Below are positions 1 to 64,000 of a stretch of DNA of 64,000 nucleotides, piece after piece. Position numbers and translations under genes: made by a program. Source of the DNA: Candidatus Altimarinota bacterium (lineage in GTDB: Bacteria; Patescibacteriota; Gracilibacteria; BD1-5; UBA2023); contig JAQTWP010000002.1 of NCBI GenBank assembly GCA_028689205.1, positions 1-64,000 on the forward strand, in the 5' to 3' direction. Every line of letters begins with the position of its first letter. Position 1 is the stretch's first letter. The notes under the pieces are model-generated. The model was not told the origin of the DNA. It saw nothing but the letters and a program-made list of their open reading frames with translations, and ran no database searches.

Positions 1-135
1 AAAAAAACTCCTACAGCAGACTCTGACAAAATAAACCACCCCCTTTCTTTAACAGATAGATAAAAGTGAATAAGAAAAATACCAAGCAAAGCCAATAAAA
101 AAAACTGAACGACTAAATCCAATACCAAGTTTCAT
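1..135 (-). CDS. Partial membrane protein at window edge, probable frameshift
   Basis: A start codon at 135 sits 6 bases after a clear AAGGAG Shine-Dalgarno site, rare in this window. In that frame the peptide stops after 28 residues (stop at 49-51). After a run of eight T (minus strand) a second frame opens and stays open to the window edge, giving a hydrophobic stretch (LLALLGIFLIHFYL) followed by SVKERGW. Removing one T from the run joins the ATG to this frame. I infer either a one-base indel (real or sequencing error) in one membrane protein cut by the window edge, or an alternative TTG start in the second frame. All glycines are GGN, none TGA. Function unknown. Confidence 0.4.
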
Positions 136-283
136 TATTATCTCCTTTCATTTTATTTTTGTTTTTTCTAGAATGTTAAAGGGCAATTTAATTTGTAAAA
201 AGAATTTACAAACATTTATTTACGCTTATTTATAGAAAAGTCAAGAAAAAAAGAAATAGACAATTTTTGAAGTTAAATAGGAA

Positions 284-724
284 TTAGTAAGATTTAAAAT
301 AATCTACTATTTGTCTTAGCATTATTAAAGTATCCTCAGGTACATTTTGCATAAGAAGCTCTTCTAAAGAAATTATTTTATAATTCTGAATTTCTTTTTG
401 CTGTAAATTAATTTTTATATTTTCGTCTATAAATCAAGGAAAGTAAGTAACATTTTTATTAAAAATCACTCAATCCTTAACAAAGCTATATTTCTGTGAA
501 AAACTTACTCAATCAATTATATCAATATTATTAATTCAAGTTTCTTCTGTTAATTCCCTTCTTGCAGTTTCTATATTGGATTCATTTCATTCTGGATGTC
601 ATTTTGGTAATCACCAATGTCCTGCGTTATGCTGAATTTCTAGAATTTTAAGTCAATTAATAGTTTTAATAAGTGGAATAATTCAAAACGATTCATCTTC
701 GAGTATTGGCAAATTAGTTTTCAT
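284..724 (-). CDS. Nudix hydrolase
   Basis: A 146-residue protein with a complete Nudix box, G42-x5-E48-x7-R56-E57-L-x-E60-E61-x-G63, the Mg-binding motif for hydrolysing nucleoside diphosphate derivatives. An upstream GHWGLPKGHPEG segment resembles the diadenosine tetraphosphate / NUDIX NTP-cleaning type. Several glycines are TGA-coded. It lies 8 bases downstream of the CYTH gene in a five-gene minus-strand run, so they are probably co-transcribed. The substrate cannot be told from the sequence; the family assignment is secure. Confidence 0.9.
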
Positions 725-732
725 AAAGAAAT

Positions 733-1227
733 TTAAATCAAATTATAATATTCCTTCAGTTCCCTTTCTCAGAAAGTTTTAGTATCATCCATAGTATATC
801 ATAGAAGTTCTACTCATTTTATAACGTTTTTTGTGGTTTGAGCTTCAACTTCTATGAAAGTAGGAATTCCTGGAAAATCATCAATATCAAAAGCAATTTC
901 TCATAAGTGATATGAAATTCTTTGTTTATTAGTTTTTATAGAAAACTTAAATCAAACATTTTCAAGAATAATTTTAAATGTTTCATATTCTAAAAATTCA
1001 ACCTCATATTCATTACTTGCTTTCATATTTTCATTTTCTATCTTTGTCTTTAGAGTCATAATATTTTTACCTCACATTTTTCTTAATCTAATTCTTTTTC
1101 AATCATTATTTTGATAAAATTCATTCTCAATTTCTCAGCAAAAAGTCAGTTTTGCTCACATAGATTCTAATTTCTGGATTATAAAATCTTTATCAATTTC
1201 AAGTATTTTTACTTCTATTTCGTGCAT
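733..1227 (-). CDS. CYTH domain protein (class IV adenylate cyclase / triphosphatase fold)
   Basis: A 164-residue protein beginning MHEIEVK, the ExExK signature of the CYTH tunnel fold (E3, E5, K7). Later strands rich in Glu, Arg and Lys alternate as expected, including the FIEVEAQ segment near the C-terminus. Family members hydrolyse triphosphates (thiamine triphosphate, tripolyphosphate) or make cAMP; length and context fit a CYTH triphosphatase better than a cyclase, which is inference. It sits between the Nudix and hydrolase genes with gaps of 4-8 bases. Confidence 0.8.
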
Positions 1228-1231
1228 AAAA

Positions 1232-1936
1232 TTAGTTGTTAGTTATAAACTCAAGTAATGTTTTATTAAATTCATCCGGATTATCAATAAAAGGATGATG
1301 TCAGCTATCAGGAATACAACGAGTATTTATTCAATTATCTTTAAGTACATTTAGAGTTGGAATTTCACTTTTATCTCAATAAATATATATTTTGGGAATA
1401 AAGAGATTAATGAATTTAGTAAGAAAATCTCAGTTTTCAGATTCTTCAACAAGCGATAAACTTAAATCATATAGTGATTTATTATCTCAGAATTCTTCTT
1501 TGAATTTTTCATAACTTAACTGAGAAATATATCAAGAAAAACTAGCATCTTTTTTAATTAGATTTCATTCTATATTTACAAAACTTATTACTTTTGATGG
1601 AAATTTATCTGCAAATTTCAGACCAACAACTCATCACATACTATGTCAAACAAGAATAACTTTTTCTAAATCTAGTTTCTCTAGGAATAAATTTAGTATT
1701 TCTACTAAGTTATCAATAGTTATATTTTTTAAATAAGTTGAGCGGTTTGTTCAAGGAAAATCAATTCAAATGAGATTAAAATCCTTAAAAATTTCATTAT
1801 TTGAAGTTTCTAAAAAATCATCCTTATTAGCTCATAATCAATGTAAAAACAATATTGTATTCTTACAATTATTAGTATAAAAATATTCAATATTGATTTC
1901 CTGATTTATATAATTTAATATAATAGAATTTATCAT
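1232..1936 (-). CDS. Alpha/beta hydrolase
   Basis: A 234-residue alpha/beta-hydrolase: an HG oxyanion motif near residues 32-33, the nucleophile elbow GHSMGG (Ser99), a candidate acid Asp191 in YGDKSE and catalytic His216 in PDSGHHPF. Length and order fit a small esterase/lipase-type enzyme. Both elbow glycines after Met are specified by TGA or GGT, which itself supports UGA=Gly. No signal peptide, so likely cytoplasmic. Substrate unknown. It lies between CYTH and PepD in the same minus-strand run. Confidence 0.85.
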
Positions 1937-1956
1937 TAATTGTTTTTAATAATAAT

Positions 1957-3351
1957 TTAACTCAACTTACCCAAAATCCCTTCAAGAATTTTTTCAATTT
2001 TTTCTACTGAAGCAATTTCTAATCTTTCATTGGTACTATGTATGTCGTGCATATTCGGCCCTATAGATATTGCAGATGTTCATTCTCCGAGTCAAGCCAC
2101 AAGTGCTCAGCATTCAAGTCAGGCATGTATGGCAATAATTTCTGGATTTTTTCAGGTAGTTTTTAAAAATTCTTCTGTAGCAATTTTTATAAGTTCTCAC
2201 TCTGGATTATCTTGCCAACCTGGATATTTTGAATTTATTGTAAATATGTAATCATCAGTTATTGGGAAATGATTTTCTAGTTTAATTAATAGTTTATCGA
2301 ATTCTTCCATATTACTTGAGCGAGGAAGATATGTTAGTTCGAATATATTTCATTCTAGATTGATAATTCAAAGATTAATTGAAGTTTCTACAAGATTAGC
2401 AATCTTTTTGCTCATAGCAATTACTCCGACTTTTATATCATGAATTCTACTTATAATAAAATCACTATCTTCAATAACTGGTAGAATTGTATCTATTTTG
2501 GTTATTTTGAAAGTAATATCTGGACAATCAAGTTTTTCTTTTAATTCTAGTATATATTTTTTGAGTGAATCTTCGAAAACTTCTATATTCTTAGTACCAA
2601 AAATCATTTGTACTTCTGAAGGAATTACATTATCAGCAATTCATCATATAATATTTGCAATCTCATAAGGAAATGAGTATTCATACAAAAAATCAATTAA
2701 TAATTTTATAGCATTTCAATGATTTTTATGGATTTCAATTCAAGAATGTCATCATTTCATTCAAGATATTATAAGATTATATTGAGTGAATTTTCAAGCA
2801 ATTCTAGCTAAGTTTTTTGTAACATTAATTCTAGCTCAACCTGCAGAACTTATACAGATTTCATCTTCATTTTCACTATCAATATTAATAACTTTTTTTC
2901 AAGATAAAAGATTAAAATCCAAATTGAGAATTCCACTCATCCCCTGCTCTTCATCAACTGTAAAAACCAATTCCATTGGAGGATGAGATTCAAAATCAAC
3001 TGCTGACATAGCTAGCGCAATTCCAATTCAATTATCTGCTCCAAGCGAAGTATCGCGAGCCTTGATAAAACCATCTTCTTCATAAATATCTAAAGAATCA
3101 GTTTCAAAATCAAGCTTAGAATCAGGAGTTTTTACACATACCATATCCATATGAGATTGCAGAATAACGCATTCAAGACTTTTACAGTTTTTACCTAGTA
3201 CATAGACAACTAAATTTCATATTTTATCAGTCTTGTATTCAAAACCCTTAGATTCTGCCCAAGAAATCAGATATTCTCTGATTTTTCATTCTTTTTTACT
3301 TGGACGAGGAATTTGTGTAATTTCTTTGAAAAGTTCTAGTGATTTTGACAT
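1957..3351 (-). CDS. pepD: M20-family aminoacyl-histidine dipeptidase (PepD-like)
   Basis: A 464-residue metallopeptidase of the M20C (Xaa-His dipeptidase) type. Visible metal-site motifs are SHMDMV (H67, D69), SLGADNG (D106) and DEEQGM (E134/E135). Length is close to PepD of other bacteria (about 480). The first segment reads MSKSLELFKEITQIPRPS, typical of PepD. Role: breaking down small peptides in the cytosol, useful to an auxotrophic, host-dependent cell. It starts 2 bases after the upstream pyrophosphatase ends, so the two are translationally close. Confidence 0.9.
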
Positions 3352-3352
3352 A

Positions 3353-3691
3353 TTATCTAATTATTATTGATTTAAAATATTGTTCTTGGAAATTAGTTAG
3401 ATTTCTTATTTCTTCATCAGTAAACTCAGCTCATATTGGAACAACTATAAGTTTATCATCATCGTCATTAGTTCTATGTATTACAGCAATACATTTTCAA
3501 TTAAATTCTTCAATTACCTCATTAACTCATAAAACATAAGCATCAAGTTCTTCAGAGTCTCAAGAAATTGTATTTGGGACATATCAATAATTAAGCTCAT
3601 ATTTGAATCAATGTTTTGGATGATTAGAATTTAATGGTCTATCAATTTTTATTGTAATTTCTTTACCAAGGAAATCTTTGGAATTATCCAT
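3353..3691 (-). CDS. ppa: Short inorganic pyrophosphatase
   Basis: A 112-residue protein with the family I pyrophosphatase core: a KYEL segment (K30, E32), YGYVPNT and the metal-binding stretch GDSEELDAYV (D45, D50), matching the D-x-D-x2-D-type signature but with one aspartate replaced. Classical bacterial enzymes are about 170 residues, so this is a short form lacking part of the C-terminal half. Role: hydrolysing pyrophosphate from biosynthesis. Whether the variant metal site is active cannot be seen. First gene of the minus-strand run to 284. Confidence 0.75.
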
Positions 3692-3818
3692 AATAGTCTA
3701 TTAAATTAATCTTTAACGAAATGATTATATAAATAAAAAATTATTTAAAAAGAAAAAATAGAGAAAAAAATTAAAACATAAGTTTTAAAAATAACCACAT
3801 AAAAACCACATTAAGTTT

Positions 3819-3846
3819 TTGTAAACTTTAAAAATAATAATATACT
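3819..3846 (+). promoter_or_regulatory. Predicted sigma-70 promoter for the M23 peptidase
   Basis: TTGTAA (3819-3824), 16-bp spacer and TATACT (3841-3846), 24 bases before the ATG at 3871. It lies in the 180-bp gap between divergent genes. Confidence 0.55.
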
Positions 3847-3870
3847 CATCCAAATTTTTAAAAAATACTT

Positions 3871-5844
3871 ATGAAAAAAATATTATTTTGAGCATTATTA
3901 TTTTGTCTTTTCTCACAAGCAAATGCAGGTAATTTTGTTTATCCTTTTGATACTATTGCCGCACCAAAATGCAGATTCACGAATTGGAGTTGACTAAGTA
4001 ATGATTGTAAAATAACTCTTCCAAGGATTGAGAAATGAGATTATACAAAATACAAAGATAATGCAGATATGCGTAGAATATATTCTATTCTCTGGTGAGC
4101 AACTTATGATTATGGGTGGGATGTTTGATTCGGTAGTCATCTTTGACTTGATATTGCAACTTCAGCCGGGACTCCAGTAAGAAGTATTGGCGACTGAGAA
4201 GTTATTGTTGCAGGATGGCTAAATTGACGGTGAAATACAGTAGTCATCAAACATAAATTATCAGATGGAAAAATAATATATTCCAATTATTCTCATATGA
4301 GTAAAATAACTGCCTCTAAATGAAATATTAAAGTTGGAACAACTATATGAGAAGTTGGTGCTACTTGAAACGCATACGGTAATCATCTACATTTCCAGAT
4401 AGACACTACAAATCAAGCTCATCCATATTGGTATACAACATGTAGTAAATGAATAGGCATTATGGATGTAGTGAACGAATGAATGTGTAGAGATTATCTT
4501 CTGAGTAATACAATTGATCCAATATTATTCCTAGAATGAAATTGAACTTATACAAGCTCATCAACAAGTATTAGTGAAATAAAAGAAAAACAAGAGGAAA
4601 CTAAAAAAATAGAGCAAAAAAATATTAAGACGCGTGAACAAATCTTAGACGATGAAATTAATGAATATTTGAAAAGTCATACTTTTGGATTTAGCACGAA
4701 AGTAACATGAGATAATCTGAAAACTAACTCAACTTATATAACCAAATTATATATATACGAATATTGAAAAGAATTCAATTGAAGTTTACCTTGAAACTGA
4801 CTAACATTCGCCTACGATACAAATAGTCTAAAAATTACACCAGCTAATCTAATACTTGCAGAAAAATGATGAAGAGAAGTTTTTGTAAGTTCTAATAAAA
4901 GTTGAAAATTCACAATTAATTTGATGCTAGGTAAAAGAATAGTTTTAACAAAAACAATAACTTTTTATAGTCCTTGAGAATTATCTAGTCCTACTGATGC
5001 AATATTTGTAACTAACACTAAACAGGATATGTCCCTTGGAGACGAGAAAAAATGAGCAGTAGTAATGAAAACTAAATTCTGAACCAATCAGGTATATATT
5101 CCTTATGATTGAACCTACAAACTAAAAGTTTTGAGTGGTAAAGTAAAATTCTGTAATGTTTCCAAAAAATCAAAAAAAATCTGTAATCCTCTAGAATTAG
5201 CTTCCGAACTAGAATTCCGATATGAAGATACAAAAGCATGAGTATTACTTTTTAATTTCATTGCATTTGATTATTCGCCAGTCAAATTCGTACTACAGAA
5301 AGTATGAGCAAAATACGATATTGCTCGGACAAAATACCAAATACGCGTATGAAATCCAATCCACATAGATTCATCATATGTATATTATAATGAAAGTATA
5401 GATGCTCTCAAAAAATGATATTTAAGGTTAAATAACTGATATTTATCACAAGAAAGAGAATTAATATGAAGCCAAGTAAAAGATATAATTAACAATTATT
5501 ATTCTTATGAATATCTAAGAGCATGAAATGATATGGAGAAAAAAGCTAATATAGTACAAAAAATTAAAGATTCTCAAACAAGACTGGCAATAGTTGATAA
5601 TTATAAAAAAATCACAAGATGAGAATTCACAAAGATGATTTTTGAAAATCTTTGAATAAATATAGAAAAGAATGCAGAAGCAAAATTGCTTGATGAAAAA
5701 TGATTTTATAAAGATTATATAACTACTCTCAGGAATAATTTTAGCTTCAAATGGAAGGATCAATTCGCTGAAAATTATTTCCAACCAGACAAAAATATAT
5801 CAGTATGAGAAGCATTGTTTTTTATAGAAAAGATTTCAACATAA
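3871..5844 (+). CDS. Secreted M23 murein endopeptidase with large C-terminal region
   Basis: A 657-residue protein with a signal peptide (MKKILFGALLFCLFSQANA). Residues about 60-185 form an M23/LytM domain with zinc ligands in HLGLD (H90, D94) and HLHF (H172, H174), the Gly-rich context of lysostaphin-like enzymes that cut peptide cross-links in peptidoglycan. Residues about 215-657 show no domain I can name; they contain a charged linker (about 220-260), beta-rich segments and an alpha-helical end. Such enzymes remodel the cell's own wall or attack a host/prey wall; which applies is not visible. The facing genes encode surface proteins. Confidence 0.88.
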
Positions 5845-5874
5845 TTAAGTCATAATATTAAATATTTATTCAAC

Positions 5875-5904
5875 AAAAAATTCCTCTCAGTAGAGGAATT
5901 TTTT
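5875..5904. terminator. Bidirectional terminator
   Basis: AAAAAATTCCTCT, 4-base loop, AGAGGAATTTTTT: a perfect hairpin with A/T tracts on both sides between the convergent M23 and SLH genes. Confidence 0.85.
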
Positions 5905-5919
5905 GGAAGTAATGGTTGG

Positions 5920-7293
5920 CTATAAACTAATAGTTGGTATTATAGGATAATCAATTAAAACTTTATTAATAATCCTTGAGGATTCTGCCCTTGTTATTGG
6001 GTCATTTGGTCTGAATTTTAATTGTCAGTCTATAATTTGTCAATTAATGATTCATAATGTTTGAGCTTTAAAAACATATGGATTCATCCATTTATTTTCA
6101 ATATCTATAAAATTAGTACTGCTTACAGTTTTATCAACTGGAATATTTGCAAGATTTAATAGAATAGAAATTGATTCAGCTCTTGTTATAGAATCATTTG
6201 GTCTGAAACTAAGTTTTCAATCTATAATTTGTCAATTGATTACTCACATTTCTTTGGCTTTTTGTATATATTTGTTCATCCAAACTCATTCACTAGGTAT
6301 ATCTGTGAAACTAGTTAATGTAATTCAGTTATCAACAGTAATATTCATTGCCTTCATTGTCATTGCCAAAAATTCAGCTCTTGTAGTAGAATTATTTGGC
6401 TTGAAAGTTCAATCAGAGAATCATTTAACTACTCATAAATATGCCAGATTATTTATATCCTCATTAGCAAATGAATCCTGAGTATCATTAAAACTCAAAT
6501 CTCAAACATGATTTTGAATTTTTTTCTTTAAAATGAAGTGAGATAAATGATTAGTCGGAATATTTATAAATCAATTTTTTACTTTATATACTCAATGAGT
6601 TTGAATATCTGATAAGTCAGAATAATCAGAATGGTATATAATAATTTCTGTTCAATCTTTCAAAGCTAAAGGTATAGAAATAATTATTTCTTTATTGAAT
6701 TTTAAAGAATATTTTTCACTACCAGCCATTACTAATGAGAGATTATTTTTATTTGCATTATCATTTTTTATAACCATTGGTGGAGTTATATTTCAATCCC
6801 ATAGTAAATCTGAACTAACTGCAACTCAGGATGGAATATTTAATTTTAACTTGGAATTATATTGGGACTCTATGGTTAAATTTCAAGTTTCACTAGTTAA
6901 TTGAGCAGATCTGATATTTCAAGTAGTTGTACATGAAAATTTAACTGGACCTACTTTTTCCAGTGATCAAACAACAGAAGATATATCCTGAGAACTACTT
7001 GGCTCAGATGATGTATTAGTTGTTGACCTTGATAATGCACCTCATCCTCAACCTCAACTACTTCATGAAATAACATTAATACAACTATTTCAAGATAACG
7101 CATAAGATGAATTACAGGTTATTGCACAAGTTGTAGAATCTACATGACCATTTAATACGGAAGATATATTACATGGCAAAGATATCTGAATTCAATTATT
7201 TATAGTGTTTGTATTAATAGATCAATTAATTTCACTTGCGTATATATTTGAGGTTAAAAATACAAATACACTAAATATTAATGATTTTTTCAT
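5920..7293 (-). CDS. S-layer homology (SLH) domain surface protein
   Basis: A 457-residue exported protein: signal peptide (residues 1-20), a Cys-containing segment and a Ser/Gly linker near residues 80-105, a beta-rich middle, then three SLH domains from about residue 270 to the end. Each SLH repeat has the expected F.D. opening and a conserved FRPND.ITRAE-type core. SLH domains bind secondary cell-wall polymers and pin proteins to the surface. It follows the 1025-residue Ig-repeat gene by 50 bases on the same strand, so the two probably form one surface system. Confidence 0.9.
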
Positions 7294-7343
7294 AATATAT
7301 TTTTTTTAAGAAATAAGACAAGAGAAAGTAATACTAATTCTAA

Positions 7344-10300
7344 TTATTGAGTTTTAATTCAATAAGTTGTTCCGTAATTTCATTGAGCTCAAACTGGAAT
7401 TTTATAGAACAAATCAATTATACATTGTCTTCATCATAGATTAGAATCAGAATCAATTGAACTTATATTCTGTAATGCTCAATAAGCATTTGTAACAGCA
7501 ATAGTTGATCATGATGCCGAGCTATAATCATTGAATCAATTAGCAGAAACAGACATTAAAGTATATGGAGCAATTGGAAGTATTGAATTTCAATTAGTCC
7601 AATCAGCTAATTTTAGAGTAACTCAAGTTTCAGATAAATTGTTTGCAGTAATATGGAATCTAAAATGATATCAATTACTAAAATCTCAACCAACTACAGG
7701 ACTATTTCATAGGATTGACTCAATTTTATTTATTACCAATCAAGATTGAGACAAAGCAGTTTTTATTACAATTGTAAGGGTTGTAAAGTTCTCCTGTCAA
7801 TTAACTTTAGATTTAATTACAACAGAATAAGTTTTGTTTGGAGTTAGATTATTAACACTTAGACTATTAAGAGTTCAACTAATAGTTGCAACTTGATCTA
7901 ATAGCTGAGTTCAATTTGCATAAAAATCAACTAAGCTTTCAGAAGAAATTAAACTAGTATTCCAATTAATTACAAGTCAAGTTGATGTTAAATTATATAA
8001 ATTGTATCCCAAGATATTATTATTCAATACACCATCTTCAAAAACTAAATAAGATATTGTAACACTTGCAGTATTTCATGCAGAGTCAGAAGCTGTTACT
8101 ACATATTCATGGAATCCAATAGAATTAGAAAGTACTAAATCATATATATCTCAAGAACCAGTCAAAGTTCAAGAATTAGTAGTTCAGCTTTCAGAGAAAA
8201 CGACAGATGTAACTCAAACATTATCAGTTATTGTGAAAGGAATATTTACAGGAACTGAACTTTGATTGAATTGATCTGCAATTGGTGTATATGTAATAAC
8301 TGGATTAATTGTATCTAGATCTGCAATTACAGTATATGTTATTGTAACATTTGCAGTATTTCATGCAGAATCTGAAGCTGTAACTATATATTCATGTGAA
8401 CCAATTTCATTACTAATATTCAAAGTATATATTCAATAAGGAGAATCTAGAGTTCATGAACTTGTGTTATTTTGAAAAGTTACAAGTGATACAATTCAAA
8501 TATTGTCAGTTATAGTTAAAGGTATACTTGTAGGAACTAAACTTTGAAATATAGGACTTGTTATTCAGGTATATGTAATAACTGGTGGAGTTGTATCTCA
8601 AGAACCTGAAGATTCTATAACAGTAACCATAGTTGTTCAAATTATTCAATCACTTGTAGCAGATATTATTCAGGTTCAAACAGTAATTCCTGTAATAATT
8701 CATGAAGAATTTACAGAAACAACTCAGGTATTATCTGAAGTCCAAGTAAAATCTGACCGTGGATCATAACTTGCTTCGTTTTGATCAAATCATGAAGCAT
8801 ATAACTGAAGAGTTGTTCAAGAAAGAATCGAAGGATTAGCTGGTGTAATAACAATAGAAGTAAGAGCTAAATCTGCCACAACAGTATAAGTAATTAAAGC
8901 AGAGGCAATATTCAAAGAAGAATCCTCAACAGTTATTACATATTCATGGAGACCTAGAGAGTTAGATAAAACAAAAGTAGCATGACCTCATCAAATAGGC
9001 ACTAGATTACCAGAATTAGTAGTTCAACTTTCTGAATAAGTTGCTGAGATTATAGTTGATTCAAGGTCAGTTATTAATAAATCAATATTAACAGGAACAG
9101 AGCTTTGGAATATAGGACTTGCAATTGGAGTATATGTAATAACTGGAGGAGTTGTATCTGTGCTATCGGTTATTACAGTATAAGATATAGTTTCTGTTGT
9201 TACATTTCAAGCGGAATCAGAAGCAGTAATTATATAAGTATGTAATCCAAGAGAATTAGAAATATTCAAAGTTGTTGTACCTCATAAAATATTCACATCA
9301 AGACCTGGTAATGCATTATCAGAATAAAATGCCGTAGCAATTCAAACATCATCAGTTATCAATATATCAATACTTGCAGGAACATCATTAAAATCAATAG
9401 AGCTTGCAATTGGAGTATATGTAATAACTGGAGGAGTTATATCAGTAGTATCTGCTATTACGGTGTATGATATTGTCGTTATAGTAATGTTTCAAGCTAA
9501 ATCTCTGGTTGTAATTATATATGTATGTAATCAAAGGGTGTTTGAAATTGTTAAATTTGCATGACCTCATCATATATCTACCAAAACACCAGAAATAGTG
9601 GTTCAGCTTTCTGAGAAAATAGAAGATGTAATTCAAACGTTATCAGTTCCTAGTAAATCAATATATTCTGGAACTAAACTTTGAAATATAGGACTTGCAA
9701 TTGGAGTATATGTAATAACTGGTGGCGTTACATCAACAGTATCAGATATTACAGTATAAGAAATTAAAGCTGAAGTTGAATTTCAAGCTCAATCTGTGGC
9801 TATTATTAAATATTCATGTAATCAAAGAGTATTTGAAGGTAATGTATTATATATATCTCAAGAACCAATCATTGTCCCAGAATTAGTAGTTCAACTTTCA
9901 GTATATGTAACAGATACAACTCAAACATTATCAGTTATTGTTAAAGGAAGATTAACAGGAACTGCGCTTTGATTAATTGTACTTGGAATAGCTATATATA
10001 CTATGCCCGGAGCAATAGTATCAGTACTATCAGTTATTACAGTATAAGCAATTAAGGCAGAGGCAATATTTCATGCCGAATCCTCAATAGTTATTACATA
10101 TTCATGTAAACCAAGAGAATTAGATAAATCAAAAGTACCATAACCTCATCAAATATCTACTACATATCCAGAATTAGTAGTTCAACTTTCTGAATAGGTT
10201 GCAGAAACTATAGTTGACTCCAAATCAGTTATATATAAGTCCATACTTGCAGGAACATCACTTTGATTAATTATACTTGCAAGTGGAGTATATGTTATGC

Positions 10301-10421
10301 CAGGAGGCGTAGTATCTAATGCGAAAGTTGTACTTATAGGTGAAAACAAAGAAAATAACAAAGTTACTGTAGCGATTATGGCTATTAGTTTCTTTGTATT
10401 TATGAATGTTAATGATTTCAT
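7344..10421 (-). CDS. Giant secreted protein with seven Ig-like repeats, BIG2 and Fn3-like domains
   Basis: A 1025-residue protein with a signal peptide (residues 1-36). It has five tandem repeats of about 90-97 residues that share DTTPPVITYTPIAS at the start and a GLHEYVIT...SYTVI end, then a BIG2-like domain, two more repeats and a Fn3-like domain, ending in a unique region of about 130 residues. The layout is that of adhesins and large surface fibres. No anchor motif is visible at its C-terminus; the adjacent SLH protein may tether it (inference). Many repeat glycines are TGA. Repeats 1 and 5 are the closest pair, suggesting recent duplication. Confidence 0.88.
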
Positions 10422-11070
10422 AATAAAATAAGTTAAGAAATATTAATAGATTATCAAAATCTATTATAAGGGTATACTTTTTACTTTTATATACTTCACT
10501 TACCCATATGTAAATATTCTTAGTTTTAAGCAAAAAAACATTGGTATGAAATTTTGCTTATTGAAATAAAGTTTTTCTATTAGTTGAATATATTTTTTTC
10601 AAATTTAATTGAATATATTAATTGCCTAATAGATTTTTCATTATTTCAAATAAAATTAAAGATTAAACAATTAATGTATGTTGTACACTTACTATTGACC
10701 AAAGAGCGACGTATATAAATAATATATATAGAAATAGCAAGAGTCGCATTGTGTAAAAAATCATCTTTAAGATTATTATTAGTTATAATATAGATGATTA
10801 ATAGCGTTATATTGCTAATTTATATAGTAAATAAGTAAATAAGAATGTAGGTTGGAATAAATTGGAAACCAGTGTATTATATTTATTTTTATTAAAAAAT
10901 CAAATGTATGACATACACTTATAACAATTAAAATAAAATTTTATATTAAAAAAGAATACAAAATCTTAAAACACCTAATTAGTGCAGAATATTTTATCTC
11001 TTCTAAATATAATTTAGAGCAAAATGTATTCCATATTCTTAATTATGATAAAATAAATTTAATATTAAAA
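10422..11070. other. Long intergenic region without recognised gene
   Basis: About 650 bases of very AT-rich sequence. No frame looks like a protein. Two short similar segments, TGTATGTTGTACACTTA near 10675 and TGTATGACATACACTTA near 10904, could be paired operator half-sites. A loose hairpin GAGCGAC...GTCGC lies at about 10705-10750. I see no rRNA, tRNA or known small RNA signature. Confidence 0.4.
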
Positions 11071-11120
11071 AAAATAATAAAATGCTCCACTTTATTAAAA
11101 GTGGAGCATTTTATTATTTT
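11071..11120. terminator. Strong terminator after zinc-ribbon gene
   Basis: A 23-bp perfect stem containing AATGCTCCACTTT with a 4-base ATTA loop and a T-rich tail in either direction, just beyond the stop at 11124. Confidence 0.85.
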
Positions 11121-11123
11121 TAA

Positions 11124-11795
11124 TTAATCAATTTCTGTCTTAACTTCTTTTTTTGCAACTTTTTTTACAGCTTTAACTTTTACAGGTGTTTCTATTTCTT
11201 CTTCAGAATCTATTTCAACTTCTTCTTTAGCGACTTTTACAGCTTTAACTTTTACAGGAGTCTCAGCTTCTTCTGTAATTTCTTTAATACCAAGATGTTT
11301 GATAATTAAATCAAGTTTAGCATTAAGAGCTTCAAACTCAGCTTTATAATCTGCTCAACCTTTTTTTGGTTTATCTTCTTTTACGAAACAATCAGAACAA
11401 AAAACTGGTTTATCACTCATTGGTTTGAATGGAAGTTCACAGTCGTTACCACATTGGTCACAAACTGCTGGGAACATTTTTCTTTCACCGAATTCATCTC
11501 TTCATCCTCCAGAACGTCCTCATCTATCGTTTCTATCATCTCTTCATCTTCCTCTATCGTTTCTATCATCTCTTCATCCTCAATCCATATCTCTAAAACA
11601 ATCACTACAATAAACTGGTCTGTCTCCAGTAGGTTTGAATGGAACTTGACATCCACTACCACATTCATCACAAACTACACTGAACATTTCTGGTCTTCCT
11701 TCTCTTCTACCAGAATCACGTCCTCATCTACTTCCTCATCAGAAACCTCATCTACTTCATCCTCCGAATCTATCTTCTCTGTCAAAATTACTCAT
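11124..11795 (-). CDS. Zinc-ribbon protein with duplicated Cys modules and charged tail
   Basis: A 223-residue protein with an Arg/Gly-rich N-terminus (about residues 8-35), a CDECG...VYCSDCF zinc ribbon, an Asp/Arg/Gly linker with the repeated unit GRDDRNDR, and a second CDQCG...VFCSDCF ribbon, followed by a helical segment and a Lys/Glu tail that holds two copies of TPVKVKAVK. The CxxC-x(16-18)-CxDCF module is common in CPR genomes and probably binds zinc and nucleic acid, perhaps in ribosome or RNA handling (inference). The RG-rich stretches support RNA contact. Gly codons mix TGA and GGN. Confidence 0.75.
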
Positions 11796-11976
11796 ATTGA
11801 ATTATTTTTTAAATTATTAAAATTAGGCCTTTAAATACTAAAAATATTATAAACCGACCGTCATTGTATTGAAATTTTACGAAAGTTCAATTTATTATTT
11901 GTTTACTTTGATTTAAAGGATGATTTTTTATTATACAAAGCTAAAATTGTAAAAAATTATCTTCTTAAATTCAAAA

Positions 11977-12004
11977 AAATCTCATTAGGTTTAATGAGAT
12001 TTTT
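11977..12004 (-). terminator. Terminator after tmRNA
   Basis: AAAATCTCATTA, GGT loop, TTAATGAGATTTT, beginning 14 bases beyond the tmRNA CCA end at 12018. Confidence 0.8.
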
Positions 12005-12017
12005 AGTTGTTCCACTT

Positions 12018-12455
12018 TGGTGGAGATGGCGAGTACTGCCCTCGCGTGCTCGAGAGATCACCTTCTGCTTCTACTATCATAGTCACTTTGGCTACTACTG
12101 GTTATAGAAAATGACAAAAGCAACCAATAGAAATGTTATAGTATATACTTTATCTACAAAACATTTGCAATCTTAATAAAGTAATCCGTTTGATACTAAA
12201 GATCCTCACGGAATCGAACAATCTTTAGTTTTGTAGTAGGCCATTCGGCACTCATCCCTAAGGAGACTACGACCCAATTACGTTAAAATTAATTAAGCGT
12301 AAACTGGAGAGAAAGCTTGCTTGAAAGAAGCAAGTCCTCTTGCAACACGAGTGTTTGCGGTTGTTTTTGGCTGTGATTGATTACGTGAGCCGCAGCCAAC
12401 TCCCGGATAGCAACAGAAAATGATAAAACTCCCAAGTAGAATCTGTATCATCCCC
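12018..12455 (-). ncRNA. ssrA: tmRNA (trans-translation RNA)
   Basis: On the minus strand the 5' end GGGGATGATACAG matches the tmRNA start and the 3' end is CATCTCCACCA; the two form a 7-bp acceptor stem with a G3-U wobble, the alanine identity element, and an encoded CCA. A tag frame beginning GCA AAC ACT at about 12360 reads ANTRVARGLASFKQAFSPVYA and stops at TAA. The tag end VYA differs from the usual LAA. The T-arm is a 5-7-5 hairpin (GCGAG/CTCGC), but its loop is GGCAGTA rather than TTCRANY, which is odd. Resume codon and pseudoknots are inferred. Confidence 0.85.
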
Positions 12456-12617
12456 ATTTGATAGAACTGAGAGCTGGAGCTTAGAACTACGAAGAGCTTA
12501 AGTTTTCGGCTTTTAGTCTAAAGTAGGTTCATTATATGGAAAAATAGGATTTATTCAAAATTTTTTGCATTTACAAAAATATATACTAAAATAAAATCCG
12601 TAATTAATTAGCTAAGT

Positions 12618-13604
12618 ATGCACAAAACAAAAATAACAAAAATATTAATATTTCTACTTTCTAGTAGTTTTTTTTGAAATATTATTTTTGCCGAATGAAT
12701 AGATGTAAGTGCAAATATCCCTTCTTGAAAATACTCAGAAATTATAAAAGTGGAACTTACTCCTACAAATCCAAGTGCAAGAACTTTTTATAGTTTCAAT
12801 CCTAATGGATGACCTAGCGATGCCCTACTATATACTTGAGCAATTATAATTAAAAAGTCTACTCCTTTGGTTTTCTTTAGTTATACTTCTACAGAAAATG
12901 AAAGTAAAATTAAAATAAATAATTATATAATAAAATTCTCTAATAACATAAGACTTAGTGAATGAGGGAAAATCGTTGATTGAAAAATTAACAATTTGAA
13001 TCTGACTAATATATGATCTGATTCAATTGACCTATCTTTTTGGGAAGTAAGAAATGACGCTGGGAAAATAATAATTCCTGATTGAACTAAAATCAAATCT
13101 TGAGAAGAATTTCTAATAAATTGATTGACTTGAGTATGAATAGTTTCGCTTTTCTCTCCAGATGAAGAAAAAAAAGATTTTATTGAGATTATTCCAGAAG
13201 TTAAAGAAGCGATACCTGTAAAAATTCCTGTAAAATCTATTAAAGAAGTTTCATCAACAAAACCCAAAATAACTGAAAGCAATTCACCTACAGCAATTGA
13301 ATCTCAAATTACAGAAGAAGAACCCGTAGTCAATAATACAACTGTAGAAAACATAGATAAGACTATTGAATCTAATATTGAGAAAATATGAAATAATGAA
13401 GTTACTATTCCTGCTGTCATAGAAACTAAGCAAGAAAATACTGAGAATAGTCTTAATGATAATCTAAAATCGTCAGCTAATGAAAATTGACAAGGAAAGA
13501 GTTCTAATTCATGACAGATAATAATTTTTTGAATTCTTTGAATTGCACTTATATGATGAATATGACAAGTATGAATGAAATATTATAAAAAAAGAAGAAT
13601 TTAA
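12618..13604 (+). CDS. Exported, C-terminally anchored surface protein with chitobiase-C/LTD-like region
   Basis: A 328-residue protein: signal peptide (1-28), a beta-rich domain (about 30-110) resembling the chitobiase/hexosaminidase C-terminal module, then a lamin-tail-like segment (about 125-170), a long low-complexity linker rich in Glu, Pro, Ser and Thr (about 175-290), and a C-terminal membrane helix before KKRRI. It is thus held on the outer face of the membrane by its tail. Function unknown; the domain names are resemblances only. A terminator follows at once. Confidence 0.65.
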
Positions 13605-13622
13605 TAAAAAATATTTTAACCT

Positions 13623-13649
13623 AAAAAAAGCCATTACTTGGCTTTTTTT
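13623..13649 (+). terminator. Terminator
   Basis: AAAAAAAGCC, 7-base loop, GGCTTTTTTT, 18 bases past the stop of the anchored surface protein. Confidence 0.85.
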
Positions 13650-13740
13650 AGTTATTATAAATAGTATATCTTATTGTCAATTAATTTTTTTTGAAAAAAG
13701 TTAATTATTATGTTAATATATTTGAAATATAAAAAAATAT

Positions 13741-14097
13741 ATGGAAAACAAAAAAAATATACCCTTAGACATCAAAACAAATAATGGAGAAAGCATTATT
13801 ATCTGTACGATAAAATGAGAAACAGATAATATTAATATTGATTCAGTATTCAATAAAATTGCTGAAGATATAAAAGATTATAATAAAGTAATATTGAACT
13901 TAAGTGAATTAATATTCTGTAATTCCAAATTCCTTGGGAATTTATTTTTTCTGGCAGATACTATTGAAAAAAAATGATGAAAATTATGTATACTGGGATG
14001 TAATCCATTAGTATATGATTCATTAAGCATAGTGTGAATTTTTGATGTAATTCCCTATTTTGAAGATAAAGAAAGTAGTTTAGATTATTTAAAATAA
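13741..14097 (+). CDS. STAS domain protein (anti-anti-sigma type) 1
   Basis: A 118-residue single STAS domain. The strand-loop ending in FCNSKFLGNL aligns with the DSSGLG region that carries the regulatory serine in SpoIIAA/RsbV proteins; Ser is kept, the preceding Asp is not. Followed after 4 bases by a second STAS gene of similar size. Such proteins act in partner-switching with a kinase. No kinase or phosphatase gene lies nearby, so the partner is unknown. Confidence 0.75.
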
Positions 14098-14101
14098 AAA
14101 A

Positions 14102-14467
14102 ATGGCAACTCCAATACAAATTATAAAAAAAGATTTTTGAGATGTAAACCATTTTACATTTATTTGAGCAATCGATGAATCCAATGCAGATGAAACATTC
14201 AAAAGTATATTCAATCAGTTTATATGATCTCAATTAATATTTGATTTATGATTACTTGCATATGGTAATTCCAAATTCATATGATATCTAAGTAAAATGT
14301 ATGAATACGTTGAAGAAAAAAACTGACAAATGTATATTGTAAATTGCATAGAACCAATCAGAGATATTCTAGATATTTGCTGAATCCTAGCTATAATTCC
14401 CAATACAATGTCTCTAAATGAAGCATTAATAAATATGTGAGAAAAGGAAGAAGTTTCAACAAAATAA
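14102..14467 (+). CDS. STAS domain protein (anti-anti-sigma type) 2
   Basis: A 121-residue STAS paralogue of the preceding protein; the key loop reads YGNSKFIGYL, again with a serine. The central CGIL-type strand and the following helix match the STAS pattern. The 4-base gap implies co-translation. Two tandem STAS proteins could dimerise or compete for one kinase (inference). Confidence 0.75.
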
Positions 14468-14490
14468 CAAGCCAAAGTAATTTTATAAGC

Positions 14491-14525
14491 AAAAAAAGAC
14501 TTACTTGACCACTAAGTCTTTTTTT
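14491..14525 (+). terminator. Terminator
   Basis: AAAAAAAGACTTA, 9-base loop, TAAGTCTTTTTTT after the STAS pair. Confidence 0.85.
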
Positions 14526-14538
14526 GTTGTTCAAAAAT

Positions 14539-14566
14539 TTGACAATAAAGGCAAAAGAGATAGGAT
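14539..14566 (+). promoter_or_regulatory. Predicted promoter for metG
   Basis: TTGACA (14539-14544), 16-bp spacer, TAGGAT (14561-14566), 25 bases before the start codon. Confidence 0.5.
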
Positions 14567-14590
14567 TAACTGGTATTTAATTAAGGAAAA

Positions 14591-16126
<1,536 letters not shown>

Positions 16127-16166
16127 TTAAAATTCTATATTATATTAAATTTAATCTAAACTAAAA

Positions 16167-16976
16167 ATGTTAAAATTCCTAATTCTCTGAGATATATTCG
16201 GCAGAAACTGAAGAAGACTCGTGAAAAAATTCCTTCCAGAACTAAAAAAACAATATTCGCCTGATTTTATGATTGCAAATAGTGAGAATATGACAAGCGG
16301 AAGAGGAGCAGTAGTGAAGCATATTCTTGAAATGAAAGAGCTATGATTTGATTGTCTTACTTGATGAAATCACAGTTTCGCTAATCTGAATGATAACGAG
16401 ACTTATATTAATTCCTCTGATTCAATTCAGATTCGTCCCGCTAACTATTTTGATCATCCAGAATATCCAGTACCTGGTAAATGATATAAAATAATTGAGA
16501 AGAATTGAAAAAAAATACTTGTTATCAATCTCCTTGGTAATTCCTTCATGGGATGACATATTTATAATCCATTTATGAAAGTTGACGAAATTCTTGCTGA
16601 AACTTGAAATAACTTCGATTCAATAATTGTGGATTTTCATAGAGAAACAACTGCAGAAAGCTATGCACTTAGCGAATATCTAAGCGGTAAAGTGACTCTA
16701 GTTTATGGTACTCATACTCATGTTCAGACAAATGATGAGCATATATTATCTTCTTGAACCGCAATGATTACAGATATTGGAATGGTTGGCTCTCTACATA
16801 GTTCTCTAGGTCAAAAATTCGAATCCAGAATACCCAACTTCGCAACTTGAATTAATATTTTCTCTGCCAAAAATGAGGTTGATATGTGACCGGGTCTAGT
16901 TAATGGAATTTATGTAGAAATAGAAGACAGAAAATGTATTAAGATTGAAAAAGTTAGATTAATTGAAAAAGTATAA
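16167..16976 (+). CDS. YmdB-like metallophosphoesterase
   Basis: A 269-residue member of the YmdB/TIGR00282 family: GDIFGRNGR at the N-terminus (metal Asp), NSEN near residue 35, TGGNHSF (metal His), YGTHTHVQT and TDIGMVG near the end. Family members are binuclear metal phosphodiesterases active on 2',3'-cAMP and influence biofilm and motility decisions in Bacillus. Length matches (about 265). It follows metG by 40 bases, and the small zinc protein follows it. Confidence 0.88.
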
Positions 16977-17008
16977 ATATAATATTTAATTTTTAATAAA
17001 ATAAAACT

Positions 17009-17224
17009 ATGAGACTAAAATGTGAAAATTGTACAAGTCCAATAAAAAAACTTGAATTAGAAAAACCAGAACATACTATAATTAAATCAGAATCTGGAAT
17101 TGGGTGCGTTGAGACTGAAAATTGAGAACAAGTTAACGTATTTACATCTCCAAGACAAATTCAAGATAATTTTTGAAAAGCAGCGAGAAGGATTCTTTGT
17201 GACAATAAAGAAGCTACAAAATAA
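17009..17224 (+). CDS. Small Cys-containing protein
   Basis: A 71-residue protein beginning MRLKCENCTSP, with further cysteines at about 37 and 64. The CxxC start suggests a metal-binding knuckle, but no second pair is present. Contains one TGA glycine in a conserved-looking NGEQVNVF segment. Followed by a terminator. Function unknown. Confidence 0.6.
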
Positions 17225-17265
17225 AAATTATTAATTGTAAAATTATTGTAAAATTTACAGTTTTA

Positions 17266-17297
17266 AAAAACTCTAAAACTTGAATTTTGGAGTTTTT
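17266..17297 (+). terminator. Terminator
   Basis: AAAAACTCTAAAA, 6-base loop, TTTTGGAGTTTTT. Its presence argues against a TTG start for htrA inside this stem and for the ATG at 17338. Confidence 0.75.
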
Positions 17298-17337
17298 GTA
17301 TATAATCTATAGTTGTTTACTATTAATTATTCTTTAT

Positions 17338-18531
17338 ATGAACTCAGATAAAAGATATATTATCTATATGATTATTCTAACTTGTTTTATTTCAATTTCT
17401 ACAAGTTTGATAGTTTATAAAGTTGCCTCAGATAGTAATAAGGTAAGTCAAATAAATACTTCTCAGACAACTAATAATACTACAACTCAGAATAATGTTA
17501 ATCTCAAAAGTCTTGAGAAAAACGTAAAAGATATAGCAAAAAATATAAGTCCTTCTGTGGTTAGTATTATAATATCAAAAGAAGTTCAGACTTATAAGAC
17601 TGACCCTTATTGATTTTTCCAAAAACAAACATGAACCTTAAAACAAGCAGTTTGAGGTTGAACATGATTTTTTATAAATAAACTTTGATTAATTCTTACT
17701 AATAAACATGTAGTTGGAGACCCGAATGCAAGTTATACAGTAATTGCCTCTAACTGAAAAGAATATAGTTGAAAAGTGTTAGCTATTGATCCAACTAATG
17801 ATTTGGCAATAGTACAGGCACTAGATATTAATTGAAAAGCATTAAGTAATACTCCGGCAGTTACATTCAATGGTTCTGCAAGTAATATTGAAGTAGGAAG
17901 TTTCGTGGTTGCAATCGGAAATGCTCTTGCAGAGTTCCAAAACACAGTAACATTCTGAGTAATATCATGAATTGGAAGAAGTATAGAAGCATGAGATCAA
18001 AATTCAAGATCAAGTGAACAATTAACATGATTAATCCAAACAGATACAGCAATTAATCCAGGTAATAGCTGAGGACCGCTCGTTAATCTTAACGAAGAAG
18101 TTGTCGGAATTAATACTGCAATAGCGTCGGGTGCTAATTGACTTGGTTTTGCAATACCTTTATCACAAAAAGAAGTTGATTACATAATATCTTCTGTACA
18201 GAAAACCTGAAAAATTCAAAGAGCTTTTGTTTGAATCAGATATATTCCTCTTACTCCAGAAATAGCAAAAAGTCTTAAAATAAAAATTGAGAATTGAAAT
18301 TATATTTGAGCTTGAACTAATCAAGAATGAGTAGTAGCAGGTTCACCAGCAGAAAAAGCATGATTAAAAACTTGAGATATTATTACAGAAGTAAATTGAG
18401 TTAAGTTAATTAATTGACTTAATATAAAAGATATTATCAAAGATAAATTCCCTGGAGACAAAATCAGTCTTAAGGTATTAAAATCAAATTGAGAAGAGAA
18501 AATGCTTGAACTTATTTTGGGAGCTTTTTAA
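17338..18531 (+). CDS. htrA: HtrA/DegP-type serine protease with PDZ domain
   Basis: A 397-residue membrane-anchored protease: N-terminal membrane helix (about 8-28), Asn/Thr linker, trypsin-like domain with catalytic H124 (TNKHVV), D155 (NDLAIV) and S244 (GNSGGP), and one PDZ domain (about 300-395). It degrades or refolds damaged envelope proteins. The start at 17338 was chosen because an upstream TTG lies in a terminator hairpin. The product is typical of one-PDZ HtrA enzymes. Catalytic glycines are TGA- or GGN-coded. Confidence 0.92.
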
Positions 18532-18578
18532 GGTATTTTATGTCAAATGCATTTTAGTTTTGGGTTTATATCTATATA

Positions 18579-18650
18579 GATTGCCACGTCATTATCATTC
18601 ACCCCAAGAGTACTTCCTCGCTTTAGCTCACAGCGCCTCGCAATGACGAT
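18579..18650. repeat. Dispersed palindromic repeat
   Basis: Outer arms ATTGCCACGTC and CGCAATGACGAT flank ACCCCAAGAGTACTTCCTCG and a GC-rich segment. The inner core recurs at 25311 and, inverted, at 61310-61330. Confidence 0.75.
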
Positions 18651-18696
18651 TCTAAAAAATATCGAACTTGTTTTATGAGCTTTTTAAATTTTTCTA

Positions 18697-19083
18697 TTAT
18701 TTATTCATAGATTTTCTGACTGCTTCTATCATTTCTGGAGTTATATTTACTTTTGGAATGTTAGTTTTATTATTCTGAAGAACAGCTCAAGATTGAATTA
18801 AAATATCACTGGAATTTCAATCAGGCAAAGAGAGATTTACATTTTGCATAGTTTTTTCTGCCGTCATTTGTACGATTTTACTCATTTTTGGGATAATGTA
18901 TTCTTCAGCTAATTTATCAATATCGAGAGTTGGAAATATGACCATATAAAAATATACTATTCAAGAAAAGACGGCTAATTTGAGTATATTAGTAATCATT
19001 TTATTTCTTGATTGTTTCCTTGTTTTAGTGAAAATATAATTTATTTTTTCACTTTCTGTGAATTGGGAATCTTTTTTGAACAT
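18697..19083 (-). CDS. Small membrane protein
   Basis: A 128-residue protein with a basic N-terminus, one membrane helix at about residues 35-55 (LAVFSGIVYFYMVIF) and an extracytoplasmic tail of about 70 residues ending in a charged helix. No family recognised. It lies between htrA (convergent) and polA (upstream, same strand), separated from the latter by a REP-like repeat. Confidence 0.6.
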
Positions 19084-19130
19084 AGAATATTGAATTATAC
19101 ACAAACCAAATAGGTTTTTATTAAATTAAT

Positions 19131-19183
19131 AGATTCCGGGTGACCGAAGGAAATGCCTGTGGTGCAAGCCCGGAATGACAAAA
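19131..19183. repeat. Dispersed palindromic repeat
   Basis: AGATTCCGGGTGACC...GCAAGCCCGGAATGACA, an imperfect inverted repeat. A near copy in the other orientation lies at 61082-61130. Confidence 0.75.
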
Positions 19184-19236
19184 CTGTAAACTAATTTTAT
19201 TTAAGACAAAATAAAGTATTTCATTAAATATTTGGC

Positions 19237-20646
19237 TTATTTTTTAGCTTTTTTCCAATTATCTCAGACTCAGATTTCTACAAGCAGTTTTGCTTCAAAT
19301 GGTACTACATTTTCCATAATTTCTTTGATTTTTTCTTCAAGGAATAATTCATCTTTATATAATTCGAAAACTAGTTCATCATGAACTTGAAGTATCATTT
19401 TTGACTTGTAATTTCAAGTATTTAATAACTTATCAATTTGTATCATCGCAAGCTTAATTACATCGGCTGCAGTTCATTGGATTGGCATATTAACAGCTTC
19501 CCTTTCTGCCTGTCATTTGATAATTCTATTCGCATCATTGAGATTATTTATATATCTTCTTCTTCAGAAAAAAGTTTCAACGTAACCATTCTCTCTTGCT
19601 TTAACTAATAATTCTTCATTATATTTTTTCACTCAAGAATAAAGTTCATAGAATTTGTCTATATAAATTCCTGCTTCAGCTGGTCAGATGCCAATTTGTT
19701 TAGAAAGTCCAAATCCTGATATTCAATATATTACTCAAAAATTAACAGTCTTTGCTCTTCTTCTTTCTTCTGAAGTAATTTCTTTGTCTCAGAAAAGGAA
19801 TTTGGCAGTACGAGTATGAATATCTTCTCAAGCCTTGAATGCATCAAGTAAAATTGGATCTTGACTAAGATTCGCAAGAACTCTAATCTCAACTTGTGAA
19901 TAATCTGCAACCATTATTTTATAATCTGGGGAAGATGAAATAAAACATGATTTGATTTCTTCGGCATATCAATTCCCTGCTGGAATATTCTGCAAGTTCG
20001 GATTTTCAGAAGACATTCTTCAGGTAGAAGCTCAAGTCTGATTAAATGTTGTATGAATTTTCTTAGTATTCGGATTGAGAGTCTTTAGTAATCATTCAAC
20101 ATAAGTCGTTTGGAGTTTACGAAGTCCTCTATGTTCTAAGATAATACTTGCGATTGGATATTTTTGTCAGATATATTCTAGTGCTTCATTATCGACACTG
20201 AATCAAGTCTTGATTTTTTTAGTTGTAGGAATATTCAGTTTTTCAAAAAGAATAACTTGAAGTTGTTTCGGTGAATTAAGATTGAATTTTTCTCAAACCA
20301 AATCATAAATCTCCATTTCAAGACTCTTAATTCTTTCTTCGATTTCTACTCAGATTTCTTTTAATCTACCACTATCAATTTTGAATCAATTAAGCTCCAT
20401 TCTTGCTAAAACCATAAGCAATTTAGCTTCCATGTCAAAAATGAATTCTTGCGAAGGAAAAGGTTTTTCTGAATCTATTTGCGCATATTTTTCCCAAGCA
20501 AAAAAAGCTTTTTCGGCTGACAGAATATCAGACTGCTCACTTACTACAAAATCATCAGAAAAATCAATGAAATCCTTAAAATCATTATTCTTGAATCTTG
20601 TAGAAAAGATATATTCTTTTAGTTTAATGTCGTATAATTTTGGCAT
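19237..20646 (-). CDS. polA: Minimal DNA polymerase I (polymerase domain only)
   Basis: A 469-residue family A polymerase. Motif A is ADYSQVEIRVLA (catalytic D248), motif B/O-helix is RRRAKTVNFGVIYG, motif C is VHDEL (H422, D423). Usual Pol I has about 850-930 residues; here the 5' nuclease is absent and only about 100 residues precede the thumb, too few for a full 3'-5' exonuclease, whose DxE residues I do not see. It should fill gaps in repair and lagging-strand synthesis but cannot remove primers or proofread alone. Confidence 0.93.
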
Positions 20647-20672
20647 GATAAATTTAATTAGTTAGATTTAAT

Positions 20673-21362
20673 TTAAATAGTAGTTCAGTCCCATACTGGC
20701 ACTCATAGATAATTTCAAATAGTTTTTGCATTTGATTTAATTATATTAAGATTTCAGTGGTCTATAAGATTTATCCTACTTTTATCTTTTAAAACTAAAT
20801 TTAGTTCATAACTATAGTAACTTCCCATATTTCAATAAACGAACTCTGATAACAATTGGACGGCATAAATATTGTTCAGTGAAGTAATATTTTTATCATC
20901 AATATCAATCATTTCTAAATTCAGATTTAGTTTTCATTTATAGAAATATCCAATTTTTTTATCAAAAACTATAGGTTTACTGAAATTATTAAAAATAAAA
21001 AAATTTGTTCAAAAATAAAATAAAGTAAATACAAATAATGCAACTATTGTATTTAAATTTGTTTCCTTGGTAAAATAATTCAGAAACAATGTTAAGAATA
21101 AAATAAATGGTATTAAAGAAAAAACTATCAAAAATATTTTTGTCTGAAAAGAAGATTTTAATTCAAGATTTCAATTAGTATTTTTTGTTAATATATTTGT
21201 TATAAAATTAGTTCATCATATATTGAGGCGTTCCCAAGATATTTTCTTTGCAAATGGATCAGAAATATTAATAAAAGCTTTCTTTATTTTTTCTTGTTTA
21301 GATTTTGAAATATTACTTCAAATATCTTTTAAACTACTTTTAACTGAATTTAATAATCACAT
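20673..21362 (-). CDS. Membrane protein of unknown function
   Basis: A 229-residue protein with a basic helical N-terminus (1-60), two closely spaced membrane helices (about 75-130) and a C-terminal soluble part (about 135-229) with alternating strands. No family recognised. It lies between trpS and polA on the same strand, about 100 bases after trpS, and may be part of the same transcript. Confidence 0.6.
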
Positions 21363-21459
21363 AATTTTATTAAAATTAAATTATAAACCTACAACTTCTT
21401 TAACTTCTCTCATTTTTGTTTCAATTCTTGAGTTCATTTCGCAATTTTAAAATCGTAAA

Positions 21460-22590
21460 TTATAAATATTCCTTTCAATAATCCAATAATCACATTGATT
21501 TTTTAAGGGTTTCAATTAATTTTTGTCATTCAATTCTAGCATTAGCCGATCATTTTTCAATAGAATTAACTACAATATCCATGTGTTTTAGATAATATTC
21601 CCTTCTTTCTCTTATTGGAGATATAAACTCTTCAAGAACATTAATTAGGAGTTTTTTTATTTCTCAATCTCAAACGGAATTTGGTCATCATTCAATATAT
21701 CTTTTTTTAAGTTCATCTAAATGTGTTTTATCCTTATAAAAAATATCTAAATATAAAAATGCAACATGTTTGGAAATATTTCATTTTGATTCAATGCTTG
21801 TTTTACCGGGATCAGTATACATTTTATTAACTTGGCTCGTGATTTCTTTTAATGTAGAAGTTAGATAAATAGTATTTCCTAGACTTTTACTCATTTTATC
21901 ATTTCCATCAATTCAAACCAATCTAGGAAATTCGGAAACTAATGCTTTTGGTATAGGAAAATTCGTAGAGTACATAGTATTTACTTTTTTTATAACTTTT
22001 CTTGATAATTCAATATGTGGAATTTGGTCTTCTCAAACAGGAACTATTTCTCAACCGAGAAGCATAATGTCTGCAACCTGACTAACAGGATAATTAATAA
22101 AACCAAGTGATATAGAATTACTTTCAGTTTCTCATCTTTTTTCTATTTTTTTCATTTCATCCTTAAGTGTTGGATTATTTGTAGCAAGCGAGTACGGTAC
22201 GAACATTGTTAAATAATTGAAAAGTTCTGCAAATTCTGGCACATAACTTTGAACAATAAAATTACTTTTATTAGGATCAAGTCATACGGCAAGCCAATCA
22301 ATTACCATATCAATAACCGAGTTTCTAAGTTTTTCAGTTTCTCCGAGATGGTCTCAAAGAACTTGATAATCTGCAATTAAAAAATTAGTTTTAATATTTG
22401 AAGTTTCTTGTAATTGAATCCAGTTACTAAGGGCTCAAACATAATGTCATAAATGAAGTCTTCAGCTAGGTCTAGCTCAGGTAAGACAAGTAAGAGTTTT
22501 ATTAGAATCTATATTTTTTAAATTTTCAATACCCCTTATAATATGTGGCATTTCTCAAGTTGGTTTCACTCAAGTTATTGTTTTTTTCAT
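21460..22590 (-). CDS. trpS: Tryptophanyl-tRNA synthetase with N-terminal repeat-like extension
   Basis: A 376-residue class I enzyme charging tRNA-Trp: ARPSGRLHLGHY (HIGH at 46-49), GGEIVPVGEDQ and DKMSKSLGN (KMSKS 232-236) are all present. TrpRS is normally about 330 residues. The extra N-terminus contains GVKPTGEMPHI, itself similar to the usual start of TrpRS (GxxPTGxxHLGN), so the first motif appears duplicated with a degenerate HIGH. The gene lies third in a transcript headed by two Trp-Trp leader peptides, which implies control by charged tRNA-Trp. Confidence 0.94.
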
Positions 22591-22648
22591 AGTTTTTTGG
22601 TTAGTTAATAAGATTATATAAAAATCGAAGTTTTTTCAAAGGTAAAAT

Positions 22649-23452
22649 TTAGTTTTTATTTATTTGTTTACGTTCATCTAAAAAATGCATAAATTCATGA
22701 CTTGCATATTTCATAGTAACTCAAGAGTGTCATGTTCATTTATATTCTTTGTATATGAAATCTCAGCTATTATTAAGTGTTTTTAATTTATTATAAAAAT
22801 CCTTGGATCTACTATAATTTATGCTTTCGTCTTCTGTTCAATGTGCAATAAATACGCTTGTATTATTTAGGTATTTGATGTTTTTGATTGGAGTAAATAA
22901 AGTCAAATCTCTGAAATAATCCTTAAAAGATTTTGATTTGATTCAGTTATATAAATTAGTATATCATCTATCGATTACATTATAAAAATCATCAACCGAT
23001 TCTTCTGGTTTTCATATTTTTCAAAGATTAGAAAACTCAAGTGCTGGGTAAAATAGTCATATTTCATTTATGCTTTTATCAAATCTTGGTAAAACAGAAA
23101 CCAATGATCATCAGAAGCTAAGACCAAGAAAAGAAATTCTTCAGTATTTATAAAATTTTTCTTCTCAAGAAGATACATTGATTCAATTGCTTCAAGAGAA
23201 ATATTTCTTAGAATCTATTAGTGTATTTATACAACTTTTAGGTGAGAATTTTCAACCACTCCTGCAGAATCAATAATAATCCGGTACAAAAACATCATAT
23301 CCATACATATTTAAGATGTCTACATTCCTTAAGTTGTCCACATCTTTTAGATTAGGTATTCCTATAGCAACAATTATAAGATCTTTTGAAACTATATTGC
23401 TTTTATAAAAAGTACCGACTAGATTGTAGAATTTAAGAATTTCTGTTTTCAT
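22649..23452 (-). CDS. Alpha/beta hydrolase in the trpS operon
   Basis: A 267-residue dienelactone-hydrolase-like protein: nucleophile elbow GLSFGG near residue 112, an HGTEDESI acid-loop and GTGHSG for the catalytic His. Contains no tryptophan. The gap to the upstream gene is 7 bases and to trpS 58 bases. Substrate unknown; the shared leader region suggests a role linked to tryptophan supply, which is inference. Confidence 0.75.
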
Positions 23453-23459
23453 TTTAAAG

Positions 23460-24239
23460 TTAAGTTAAAGAATTAATATCGACTCTCACGAAGAGATTGT
23501 TTTCGTTTAGTTTGTATTTTCAATCAGTGAAAAGATTGTTTTTTGGTGAGGTTGTTTCTGTATTTACAAAAATCTTGTCAGTAAAATTATGAGTCAAAAA
23601 TTGATTTGTTTCTAAATAGTTCTTAATCAGATAATATCACTTTTCATATCAAAAATTAGTAATAATTACCTGTAGAGAATTAGAAAAAGAGTTAATATCT
23701 AATCAATAATCAGCTAATAAAAGATTTATATCTTTAATAGTAAAAGTTTTTTTGACTACTTGTGATTGTTTTATGGGAATTCAAATTGAAGAAAATGTTT
23801 CAATTAAAAAATCTCAGTCTATAACTTCTGAGAGCTTTTGATTATAGAGATTAAGCATTCCTTCAACTTCACCTTTTAATTCAACTTCATCAATGTTTTC
23901 TTTGACTACCATTCATCTATCAGCAAGTAAAAAACGTATTTTCAGATTAAAAGTACTCTTCAAAAAATCCAAAACTATAAGAGACACTTCAAATTTTTTT
24001 TGATATTTTATTCAAACTGATTCAAAAGAATTATAGCTTCACTTAGGTAATCATTTATCACTATATAAAGGACAAAGTGTTATGAATATATCTCTTGCAT
24101 TTTCACTATTGCTTAGTGCATTTTTTACCTGACCTTTTGTAGAAAATCAGATATTTTTGATTAGCGGGTTGCTTTGTACAAGTCTTGTTTTTTGTGAATC
24201 CAGATTTCTATATCTTTTAGAAATATTAAGTGTTTGCAT
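23460..24239 (-). CDS. Unknown protein, first gene behind the Trp leader peptides
   Basis: A 259-residue cytoplasmic protein with no signal peptide or membrane helix. Notable segments are ITLCPLYSDKGLPKGSYNS (about 53-71) and FLLADRGMVVKEN. I do not recognise a family. It contains no tryptophan, so it can be made when Trp-tRNA is short. It begins about 22 bases after the second attenuator hairpin and is followed 7 bases later by the hydrolase gene. Confidence 0.65.
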
Positions 24240-24261
24240 ATATTTATAATTAAAATTAAAT

Positions 24262-24302
24262 AAAAAAACTGTTAGTCTACTATTTCTAGAGAGCTAACAG
24301 TT
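24262..24302 (-). terminator. Attenuator terminator 2
   Basis: AACTGTTAG, long loop, CTAACAGTT and a T7 tail, between leader peptide 2 and the first structural gene. The loop CTAGAAATAG can instead pair with CTATTTCTGG within leader peptide 2, a possible antiterminator. Confidence 0.7.
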
Positions 24303-24327
24303 AAAAAGTGTCTACGACAAAATTTAG

Positions 24328-24390
24328 CTATTTCCGCCAGAAATAGTCATATTCGTTTAGCCACCAGATTTTCTTATTATATATTTTCAT
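24328..24390 (-). CDS. Trp leader peptide 2
   Basis: A 20-residue ORF, MKIYNKKIWWLNEYDYFWRK, with tandem Trp codons 9-10 and a third at 18, ending in TAG. It lies between terminators 1 and 2. Its 3' part forms a hairpin CTATTTC/GAAATAG. Trp is the rarest residue here, so three in 20 is striking. I read it as a ribosome-mediated attenuator sensor. Confidence 0.7.
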   Translation of the reverse strand: MKIYNKKIWWLNEYDYFWRK

Positions 24391-24402
24391 AAAATTGAAA
24401 TT

Positions 24403-24435
24403 AAAAATACTACCAAGTTTTCACCTGATAGTATT
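24403..24435 (-). terminator. Attenuator terminator 1
   Basis: AATACTATC, 12-base loop, GGTAGTATT and a T-run. The 5' arm CTATCAGGTG is complementary to CATCTGATAG at the stop codon of leader peptide 1, giving a competing antiterminator. Confidence 0.75.
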
Positions 24436-24470
24436 GTTTTTTACTTAATTAAATTAGCACAACAAAAACT

Positions 24471-24515
24471 CTATCAGATGATATAAGTTGATGTCCACCA
24501 AATTTTATTTTTCAT
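24471..24515 (-). CDS. Trp leader peptide 1
   Basis: A 14-residue ORF, MKNKIWWTSTYIIG (last Gly TGA-coded), stop TAG at 24471-24473, with tandem Trp codons 6-7. It starts about 25 bases downstream of a consensus promoter. A ribosome stalled at the Trp codons would leave CATCTGATAG free to break terminator 1; one that reaches the stop would cover it. Confidence 0.75.
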
Positions 24516-24539
24516 AGTTTTTTTTATAAATCTGTAAGA

Positions 24540-24568
24540 AGTATAGTAATTTTATTCACAAAAGTCAA
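24540..24568 (-). promoter_or_regulatory. Promoter of the trpS operon
   Basis: Minus strand TTGACT (24568-24563), 17-bp spacer, TATACT (24545-24540), the best match to a sigma-70 promoter in the area, followed by the two leader peptides. Confidence 0.75.
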
Positions 24569-24609
24569 AAAAATATTTAGTTTTTATTAAATCAACACTT
24601 AAGTATTTT

Positions 24610-24637
24610 TTGACAAAAGTAATTATTCCATTATATT
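24610..24637 (+). promoter_or_regulatory. Promoter for the 24671 gene
   Basis: TTGACA (24610-24615), 16-bp spacer, TATATT (24632-24637). Confidence 0.65.
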
Positions 24638-24670
24638 CTGTATATTATATTTTAGTTAAATTTATATATT

Positions 24671-25033
24671 TTGTATACTAATTCATCGAATAAAGACAGT
24701 AGAGATTTATCAGAATATCCAGATTATTTTAATTTGAATCTTTTCTGAGAAGAAGAAATTGACTTAAAAACAGTACAATCTGTAATCTGTGAAGAAAATA
24801 AAAATTGAGAATTAGATACTAGAGTAAAACTAGAAGTGAAACGTATATTAGAGAAAATTGAAGAGAAAAAACCTCTAGAATCTAGAGAACTTCAGATATA
24901 TTCTCTGCATATTACAATGAGTTCATTACCTTGAACTCACGAATCACAAATACAAAAATATAATTCTTTAATAAATGAAGTATTGGATTATAAATCAATA
25001 GAAGATAATTCAGATCAGATAGAATTTAAATAA
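24671..25033 (+). CDS. Small acidic protein of unknown function
   Basis: A 120-residue acidic helical protein starting with TTG (no ATG in frame upstream; TAG 18 bases before). It uses TGA for three glycines (LFGEEE, KNGELD, LPGTHE), so it belongs to the native code. A strong promoter lies 34 bases upstream. No family recognised. It is followed after 48 bases by the Cys-rich mini-gene. Confidence 0.6.
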
Positions 25034-25081
25034 AAATAAAGTATAGATTGTAGTACACTCTACTAGAAAGGAGGTGATATC

Positions 25082-25138
25082 ATGAAATTCCAAAAAGTAA
25101 ATGAAACATGTCACTGCAAAGAGGGATGTACGCTCTAG
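25082..25138 (+). CDS. 18-residue Cys-rich peptide with consensus Shine-Dalgarno
   Basis: MKFQKVNETCHCKEGCTL, stop TAG. The upstream AGAAAGGAGGTGAT is complementary to the 16S rRNA 3' end over 14 bases, the strongest Shine-Dalgarno in the window. Downstream come a hairpin (GCTCAAAGC...GCTTTGAGC, 25137-25168) and a GC-rich terminator, so a short, stable transcript is likely. C-x-C-x3-C suggests metal binding or a modified peptide; function unknown. The only glycine is GGA. Confidence 0.5.
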   Translation: MKFQKVNETCHCKEGCTL

Positions 25139-25179
25139 CTCAAAGCTTTCTCCATTAAGGCTTTGAGCGAACACTAACC

Positions 25180-25208
25180 AAAAACCCCGGATAAAATCCG
25201 GGGTTTTT
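25180..25208 (+). terminator. Strong terminator after Cys-rich peptide
   Basis: AAAAACCCCGGAT, AAA loop, ATCCGGGGTTTTT; unusually GC-rich for this genome. Confidence 0.9.
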
Positions 25209-25237
25209 CTATATCGAAAAATTAGTTTCTCTTTTCC

Positions 25238-25351
25238 GTCATCGCGGGAAATTTGTAAAATTTCGTGGCGATCCATTCCGTTAGTAAGTTAATACTGGAT
25301 TGCTTCGTGCACCCCAAGAGTACTTCCTCGCTTTCGCACACAGCGCCTCGT
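25238..25351. repeat. Dispersed repeat cluster
   Basis: GTCATCGCGGGAAATTT...AAATTTCGTGGCGATCC (imperfect palindrome) followed by the ACCCCAAGAGTACTTCCTCG core shared with 18601 and, inverted, 61311-61330. Confidence 0.7.
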
Positions 25352-25360
25352 AAAAAATAA

Positions 25361-25407
25361 AAAAACTCTCCTATTTTCCGCAATTCGCGTACTTTAGGAG
25401 AGTTTTT
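25361..25407. terminator. Terminator
   Basis: AAAAACTCTCCTA, 21-base loop, TAGGAGAGTTTTT. It can serve the genes on either side. Confidence 0.75.
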
Positions 25408-25494
25408 GACTTTTATCTGTCTAGGAAGGAACAGTTATTAACCGACTTCCTGAATCAGATGATTTTATTTTTGTTTACAATTATTACGGAAGAA

Positions 25495-25782
25495 TCATTC
25501 AATTTTCAGTAGATTGTAGATAAACATTTCAAGGCGCGATAATTTCATATCGCGAAAAATGCAGTACATAAAATCATCCACCGCAAATCTTGTTTGCTGA
25601 GACATCGCAGAATAAGATTCAACTAGCTCACCTTCACAGACAATCAGAATAATTTCATCATCCATATTCTGATCAAGAACAGCCTGTATGAGATTAGCTT
25701 TATATCTTACACTCCATATTATAAATGATTCAACAAGTTCCATTTCACCTTGGGGAATTTTAAATGAATTAACATTTTTCAT
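25495..25782 (-). CDS. Small unknown protein with apparent UGA stop (island gene B)
   Basis: A 95-residue protein, Met/Asp/Glu-rich, preceded by a GAGGTG Shine-Dalgarno. Both glycines are GGN and the frame meets a TGA at 25495-25497; under code 25 it runs on for 10 residues to TAA at 25465. Codons such as CGC, GCG and GTG are more frequent than in neighbours. No family recognised. Read as part of a small foreign cassette with the gene upstream. Confidence 0.6.
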   Translation of the reverse strand: MKNVNSFKIPQGEMELVESFIIWSVRYKANLIQAVLDQNMDDEIILIVCEGELVESYSAMSQQTRFAVDDFMYCIFRDMKLSRLEMFIYNLLKIE

Positions 25783-25826
25783 AACACACCTCGTTTTTTT
25801 GTATTTATTTTTTTATGAACAACATA

Positions 25827-26240
25827 TCACTTCGCAGCTTTTCTTAATCTTCTTTTGATTTCTGCAGAAAATTCTTTGTTAACTGATGCGGACATTACAG
25901 AATCTTGTGCATTAATTATATCTTGCATAAGACTACCACCTATTCTATTTTTGTTTTTTGTAGTACAATCGACTTCTTTGGGATTATCAAGATTATGTTT
26001 ACATTTTACACAATCCTCAGGATTAGTTGTCTTAACTTTACAATCTTCTCTTTCACATCTTACATTCATTGTAAAACTGTTTTTTGTAACATATTCAACT
26101 ATGATATCTACAAGAGTTACTGATAATATATTACGAACAGATTCATCAAAATAAACACCTTTTTTTTCGAGTTCCTCAAGAAGAGTATTCTTTATTACAA
26201 CGGGCAAGATAGCATCTGCAACAATGTATTTTGTTTTCAT
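25827..26240 (-). CDS. Cys-cluster unknown protein with apparent UGA stop (island gene A)
   Basis: A 137-residue protein with a Cys cluster at about residues 60-92 (CEREDC...DCVKCKHN...DC), probably zinc-binding, and a basic C-terminus RRLRKAAK. A GGGGAG Shine-Dalgarno precedes the ATG. All three glycines are GGN. It ends at TGA (25827-25829); read with code 25 it would continue 36 codons out of phase through the start of gene B to TAA at 25719, which looks unnatural. A consensus promoter lies upstream. Function unknown; perhaps phage- or plasmid-derived. Confidence 0.65.
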   Translation of the reverse strand: MKTKYIVADAILPVVIKNTLLEELEKKGVYFDESVRNILSVTLVDIIVEYVTKNSFTMNVRCEREDCKVKTTNPEDCVKCKHNLDNPKEVDCTTKNKNRIGGSLMQDIINAQDSVMSASVNKEFSAEIKRRLRKAAK

Positions 26241-26340
26241 AATTCTCCCCTTTTTTCGTGCTATGCACGATTAATTTTTATATTTATTTTTCAAGAATGT
26301 TAATGATCTGTATCTATAGGAATATTTCTGTAATTTATAA

Positions 26341-26368
26341 TTTATATGAAATATAAGCATTTTGTCAA
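26341..26368 (-). promoter_or_regulatory. Promoter of the island genes
   Basis: Minus strand TTGACA (26368-26363), 16-bp spacer, TATAAA (26346-26341). A hairpin CGTGC/GCACG lies in the leader near 26259-26271. The remainder of 26241-26556 holds the apbE operator and no gene. Confidence 0.65.
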
Positions 26369-26470
26369 ATTAATATTTTTTGCTCTAGATAGAGATATAT
26401 AATGATTTTTTACATATTATTCAAGTTAAATTTATGTATTTAAATATCTAGAGACACAAACGTAAAAAAT

Positions 26471-26530
26471 ATGTAAATATTGCATAAAATAAAATAACTC
26501 CTATTTACATTGTAGAATATAAGATATAAT
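26471..26530 (+). promoter_or_regulatory. apbE promoter with dyad operator
   Basis: ATGTAAATA (26471-26479) and TATTTACAT (26502-26510) form a perfect 9-bp inverted repeat with starts 31 bp apart; TATAAT at 26525-26530. The same layout, base for base in spacing, precedes the FMN-binding protein. Confidence 0.75.
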
Positions 26531-26556
26531 CAAAGCATAAAATTAAATGATATATT

Positions 26557-27453
26557 ATGGAATGGAAACAATCAAAGAAAGCTCTTGGAACAGACATAGA
26601 AATATCAGTAATAACTGATGATATTAATATTGAAAGGAGAATTAATTGAGTTTTTGATTTTTTTAATTCTTTTGAGGAAGAATTTTCAAGATTCCTTCCT
26701 TTATCTAGTCTAAGCTTTCTCAATAAAGAAAAGAAATTAAAAGTTTCTAATAGATTCTTAGAACTTATGAAAATATGCAAAGAATTAAACAAAAAAACTT
26801 CTCTATATTTTAATCCTCTTGTAGATATATCTGCAATTGGATATTCTAATTCTTTTGAGAAAAATAATTTCGTAAAGAATGAAAGAAAAACAGATCTCAA
26901 TCTTGATAATGTAATAATTAATTGAAATATAATAACTCTTTGAGAAAATCAAAATCTTGATTTCGGATGAATTGGTAAATGATATGCTGTAACTCTTGCT
27001 TCGTCTTTTCTCAGGAATTTCTGATATGATGATTTTTTCATAAATGCTGGATGAGATATATACACAAGTTGACTAAATGATAGTTGAGAAAAATGGATAA
27101 TAGGAATTGAAAATCCTTTTAATGGAGAACTTATGGCAAGCGTTAATTTATCGAATCAAGCCATTGCGACTTCTGGGAATTATAAAAGAAAATGGACTCT
27201 ATGAAATGAAAAGTTCCATCATATTCTCAACCCAAAATCTGGCAAAAATAACTTCGAAATAGTAAGTGTGAGTATAATTTGAGATAATTGTACAGAAACT
27301 GACGCTTATACAAAAGCTGTATATAATATGAATATTGAGGATTCCATAAATTTTATAGAAAACAATAATTTATCTTGAATAATAACTATTTCATCTGGGA
27401 AATCTTTTTTTTCTAAAGATTTTGTAGAAAAATTCGATGTGAAGTTTTATTAA
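26557..27453 (+). CDS. apbE: FAD:protein FMN transferase
   Basis: A 298-residue ApbE: residues show the family's FDFFNSFEEEFSRF start, the DFGGIGKGYAV motif near 130-140 (family D-x-GGIAKGYAVD), INAGGDIYTSG, and a C-terminal TDAYTKAVY segment with the metal-binding Asp. ApbE attaches FMN from FAD to a threonine of exported acceptor proteins. No signal peptide is seen, though ApbE usually acts outside; export or a cytoplasmic form is undecided. The next gene encodes an FMN-binding acceptor, which fits. Confidence 0.9.
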
Positions 27454-27485
27454 AACAATATTCCTTAATTATTAATGTAAAGTAA

Positions 27486-27545
27486 ATGTAAATATTATGT
27501 GAAATAATTTTATCTCTATTTACTTTATAAAATATAAGTTATAAT
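27486..27545 (+). promoter_or_regulatory. Promoter/operator of the FMN-binding protein gene
   Basis: ATGTAAATA (27486-27494) and TATTTACTT (27517-27525), starts 31 bp apart, with TATAAT at 27540-27545, 23 bp after the right arm as at apbE. Confidence 0.75.
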
Positions 27546-27569
27546 GTTGTATAAAAATAATTTATATTT

Positions 27570-28934
27570 ATGAAAACTAAAAAAACAATATTAAAGATTA
27601 TCGTAATATGAAGCATATTCATATTTTCTGGATTTAATTTTACTTATCTGGTATCTATAAATGATTCTAATCTAAGTTGATTCTGGATGACACGTAATTT
27701 CAATATCAATATAGATAAAGTTTCGGCTAATGATGATTACGATGATGATTACGAATGATGAGATAACTATAATACAAACACTACAACATCTCCTTCATGA
27801 ACAACAACGACGAATCCTACAAATAACACAACTTCTTGAGCGTCTTGAGTATCCAGTACCAATCAAACGACGAATCCTACAAATAACACAATATCTTCTG
27901 GACTATTTGTTGATTGAATTTATATCTGAGAATGATATTATGCGTCCTCGAAATGAACGAAATTTTATACTGTAGAAGTTACAATTTTATGATGAAAAAT
28001 CACTTCTGCAAAATGGCTAAAATTCATTTCTTCTGGGAATTGATTATATTCAGAAAGTATGTGAAACCTTGAACTTGAAAAACTTATAAAAAACCAAACA
28101 TATTGAATTAATACATTTTCATGAGCAACCTGAACATCAAATGCTGTTAATAATGCTATTAAAAATGCACTTAATAAAGCAAAACAAGATAGGACAGTTC
28201 CTGTACAAATTACAAACTCAAATACCATATGATCCACATATGTACTAAGTGATATGCAAAAAAATAATCTAGAACAAAAGTTAAATATTATTTTTATAAA
28301 ACTCGAAGACAAACTTTCTACTCCTAATTTTATAGCAGCCTTAAAAAAAGCTAATATAAAGATTGAAAGTAAAATCAATAATTGAAATAGTAAAACAAAA
28401 GCTATTTTGGTATATGTAAAAGATTTAATAAATATAAAAATCTCTGAACCAGAAACTAAAACTTTTGTATCTCCTAATTGAAATATTTATAAAATACATC
28501 AACTTGCATCCTGAGAATATATATTTGAAAGAAGTGATTGAACAGTTTCTACTACAAAATTTTATACTTTCTCTGCAATAAGGAATTATTTATATGAAAA
28601 TACTCTATATGTAGTTGATAGTATATATATTGCTCCAAATGGTAGTCAATTTACAATTATTCAAAATCAAAATGATTTAACTTACAAATTCAAATGGGCA
28701 AATTGAACACTATGAACCAATGTATATGTTTCAAAAGAAATACTTCTATATAATTTAAAAACGAATAATCCTGCTCCTATTATTCTACAAAAAACAACAC
28801 CAGTACCTGTAGTTAAGACAACTACAACTCCAACGAAAGTTAATTCTCCTAAAGTTAATCCTACCCCAATAACCAATTCAACTAAACCTACAACCACTAC
28901 TCCACCAATTAATACTAATACGAAAGCGAGTTAG
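27570..28934 (+). CDS. Exported FMN-binding domain protein (ApbE substrate)
   Basis: A 454-residue protein: N-terminal membrane helix or signal anchor (about 8-30), Asp/Gly and Thr/Asn linker (about 48-105), an FMN_bind domain (about 108-205) with the flavinylation motif SGATGTS (184-190, predicted acceptor Thr187), then a helical/beta region and a Pro/Thr-rich tail from about 405. It should carry covalent FMN on the outer face and pass electrons. Paralogous N-terminus to the next protein. Placed between apbE and the reductase fusion, it is the likely electron carrier of the cluster. Confidence 0.88.
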
Positions 28935-28953
28935 AAATTACCAATACAATCAT

Positions 28954-29646
28954 ATGAAAATTAAAAAAAGTATTCTAAAAACAATTACAATATGAAGTAT
29001 ATTCATATTTTGTTGATTTAATTTTACATATTTAGTTACCTTAAATAATCCTAAACTAAGTTGATTCTGGAAAACATATAATATCAAAACTTATATTAAC
29101 CAAGTCTCAGCAGAAAACGAAGAAAACAAAGAAAACGAAGAAGAAGAAAATGAAATAAAAAAATCTTTCGAATATAATTCAAAAGCTGTTGATCCAAAAT
29201 TAAAAAAACTCGAAAATACATATGAATTTCAGAACATTTGAGATTCTACAAGATCAATTAATTGAATCTCTTGAGCTTCTGTAGTTTGGGAATCTAGCGA
29301 AGATAAAAAAACTCTTTCTACTATTAATTATTATTCCAAAGGTAAAAAACTAAAAAAAGATTTCAAAAAAAATACCAAAAGTATATTGCCAAAAGTCACA
29401 TCAAACATTGTACCTGTAATTATTCCACAAAATAATACACAGACAAATACTATTCCAACTTCCAAACCTGTTCCAACAATTAAAAAATCTGTTCCAAAAC
29501 CAACCGTAGTTCCTATCCAAGTTCCTACTCCGGATCCGGCTCCAGCTCAAGCTCCAAAACCAACTCCGCCAACTATAATTCAACCTGTTCCAACTCCAGC
29601 TCCTACTCCAATGCCAGTTCCAGATACAACAACTAAACCTAGTTAA
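28954..29646 (+). CDS. Exported Pro-rich paralogue lacking the FMN domain
   Basis: A 230-residue protein whose first 45 residues closely match the FMN protein (GSIFIFxGFNFTYLV). It continues with a Glu/Asn-rich stretch (about 50-65), a short module holding SINGISGAS (about 100), which resembles a remnant of the FMN motif, and a Pro-rich tail (about 145-230) of PTP/APT repeats. I infer a partial duplicate that has lost flavinylation, perhaps a wall-spanning partner or scaffold. Confidence 0.7.
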
Positions 29647-29726
29647 TTAATATTTATTATTTCTCTCTCAAACAAGAGAAATTCTTCTATATTTAAATTT
29701 TTTATAAAAATAATTTTAATTAACAA

Positions 29727-31121
29727 ATGAAAAAATACTTACTATCCATAATTCCTTGAATATTTTTTTTCTGATTATTCTATCTTACGAATACTTGAGA
29801 AATTAACTTATTTCTGAGAGCCCTATGAAGAGTTTCGTTTTTATATATAGCTTTTACTTTATTTGTAACTCCGATAATTAAACTTACAGGAAATCAGAAA
29901 TTATTACCTTATAGAAGAACTCTTTGAGTTATTTCATTTTTTTTGGCAATATTCCATACAATGTATTATTTTTACATAGAATATATTTATCAAAAAACAT
30001 TTTTTGTTTGGGAACATTTCAAGGCACTGGACATTATTAGCTGACTTATCTGACTTTTACTTATTATAATTCTATGAATTACTTCTAATAATTACTCAGT
30101 TAAATTATTAAAATCTAGTTGGCAGAAACTTCAATCTCTTACATATCCTTTATTTATAATAGTTGCTTTACATATTGCATTTGCATCTAGATTCGATAAT
30201 ATATATATTATTGTAATTACAGCACTTGTCATAACTAGAACTTTAGCTTATTTTAAAAATTCATGAAATAATATGAAAACTTGAAAACCTAGATATTTAT
30301 GTGTTCCTTGCGGATATATTTATGATGAGGAATTATGAGATCCTGATTCTGGAATCAAACCTTGAACCAAATGGGAAGATATTCCTGATTCTTGGAGATG
30401 TCCAATTTGCGGAGTTACAAAAAGCGAATTCGTATTAATATGAGAAGAATTGCCAGAAGAAAAAAAATACGAAACAACAGTTGTTTCAAAAGAATATCTT
30501 ACATCCGATGTAGTGGAATTAAAAATTAAATCTATTACTCAATTCAATATAATTCCTGGGCAATTTGCAACTTTTATATGGAAAGATAATTCTTGAGAAT
30601 TCAAAAGAGCATATTCTGTAGTATCATACCTAGATTGAATTCTTACTTTTTTAATTAAAATCTGAAAAGAGTGAAGATGAGCAAAATTATTGCAAAATAT
30701 AAAAGTATGAGAAAAAATTGATATTATATGAATTAATTGAGAATTTAAATTAATCCAAAACAAAAACAAAAAAGTTTTTCTAGCAACGTGAACTTGACTT
30801 GCTCCTATTTATTCAATGATTAGTGAATTGGATAAGTCTGACATTGCCAGTTTTCTTTTCTTCTGATTAAGAAATATAGAAGATATTTTCTATGAAGAGA
30901 ATCTGAAAAAAATAAAAAATCTAGAATACAAAATATATTGTTCTGCACTAAAAGAAGATTGAGAATCATGTGATTTAATAAAATGAAGGATTAATCTAGA
31001 TGAAATAGAATATCCGCCTAACACAGATTTTTATATTTGTGGTAATCCAGAAATGACCAAATCTTCTATAGCAAAACTTAAAGAAAAAGGTTATACCAAT
31101 ATTTATTTTGAACAATTTTAA
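29727..31121 (+). CDS. YedZ/ferric-reductase-like membrane domain fused to rubredoxin and NAD(P)H-flavin reductase
   Basis: A 464-residue fusion. Residues about 1-180 hold six membrane helices of the MsrQ/YedZ type with haem-ligand histidines (for example FHTMYYF and LHIAFA). Residues about 188-235 are a classical rubredoxin (C192, C195, C225, C228). Residues about 250-464 are a ferredoxin-NADP reductase module with RAYSVVS (FAD), FLATGTGLAPIYSM (nucleotide) and CGNPEM. Predicted path: NAD(P)H to FAD to rubredoxin iron to haem b to an outside acceptor, probably the flavinylated protein two genes upstream. I know of no standard enzyme with this order. Confidence 0.88.
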
Positions 31122-31122
31122 T

Positions 31123-31596
31123 ATGAAGAATTTTTCTATAATCACATCGGTAATTCTAATACTTGCTTCATTTTTTTATTGACTTATTATTATTTCTAAT
31201 GACAATAAATGTAGTTCTGTAAGGAAATATTCGCCAGAATGTAAAACTTCAGTTTCATCATGAACTACTTTAATCCAACCGGAATCTACCTGAGCAAAAG
31301 TAAATTCTTGAGAACAAGTAACAGAACCTGTCCAGATTAATCAAGAAAAAACCCTAGATTATGCACTTGTAAGCTATATACTTATTAATACTTCAAGCTA
31401 TTTCATAGCTGGATATGAAACCTGATTCGATAGAATAATTGATAAAGGACTTTATTATGAAGTTGTATATTCTTGAAAAGATAAAATAATTGTAGATATA
31501 GCAAAAGATAAAAACAAAGTAATAAGTGTTTCTATTAATTGAATTTCTATGCCAGCCAATGAAATTACAGATATTTTTAGCAAGTATTACGAATAG
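31123..31596 (+). CDS. Small exported protein of the redox cluster
   Basis: A 157-residue protein with an N-terminal membrane helix (about 5-25), a Ser/Thr/Glu linker with two cysteines (CSSVRKYSPEC), and a C-terminal domain (about 85-157) rich in strands, VEVVYSGKDK-like, resembling a small PepSY-type fold only loosely. It starts 1 base after the reductase stop, so translation is coupled. Function unknown; probably external partner of the relay. Confidence 0.6.
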
Positions 31597-31613
31597 ATTA
31601 TTTTTTAACCACA

Positions 31614-32756
31614 ATGAGTATGAATTATTATGAGGAAAGTCTCAAATTACATGAGGAATTAGTTGGAAAATTCGAAACTGTTTCCAAAAAACCAATTATA
31701 ACAAGAGAAGACCTAAGTCTTCTATATACTCCTTGAGTTGCAGCTCCTTGTCTCAAGATTGCAGAAAACAAGGAAGATGTCTATAAGTATACAATAAAAG
31801 CAAATACTGTCGCTGTAATAAGTGATTGATCAGCCGTGCTTGGACTTGGTAATATCTGACCAGAAGCTTGACTTCCAGTTATGGAATGAAAATGTGTACT
31901 TTTTAAGGAATTCGCATGAATTAATGCTTTCCCCATTATGCTTAATACTCAAGATACCGAAGAAATAATTAGAACTATAAAAAATATAGCTCCAACTTTT
32001 GGATGAATTAATCTGGAAGATATTTCTGCTCCAAGATGTTTCGAAATCGAAGAAAGACTAAAAGCCGAACTTGATATTCCTGTAATGCACGATGACCAGC
32101 ATGGTACTGCAATAGTTTGCCTTGCTGGACTTATTAATTCTCTGAAAATAACTTGAAAGAAAAAAGAGAATATAAAAGTTGTAATTAATTGACTTGGTGC
32201 AGCTTGAACGGCAATTCTAAAACTTTTTAAATTGTATTGAGTATGAGAAATATTGGTTTGTGATAGTAAGTGAATAGTTTCAAAAAACAGAACTGATTTG
32301 AATGCAGAGAAAATCAAAATACTTCCCCTTATTAATCCATATAGTATAGACTGAACATTATCAGATGCAGTTAGATGAGCTGATGTATTCGTATGAGTTA
32401 GTGCTCCATGAGCTCTCTCAAGTGAAGATGTCACACATATGAATGCAGATTCTATAATATTCGCTATGGCAAATCCAATGCCAGAAATTATGCCAGAAGA
32501 TGCCAAAAATGCATGAGCAAGGATAGTTGCTACTTGAAGATCAGATTTTCCTAATCAACTTAATAATGTACTTGTATTCCCAGGAATATTTGCCGGAGCA
32601 CTTAAATATAAAATTCCTAGAATTACAGACGAAATGAAAATTAATGCAGCCGAAGCACTTGCTTCTTATGTCATAAATCCTAGTGAAGAACTTATAATTC
32701 CGAATCCTCTAGACAAAAATATAGCTAATATTATTGCAGAAAGCATTAGAATGTAA
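31614..32756 (+). CDS. NAD(P)-dependent malic enzyme
   Basis: A 380-residue short malic enzyme converting malate to pyruvate and CO2. Visible: SLLYTPGVAAPC (malate site), [26 protein letters not shown] with metal Asp/Glu, [11 protein letters not shown], and the NAD-binding NGLGAAGTAI. Length matches the bacterial maeA-like short form. The NAD(P)H it makes could feed the adjacent membrane reductase (inference). Starts 18 bases after the preceding gene; an in-frame ATG two codons later is an alternative. Confidence 0.93.
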
Positions 32757-32804
32757 ATCAATTAAATATCCAAAAAAGTAAGTTTAAATTTATAACAAAA
32801 AAGT

Positions 32805-32960
32805 ATGCTTGAACAAAATTATTTTTGAAATGAAAATGTAATTAAAAAAGAAAATAGAGCTAAACCAAATTGTAAAATTGAAGATTTGGATTGTAATTTA
32901 TCACCAGCAAATAGATTCAAACTACTAAGAGCAGAGATAGAATCAGAAAATAAATATTAA
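32805..32960 (+). CDS. Small hypothetical protein
   Basis: A 51-residue charged protein with two cysteines (PNCKIEDLDCNLS) and one TGA glycine. It lies 48 bases after the malic enzyme stop on the same strand. No family recognised; coding status rests on position and composition. Confidence 0.45.
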
Positions 32961-33037
32961 ACTTTTATGGAATATTTTATTTTTTACAAATAACATATTT
33001 TGGATATAATTATGAGTTCACTAATACAATTAATTAT

Positions 33038-33805
33038 ATGAGCTCAAAATTCTGGAATTTTATTATATATTTTATGTATTTACTAATATCTTTATTGGTT
33101 TTACTGATATTATTGATATTTATAGATGGTTTTAAAGAGTCAATGAAAAAACCAATATTACCAGTTATAGAAAAAGTAGAAGAAATAAAAGAAATTCAAG
33201 TTCCTGAAAAAGCTATTACTATAAGTAATGTACCATTCACTTCACAGTCCCCTTTCTGAAATTGGAAAAATATAATATATGAGGAATGATGTGAAGAAGC
33301 ATCTATTACGATGGCTGTATATTGGGCGAGATGAATTGAGCTAACTCCTGAAAAAGCTGATTCAGAAATAAAAAATATATCTAACTTTGAAGCCAAAATA
33401 TATTGACATTTCTTAGATACTTCTGTAGAGGATACTGCGAATATTATAAAAGAATATTTTTCTTTTAATCAATATAGAATTATAGAAAACATAACTAAAG
33501 CTGATATAATTAAGAGTATAAGTAACTGAAATTTATTACTTATACCTGCATATTGAAGAGACTTAAAAAATATATTCTATACTCCACCCTGACCTATTGC
33601 CCATATGTTGGTTGTAGTTTGATATGATCCACTTACAAAAGAGTTCATTACTAATGATCCTTGAACCAAGAATTGAAAAGATTTCAGATACAATGAAGAT
33701 ATTTTTTATAATGCTATTTGGGCTTATCCTACAAATTCTGGAGATTTGAGTCCACCAGATTCTACTACAAATAGAATTAAAACCATGATAGAAGTATATA
33801 AATAA
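33038..33805 (+). CDS. Membrane-anchored C39-like cysteine peptidase
   Basis: A 255-residue protein with an N-terminal membrane helix (about 8-32) and a peptidase C39-like domain (about 62-245): catalytic Cys85 in EEGCEEASITMA and His189 in GPIAHMLVVVGYD, followed by FITNDPG with the usual Asp. Family members cleave double-glycine leaders or other exported peptides; as a solo domain outside the membrane the substrate is unknown. A perfect terminator follows. Confidence 0.85.
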
Positions 33806-33811
33806 TGCAAA

Positions 33812-33841
33812 ATAAAAGACAGACTCAAGTCTGTCTTTTAT
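33812..33841. terminator. Bidirectional terminator
   Basis: ATAAAAGACAGACT, CA loop, AGTCTGTCTTTTAT between convergent genes. Confidence 0.9.
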
Positions 33842-33862
33842 AATTATAATATGTAATAAATA

Positions 33863-34384
33863 TTAGTTAGCCATAGGACATGAACCATTTCATCTTCCTT
33901 GTCATTTTCATGATCAATTCTTCATCATTCAACCCTTACCTTGTCAAGCTTTTCCGAATGCACCTGATTTTGCAGATGCAGCTCTTTCTTGAATTGATTT
34001 TATAGTACTAGTATCAGTAGAAGTAATTGTAAGCTTAGTTCAATTAGATAACTCAGTTCTTTCAACATTAATTAAAGTGTTTTTTGAAGCTTTAAGTGCA
34101 TTTTGAGTAAACATTGATTTCATATGTTCTAGAGTTGCAGCATCTGTTGTAGTCATTGTAACTTCAGCTCAATTAGTAATATTCGTAACAGTTCTTACTA
34201 TGTTAGATCAATACACTGAATAATTAGAATTAACTACTCATGAATTAGATCTTGCAAATCATTGTCAAGCTCATCTTCCCTGTCAAGCAAAAGAATTATT
34301 ACCTGCTCATGCAAATGCTGTCGAAGCAATTATAGCTAATCATCCGATTAGTACTGCTCATGTTATTAAAATTGATTTTTTCAT
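33863..34384 (-). CDS. Exported Gly/Met-rich protein under ECF-type promoter
   Basis: A 173-residue protein with a signal peptide ending AFAGAG, a Gly/Gln-rich start, a middle domain (about 60-145) with TNITNGAEVTMTTTD and ELSNGTKLTITSTD repeats in tandem, and a tail rich in Gly, Met and Lys (GGMMKNGSGKGQGRG). The motif SCPMAN ends the chain. Many glycines are TGA. It sits behind one of four copies of the proposed sigma promoter; a periplasmic/cell-surface stress or metal-binding role is inference. Confidence 0.7.
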
Positions 34385-34443
34385 AATTATATTGTTTTAG
34401 TAAATAAATTTTAAAATGATTGATTCAAATGTGAATTTCATTT

Positions 34444-34456
34444 TGAGTGGCCCTCA
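34444..34456 (-). promoter_or_regulatory. Shared 5' leader palindrome TGAGGGCCACTCA
   Basis: On the minus strand TGAGGGCCACTCA, able to form a TGAG/CTCA hairpin just after the promoter. The identical 13-mer occurs at 46949-46961. Confidence 0.7.
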
Positions 34457-34464
34457 TTTATTAG

Positions 34465-34496
34465 TACGTAATTAACAAAAATATTTATTCAAAAAA
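34465..34496 (-). promoter_or_regulatory. ECF-type promoter P2
   Basis: Minus strand TTTTTTGAATAAA, 15 bp, CGTA (34468-34465). Same motif at 35902-35933, 46909-46940 and 47287-47318. Confidence 0.7.
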
Positions 34497-34500
34497 ATAA

Positions 34501-34536
34501 AAAAACTCTATTTTTGCTTTTAAATAGAGTTTTTTT
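34501..34536 (-). terminator. Terminator after the sigma/membrane-protein genes
   Basis: AAAAACTCTATTT, short loop, AAATAGAGTTTTTTT; a near copy lies at 47253-47286. Confidence 0.8.
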
Positions 34537-34543
34537 ATTAAAA

Positions 34544-35296
34544 TTATCTCATCATTCTGTTTCAGTTTCACATCATACCTCAGCCTTTTCAAAATCAATT
34601 TCACATTCACATTCATTGACCAAACCAAGGCATAACTCTTTCTGAATCAAATATTCAACTTCAGGATATATTTCATAGAATTCTAATTTTTTCGTTTAGA
34701 TTAAGATTAATCATTGGTGATATAAAAGAATTTTTGAGATTTATATTCCATATAGTTCAATTTATACTTTTTAATTTTATAATATTATCATTAATTCAGA
34801 TGATAGTTCATGCAAGTCTTCAATTATCTGGATTATTCCAAGTTGATTCATTATACAAAATATTAGAAACAACTGGAACATTATTAACAAAATAAGAATG
34901 CATTGCTGATCATAATCAAGCCCATCTAAGCATATAACTACCAGCAAATATAATTATTACTCCAATTAAAATATCTTTTGTATAAGAGGCTCTATATCCG
35001 ACTGATGTATTTCTTAAGCTTTTTATACCTATAAAAACAAGAAATGAAATTAGTAATATCCAAAAAATATTAGGAACCAAAAAATAACTCGTATTTCATC
35101 ATCTATATCATCACATTCAAAAAAATTCTGTAAAATCATCAATTAAAAATCATCAAAATAATATTGCAAGTAAAATAAAAATACCTATTAAAATCCATAA
35201 AATTCTATTTTTGTTTGCAAAATATGATTCTGGAATGGGCTCTATTTTTTCTTTCTCTATTTTTGAGAAAATTTTTTCTTTAAAATTATCTTTCAT
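34544..35296 (-). CDS. Membrane protein paired with ECF sigma factor, putative anti-sigma
   Basis: A 250-residue protein: charged cytoplasmic N-terminus (1-32), four membrane helices (about 33-130), a beta-rich external part (about 150-215) and a Gly/Met-rich tail ending GGMMGNGNRMMR. It lies 10 bases after the ECF sigma gene. Anti-sigma factors often sit here as membrane proteins with a cytoplasmic N-terminus, so I infer that role; no zinc-finger (HC2) motif is present. The tail resembles those of other genes with the same promoter. Confidence 0.6.
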
Positions 35297-35306
35297 ATAT
35301 ATTTAG

Positions 35307-35870
35307 TTAGGAATTACATTTGAATTTTTCTAGATTTTCCTTTAATTGTTTTCTTGCTCTATTAAGTAGAGTACTTGAAGTTCCAATTGGAATTTTCAAT
35401 ATATCAGAAATGTCTTCATATGAATATCCTTCTATATACTTCAGAAGTATAATTTCTTTATAGTTTTTTGGTAATGAAGAAATAGATTTTTGAACACATA
35501 ATCTAATATCATTTTTTTGTAAATCATGATGTGGAGAGTTTCAATCAGAAAGCGAATCTACAATATTTTTGTATTCTTCATCATCTAATGAAATATTCCC
35601 AGATTCCTTTTTTGATTTCCTATAGTTATCAACTATCATATTATGAGCAATACGATAAATCCAACTTGAAAAGCTATATCTTTCATCGTATTCATTAATA
35701 TATCTATAGATTTTAATGAAAATATCTTGTAATAGACTTTCAGCATCTACAAAAGAAATATCTGTAGTTCTCATTATATATCTCATAAGTTTTTCCCTAT
35801 AAGTATCTATAACATAGCTAAAGGCATCTGGATTTTCAGCAATTTTTTTAATTAGATTTTTTTCACTCAT
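35307..35870 (-). CDS. ECF-family RNA polymerase sigma factor
   Basis: A 187-residue sigma-70 family member of ECF size with region 2 (about 20-90, DAESLLQDIFIKIYRYI and SSWIYRIAHNMIVDNYRK) and region 4 (about 125-180, SLPKNYKEIILLKYIEGYSYEDISDIL with the helix-turn-helix KIPIGTSSTLLNRAR). One TGA glycine between the regions. It is preceded by a copy of the motif found before other envelope genes, so it is probably autoregulated, and is followed by a membrane protein likely to be its anti-sigma. Confidence 0.92.
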
Positions 35871-35901
35871 TTTCTAGAAGAATTATATTCTCATATATTG
35901 A

Positions 35902-35933
35902 TACGTTTTTTTTAATTATTTTATTCAAAAAAA
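35902..35933 (-). promoter_or_regulatory. ECF-type promoter P1 of the sigma gene
   Basis: Minus strand TTTTTTGAATAAA, 14 bp, CGTA, 32 bases before the ATG at 35870. It abuts the stop of the HlyD-like gene. Confidence 0.7.
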
Positions 35934-37940
35934 TTAATCAACCAAAACTTCTCAATCAAGTATATTATCTTTTCAGTCAACAATTACTTTTTCTCCAATT
36001 TTTAATCATTCCACTGAAACGAATTCACTATCTCTTCAAGTAACTTTTATAAGTTTGAATTTTGCAGTTTTTCAATCAAGAATAAGTACTCAAGGTTCTG
36101 AATATTTGTAAATAACAGATTTTGAAGGAATAATAATTGAATTGATATTATAATCATTATTTTCATTCAAAAGAATAGTAACTCTATCTCAGATATTTAT
36201 TCATTCTCAATTTAATTCAAGTTCAAGATAATTCTTTTTCTTAATTAAATCTTGAGTTCAATCTATTAATGTAATATTTCATTCTATTTCTACAGCATTC
36301 ACAGGGTTTCTAAGTATAATTTTATCTCCTATTTTTTTATTATAAACAGAATTATCAATATAAGTTTTAACAAGTTTTTTGTCCAGTGAAGTAATATTAA
36401 ATATTGGCATTCAAGCTCAAATAACAGTTCCTAAGTCTGATAATTTATCTAAGATAATAGCATCAAATGGTGCCCTTATTATTCATGATTCAATTGATTC
36501 AGATGCTAAGTTCATATTCATTGAAGTTTCAGATTTTTTGGAATCTAGTTCTCATAACTTGGATGCTATTTCTGATAAATTAGTATCAATTTCTGCTAAT
36601 TTACTAATTTTTTCTTTCTTTACCATTTCAATATTTTTTAGAACTTCTTGTTCTCCGATTCTAGAAAGACTTAATTGATCTTCTTTTATTTTAATATTCG
36701 TTTCTAGATTACTACGATTCTTAGAAACGTCAGATTTATTAATATCTTGTCCAGTTTTTGCCAGATTTACATCATCATTTGCTATATCTCTAGCATCTTC
36801 TAATTGTTTGATTTTTAAATCATAATTGTTCTGGAATGATGTAATTGCTTCCTGACTTCATTTTATTCAAGCTCAAGTTGGAGATAATATAGCCATTTCA
36901 AGATTAGAAAGAAGAGCAGTAATTTGAGTTTTCATTCAAGATAACATTTCATCATTAAAAGTAGATGAAGAAATAGAATTATCAAGCATATCTTGAGTAG
37001 AATGCAGAAGAGTTCTGAGATTTTCTAGAGTTTCAGAAGCTTTACCTAGCATTATAACTATTATATCTTCTGGAATATCTGTCTTAGATACAATATTACT
37101 TTGATAATATTTATAAGTATCGCTGTATTTTGCATTGAATTCTCTGAAAAGTTTTTCTGCATAAGTCTTAGTACTAGAATTCTTAGCTCCAAGATACACC
37201 TCATAGCTATCGTTTTTATATTTATTGGAATCAGTAACTCATATAATAATATCTGTATACTCTAAAGCATTTCTTGCAATAATATAAGCATTAGAAAGAG
37301 AATTAAGTGCATTTTTTCTAATATTTATTTTTTCTTGCTCCAATAACTTTCTAGAATTATCCAGATTATTATTAGCCATCTTAAGTGCATTTTCTGCTTG
37401 TTTTATTTTTTGATCAACGGAAGTAAGACTTCAAGAAAACATTTTGGAACTATCATCTAATGTTTTAATTGCCAAAGCTAAATCTTTTTCTGCCATTTGG
37501 GTAGCGATTTTTGATTTCTCATAGCTATTCTCTAATAATTGAATTCTTTGTTCATAAAGATTATCTACTGCTACTTTCATTTTTGCAGTGTCACCTCACA
37601 TTGAAGCGATATCACCTCACATACTATTCATATCTGACAATATATTACTTAATCAACTATAAGAAATACCTCATTCATCATTTGATAATTTTGCTAGTAT
37701 ATCTCAAGTTTTCACATTATCTCATTTTTTTACATATATTTCACTAATTCTTCAAGGAGCCTTGAAACTAAGAGAAGTGGAATTTTTTCATTCAACAGTC
37801 GCAAGAATAGAATCTTTTGATGTAAGACTTCCATTTTTTACTGTGAAAGTTTTATAGAATTTTTTTTCTACAATTTCTGTAGTTCCACAACTTGCTAGGA
37901 ATAGAGAAGATACAAGTAGAATTGATAATATTTTTTTCAT
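35934..37940 (-). CDS. HlyD/MacA-like lipoprotein adaptor
   Basis: A 668-residue membrane fusion protein with a lipoprotein signal (LFLASCG, lipidated Cys18), a biotinyl-lipoyl half-motif (APGRISEIYVKKGDNVKTGDIL, split here as APGRISEIYV and KKGDNVKTGDIL), a very long coiled-coil region (about 105-510) and the second lipoyl half (GIIRAPFDAIIL) with beta-barrel domains to the end. It links an inner-membrane exporter to the surface. The coiled coil contains NDSYEVYLGAKN, also found in the adaptor at 47914. The RND gene upstream is the likely partner. Confidence 0.88.
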
Positions 37941-38038
37941 ATAAATTAAGTTATTAATTAGATTTTAGGATTATTGGATTAGGTTAGTTTTGTTATTACG
38001 TTTTTCTTGTTATTCAGATTTTTGTCATCCTGTTTTTC

Positions 38039-38197
38039 TTGTCATTCCGAGAGATAACGAGGAATCCCTTTTTAAGTCACTTGTGAATATTTAATACCCA
38101 AGTATTACTTTAAGTTTTATTATTTCTTCAAAACCAGATTCAATCATCTTATCGTGGTGGATTGCCAAAGTTTATGCCCTTTAGGGTACAATGACGA
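38039..38197. repeat. MITE-like element, copy 1
   Basis: Left end TTGTCATTCCGAG...GGAATCCCTTTTT and right end GGATTGCC...CAATGACGA are imperfect inverted repeats 159 bp apart. Same structure at 61361-61516 (156 bp). No ORF inside. Confidence 0.7.
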
Positions 38198-38204
38198 GCT
38201 ATAT

Positions 38205-41200
38205 TTATTTATTTATTTCCTTACTGTTTTTTATTACATTCTTAATTTGGATATTATGCGATTCTTCTTTGTAATATTTGATTAAGAAATCATAATAGAA
38301 TATAGGAATAAAAAATAAAGTCAAAACAGCAGAGGCACTAAGTCACCATATTATAGACCATGCAAGTCAGCTCCATACTGGATCAGAAGTTATTATAAAA
38401 CTTCCGAATACTGCTGCAATACTAGTTAATATTACTGGTACAAACCTTTTCTTTGATCATTCAATTACTGCGTAAGCAAGTCCTTTCCCTTCTTTAACCA
38501 ATTGATCAATATAATCAATTAATATTATCGCGTTCCCTACCACTATTCAACCGAGAGCAATTGCTCATATCATGGCAGTAGCTGTGAAATATTCTCATTT
38601 TAGAAGGAATAATATTGAGAATCCTGGGAAAATTCCAAAGAAAGAAAGTAGGAATGTTGTCATAACTATTCATCCAACTCTAAAACTCTTAAATTGTGCA
38701 ACTATCAAGAAAAATATTGCAAGAAGTGACATTATCATGGCTTTACCTAAATCTCTAAAAGTGTCCATAGTAATTTCCCATTCTCATCCCCATTCTACCC
38801 TATATTGCTTACCATCTTTAATTCATACGAAATTAATAAGGTACGGCGTTGAAGAAATTTTTCTATAACCTAAGCTTTCAAAATCTTTAGCTCAGAACAT
38901 ATCATATAATTTCAAAACAGGATAAACAACTGAATTATTACCAATCTCAGAATACAGATGAATTGTAGTACTGCGGGAATCTGTATATATTTCTGGACTA
39001 GCATAATCACTATTTAATTCAGCAATTTCATCTAGTTTTATTTTTTCTCATTTTGGATTAGTGAAATATATATTTCTAAGGAAATCTATACTAGAAAATT
39101 CTTCTTTATCAAAACCAACTATAATTCTTGATGGTTCAATTTTTTTGTCATTTCCATGTACAAAAGAAACTTGCAACGGATTATATATTCATCCTAGAGT
39201 TTGATATACTTGGTCAGTATTAAGTCATTTTTCAAGTAGATAATCTTCATTTAATACAATTTCAATTTTTTTGTAAGTGCTTGATATTGTATTAGTAAGA
39301 TCTACTAATTTTTCTGATTTTTCTATTTTTTTCACAGTTGATTCAACAGCAGAGCTGAAACGAGTAAGTTCATCAAGGCTCAAATCTTCCTGTCATTTCA
39401 TTTTTATATGAAAAGTTGCCATAGTTGGAGGCCCTGGAGGATCTTCTAGAAGTCTGAATTTTATATCTGGATATTTATTATATAAGAAGTTTTTAAGTAA
39501 GGGACGGATTTTTATACTATATTCTTCCGAAGGAACATCCCTTTCTTTATTGGGAATTAAATCAATTCTAGAGCTTATTTGGTTTGACATTATACGATTA
39601 GAACCTCATCTAAAAAGATTAGCAAAATCTCATAAGAATTTATCTCAAACGGTCGAGCTAACATTTTCTACAATATTAAGCTCTTTTGGAAGAGAAGCTG
39701 AATTAACTTTTCATAAAAGGAAATCAGATAAATCTTTTTCTACAATTTTTGTCTTATCTACACTATAATCACGCGGTACATCAATCCAAATATATATCTG
39801 GTTTTTATCAGCTTTTGGGAGCATTCTAGCTTTGAATATTCCAAGCATAATAGGACTTAGAATTATCACAAAAAGTGATATCCAAAAAATATATTTGAGA
39901 GTTCTTCTTGATTTGAGAGTTGCAGCAGTATCACTTATATATTTACCAATTATATTACCATACTTCGTAATAAGTTTTGATTCTTTGTTATGGTCTTCAT
40001 GAGATGAACATTTATCTCAAACACAGAATCTAGAAGCAAGAAAAGGGTTAATACTAAAAGCTATAAAAAGAGAAGCTATAAGTGCTATTGAAGCAAAAAT
40101 TGGAATTGGTTTCATATAATCTCACATCATTCCAGTCACAGCGAACATAGCAACGAATGACATAACACGAGTAATAGTAGATAGAATTACACTTGGACCA
40201 ACCTCTTTAACAGAGTCAAGCAAGGCTTCCATTTTGGTTTTGCCATTCTTGTGCATATCAGCAAGATGTCTTGCATTATTCTCTACTACAACTATAGAAT
40301 CATCAACTAATATTCAGAGAGATAATATAAGTGCGAAAAGAGTTATTCTATTGATATCAAGTCAGAAAATAAGAGCCACGATGAATACAATTCCAAGAAC
40401 CATTGGAATACAAAAAGCAGCATTAAGTGCATTCTTGAAACCAAGGAAAATTATAAGTATCACAAGTACAATAAGTATGCTTACAAAAAGATGGAAAGTT
40501 AGCTCATTAGTTGCTTCACGGGCAGTTTCTCATTCATTTTGGATAACATTTATTCATATATTTTTTGGAAGAGTTTTTTGTATTTCTTCTACTTTTTTGA
40601 GCACATCTTCTACAACTAATACTGCATTAGTTCATTTCATTTTTGCAATCCCAAGAAATACTGCATCACTTGTATTTTCTTTATCTGAATAAGTATAATA
40701 ACTGGCTATATTAATTGGTCATGAAGAAATACTGGCTACATCTCTAAGATATATCTTTGCTCACGCATTATTAAAAATTAGAAGTCATTCCAAATCTTTT
40801 TTTGAATTAAGGTTCGAACTAAGAAGAATTGAAGTTTTTGTATCACCTTCAAAATTCCCCACAGTTTTATATATAGTTGAAGATTTGATAATTCCAATAA
40901 CTTGTCAAATATCAAGTCCATAACTTTCAATCTTAGACTTATTTAGCTTGATACTTATATCGTCTTCATAACCTCATATAATATCAATCACAGTAGTATT
41001 CGGTACTAATTTGATTTCTTCTTTTAGATGATTAGCTATACTTCTAAGATAAATTCATGTTTCTTTAATTCCCAAATCGTTTCATTTGTAAGTTAAAGCA
41101 AGACTAACTTGAGGAAGCTCTTCTGGGTCAATTGACTTAATATTAATATCTTGAACTTCGAAAGGACGTAGGTCATAATTGGAATACATTTTATCATAAA

Positions 41201-41528
41201 GTCTTGTCTTGGCTATTTCTTGTGGAATTCATACCTTAAAACTTACCATTACAGAAGCAAAATTATCCTGAGAATAAGACATAATCTTATCAACTCATTC
41301 AAGTTCTTTGATTTTGTTTTCTAAACTTCTAGCTACGAATTGACTGGCGTCCGAACTAGAATATCAGTTAATTGGTATTTGGATATTAAAAGCTGGTGCA
41401 ACAATTGAAGGATTATATTGTTTAGGCAACATAATATACGAAGCGACACCAAAAAAAGAAATTATAGTAATAAGTACTATAGTTATCTTTTCATTTTCTA
41501 GAAAGAACCTAGCGAATTTTTCTAACAT
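38205..41528 (-). CDS. RND-family efflux transporter
   Basis: A 1107-residue HAE-type RND permease: twelve predicted helices in two halves, porter loops after helix 1 and helix 7, and TM4 with the LSLGILVDDSIVVVEN motif carrying the proton-relay aspartates. N-terminal MLEKFARFFLEN fits AcrB/MexB relatives; length is typical (about 1030-1100). It exports small molecules or lipids driven by the ion gradient. The start is 16 bases downstream of a palindrome also found before the TetR gene at 56156, so TetR control is likely. The HlyD-like lipoprotein gene follows. Confidence 0.93.
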
Positions 41529-41543
41529 ATTTTAGTTTAAATT

Positions 41544-41569
41544 AATTACCTACCGATTGGTAGGTAATT
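41544..41569. promoter_or_regulatory. TetR-type operator at the RND promoter
   Basis: AATTACCTACC GATT GGTAGGTAATT, an 11-bp perfect inverted repeat; a close copy lies at 56202-56227. The rest of 41570-41786 is AT-rich with no gene seen. Confidence 0.8.
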
Positions 41570-41786
41570 TATGTATTTTTAATGTAAAGTCAAATTTATT
41601 TTATATTAAAAGAAAGGTTTATAGTAGGAAGTAACTAATACTTTACTTTAATGAAAAAACTTGTTTGAAATAAACTTTAAAAATTCAAATAAATACGTAT
41701 ACTTTATTGGTAATAATTAATATATATTATAAAAAAGGCTTTCTAAAGATACTATTAATTAGGTTTTAATAATTAACTATATATCG

Positions 41787-43262
41787 ATGAAAACATTTCA
41801 AAATAAAAATATTATTTCTTCTAAAAATTCTCAAGCCTTCACTCTAGTAGAACTAATAGTTGTAATAGTAATTCTAGCAATATTGTCTACTATTGCATTC
41901 TTATCATTCTCAAGTTATTCATCTTCTTCTAGAGACTCTTCAAGAATGGCAGATATAAGTAATTTATCAAAATGACTAGAATTACATAAAACTAAATCTT
42001 GATATTATCCTTTTCCAGAATGATTAATATCAACTTGAACTGTATCTTGAGTTCAAGTTATGTATAAATGAATAATCTGAGAAAAGTTATCAAAAATTGT
42101 AAATATTTCCAAAATTCCTGTTGATCCTTTGGATAATGCTACACAATATTCATATTGAATTACTTATGATAAAAATAACTTTCAAATAGCCTGAATTCTA
42201 GAAAATTGACAACAATTAGGTTACAATTTAATAGAAAAAGCTTTTGCCTCAAACGAACAAGCAATTGTTCAATGAAACTATAATTGATATCTAAAATTCT
42301 CTACTTGATCAAATTATTTTCTTATTAATATGCCATCTTTAATTTATAATTTTAGTTGAGCTATTAATGATGTATTAAATGATAAAAATAATGTCTACTT
42401 TGTAGTGAATAAAAATAATAACATACCCTATATTATTTGAGATATTTCTTCTATTAATAATAAAAATACTGATTTATTAATTCAAGAACTTGCTGATAAT
42501 AATAATTCAACACTTACTTGAGTTAATATAACAAGCATAGTTACAACTTCAGATAGCATCAAAAGAAGTCAAGAAATCGAAAAAATATTCTGAACATGAT
42601 CAACTCCTGAATCAAAAGCACTTATCGATAGTTTTAGAATTATTTCTAATTTATCAGATCCGATAAAAACTATTTATACAATAGATAAGGTAATTAATCT
42701 AAAGGTTGGCTGAAATGAAAATATTGAAGAAGATAATAATATTATCACTTATCTTAATATAGATTGAAGTTCTACTCCTTATTTGTCCGATATAGCATCG
42801 TGAAGTTGAAGATTTGAATTATATGACTGAAGTTTATCTTTAAGTTGAGTTACTTATGATAAAATTACTTGACTTTTTTGGCAATCAATATGATGAAATA
42901 ATGAACTTGTATCATGTAAAACTTTTGATACTAATTCTTTTTCTGATACAACTTGTAATGATTGAATAGCTTCAGATGATTGTAATTGGTGTGCGGCAAA
43001 AAATTATTGTGCTAATCTTTCTTTGTGATGATTCGACGACTGGAGATTACCTGACATCACAGAATTTTTATCTATTGTTGATTTTTCAAAAATTGCCTGA
43101 ACTAAAATTGATTCAATTTATTTTGCTTGAGGTAATGTGGAATATTGGACTTCGAATAACAATCCAGGTACTTTATCGACAGCTTATAAGATAAGCTGAT
43201 ATAATTGATCTTTTTGAGCTACTTTAAAATATAATTCATTATATCTTCGCTGTGTAAGATAA
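41787..43262 (+). CDS. Type IV pilin-like protein fused to DUF1566 domain
   Basis: A 491-residue protein with a prepilin signal: NSQAFTLVELIVVIVILAI, predicted cleavage after Ala17 (Gly is usual) and Glu22 as mature Glu5. After the hydrophobic helix and a Ser-rich turn comes a long middle region and, from about residue 350, a DUF1566 (Lcl C-terminal) domain with TGLFWQS, CAAKNYCANL and GGFDDWRLPDITEF. The domain is a surface binding module in other bacteria. So a pilus or pseudopilus tip adhesin is plausible. The next gene repeats the DUF1566 part. Confidence 0.85.
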
Positions 43263-43285
43263 TTTTACCTTTTAACTATTTTTTT

Positions 43286-43912
43286 ATGAAAAAATTTTTT
43301 ATTACACTTATGGCATTTATATTATCTGTCTGAATTATCTATGCAACTATAACTACGGCGAATTTTAGAAAATCACCTAAATTACCATGGCAATGAACTG
43401 CAAGTTGATATTATGACAGTGCTCATAATGTTTGAATATCTAATTTACCAGAAGCAAGATTTGTGATTTATACATGATCACTATCTTTAAGTTGAGTAAC
43501 AAAGGATAATATCACTTGACTTTTTTGGCAATCAATTACCAATACAAATAATAGTACTATTTGTAAAAATTACGATACAAGTGAATATAATAATCTAGAT
43601 TCTTGTAGTGATTGAACCCTATTAGATGATTGCAACTTCTGTGCTGCAAAAAAATACTGTGAAAATTTGGAGTTATGATGATTTAATGATTGGAGAGTTC
43701 CTAATATAAAAGAATTATCTTCAATAATTAATTATTCTAAAGTACATCCTGCATTAGATGTAAACTATTTTACCTGATATACTATATCTGATTCTGATTT
43801 ACAATCATCTACTATATATGATTCAAGCAACTTTATGTATATTTCCCAATATGATTGAACAATAAATTATCTAGTAAATAGTTTAAGTAAAAATACTAAA
43901 TGCGTACGCTAG
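43286..43912 (+). CDS. Exported DUF1566 domain protein
   Basis: A 208-residue protein with a signal peptide or N-terminal anchor (1-22) and one DUF1566 domain matching the one in the preceding pilin fusion: SLSLSGVTKDNITGLFWQS, CNFCAAKKYCENLEL and GGFNDWRVPNIKEL. It lies 23 bases downstream. Probably duplicated from the larger gene (or the reverse) and acting with it at the cell surface. Confidence 0.82.
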
Positions 43913-44083
43913 GTTTTTATATTAATCAAATTTCTAAATAGATAGACACAAAGCTGGACTGAATATAATTTATTGGAATAATAATAAATATTTTTAAATT
44001 TAATAATAGCATTAAAAAGAGCAATAGAGAGAGAATAAATAATATAATAATTCTAGTAAATACATAAGTAACCAAAAAATCCC

Positions 44084-44566
44084 ATGAAAACAATCCTATT
44101 CAGATTCGAGAAAGAGAATATTAATTATCTGGAATGTAATATCAATTCTGGAGAATTAACTATTGGCGATAAGGAGAAAATTATTCTGGAACCAACAGAG
44201 AATAAATGAGAGAAATATAACGTTGTAATGGGAGAATTACTTAAAATTCAATTAAAATATAAAGCTGATTTACTTGCTTTTCAATCTCCCGGAAAATATA
44301 TGTGAGCAATTAAGGATGAAGAAGGTTTTGCGAATTCTGCAATTCTACATTTATTCTGTTATCATAACAAACTAGAACTTCTAGAATTAACTCCAACAAC
44401 TATTAGAGAAGAATTAAAAATTCCTAGCAAGGAATTTAAGTTGCTTCTTGAAGCAAAAAAATGAGAAATTATAAGTAAGTACAAAATTGCCAAATCTGAT
44501 AAACTTTTTGATTGATTAGTTTTTTTATCTCTTCTTAAAGATAGATTAATTTTTAATGAAAATTAA
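44084..44566 (+). CDS. Hypothetical protein, possible RNase H-fold
   Basis: A 160-residue soluble protein. The layout of alternating strands with KADLLAFQSPGKYMG, then LELLELTPTTIREELKIP, recalls RuvC/YqgF-like folds in which an Asp/Glu set binds metal, but I cannot place the catalytic residues with confidence. No signal peptide. Convergent with the rhodanese gene, whose stop lies 4 bases beyond. Confidence 0.55.
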
Positions 44567-44570
44567 AGTC

Positions 44571-44900
44571 CTATCTCCTCAAACTCATTATTCCTCATTT
44601 GATATTCACAAAAGTATATTGAGGTAATTGAGGAGATAATTGCATTTGTAAATATCAGCTTGTTCATCCACTATGACAATATAGCGCGAATATAGTTCCA
44701 GGGAGATATTTTCAAGAAAATAATTCATCAGAAATTGTAACGCTTCATTCCAGAGGTTGTCATATCATATCAACAAGAACTATTTTATCTGATAGCTCTA
44801 TTTTTTTGACTTCATATTCTTCCCAAGACCAAGATTCTAGTCAGTTATTCCTACCAGAAATATTACAAGCGTCAGAGGTAAACATATCGAATATTCACAT
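44571..44900 (-). CDS. Rhodanese-like sulfurtransferase
   Basis: A 109-residue single rhodanese domain: VLVDMIGQPLEGSVTISDELF early, the active-site loop YCHSGGTSG with the catalytic Cys, and NIKGGIMSL near the end, matching the usual NLxGGIxxW. It transfers sulfane sulfur or acts in redox/thiol signalling. Start codon ATG TGA at 44900; nearly all glycines are TGA, so standard-code readers miss the gene. It lies just upstream, divergently, of the ArsR operon. Confidence 0.8.
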
Positions 44901-44985
44901 AATTATTTTGGATTAATAAAGATTTTTAAGATTGATATATTATAAATATTTATAAAAAATCAATATTTTTATTATATATTAATTA

Positions 44986-45032
44986 TTGACTTATAATATT
45001 ATTTTTATAATATATCGAAGTATGTAGATATA
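44986..45032 (+). promoter_or_regulatory. Promoter and operator of the ArsR operon
   Basis: TTGACT (44986-44991), TATAAT/TAATAT (45006-45013), then TATATC (45011-45016) and GATATA (45027-45032), an inverted repeat placed where an ArsR repressor would sit. Confidence 0.6.
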
Positions 45033-45052
45033 TAGATAATTGATTTTAAATT

Positions 45053-45337
45053 ATGGAAAAAAATATTGATTTGGCACTGATTTGAGATTTATATAGCTTG
45101 CTTGGTGAACCGAATAAACTTAATATATTCATTATGCTCAAAGAAAAAGAACTTTGCATATGTGAAATTATAGAAAAACTTAATATTAAGCAGAATATGG
45201 TTTCTCACCATGTTGCAATACTTAGAAGAGCTTGAATTCTTAATTCTAGGAAAGATTGAACTAGGGTTTTTTATTCAATTAATCTAGATATGTACGAGAA
45301 AATTAAAGAAAATACAAAAATACTTTTTAATATTTAA
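45053..45337 (+). CDS. ArsR/SmtB-family metal-responsive repressor
   Basis: A 94-residue winged-helix protein with the metal-sensing ELCICEI helix (C35, C37), the recognition helix KQNMVSHHVAILRRAGI and the wing DGTRVFYSIN. Such repressors release DNA on binding arsenite, antimonite or other thiophilic ions. It heads an operon with a thioredoxin-like protein (gap 11 bases) and a permease, so it likely autoregulates this set. Confidence 0.9.
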
Positions 45338-45348
45338 TTATATATTTT

Positions 45349-45585
45349 ATGGAAATAAAGATTCTTGGAACAGGTTGTTTTAATTGTAAAGTTTTGGAAA
45401 ATAATACTCATTTAGCTTTAGAAAAATCTTGAATTAAAGCAGATGTAAACAAAATTACAGAAATGGAAGAGATTATGAATTATGATATTCTTTCTACTCC
45501 GTGATTCGTAATTGGCGAAAAAGTTATAAGTTCAGGTAAAGTTCTAAGTGTAGATGAAATTGTAGAAATATTAGAAAAACAATAA
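45349..45585 (+). CDS. Thioredoxin-like small redox protein
   Basis: A 78-residue protein of the redox-active disulfide protein 2 type: GTGCFNC (C10, C13), STPGFVIGEKVISSGKV with the cis-Pro loop. It lies between an ArsR repressor and a permease of the same operon, a triad known in many bacteria, and may reduce the permease's Cys pair or its cargo (inference). Confidence 0.88.
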
Positions 45586-45619
45586 GAATTTTTTAAATTT
45601 TTAAAAAGCTAGAATTAAT

Positions 45620-46582
45620 ATGTTTGACTCTGTACAATCTTTTGCTAACTATATAACTTATACTTGGCTACATTTAAATGGTTCTCATCTTTGAGATGCT
45701 CTTAATTTTTTCATATATGATGGTATAAAGATTTTTATACTTCTTGTTCTTATAGTCCATATTATGACTCTTATGAATCATTATCTTCCTATAGAAAAAA
45801 TCAGAGATTTCCTTGCAAGAAATAAGTTTTATTGATTTGATTATTTCCTTTCTGCATTATTCGGAGCAATAACTCCTTTTTGTAGTTGTAGTTCAATTCC
45901 GATGTTTGTAGGATTTCTCAAAGCTTGAATCCCAATGTGAATAACTTTCACATTCCTTATCACTTCCCCACTAATCAATGAAGTTGCAGTCGCATTATTC
46001 ATAGGACTTTTCGGGTGGAAAATAACTGCAATATATGTCGCATCATGAATGTTTCTCTGAATGATTGGCTGATGGATAATCGGCAAATTAAAAATGGAAT
46101 GAGAAGTTGCAGAGTTTATCTGGAAAAATAAATGAACTCCAAGCGATATAACAAAAGAGGAAATTAAATGGAAGAAATTCATTGGCCAAGTTAGCAAAGA
46201 TAGTTTTTCACTTATATGGAAAATTATGCCCTACGTACTTCTATGAGTTGCTCTCGGTTGAATAATCCACTGATTCATACCTACTTGATTTTTTGAAAAA
46301 TACATTACAAAAAATAACCCTTTCGCAATTCCTATCGCTGTAATTCTTGGGATACCAATGTATGCAAATGCTACTAGTATAATTCCAGTAATTCAAGCAC
46401 TTATTATGAAATGAATTCCTCTTGGGACATGACTTGCTTTTATGATGGCCGTAATATGATTGAGTTTGCCAGAATTTCTGATACTAAAAAAAGTCATGAA
46501 AACAAAACTGCTTCTGACTTTTTTTGGAATAGTTTGAATTTTTATAATTTTACTTGGGTATTTCTTTAATCTTGTTTTGTAG
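45620..46582 (+). CDS. ArsP/DUF318-type permease
   Basis: A 320-residue membrane protein with about eight helices and the signature [20 protein letters not shown] (C88, C90), repeated in a degenerate way in the second half ([18 protein letters not shown]). The internal duplication and the CSC pair define the ArsP-like permease group, linked to export of organoarsenicals or related thiophilic species. Operon with ArsR and a thioredoxin-like protein supports that. Confidence 0.88.
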
Positions 46583-46588
46583 AATAAT

Positions 46589-46831
46589 CTAAACTTTCTT
46601 GAAAAATTCTGTTCTAAGTACCATTTTGCCCGATTCTATTTCTTCAATATTATCTGTAAGTCTAATATTCTTGAACTTATCTCATCTTTTAATATCGGTT
46701 CCTCATTTAACCTTTAGATCCTTAATTGACATCACTGTATCTCAAGTACTCAAAACATTTCAATTACAATCTTTTACTACTAATGTAGTATTATCTTCAT
46801 CTTGATAATCAGGTATATAGTCTCTTCACAT
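46589..46831 (-). CDS. PhnA-like protein (C-terminal domain)
   Basis: An 80-residue protein matching the C-terminal PhnA/YjdM domain: VVKDCNGNVLSTGDTVMSIKDLKVKGG and the final FFKKV. The N-terminal zinc ribbon of full PhnA is absent. The name comes from alkylphosphonate loci but the role is not established. Start ATG TGA; the gene is convergent with the permease (6-base gap). Confidence 0.85.
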
Positions 46832-46908
46832 AATTTATATTTTTAAATAATAATGAACTGATTATAGTTTTTTAGTAATATTTTTCAAAAAATAATAAGT
46901 TTTATGTA

Positions 46909-46940
46909 TTTTTTGAATAAATTTGAAAGACATTTCCGTA
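46909..46940 (+). promoter_or_regulatory. ECF-type promoter P3
   Basis: TTTTTTGAATAAA, 15 bp, CGTA (46937-46940), followed by the 13-mer TGAGGGCCACTCA at 46949-46961 as at P2. Confidence 0.75.
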
Positions 46941-46997
46941 ACAACATATGAGGGCCACTCAAAAAATTTTAATTTATATTTTTAATTTAATGATTTT

Positions 46998-47234
46998 ATG
47001 AAAAAAGCACTTATATTCGGAACTACTGCACTAATATTAGGAGCAACACTAGTTTCATCTACATATGCAGCAAGAGGTTGATATAGATATAATTCTACTT
47101 ATACACCTGGTACAAATACAGCTTCATCTACTTTCGTGGATGCAAATAGCAATGGTATTTGTGATACTTATGAAACTAATTCTGTTACTCGTCCTCTAGA
47201 CTGAACTGGTCAAAGAAGATGAATGATGAGATAA
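46998..47234 (+). CDS. Small exported protein with EF-hand-like loop
   Basis: A 78-residue protein with a signal peptide cut near TYA-A (about 24), a short Tyr/Thr-rich stretch, a Ca-binding loop FVDANSNGICDTYE of the DxNxNGxxD dockerin/EF-hand type, and the end GQRRGMMR. The GMMR-type tail resembles those of the other genes behind the same promoter. Calcium binding outside the cell is inferred; partner unknown. Confidence 0.7.
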
Positions 47235-47252
47235 TATTAATTCAATAAAAAA

Positions 47253-47286
47253 ACTCTATTTTATAAATGAAATAGAGTTTTTTTAT
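47253..47286 (+). terminator. Terminator
   Basis: AAAAAAACTCTATTT, loop, AAATAGAGTTTTTTT; followed directly by promoter P4. Confidence 0.8.
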
Positions 47287-47318
47287 TTTTTTGAATAAAT
47301 TCTAAAACCATTTCCGTA
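47287..47318 (+). promoter_or_regulatory. ECF-type promoter P4
   Basis: TTTTTTGAATAAA, 15 bp, CGTA (47315-47318), 49 bases before the lipoprotein gene. Confidence 0.7.
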
Positions 47319-47366
47319 TGAATAAATAGAAAGCTTATTTCTAATATTATAATCTAATTTCATTTT

Positions 47367-47870
47367 ATGAAAAAATTTATTATACCAGCCATTATAGCTA
47401 CAACTTTTATATTAGTTTCTTGTGGAACTACTGAAACAACTGATACTACTAATACAAATACAACTCAAATTCAAAGTGCTGAATCAGCTCAACCAGAAAG
47501 AAAAATGGACATTTACGGTAAAATTACTTCGATAGAATGAAATGAAATTAGCTTATTACAAATTGATACATCAAAAGATCCTACATTCAATATGTCTGCA
47601 ACAGATAAGAAAAAATATATGCAAGCAATGGATGAAAGTGCAAGAATGGCACTTAAAGAAGAAATTAATTCTGCAACTCTTTGAGAAGTAAAAATTATAA
47701 TTCCAGTTGGAATACCAATGATAAAGAAAACTGCTCAATGACCAGATGCTCCTAATGTAGATGCAAGTCTTGCTGATATTAAGAATTGACAATATATCTC
47801 AGTTTGGCTATCTCCAGAAGTTAAAGATAGCAAGGTATCAGAATTTGTAAAAATTGCTTTCACTCAATAA
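47367..47870 (+). CDS. Small lipoprotein heading the ABC exporter run
   Basis: A 167-residue lipoprotein: signal with lipobox LVSCG (Cys19), Thr/Asn linker, then a domain beginning MDIYGKITSIEGNEISLLQID, a pattern seen in small envelope proteins next to MacA-type adaptors. It lies 43 bases before the adaptor gene and behind promoter P4. Probably an accessory subunit or sensor for the exporter. Confidence 0.7.
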
Positions 47871-47913
47871 TATAGTTTTTCAATATAATTTATTTAATCT
47901 TAACAATATTCTA

Positions 47914-49908
47914 ATGTCTCTAGTAAACGAAGTGAAAAAAAATACTTCAAAAAATTGGACTAAAAGGATTATAGCTATTCTTATATTTTCTTGAATAACT
48001 TATTCTGGGTACTCTTATTTTTTTTCAAACAAAGAAATCTCTGAAACCCAAGAAAAGAAAGCTTATACTGTAAGTTCTTGAAATCTTAAAAATTCTATAG
48101 AATCAGATGGAAAAGTTACCTTAAAAGATGAACTTAATCTTGATTTTGCGAATCCTTGAATAATTAATACTATAATAAAAAAAGAATGAGATGAAGTAAA
48201 GAAATGAGAAATTATAGCGTCTCTTGATTCTGAGTATCTTGTTCTAGCTATAGATAAAGCAAATATCGCTCTTCAAATTGCAGAAGCTAATTATAATCTC
48301 AAAAAAAGATGAGGAACTCTAGATGACATTAATATTTCAGAAAAGCAATTAGAATCAAGCCAAGCTTCTTATGATTCAACTCTTTCTCAAACGGACATGG
48401 ATATTAGAATTGCCGAAGATAATGTAAAAATCACTTGAGAAAACCTTAATAACGCCAAAAAACAAGTACAAATTAATGAACTTAATTCCAAAAATAATCT
48501 AGACACTACCAAACTTGATTATACAACTGCAGAAAATAATTTGGCCTTAATTACATCCCAAGAAGAAGAAAAATATAAGAATTCTGAGAATAAACTCCTA
48601 ATGGAAGCTGGGCAATTAATTACAATAATTGAGAAAAATCTTTTTGATATTGATAGCTTGCTTTGAATAAGTGATACTAATAAAAATATTAATGATAGTT
48701 ACGAAGTATACCTTTGAGCAAAAAATACTTCAACTAAGAATCTAGCAGAAAATAGCTATAGAGAAGCAAGGCAGGAATTCGATAAATTCTATACTGATTG
48801 GAAAATATTCAGACAAAGTTCTGATTTAACTCAGCTACAAACTTATTCGCTTCAATTAAAAAATGTAAGTTCTCTTACTAATAAGTCACTTAATTATACG
48901 CTTGATACTCTAAAAAATTCTATTACTTCATCGAATTTTACTCAAAGCTCACTTGATTCTTTTCAATCTAATTTTGAGAATGCATTGTCTAGTCTAAAAA
49001 ATGAAACTGCATCTTTTGCAACAATTCTTCAAATTACTGGGGAAGCAAAAACTACTATGGATTTTAAAATTAGCACTGCGAAAGATCAAGTCACAAGTCT
49101 AAGTCAGAAAATAAAAATCTGAGAAACAACTCTGCAAAAAACAATTCTAGAAAATGAAGTATTGCTCAGTCTTGCAACACAAAAATTAGATCAAGCAAAA
49201 ATGACACTAGACAATTCTTTAATTAAAAAAGATACTTCTCTAACAAAAGAAAAATCTCAAATTGAAATCTCAAAAAGTACACTAGAAAGCAAAAAATGAG
49301 CAGATTCACTTGAATTAGAACCTTTATATATGGCGATAGTGAGTGCTAAGAAAAATCTTGAAGAAGCAGAAAAGAAAAAAGAAGATTCATTTCTTAGAAG
49401 CCCCATTGATTGAAAAATCTCAAATATAGCCTGAAGTATCTGAGAAACTACAAGTTCACTTAAAGAAGCATTCGTAACAATAATAAATAATAAGACTTTT
49501 TTTGTAGAATCTCAAGTTGACGAAGAAGATATTGTTAAAGTAAAAAACTGACAGATAGTCTATATAACATTTGACGCTATAGAATGACTAAGTATTTCAT
49601 GAGAAGTGACGTATGTTAGCGATAAAGCAACAATTGATACGAATTGAGTTGTAAGCTATAAAACTCAGATCCTTTTTTCTTCAGAAGATAAAAGGATAAA
49701 AGAATGAATGACTGCAAATAGTGAATTCGTAACAAAAGAAGTAAAAAATGCCCTACTAATTCCTGTTCAAGCAGTGAAAACCGTTAATAAAAAACCTTCT
49801 GTAATGCTAGAAAATTGAGAATATAAAGCTGTCTTGACGGGATTTACAGATTCCAAGATGGTTGAAGTACTTAGTTGATTATCAAAATGAGATAAAATTG
49901 TTTATTAA
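47914..49908 (+). CDS. MacA/HlyD-family periplasmic adaptor
   Basis: A 664-residue membrane fusion protein: N-terminal membrane helix (about 20-38), first lipoyl half (DFANPGIINTIIKKEGDEV), long coiled coil (about 110-480), second half (FLRSPIDGKISNIAGSIGE) and a barrel/membrane-proximal end (about 520-664). It joins the ATPase and permease genes downstream to the outside. It shares NDSYEVYLGAKN with the lipoprotein adaptor at 35934, showing common ancestry of the coiled-coil parts. Confidence 0.9.
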
Positions 49909-49913
49909 TTGAA

Positions 49914-50630
49914 ATGAAAAAAATGGAAAAACCGTTAATCAAATTAGAAAATGTAAAAAAATCATATTTTCTTACAAATAAAGAAGAAATTCCAGTTCTT
50001 AAATGAATTGATCTAAAAATATTCAAAAAAGAATTCGTAATACTAATGTGAGAATCTGGAAGTGGAAAATCAACTCTGCTTAATATTATAGGATGTCTTC
50101 ATTGAATTTCATCAGGTGAATATAGCTTTCAATGAGAAGATATTTCTTTTCTAAAAGATGATGATATGTTGAGTTATATCAGAAATCGTAAAATGTGATT
50201 TATTTTCCAACAATTCCATCTTATTCCGAAGTTGACCGCTCTCGAGAATGTAATGTTACCGTCACTTTATCTTGATATGACGAATCTCGAAAAAGAGAAT
50301 AAAGCAAAAATGTTACTTGAAAAAGTTTGACTCGGTGATAAATTAATCAATAGACCTTGAGAATTATCAGGATGACAGCAACAAAGAGTTAGTATTGCAA
50401 GAAGCCTCATGAATGATCCAGAAATTCTACTAGCTGACGAGCCAACTTGAGCACTTGATTCAGAAACTTCTGTAGAAGTAATGAAAATCATAATGGACCT
50501 AAAAAACGATTGAAAAACTATTGTAATGGTTACTCATACTCCACTTGTAGCAAGATATGCAGATAGAATAATTTTTCTGAAAGATTGAAAAGTCGAGAAT
50601 TGCAATTTCAAGTTAGAAGAACATTTATAA
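49914..50630 (+). CDS. ABC transporter ATPase (MacB/LolD type)
   Basis: A 238-residue ATPase with Walker A GESGSGKST (46-54; first Gly TGA-coded), Q-loop FIFQQFHLIPKLTALENV, signature LSGGQQQR, Walker B ILLADEPTGALD and H-loop VTHTP. The FQQFHLIP-LTALENV stretch is typical of the MacB/LolD group. It starts 5 bases after the adaptor. Its permease gene follows after a 167-bp repeat-bearing gap. Confidence 0.94.
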
Positions 50631-50644
50631 TTTATATATAATAT

Positions 50645-50770
50645 TTGTCATTCACGTGAAAATGGGAATCTACCAATTATCCTCTCTGAGAAAATATCTA
50701 AAAGAATTACCTAAAATATAATGAAGATTCCTGCTGGAGTTTATACTCGATACGGGTGCAGGAATGACAA
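50645..50770. repeat. Dispersed inverted-repeat element inside the exporter operon
   Basis: TTGTCATTCACG...GGGAATCTACC at the left and GATTCCTGCTGG...GCAGGAATGACAA at the right, about 126 bp, between the ATPase and permease genes. Related copy at 62266-62310. Confidence 0.7.
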
Positions 50771-50797
50771 AAGATTATTGAATTTATAATTATACTT

Positions 50798-51979
50798 ATG
50801 CAAATACTTAAAATGGCCGTTAAATCTCTTTATAATAACAAGCTCAGAACTTTTTTGAGTTCTCTTTGAGTTATAATTTGAGTTGCAACAATAGTCCTTG
50901 TAATTGCAATTTGACTTGGTGCTCAAAAGAAAATTGAAGAACAATATGCTAATCTAGCAGTTACATCAATTCTAATTAATCCAATAACTACTCCTACTCA
51001 GAAATCCAAATTAGATATTGAAGATGTTGCAGTTCTTCAAAATGAAGCAACTAATCTAGAATCAGTAACTGCAATTCTTCAAGGTAAAATGGTTGCCGCA
51101 AGCGATACAACTTCCGCTTCAACTACAATATTATGAGTATGATGAGAATTCCAAGATATTTCCAAATTAGCTCTAGAAAAATGAGAATTTTTCAAAACAG
51201 AAGATATACAGTGAAAACCAAAACTTGCAATACTTGGTAATTGAGCGGCACTTGATTTTTTTGGAAGTCCAGAATCCGCAATATGACAAACAATAATAGT
51301 TTGAAAGAAAAAACTTGAAATTGTCTGAGTTTTCAAGAAATCATGAAGTTCAATATGACCGATAACTTATGATGATTCTATTTATATTCCATATTTTACA
51401 GCAGAATCAATTATTGGAGACTCAGGAAGTCCAAGATTAATTGCTCTAGCCAAAAATGTTGATAGTATAGGTATAGCGATAACTGAGATATGAGATATTC
51501 TGAAGTCTTCACATAAATTAAAATCAACTCAGGGAGATGATTTTAGAGTTGTAGACCAAGGCTCAAAAGTTGTAGCAGCACAAGAATCTGCTGACACAAT
51601 GACACTTCTTCTTACATGAGTTGCAATAATAGTACTTGTGGTTTCAGGAATCGGAATAATGAATGTTATGTTTGCCTGAGTTGCAGAAAGAACAAAAGAA
51701 ATTGGAATCCTCAGAGCAATCTGAATCAGGACAAAAGATATTTTAAATATTTTCCTTCTTGAATCTGTGATATTATCAATATGATGATGACTAGCCTGAA
51801 TTCTTATTTGAGATATTATAATTCCGACAATTACTTATTTTGAACTTATAGAAGTTATACCAAGTATACTATGAAGAATCTGAGCATTTAGTTTTGCGGT
51901 ATTCGTATGAGTATTCTTCTGATATTACCCAGCATTCAAAGCATCCAAAATGGATCCAGTAGATGCACTGAGAAGTTAG
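50798..51979 (+). CDS. ABC transporter permease (MacB/FtsX type)
   Basis: A 393-residue permease with four helices: one N-terminal (about 18-42 after LKMAVKSLYNNKLRTFLSSLG), a large extracytoplasmic domain (about 45-265) and three C-terminal helices, ending DPVDALRS, the family's conserved tail. Together with the adaptor and ATPase it makes a split MacAB-like tripartite exporter of peptides, lipids or lipoproteins. Confidence 0.93.
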
Positions 51980-52011
51980 ATATATTTTATTTTTTATTTA
52001 TTATTTTTTAT

Positions 52012-52911
52012 ATGCACAAATTTAAAAACGAAGGATGACTAGATCGTCTAATAAGAATAAACCTTTCTTTAATTTTATTTATTTTAGGTTTCTTTTGGGT
52101 TGGATGAATTATTCAAATAATTCTATTAATACTTAGTGCAATATTATTTATAACTTGAATCGTTGGGTTTTGTGGACTATATAAGCTAATCTGAATTACA
52201 ACATTAAAGAAAGATGAAAAAATATCCAAGTTATATTGGATAATATTTACAGCTCTTTTTATAATTATTAGTATAGCTTGAAGTTATTATAGTATATTTT
52301 TCACAAAAAAATTCTTTATAGAGGATTACAATAAAATGAATAAATATTATAAGCAAACCCTTTTTGATACTGGAAAAGAAAAAAGAGCAGAATCAATTTC
52401 TAATTATAATTCCCTTATTAAAGAATATAAGATATTTCTAGATAAATATACTACCTATCATCCTTATTCACTTAGCACTGATAAAAATCTGAATTCTGAT
52501 TTAGAAAATCAGTTCATAGTAATTAATTCTCTAAAAGAAAAAGTTAATACTGGTAATTTAAAAGAAGCACATCTTAGCTTTGAAAAAATCCGCCCAATTT
52601 TCCAGGATATTCTTAAAAGAAACTGATTTTCAATGCTAGCTGTTTCTCTTGTAGATTTTCATGATGTAATGGAAAATGTTATAGAAGCAGCAGATTCAAA
52701 AGATTCTAAGTGAGTAATTAATTCTTACACAGAAGCTGATATTAAATTAAAAGCAGTTGAAGAAGTTGCAAATGACCTAGAAATTCAAACTATCAGGAAA
52801 AATCTAGATGAAGTAAAAAACTTAGCTGAGCAAAATAAAATAGATACAATTTCTGCAAAAGCAGCAGAATTAAAGAGTAGTTTCGTGAAAGTTTATCTAA
52901 AAAGAGGATAA
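52012..52911 (+). CDS. DUF2892-like membrane protein with helical soluble domain
   Basis: A 299-residue protein: residues 1-60 match the DUF2892/YgaP-type helix pair (EGGLDRLIRINLSLILFILGF), a further helix lies at about 80-100, and residues 105-299 are a charged helical domain, possibly a helical bundle. It lies 32 bases after the permease, so may belong to the exporter transcript. Function unknown. Confidence 0.7.
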
Positions 52912-53032
52912 GAATTTTTAGTTATTAAAATTTAAAAAAAATTTGATTTTGATAAAAATATATGTTTAGATTGCTTGAACTATTTTGGTAATAAAAATAG
53001 TATGAATAATTTATTAATAACTTATGATATTT

Positions 53033-53194
53033 ATGTCAAAAACAAATTCAAACTGCGATTGTTCAGCAGTAAAATCTATTCTGAGTGCACAAAGTAAGAA
53101 TGTCTTATCTAAAAAATTAGAACAATGTTCTTCTTGCGAAACCTGAAAACATTCTCAAGAAGTAAGATCAAGAATAACACAATTATTAAACTAA
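53033..53194 (+). CDS. Small Cys-rich protein
   Basis: A 53-residue protein with two Cys pairs, CDC (8-10) and CSSC (32-35), separated by a helical stretch. Probably binds a metal ion. One TGA glycine. A perfect terminator follows. No family recognised. Confidence 0.55.
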
Positions 53195-53196
53195 TA

Positions 53197-53233
53197 AAAA
53201 AATACTGCAGAATTAATTCTGCAGTATTTTTTT
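53197..53233. terminator. Bidirectional terminator
   Basis: AAAAAATACTGCAGAATTAATTCTGCAGTATTTTTT, a perfect palindrome between convergent genes (shown as its two arms AAAAAATACTGCAGAA and TTCTGCAGTATTTTTT). Confidence 0.9.
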
Positions 53234-53234
53234 A

Positions 53235-53471
53235 TTAGTTATTTCCACAACATCTTCTTCAAGCTCAAGACCTTCAAGCTCATCTTCAAGTTCAACATCA
53301 TGAACCGTCTCTTTTTCCAAAAGTAGTTTCAGTAGTATTTTCTTCCTTTACAGTTTCTGAAGATTCATTTTCTGATGTAGAATTAGTATCTGTATTATTC
53401 CCACATCTTCACATTCATCTTCAAGTTTTACTTCCTTGACCATTTGGTCAAGTCCCATCTTTATTTGGCAT
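53235..53471 (-). CDS. DUF5320-family Gly/Cys-rich small protein
   Basis: A 78-residue protein starting MPNKDGTGPNGQGSKTGRG, the DUF5320 signature, with cysteines at about 23, 64 and 75-76 and a Gly/Arg-rich tail. A large share of its glycines is TGA. In other anaerobes such proteins sit with DUF134 and dinitrogenase iron-molybdenum cofactor proteins; here the DUF134 gene is 33 bases upstream. Role unknown, possibly metal cluster binding. Confidence 0.82.
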
Positions 53472-53504
53472 AATCATATAGGTTAAAAAATATTGTGTTT
53501 ATAA

Positions 53505-53777
53505 TTATCTAATTTTAATAGCTTTAGAATTAATTATTGCGTCAGCAATTTTTGTAATCCCAGAGTTGAGAATCCTGTTGAAAGTAGGTCCAGAAACTCA
53601 CATTTTGGTTGCTCAATCAATCATATTAAGGTTTTCTAGGTAAGCAAGTCTTAGAGCTTCAATTTCATCAGAACCAACTTCTTGAATATCAAGATCATGA
53701 AGTGGAATTCAATTTGGTTTAAAGAAATTACTCTGCAATATATGATCTATATTTCTTTTCTTACAATTTCTTGGCAT
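53505..53777 (-). CDS. DUF134 family helix-turn-helix protein
   Basis: A 90-residue protein with the DUF134 layout: MPRNCKKR start, FFKPNGIPLHDLDI, DEIEALRLAYLENLNMIDGATKMGVSGPTFNRIL containing a sigma-70 region 4-like helix-turn-helix (here given as segments DEIEALRLAYLENL and MGVSGPTFNRIL). Probably a small DNA-binding regulator, co-transcribed with the DUF5320 gene. The minus-strand promoter TTGCAA-16-TATAAT lies near 53803-53832. Confidence 0.85.
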
Positions 53778-53908
53778 TAAAATTTAGTTAATTATTAAAC
53801 AGGTTCCATTATAATGAAATCTGTTTCATTTGCAAATTTATTTATATTTTGACAAAAAAATTAAATACCTATATTTAAAAGGTATTTTTTATTAATAATT
53901 AACAAAAA

Positions 53909-54883
53909 ATGATTAATCTTATTGCAATACTCTCTTGAATTACTGTGAATTATTTTTTCGGCTGAATTCCCTTTACTCCTATGTTATGTGTAATAGCTGC
54001 AATTCTTCTAATCCTACCTCCATTATTAGAAATACATTACAAAGACCTATTAACTATCAAAAAATTCCCAAAGATTCTTTATCTTAATTTAATAATCAAT
54101 TACTTAATTTTTCCTTTAGTTTGAGTATGACTATCTTACTTAATATTCGGTAAATCCTCTGTATTATATGCTTTTTTATTACTTAGTCTACTTAGTTGAT
54201 GATGACTTGTAATGAGTTGGATAACCAAAACCTGAGCCAATACTAAATTATGATTCAATCTTTTTGTACTTAATCTTATAATTTTTACTGCAATATTCTT
54301 TCCTATTGATTTTTATCTTCAGAGAATCTGACATGAGTTCATGATGAATCCATCAGAATTCGCATGTGACGCAACAGAATTAACTAAGAGTTTTAGTTGT
54401 TGAAGTTCTGCCGAATGATGAGTAAGTCCATTTAGCTGACTACTGGTTTTAGTTCTATTTCCTTTTATTTTATCAAGAATACTTAATCTATTCCCTAAGA
54501 TTTCTAATTTTATTATAAGGAAAAAAAATATTCTTACTCAAATATGATCATTCTCAGTAATTTTTTATATATTCGCACTTAAACAATTGCATTTAGTTTT
54601 TTCTATGGATATTCTATATTTAAGTAAAATATTTGCTCTTGTAATTCTGGTTTATTCTATAATGTTTGCTATAAACTTTTTTATTTTCAAAAAACTATGA
54701 GACTCACCAGAATCAAGAAGTCTTTTTTGGATATGAATAACTAGATTTTTGACTCTTTGATTAATATTTTCTTTTCTCTATGCACAATATTTCTCAACTT
54801 CTTTTATGTTAGTCTTTGCAATAAGTTATCTAGTTCAGATAGGATTTTCTACAATATTTGCAAAGTTATATTTCAGGAAATAA
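53909..54883 (+). CDS. Acr3/BASS-superfamily membrane transporter
   Basis: A 324-residue membrane protein with about ten helices. The layout and the segments SLLSGGGLVMSWITKTGAN and the charged turn before NLFVLNLI resemble the bile acid:sodium symporter/ACR3 superfamily, which includes arsenite exporters. I do not see the ACR3 active-site Cys with certainty. A promoter TTGACA-15-TATATT lies at about 53858-53884. Neighbouring ArsR-operon genes are 8 kb away. Confidence 0.6.
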
Positions 54884-54906
54884 TAAAAAAAGATTAAAAG
54901 ATTAAA

Positions 54907-54943
54907 CAAAAAATTCTCTAGAGAAATCTAGAGAATTTTTTTG
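54907..54943. terminator. Terminator
   Basis: AAAAAATTCTCTAGA, GAAA loop, TCTAGAGAATTTTTTT between convergent genes. Confidence 0.88.
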
Positions 54944-54987
54944 AATTTAAGAGAGTGTAATAATTATAATCGTGCCAAATTATTTAA

Positions 54988-55563
54988 TTAATAATTTTCA
55001 GCCCATACTTCGAAGTGAGCTATTGGATGATCACAACTTGGACATTTTTCAAGAGCATTTTTACCAGTATGAATAAATCCACAATTTCTACATTTCCATT
55101 TAGTAACTTCTTCTTTTTTGAATACTGTATCATTTTGGATATTAGATAGAAGTTTTCTATATCTAGTTTCATGAGCTTTTTCTACCATAGAGATTGATCT
55201 CCATACTCTAGCTATTTCACTAAATCATTCTTCATCAGCAATTCTTGCAAATTCTGGATAAAGTTCTGTCCATTCTTCATTTTCTCAAGCAGCAGATTCT
55301 TCAAGATTTTCAAGTGTAGTTCATATTCTTCCTGCTGGATAAGTAGCAGTTATTTCCGCAGGACCACCTTCTAGGAATTTGAAGAATCTTTTAGCGTGTT
55401 CTTTTTCATTTAATGCAGTTTCTTCGAATATTGAAAATATTTGTTCATATCATTCATTTTTTGCAACTTTTGCAAAATAATCATATCTCATTCTTGCCTG
55501 AGATTCCCCAGCGAATGATTTTAGAAGATTTATCTCAGTCTGAGTTCATTTTATACTTGCCAT
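54988..55563 (-). CDS. Rubrerythrin
   Basis: A 191-residue rubrerythrin: an N-terminal ferritin-like diiron domain with the E-x6-Y and ExxH pairs (FAGESQARMRYDYFA, ETALNEKEHAKRF, EEWTELYPEFARIA, SMVEKAHE) and a C-terminal rubredoxin-type zinc/iron site CRNCG...CPSCDHP. It reduces hydrogen peroxide with electrons from a reductase, protecting anaerobes. The multidomain rubredoxin fusion at 29727 could serve as donor (inference). Confidence 0.95.
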
Positions 55564-55640
55564 ATTATTATAGTTAAGATATAAATAATTGTTGTGTCTG
55601 AGACGCTATTATAATTTAAAAGAGTGAAAAATCAATTATT

Positions 55641-56156
55641 TTAAAAAAAAGTTTTTTGAATTTCTGGAATTAATTTATTAATATCAAGGGTTTCTTTACA
55701 ATCAAAAATACAATATTTTTTTGATAAATCATTGATAATTCATTGAAAAATGATAGTTTTTTCGTTAGTAAAATTATGTTTTTCTTTGAAATATGTATGG
55801 AATACATTTAATAACTCTTTATTTTTTTCTACTATTAAATCTCTTACAATTCATATTTTGCAATATCACTTCTGAGATACAACAGAGAAAAGATTTTTTG
55901 ATTCAATAGGAAAACTTACAAGTCATGATATAATCAAATTAATGTCATCACATAAAAAAGTTTTATTCAAATATTTAATATATTTTCCAAAAGAATAATT
56001 CAAAATATCAATAAACATTTGTTCTTTAGAAGCAAAATGATAATAAAGCGAAGCCTTTTTCATATTAAGATTTTTGGCTACATCATCCATTGATACGTCC
56101 ATGAATGCATCTTCAAAAAATAAGCTTTCTATTTTATCTAAAATTTCAGTTTTCAT
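55641..56156 (-). CDS. TetR-family transcriptional regulator
   Basis: A 171-residue regulator with a standard N-terminal HTH: DVSMDDVAKNLNMKKASLYYHFASKEQMF (residues about 19-47, shown in two parts: DVSMDDVAKNLNMKKA and SLYYHFASKEQMF) and a C-terminal ligand domain. The stop is inside a run of A/T. An operator AATTACCTAAC GGAT GGTAGGTAGAA lies 45 bases upstream and matches the one before the RND gene at 41528; it probably represses both itself and the exporter. Confidence 0.9.
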
Positions 56157-56201
56157 ATAATATGATTAATATTTTTTTGAATATAAATAATTTTATAATT
56201 C

Positions 56202-56227
56202 AATTACCTAACGGATGGTAGGTAGAA
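56202..56227. promoter_or_regulatory. TetR operator, autoregulatory copy
   Basis: AATTACCTAAC GGAT GGTAGGTAGAA, near-palindrome matching 41544-41569 in sequence and spacing. Confidence 0.75.
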
Positions 56228-56258
56228 TAATCAATTTTAGAATTTTTGCAAAAAAAAT

Positions 56259-56957
56259 TTATTTTTTCTTATTTCTCTTTCTAAGAAAAAATACAATTCA
56301 TAAAGATAAGCTTAGTATAAGTATTGATAGTATTATGTATTGGTAATCGAATTTTATATGAGAAAATTTGAAGTTTTCAATATTTTGTATTCATGCTCAT
56401 ATGAATACAAAAATTAATATTGAAGGAAGAGTTCCAAGAACCGTTCACCAAAAATATCAACCGAATTCTGCTTTGAAAAATCAAGAAATATAACTAAGAG
56501 GGTCAAAAGGAACAAGCATTAATCTAGCTAAAAAAATACTCATAAAAGAATCTCATTTAATTTTTTTCTTAAGATATGTGAATTTATCAAGAAGTGAATC
56601 TGATAATATGTTTTTACCGAAGAATTTACCAAGATAATAACCTAGAGTTGAACTAAGATTTTCTCCAAGAATTGTATATATTATAGCCATTGGTAAACCA
56701 AAAAGAGAAGCTGACAAAATAATAAGTAATGATGATGGGAAAAATATTATAGTTCTAACAGCATATATAGAAACATACATTATTCCTCAATACATTCCCT
56801 CTTTTTTTAAGAAAAAATATATGTCCTTGATAATTTTTTCATTAGAGTAATTATGTATATTTTTGTAATGAAAATACAAAAATATTAAAAAAATCCAGAA
56901 AATCACAGTAAGGAGTTCGAATAAATGTTTTTCTATGAATTTTAATTTTTTTCCCAT
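56259..56957 (-). CDS. VTT/TVP38-type DedA-like membrane protein
   Basis: A 232-residue VTT-domain protein with about five helices: an N-terminal helix (about 15-32), then the core with IFFPSSLLIILSASLFG, GENLSSTLGYYLGKFFGK, RLMLVPFDPLSYISG and a C-terminal helix ending RKRNKKK. The arginine/proline re-entrant pattern is that of DedA relatives, thought to move phospholipids or act in membrane homeostasis. Between tetR and hflX on the same strand. Confidence 0.82.
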
Positions 56958-56962
56958 TAGTT

Positions 56963-58081
56963 TTAAATTATTTCTTCTAAAATTCTAGCTTTTAATTCTT
57001 CAAATCAGAGTTTTTTATTCGCACTTATAAAAATTGGATTTAAGTGAGCGAATTCTTTTTTAAGTGATTCTATCTTTGGAGAATCTATAAGATCAATTTT
57101 ATTAAAAACATTGATTCTAAATTGATTTGCTCATATTTTTTCAAGCATATTTTCAACTACTTCTATTTTATCTATAATTTTTGGATCAGATGCATCAATT
57201 ACATGCAAAAGGAAATCGCTTTCTACACTATCTTCGAGAGTTGAGGAAAAGGCCTTAATAAGATTAGGCGGTAAATCTCTAATAAAACCAATAGTATCAT
57301 TTAATAATACTTCTTTTCATTTGAAGTCTGGTGTTTCTAGATACATTTTACCAACACTAGTTCCAAGAGTTGCAAAAAGTTTATTCTCTGCAAGGACTCA
57401 TTTACGAGTTAGGGCATTCATAAGACTTGATTTACCAGAATTAGTATAACCAACAATTCCTATGGTTTTAAAGTCTTTTCTTTTTCTAGACTGTCTATGT
57501 TGAGCCCTAGTTCTTTCATAAATATGTAATTTTTCTGTAATTCTTTTTTCATTTTCTCTTAAATGACGTTTCATTATTTCAGTATTCGTTTCTCATAGTC
57601 ATCTATTAGCTCAACCTCATCAACCTCAGCCTGCTCATCATTGACGAGAAAGTTCTAATCACATTCCGAATATTCTAGGTCACATATGTTTGATTGCAGC
57701 AAGTTCGATTTGGAGTCTTGCTTCTGGTGAAGTTGCATGAAGTTCAAAAATCTTCAATATTAAGTCTACCCTATCCCAAGCCTTAAGCTTAGATTTTGCT
57801 TTTTCAAAAATTTCGTTTATATGATAAATCTGATTTGATTTTAATATATTACCGATAATTACAAGCTCAGCCCCAAGCTCTTCTCATTCTCTCATTACTT
57901 CTTCGATTTTCCCACTACCAACGAATGTATGATAATCTGGAGTGTCTCTTTTTTGAACTCTTTTAAGTACCACAACTGATCAATAAGTAGCAACAAGATT
58001 CTCAAGTTCTGCCATTCTACCTTCAAGCTCTTCTGGTTTTGTACCACTTGGTACTATATCTACTAATATTACTTTTTTCAT
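56963..58081 (-). CDS. hflX: GTPase HflX
   Basis: A 372-residue ribosome-splitting GTPase. N-terminal domain with YHTFVGSGKIEEV, a glycine-rich loop RQGGAGGGGGGANRGLGET in which six of the eight loop glycines are TGA-coded, and the GTPase domain with G1 GYTNSGKSSL, G2/G3 region DTIGFIRDLP and G4 NKID. Length is close to the family norm (about 370-430). HflX rescues stalled 70S ribosomes under stress. It starts 6 bases upstream of the VTT gene's first codon on the same strand (gene order hflX then VTT). Confidence 0.94.
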
Positions 58082-58159
58082 ATGAATTTTTATAAGATTT
58101 ATCTATTATATCCACAATACCCAAAATTCAAAACCTTGTTCAAAACATATGCAATATTT

Positions 58160-58187
58160 TTGACATTAAATATTTTCTATATATAAA
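58160..58187 (+). promoter_or_regulatory. Promoter of the 58232 gene
   Basis: TTGACA (58160-58165), 16-bp spacer, TATAAA (58182-58187). Confidence 0.65.
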
Positions 58188-58231
58188 TAATAACACTGAT
58201 TAACAAATAAAAATAAAAAGGCGGAGAAAAA

Positions 58232-58666
58232 ATGACAGCTATATTAGTTATATTGGTTTTAATAGCGGTTGGAGTATTTATTTTTCTTAAAAAAAGAAAA
58301 AAGGTAGGATTTGAAGTAAAAGAAAAAATTCTAGAATTCTACAAACTACTTCCAGAATTAGAAAAAGGAAATCCAAAAACAAAAAAAGGAGCTCTGCAAA
58401 TTCTTAAAAATCTGAAAAAATCATTTATGGATTTTAGCATTGAAGTTAAAAATAAGACTGGTAATCAAATTTTCGGTAGACAAGAAATAGAAAGTCTGAG
58501 TGAATTAATAAACAAATACCAAAATGCAGATATAAATGACAAAAGAATAATACGCGCTATTAATTCTTCTGTCAAAAAAATTGAAGATTTATTTTCACAA
58601 GGCTTGCTTGCTTTATATAAAAAAATGACTACTGATCAAATAATTAAAAATCAAAAGAAAAAATAA
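58232..58666 (+). CDS. Single-helix membrane protein with only GGN glycines
   Basis: A 144-residue protein with an N-terminal membrane helix (MTAILVILVLIAVGVFIFLKK), then a charged helical cytoplasmic domain, ending QKKK. It has a good Shine-Dalgarno (GGCGGAG), unlike most genes here, and all eight glycines are GGN with none TGA, an unlikely pattern for a native gene of this genome. Consensus promoter upstream and hairpin terminator downstream make it a self-contained cassette. Function unknown; recent transfer is inferred. Confidence 0.65.
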   Translation: MTAILVILVLIAVGVFIFLKKRKKVGFEVKEKILEFYKLLPELEKGNPKTKKGALQILKNLKKSFMDFSIEVKNKTGNQIFGRQEIESLSELINKYQNADINDKRIIRAINSSVKKIEDLFSQGLLALYKKMTTDQIIKNQKKK

Positions 58667-58684
58667 AATAAAAAGGAGAACAAA

Positions 58685-58722
58685 TTATATAAAAGAGGTC
58701 AATTGACCTCTTTTATTTTATT
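58685..58722. terminator. Bidirectional terminator
   Basis: ATAAAAGAGGTCAATTGACCTCTTTTAT, here as arms ATAAAAGAGGTCAA and TTGACCTCTTTTAT, between the convergent 58232 gene and lysS. Confidence 0.88.
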
Positions 58723-58734
58723 TAAGTAAATATA

Positions 58735-60297
58735 TTATTGTTTTATTTCAGGTTTCATAAGTGGAAACAATACTGAATCTCTTAGGTTGTCTTGACCAGT
58801 AAGAAGAGTTACTATTCTATCAATTCACATACCGAATCAACTTTGACAAGGCATTCCATATTCCATAGCAAGGACAAAATCATCATCACTTGATGTTGCC
58901 TCTTGATCTCAAGCTGCACTTGCTTTTGCTTGGTCTTCAAAATTGGATTTTTGCAAGATTGGGTCAACTAATTCAGAATAAGCTTTAAGAATTTCCCAAC
59001 CATTAACTACAACTTGAAATTGCTCAACTGTATTAGGATTTTTATCGCTAATTCTGGCAAGAGGTTGCATTAACTTAGGGTAATTATATATTATTGAAGG
59101 TCCAACTATTTTTGGTCTAAGAACTTTTTTATAAAGATAATCTATAAGCGTAGTAACTCACATTTTATCCATTCATTCGAATTGGATTCATTTATCACGA
59201 ATATCTTTTCTAAGTTGCTCAGAATCATCTTGTCAGTATTTAATTATATCAATTCAAGAAGCTTTTGTAACTGATTCTATAAAATCAAGTCTTTCCCAAG
59301 GAGTAGAAAAATCTACATCGCGAATATTTCACTCTTTATCTTTTATTTTTACTATTTTATCAATTTTTAAATTTTCAAAAAGATATTCAAACATATCTTC
59401 GGTGAATTTCATATTATCTTCAAAATCCCAAAAAACTGCATAATGCTCAACCATAGTGAATTCTTGAATATGTGAAGGATCAGATCCTTCATTCCTAAAA
59501 TCACGTGCAATTTCAAAAACTTTTTCGAATCTTCATACAGTTGCCTTTTTAAGGCTAGTTTCTGGCGAAATATGTAAAAAATAATCAGTATCAAAATCAT
59601 TATGATGAGTAACAAATGGTGCTGCTGCAGCTCAGCTTGCAGAAGAGCCAAGTATTGGAGTTTCTATTTCTATGAATCAATTTTTGTAGTAAAAATCTCT
59701 TAATAACCTTACAAAATTGGAACGGAATAAGAATCTATCATAACTATCTTTATTAGTTATCAAATCTAGATATCTCTGACGATAAATAGCCTCTTGGTCT
59801 TGAAGTCCATGGAATTTTTCTGGAAGAGGACGAATAGCTTTTGATAAGAATTGGAATTCTGCGACATATAAAGTTAACTCTCATTTATGAGTCATAAAAA
59901 GCTCTCATTTAACTCAAATAAAATCTCAAACGTCCACCAGTTTTTCTGCGAACTTGAAAGCTGACATTTCATCTGTTATATTTTCTTTAATTTCTGTTCA
60001 AGTATCTATTCTACAATTCTCTCTTGAGAACATAATCTGGATTTCTGAAGTAGAATCCTGAAGCTTGGCAAAAGCAATTTTACCGAAACTTCTATATAAT
60101 ATTATTCTTCAAGCTGTAGAATACTCTATTTTTGGTGATGCAATAACTTCGTTAACATCTCTGAACTCATTATTAGATTTTTGATTTAGTTCTTCAATAC
60201 TTTGTTTTTTATTGAATTTTGAAGCATATGGAATTATTCCTAGATTCTTCATTTTTTGGATTTTTTCTATTCTTTGAAGAGATTCATCACTATACAT
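58735..60297 (-). CDS. lysS: Lysyl-tRNA synthetase (class II)
   Basis: A 520-residue class IIb enzyme charging tRNA-Lys. OB-fold domain (about 55-165) then the catalytic core: motif 1 region FYYKNGFIEIETPIL, motif 2 FEIARDFRNEGSDPSHIQEF, and motif 3 GFGMGIDRIVTLLTG close to the C-terminus. Size matches bacterial LysRS. The gap between the class II motifs contains an insertion of moderate size. A minus-strand promoter TTGACT...TATAAT lies at about 60327-60355. Confidence 0.95.
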
Positions 60298-60412
60298 TTT
60301 TTGTATCTATTATTAATAACAGAGCCAATATTATAGATTATTAACCATAAGTCAATTTTTATAATTTTACTTTTTTATAAAATAAAAAAATGTTATTAGT
60401 TATAAAAAAAAT

Positions 60413-60441
60413 TTGATATTAATTCAAAAATAAAATATAAT
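60413..60441 (+). promoter_or_regulatory. Promoter of the HD gene
   Basis: TTGATA (60413-60418), 17-bp spacer, TATAAT (60436-60441). Confidence 0.65.
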
Positions 60442-60466
60442 TACTTCAATTAAATAACTTCATTAT

Positions 60467-61063
60467 ATGAGCGAACAAAAAATAATAAATAATGTTCTTA
60501 GATATGTGCTAGATTTACTTGAAAAAGTAAACCATTTTCCATACCATAATATCAACCATACTTTGGATGTATATTCTAGAAGTGAATATCTTGCCGATAA
60601 AGAATTCGTCCATCTGGAAGAAAAAACTGACTTGCTTCTAGCGGCATTATTTCATGATACTGGTTTTATAGAACAATATAATCAGAATGAGGTTATAGGA
60701 GCAAGAATTGCAAGGGAATATTTAGAATCTATTAATTGGAGAGAAGAAAGAATATCAAGAATAGAATGAATAATTATGGCTACTGTGGTATTTAGTAAGC
60801 CACATAACAAACTTGAACAAATAATACAAGATGCAGATTTTGATAATCTAGGTCGCAAAGATTGTCTATCAAAAACAATGAGCCTAAAAAAAGAACTGAG
60901 AATAATTAGTAAAATCAATATTCCAACAAGAGACTGGCTAATGTCTAGTTATTGATTATTCAGAATACACAAATATAATACTCTTACAGCAATAATAGAA
61001 AGAGATTCTACAAAACAAGAAAATATCAATAAATTATATGGGAGAATATCTTCAATTAAATAA
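60467..61063 (+). CDS. HD-domain phosphohydrolase
   Basis: A 198-residue HD protein: first metal His in HNINHTLDV (about 27-35), HD pair in AALFHDTGFIEQYNQ (about 61-75), and the distal Asp in IIQDADFDNLG (about 118-128). The HD-x-GF form and the size match the uncharacterised HD/PDEase group that acts on nucleotides or signalling phosphates. One TGA glycine precedes IIMATVV. Flanked by lysS (divergent) and the repeat-rich groES leader. Confidence 0.85.
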
Positions 61064-61081
61064 GAACTAAATAATTCACTA

Positions 61082-61130
61082 TGTCATTCCTGGCTTGTAC
61101 CCCCGTCATTTCCTTCGGTCACCAGGAATC
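61082..61130. repeat. Dispersed palindromic repeat
   Basis: TGTCATTCCTGGCTTGTACC...GGTCACCAGGAATC; related to 19131-19183 in reverse orientation. Confidence 0.75.
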
Positions 61131-61197
61131 TGATAATTTTTAAAAATCCATATAAAAAATTAGACATATATTGAATCTTTAAATTTCAAAAAAATTC

Positions 61198-61236
61198 TTG
61201 ACATATAATTTAGCACGCATATAATTAGCGTGCTAT
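61198..61236 (+). promoter_or_regulatory. CIRCE-type operator overlapping the groESL promoter
   Basis: TTAGCACGC (61210-61218), exactly 9 bases, GCGTGCTA (61228-61235), a variant of the HrcA site TTAGCACTC-N9-GAGTGCTAA, lying over the promoter TTGACA (61198-61203), 16 bp, TATAAT (61220-61225). Repression by HrcA under non-stress conditions is inferred; hrcA is not in the window. Confidence 0.85.
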
Positions 61237-61291
61237 TTCGAAATAGTTTTTGGTAATATTTTAAAAACCATTAATATGGAATAGTTTAGTT

Positions 61292-61343
61292 GTCATTCCC
61301 GTGCGCCCGTAGGAAGTACTCTTGGGGTAAAAACGGGAATCCA
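61292..61343. repeat. Dispersed repeat in groES leader
   Basis: TTGTCATTCCCGT...ACGGGAATCC around GTAGGAAGTACTCTTGGGGT, the inverse of the core at 18601 and 25311. Confidence 0.75.
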
Positions 61344-61360
61344 GAAAATAATTAATACCT

Positions 61361-61516
61361 TTGTCATTCTGAGTGACAACGAAGAATCCCTTTAAATCTA
61401 GGTTTTTGAAACAAAACTTGTAGAAAAATAAAGACTCAAAAGTTAAACTTGGGAATAATAATTTCAAAAGTTATTCAAAAAGGGATTGCCACGTCGCAGT
61501 CGCTCCTCACAATGAC
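61361..61516. repeat. MITE-like element, copy 2, in groES leader
   Basis: TTGTCATTCTGAGTGACAAC...GAATCCCTTT at the left, AAAGGGATTGCCACGTCG...CAATGACA at the right; 156 bp, same design as 38039-38197. It lies between the groESL promoter and groES. No ORF. Confidence 0.75.
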
Positions 61517-61587
61517 AGTTGTGATGTTAATTTTTTAATTTTCTTTATATACCAAAATATATTTTATATTCTAATTACACTATACTT

Positions 61588-61878
61588 ATGAAAATACAAC
61601 CAATGTCAGACAGAGTTCTTCTAAAATGAGTAGAAGCAGAGAAAGTAACGAAAAGCTGAATCTATATTCCAGAAAATGTAAATAAAGAAAGACCCTACGC
61701 ATATGAAGTTATAGCAGTATGACCAGGAAAAGAAGTTGACGGAAAGATAATTAAAATTGACCTAAAAGCCTGAGATAAAGTAATTAGCTGACAATATAGC
61801 TGAGATGACATAGAAATCGACGGACAAAAAATGAAAATAGTCGGAGCTGATTATATTTTAGCTAAGATTGAGGAATAA
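61588..61878 (+). CDS. groES: Co-chaperonin GroES
   Basis: A 96-residue GroES: IQPMSDRVLLKGVEAEKVTKSG with the mobile loop (about 18-32, KVTKSGIYIPEN), the roof GPGKEVDG and the C-terminal MKIVGADYILAKIEE. It caps GroEL for protein folding. Its promoter and CIRCE site lie about 350 bases upstream, across two dispersed repeats. Many loop glycines are TGA. Confidence 0.95.
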
Positions 61879-61881
61879 AAG

Positions 61882-61915
61882 CCCTCACCCCAACCCTCTC
61901 CCAAAGGGCGAGGGA
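61882..61915. repeat. GC-rich palindromic repeat
   Basis: CCCTCACCCCAACCCTCTCCC...GGGCGAGGG, just after the groES stop. It may also act as a terminator-like hairpin between groES and groEL. Confidence 0.65.
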
Positions 61916-62023
61916 GCAAAAGGAAAATTGTTTTTTGTTGATAGTTTTTAGTTTTTAGAAATACTTCCGTTTCTGTCATTTCTATGAAAATGAGGATCAA
62001 GGAAAGATAAAATCATTCCTCCT

Positions 62024-62260
62024 TTGTCATTGCGAGCGACAGCGTGGCAATCCCTTTTAATCAAGATGTTTGAAACCAAAACTTGCAGAAAAGTAAAACC
62101 TATTTTGTCATCTTGAGCGAAGTGAAACGAAGTCGAAAGATCTATTCAAATCAAATCAATACAAAATAAAATCTTCAAGATAAATACAAAATAAAACTCG
62201 GGAATTAAATTTCCCAAAAGTGTTTCTAAAAGAGATTTCTCGACAAGCTCGAAATGACAA
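62024..62260. repeat. Compound MITE-like repeat block
   Basis: TTGTCATTGCGAGCGACAGC...GGCAATCCCTTTT begins the block, TTTGAAACCAAAACTTGCAG inside resembles the interior of 61361-61516, then a second type GTCATCTTGAGCGAAGTG...GATCT and AGAGATTTCTCGACAAGCTC...AATGACAA. It reads as one element inserted into or joined with another. No ORF. Confidence 0.65.
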
Positions 62261-62265
62261 AATAC

Positions 62266-62310
62266 TGTCATTCCTGCACCCGTACCGGGTATAAACTCTG
62301 GCAAGAATCT
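62266..62310. repeat. Dispersed palindromic repeat
   Basis: TGTCATTCCTGCACCCGTACCGGGTATAAACTC...AGAATC, here in parts TGTCATTCCTGCACCCGTA and CGGGTATAAACTC; the inverse of the right half of 50645-50770. Confidence 0.7.
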
Positions 62311-62340
62311 ACAATTTATTAAAAAATTAATCTAGTTTTT

Positions 62341-62616
62341 ATGAAATCAATACAATATATATGATTTTTTAGGTATGTTATTTCAATAATATCTTGATTA
62401 ACATTGTTATTAAGTAAAAATAATATTTATTTATGAATTTTAATAATTCAAATTCTTGTTTTCTTAATATGTATTTATGAATCTGATTCAATTAAATATA
62501 TGGAAAAAGAAACTGAAGGCCTTTATGATAAGATATTTATATTGATTTTTGATTTATTTGATGTAGTTGTTTTAGAAGGTATATGCCTTTATTTTCTTAT
62601 TATTAACTTTTTATAA
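62341..62616 (+). CDS. Small membrane protein
   Basis: A 91-residue protein with two or three membrane helices (about 8-28, 30-48 and 68-88) and a short charged loop ESDSIKYMEKETEGLYD. Two glycines are TGA. It lies between groES and groEL genes, flanked by repeats. No family recognised. Confidence 0.55.
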
Positions 62617-62630
62617 CTATATAAAAGGTA

Positions 62631-62656
62631 GATTCCTGCCTTCGCAGGAATGACAA
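62631..62656. repeat. Short palindromic repeat
   Basis: GATTCCTGCC TTC GCAGGAATGACAA, a minimal copy of the TGTCATTCC family. Confidence 0.7.
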
Positions 62657-62688
62657 TAAATGACAAAACTATTTATTAACAATAGAAT

Positions 62689-63048
62689 ATGGATTTGAAA
62701 ACTTTTATAAAAGAAGCTCTTACTCAAATAGATGGAGCAATTGAAGAAACATCAGCAGTGTTTGATAAATATAATTACAAATATTGAAAAAATACCTGAT
62801 GAAATCAAACTATAGATTTTGATATACAAGTATATGCTTCAGATTGAACTGGAACAAATTGATGAATCTGAATAGATGTAGCAGGATTTAAAATTTGAAC
62901 AAATTGAGAAAGTATTAAATCAAATTATGAATTGAGTAAGATATCATTTAGTATTATTAGAGAAAATACTCTAGAACAAGAACAAAAAGAACAAATAGAA
63001 AAAAATAAAAACAATAAAATATATTCGCCTAATATTCCATGAATATAA
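62689..63048 (+). CDS. Hypothetical protein resembling Trypco2 family
   Basis: A 119-residue protein: helical start (about 1-20, FIKEALTQIDGAIEE), then paired strands DFDIQVYASDGTGTNGGIGIDVAGF, where the ASDGT-GGIGI pattern resembles the trypsin-co-occurring domain 2 family, and a charged helical tail. It lies 44 bases upstream of groEL on the same strand. Function unknown. Confidence 0.55.
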
Positions 63049-63092
63049 AAAAACCAAAAAATAATTAACTTAACTTTTAACTAACCCACACT

Positions 63093-64000
63093 ATGGCTAA
63101 AAATATTACTTTCTGAGATGATGCAAGACTTAAGATGTTTGCATGAGTAGAAAAAATCTCAAAGACTGTTGCAGCTACAATATGACCAAAATGAAGAAAT
63201 GTCATTTTTTCTAAATGATATTGAGCACCTCAAGTTACTAACGATTGAGTAACAATTGCAAAAGAAATCGAACTTGAAGATAAACTTGAGAATATGTGAG
63301 CAGAACTTATCAAAGAAGCTGCATCTAAGACTAATGATGTTGCTGGAGACGGTACAACTACCGCTGCCCTTCTGACATATGCTATGATTAAAGAGTGATT
63401 AAGAGAAATCAGATCTGGGATTAATGCAATTGAACTTAAGAATGGTATGAAAAAAGCTTGAAAAGCTATTGAAGCAGAGCTAGAAAAAAATACAAAAGTA
63501 ATTAATACAAAAGAAGAAATAGAGCAAGTTGCAACCATATCTGCACAAGACAAAGAAGTATGAGAAATTATTTCTGAAGCAATGGAAAAAGTTGGTAAAA
63601 ATGGTGTAATTACAATTGAAGAAGGTCAAACATTTGGTTTAGAGGTAGAACTTACAGAATGAATGAAATTTGATAATTGATATATAAGTCCCTACATGCT
63701 TACTGATTGAGAAAAAATGGAAGCTCGTATTAATGAGGCACATATATTAATTACTGATAAAAAAGTTTCATCTTTGAAAGATTTACTTCCAGTTCTAGAA
63801 CAACTTTCTGCAAATGGTAGAAGAGATTTGGTAATAATCTGTGATGATATTGACGGAGACGCTTTAGCTTGAATTATCTTGAATAAATTAAAATGAGTAC
63901 TTAATATTCTTGGAATTAAAGCTCCAGGATTCGGTGATAAGAAAAAAGAAATGTTAAAAGATATTGCAATTCTGACTGGTGCAACTGTAATTACAGATGA
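63093..64000 (+). CDS. groEL: Chaperonin GroEL, N-terminal part (cut by window end)
   Basis: The first 302 residues of GroEL, open to the window end: [24 protein letters not shown] (shown in part: VAATIGPKGRNV), [17 protein letters not shown] and the ATPase motif [10 protein letters not shown], then the apical domain. In-frame TGA codons stand at invariant glycines (for example ATIGPKG and TNDGVT), which is the clearest proof of UGA=Gly in this genome. With groES it folds cytosolic proteins; the two genes are separated by about 1.2 kb holding repeats and two small genes. Confidence 0.97.

Follow-up and report, generated by a model that had tools for sequence, protein, structure and literature searches.

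We propose, with a probability of about 0.8, that two ribosome-mediated attenuators sensing Trp-tRNA are arranged in series and control an operon that contains the sole TrpRS gene of a CPR bacterium using genetic code 25. The genome of this bacterium, labelled G000, is the host of the window, by which we mean the whole 64,000-nt stretch of DNA that was analyzed. Series attenuation is supported by the rarity of a Trp-Trp (WW) pair combined with a terminator, by the location of both units before a trpS operon, by the lack of TrpR, trpA and trpB in searches of the genome, and by the lack of an Rfam match for the leader.

Organization of the leader region

All leader, terminator and operon features are located on the minus strand, with the leaders and terminators lying within 24515-24267. 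The genes of G000 are read in code 25 (UGA = Gly), in agreement with a first-pass annotation that had assigned the DNA to a code-25 CPR bacterium. The order of transcription is promoter, leader 1, terminator 1, leader 2, terminator 2 and five genes, so that the arrangement described in that annotation, two short WW-bearing ORFs each followed by a terminator ahead of an operon with TrpRS, was recovered with every element on the same strand. The candidate promoter, TTGACT-17-TATACT (24540..24568, minus strand), would place the transcription start at about 24533. It had been called a consensus promoter, and it does match the consensus at 10 of 12 positions, but such sites are no more common than in shuffled sequence (37 found vs 40.7 expected); because its score is no better than that of shuffles, it is the position of the site that argues for the promoter.

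In unit 1, the putative leader peptide MKNKIWWTSTYIIG (24471..24515, minus strand) has its Trp codons at 24500-24495, reads UGA as Gly and ends with UAG. A pause-type hairpin (1:2) covers the Trp codons (24454..24501, minus strand; -11.9 kcal/mol). The antiterminator strand UCAUCUGAUAG (24471..24481, minus strand) overlaps the leader 1 stop and forms 11 bp with 24431-24421, a partner contained in the 5' half of intrinsic terminator 1 (24406..24435, minus strand; 13 bp, -14.2 kcal/mol, U-rich tail). In unit 2, the putative leader peptide MKIYNKKIWWLNEYDYFWRK (24328..24390, minus strand) has Trp codons at 24366-24361 and a third at 24339-24337, and a pause-type hairpin again lies over the Trp codons (24307..24365, minus strand; -13.0 kcal/mol). 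Here the antiterminator strand ACUAUUUCUGG (24337..24347, minus strand) is inside the leader ORF; as 24347-24337 it takes in the third Trp codon and forms 11 bp with 24289-24279, which is held in intrinsic terminator 2 (24267..24302, minus strand; -13.8 kcal/mol, U-rich tail).

With RNA position 1 set at 24534, the Trp codons, stop and antiterminator of unit 1 are at 35-40, 62-64 and 54-64 (pairing with 104-114), and those of unit 2 are at 169-174, 205-207 and 188-198 (pairing with 246-256). Computation thus yields the parts, the alternative pairings and an equal geometry of the units, each having an 11-bp antiterminator whose start, counted from the first nucleotide of the second Trp codon, lies 16 nt downstream.

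No SD sequence was found ahead of leader ORF 1. For background frequencies we used a G000 sample of 378,568 bp, consisting of the window and 20 further stretches of the same genome. Since an SD-like motif precedes just 12 of the 255 genes in this sample, its absence at the leaders is normal. Elsewhere in the window (25064-25207, plus strand), a full Shine-Dalgarno sequence, AGAAAGGAGGTGATATC, is followed by an 18-codon Cys-rich ORF, MKFQKVNETCHCKEGCTL, with two hairpins downstream, the second of which is a terminator (-17.6); this SD-ATG arrangement is unique in the genome, and SD-like motifs precede just those 12 of 255 genes.

Genes of the operon and Trp metabolism

From 24267 to the end of the five-gene same-strand cluster, no minus-strand terminator was predicted. 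The first structural gene (23460..24239, minus strand) encodes a 259-aa orphan with no family, PDB match or viral-contig homologue, for which a search of 287 genomes of the phylum likewise gave no credible homologue; its single-sequence fold model was unusable (pLDDT 38). It is followed by an alpha/beta hydrolase gene (22649..23452, minus strand; 267 aa, family match PF00326) and by the TrpRS gene (21460..22590, minus strand), the only one found in G000, whose product has the Deinococcus TrpRS II as its nearest solved structure and a chimeric N-terminus. Next come a gene for a 229-aa protein without assigned function (20673..21362, minus strand), before which there is no terminator, and the last gene of the cluster, which by inspection is of the DNA polymerase I C-terminal type (19237..20646, minus strand). 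This polA C-terminal-type gene lies two genes past TrpRS; in the relative G066, a polA N-terminal-type gene, also recognized by inspection, comes after the TrpRS II gene (L036 7147-8592).

The first two structural genes encode no Trp, a feature that had been taken as suited to expression when Trp-tRNA is low. This argument did not hold, as 21 of 55 genes of 230-300 aa here are Trp-free. By contrast, the statement that no trp biosynthetic gene is seen was strengthened by a genome-wide search, in which neither trpA nor trpB was found in G000. The bacterium, which has a tiny genome, appears unable to make tryptophan.

The TrpRS of G000 begins with MKKTITGVKPTGEMPHIIRGIE, the standard TrpRS of the family-mate G020 with MKKIITGIKPTGEQPHIGN, while ...NTPHVIRGIED is found in the type II enzymes of relatives. 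Over its first 17 residues (22590-22540, minus strand) the G000 enzyme resembles the standard Gracilibacteria enzyme, and this segment is joined at PHI to a type II body. This combination of a standard-type start with a type II body suggests that a type II TrpRS replaced the native gene in place.

Folding and proposed switch logic

The first-pass annotation had named folding of the leader as a check. The 296-nt leader folds far better than its dinucleotide shuffles (z = -4.76; 0 of 200 shuffles as good), and competing pairings are present in both units. When a Trp codon occupies the A site, the ribosome covers about 12 nt, counted from the first base of that codon; this footprint was assumed in our folding model, in which the RNA covered by the ribosome and all RNA upstream of it were removed. 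When a stall at the WW pair was simulated, the antiterminator had a probability of 1.0 in both units for as long as the final bases of the terminator stem had yet to emerge. With the ribosome at the stop codon, most or all of the antiterminator strand was covered and the terminator had a probability of 1.0, again in both units. The prediction that a WW stall would allow antitermination and a ribosome at the stop would block it is thereby reproduced in silico. For unit 2 an alternative pairing had been proposed and its logic called less clear: with the 11-bp pairing of 24347-24337 with 24289-24279, the logic is the same as in unit 1. At equilibrium with the ribosome stalled and the whole terminator out, the terminator predominated, with probabilities of about 0.7-0.9 in unit 1 and 0.96-0.99 in unit 2. 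Since the terminator is the more stable end state of the full-length RNA, the antitermination switch is predicted to be kinetic.

We suppose that, when Trp-tRNA is low, a ribosome would stall at the WW pair and leave the downstream antiterminator strand free to pair with the 5' half of the terminator as it emerges, so that the polymerase would continue. When Trp-tRNA is ample, the ribosome would reach the stop and cover the antiterminator strand, and the terminator would form. If a leader is not translated, the pause-type hairpins could shield the antiterminator strand, leading to termination by default. As the polymerase has to pass both units, full expression would require a stall in each leader, and the effects of the two units should multiply; such stacking might give the operon a steep control, which would be its benefit. 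A ribosome that has moved past the WW pair of unit 2 and stalls at the third Trp codon would favor termination, and the location of this codon inside the antiterminator strand implies that unit 2 may need harder starvation.

It is unlikely that Trp attenuation operates in a single unit and that the other is a leftover or a partial terminator acting constitutively, although the pairing of unit 1 is statistically the stronger, unit 2 reverts to its terminator more completely at equilibrium and its antiterminator strand contains a Trp codon. Against this, unit 2 retains the WW pair, the stop, the terminator, the 11-bp antiterminator and the 16-nt spacing, all of which would be expected to drift without selection. 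We favor two working attenuators.

Rarity of the arrangement

Strong hairpin terminators are frequent in the window, and the co-occurrence of terminators with WW leaders was evaluated in the G000 sample. WW occurs in 15 of 9,873 mini-ORFs, and there are 468 mini-ORF/terminator pairs; the two features are combined in three cases, two of which are units 1 and 2, where about 0.7 would be expected if they were independent. Given this expectation, two such units within 150 nt before a trpS operon are not plausibly due to chance. In this sample, few terminators stand just ahead of a gene on their own strand, and apart from the two described here none of them comes with a WW leader. The leader-like pattern ATGAAA-N(0-18)-AARATHTGGTGG (K-I-W-W) matches G000 at exactly two sites, the two leaders; it has six matches outside G000 among the 77 genomes of the order, and the four that were read out were all non-leaders.

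The complementarity between the strand at the leader 1 stop and the 5' arm of the terminator, pointed out in the first-pass annotation, extends over 11 bp, and only 1 of 5000 dinucleotide shuffles equalled the pairing of the exposed leader with the terminator 5' half. Unit 2 stands out less: the corresponding number was 15 of 5000, and a second count gave 61 of 5000. Among 409 mini-ORF/terminator pairs of the G000 sample, unit 1 ranked 2 and unit 2 ranked 36, in a control where the terminator half of unit 2 ended before the end of the partner.

These figures also bear on whether the terminators answer another signal, such as an undescribed RNA or protein ligand, with the WW codons incidental. 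No conservation of the leader ORFs was seen among the relatives searched (77 genomes, none of the same genus) and the folding is strong by itself, as such a signal would allow; with WW in 15 of 9,873 mini-ORFs, however, two successive cases before a trpS operon are very unlikely, and we consider this reading highly improbable. An Rfam search of the leader gave no regulatory RNA match, and hence no recognized T-box. The leader is also unlike a TRAP site, its 295 nt containing just nine scattered (G/U)AG triplets vs about 11 regularly spaced ones. TrpR (PF01371), present in 29 of the 77 genomes of the order, was not found in G000, whose assembly is 94% complete, which speaks against a TrpR-controlled operon.

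Lower still we place the idea that the short ORFs encode functional peptides, or that the terminated RNAs act in trans, with attenuation in cis secondary. There is a precedent in Sinorhizobium, whose peTrpL shows that a trp leader peptide is able to act in trans (PMC7298713); nothing in G000 points to a target, and control in cis accounts for the antiterminator geometry.

TrpRS II and its neighbors in relatives

Conservation was searched through TrpRS in the 77 genomes of the order, none of which belongs to the same genus as G000, and by one scan of genome contigs. Most genomes of the order have a standard-type TrpRS; the G000 type was found at 59-75% identity in seven of the 77 (G004, G024, G027, G048, G065, G066 and G072). 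No WW leader with a terminator precedes trpS in the relatives examined, and the other Gracilibacteria loci examined gave no case of a terminator combined with a WW or WxW mini-ORF. A WW mini-ORF before trpS in G075 was dismissed as it sits inside a gene, and terminators before seven standard trpS genes belong after the upstream genes and lack a WW leader.

In four of the seven relatives (G004, G048, G027 and G024), a TrpR gene lies within about 2.5 kb of TrpRS II, at a distance of 84 nt in G048 and in two copies in G024. AstE/AspA-type hydrolases are encoded near TrpRS II in G024, G048 and G072. Together, TrpRS II, TrpR and these hydrolases may constitute a Trp salvage regulon in the relatives (L032, L034, L061, L008). 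In G048, TrpRS II is also flanked by genes for EPSP synthase and chorismate synthase (both by inspection) and a TrpG-like class I glutamine amidotransferase (PF00117) (L034 394-2840, 11681-12277), neighbors that are unusual in a CPR genome.

A broader scenario, to which we give slightly less than even odds, is that the tandem of attenuators for one signal, the first to be observed in CPR bacteria, arose in the lineage of G000 to make a TrpRS II gene gained by lateral transfer, and often near TrpR in relatives, responsive to Trp, and would serve as a multiplicative starvation switch for the sole essential synthetase of a Trp auxotroph.

Comparison with known attenuators

The E. coli trpL leader, a single unit controlling biosynthesis, comprises Trp-Trp codons, a pause-type hairpin, an antiterminator and a terminator. 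The G000 units share all of these parts, in a genome where neither trpA nor trpB was found. Some Gram-positive trp genes have tandem T-box leaders, in which the RNA binds tRNA directly; they sense the charging of tRNA-Trp serially, as the G000 units would, but the G000 leader has no Rfam T-box match. The trpS attenuators of Streptomyces are, to our knowledge, single units. Ribosome-mediated attenuation has been predicted for trpS2 of S. avermitilis (PMC1262725), and attenuation of an auxiliary antibiotic-resistant TrpRS gene in Streptomyces is reported in the title of Vecchione and Sello 2010, as cited in PMC4787780. As far as these sources describe them, the Streptomyces systems resemble that of G000 in combining a TrpRS gene, a leader with Trp codons and alternative hairpins in a ribosome-mediated mechanism, and they serve an auxiliary TrpRS beside a housekeeping trpS in GC-rich actinobacteria. 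Unlike them, the G000 system is a tandem before the sole TrpRS gene, heads a five-gene cluster and belongs to an AT-rich CPR bacterium with code 25. The tandem attenuators of Salmonella mgtCBR, which sense ATP and Pro-tRNA, are presented as a singular example (PMC3641672). They resemble the G000 arrangement in that a single leader mRNA carries a pair of translated ORFs, as we infer for G000; mgtCBR responds to two different signals, whereas both G000 units should sense Trp-tRNA. Our literature search, of incomplete coverage, found no report of leader-peptide attenuation in CPR bacteria. The mechanism is thus already known, and what appear to be new are the tandem for a single signal, the CPR host with code 25 and the TrpR-less context.

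CPR bacteria are regarded as poor in regulation and as relying on neighbors for amino acids. With its sole TrpRS under a doubled codon-level sensor, as proposed, G000 would closely track the charging of Trp-tRNA, and leader-peptide attenuation would work where few genes have SD-like sites and UGA encodes glycine. With two leaders and one signal, the operon would be a clean natural system in which to see if attenuators in series make a response sharper.
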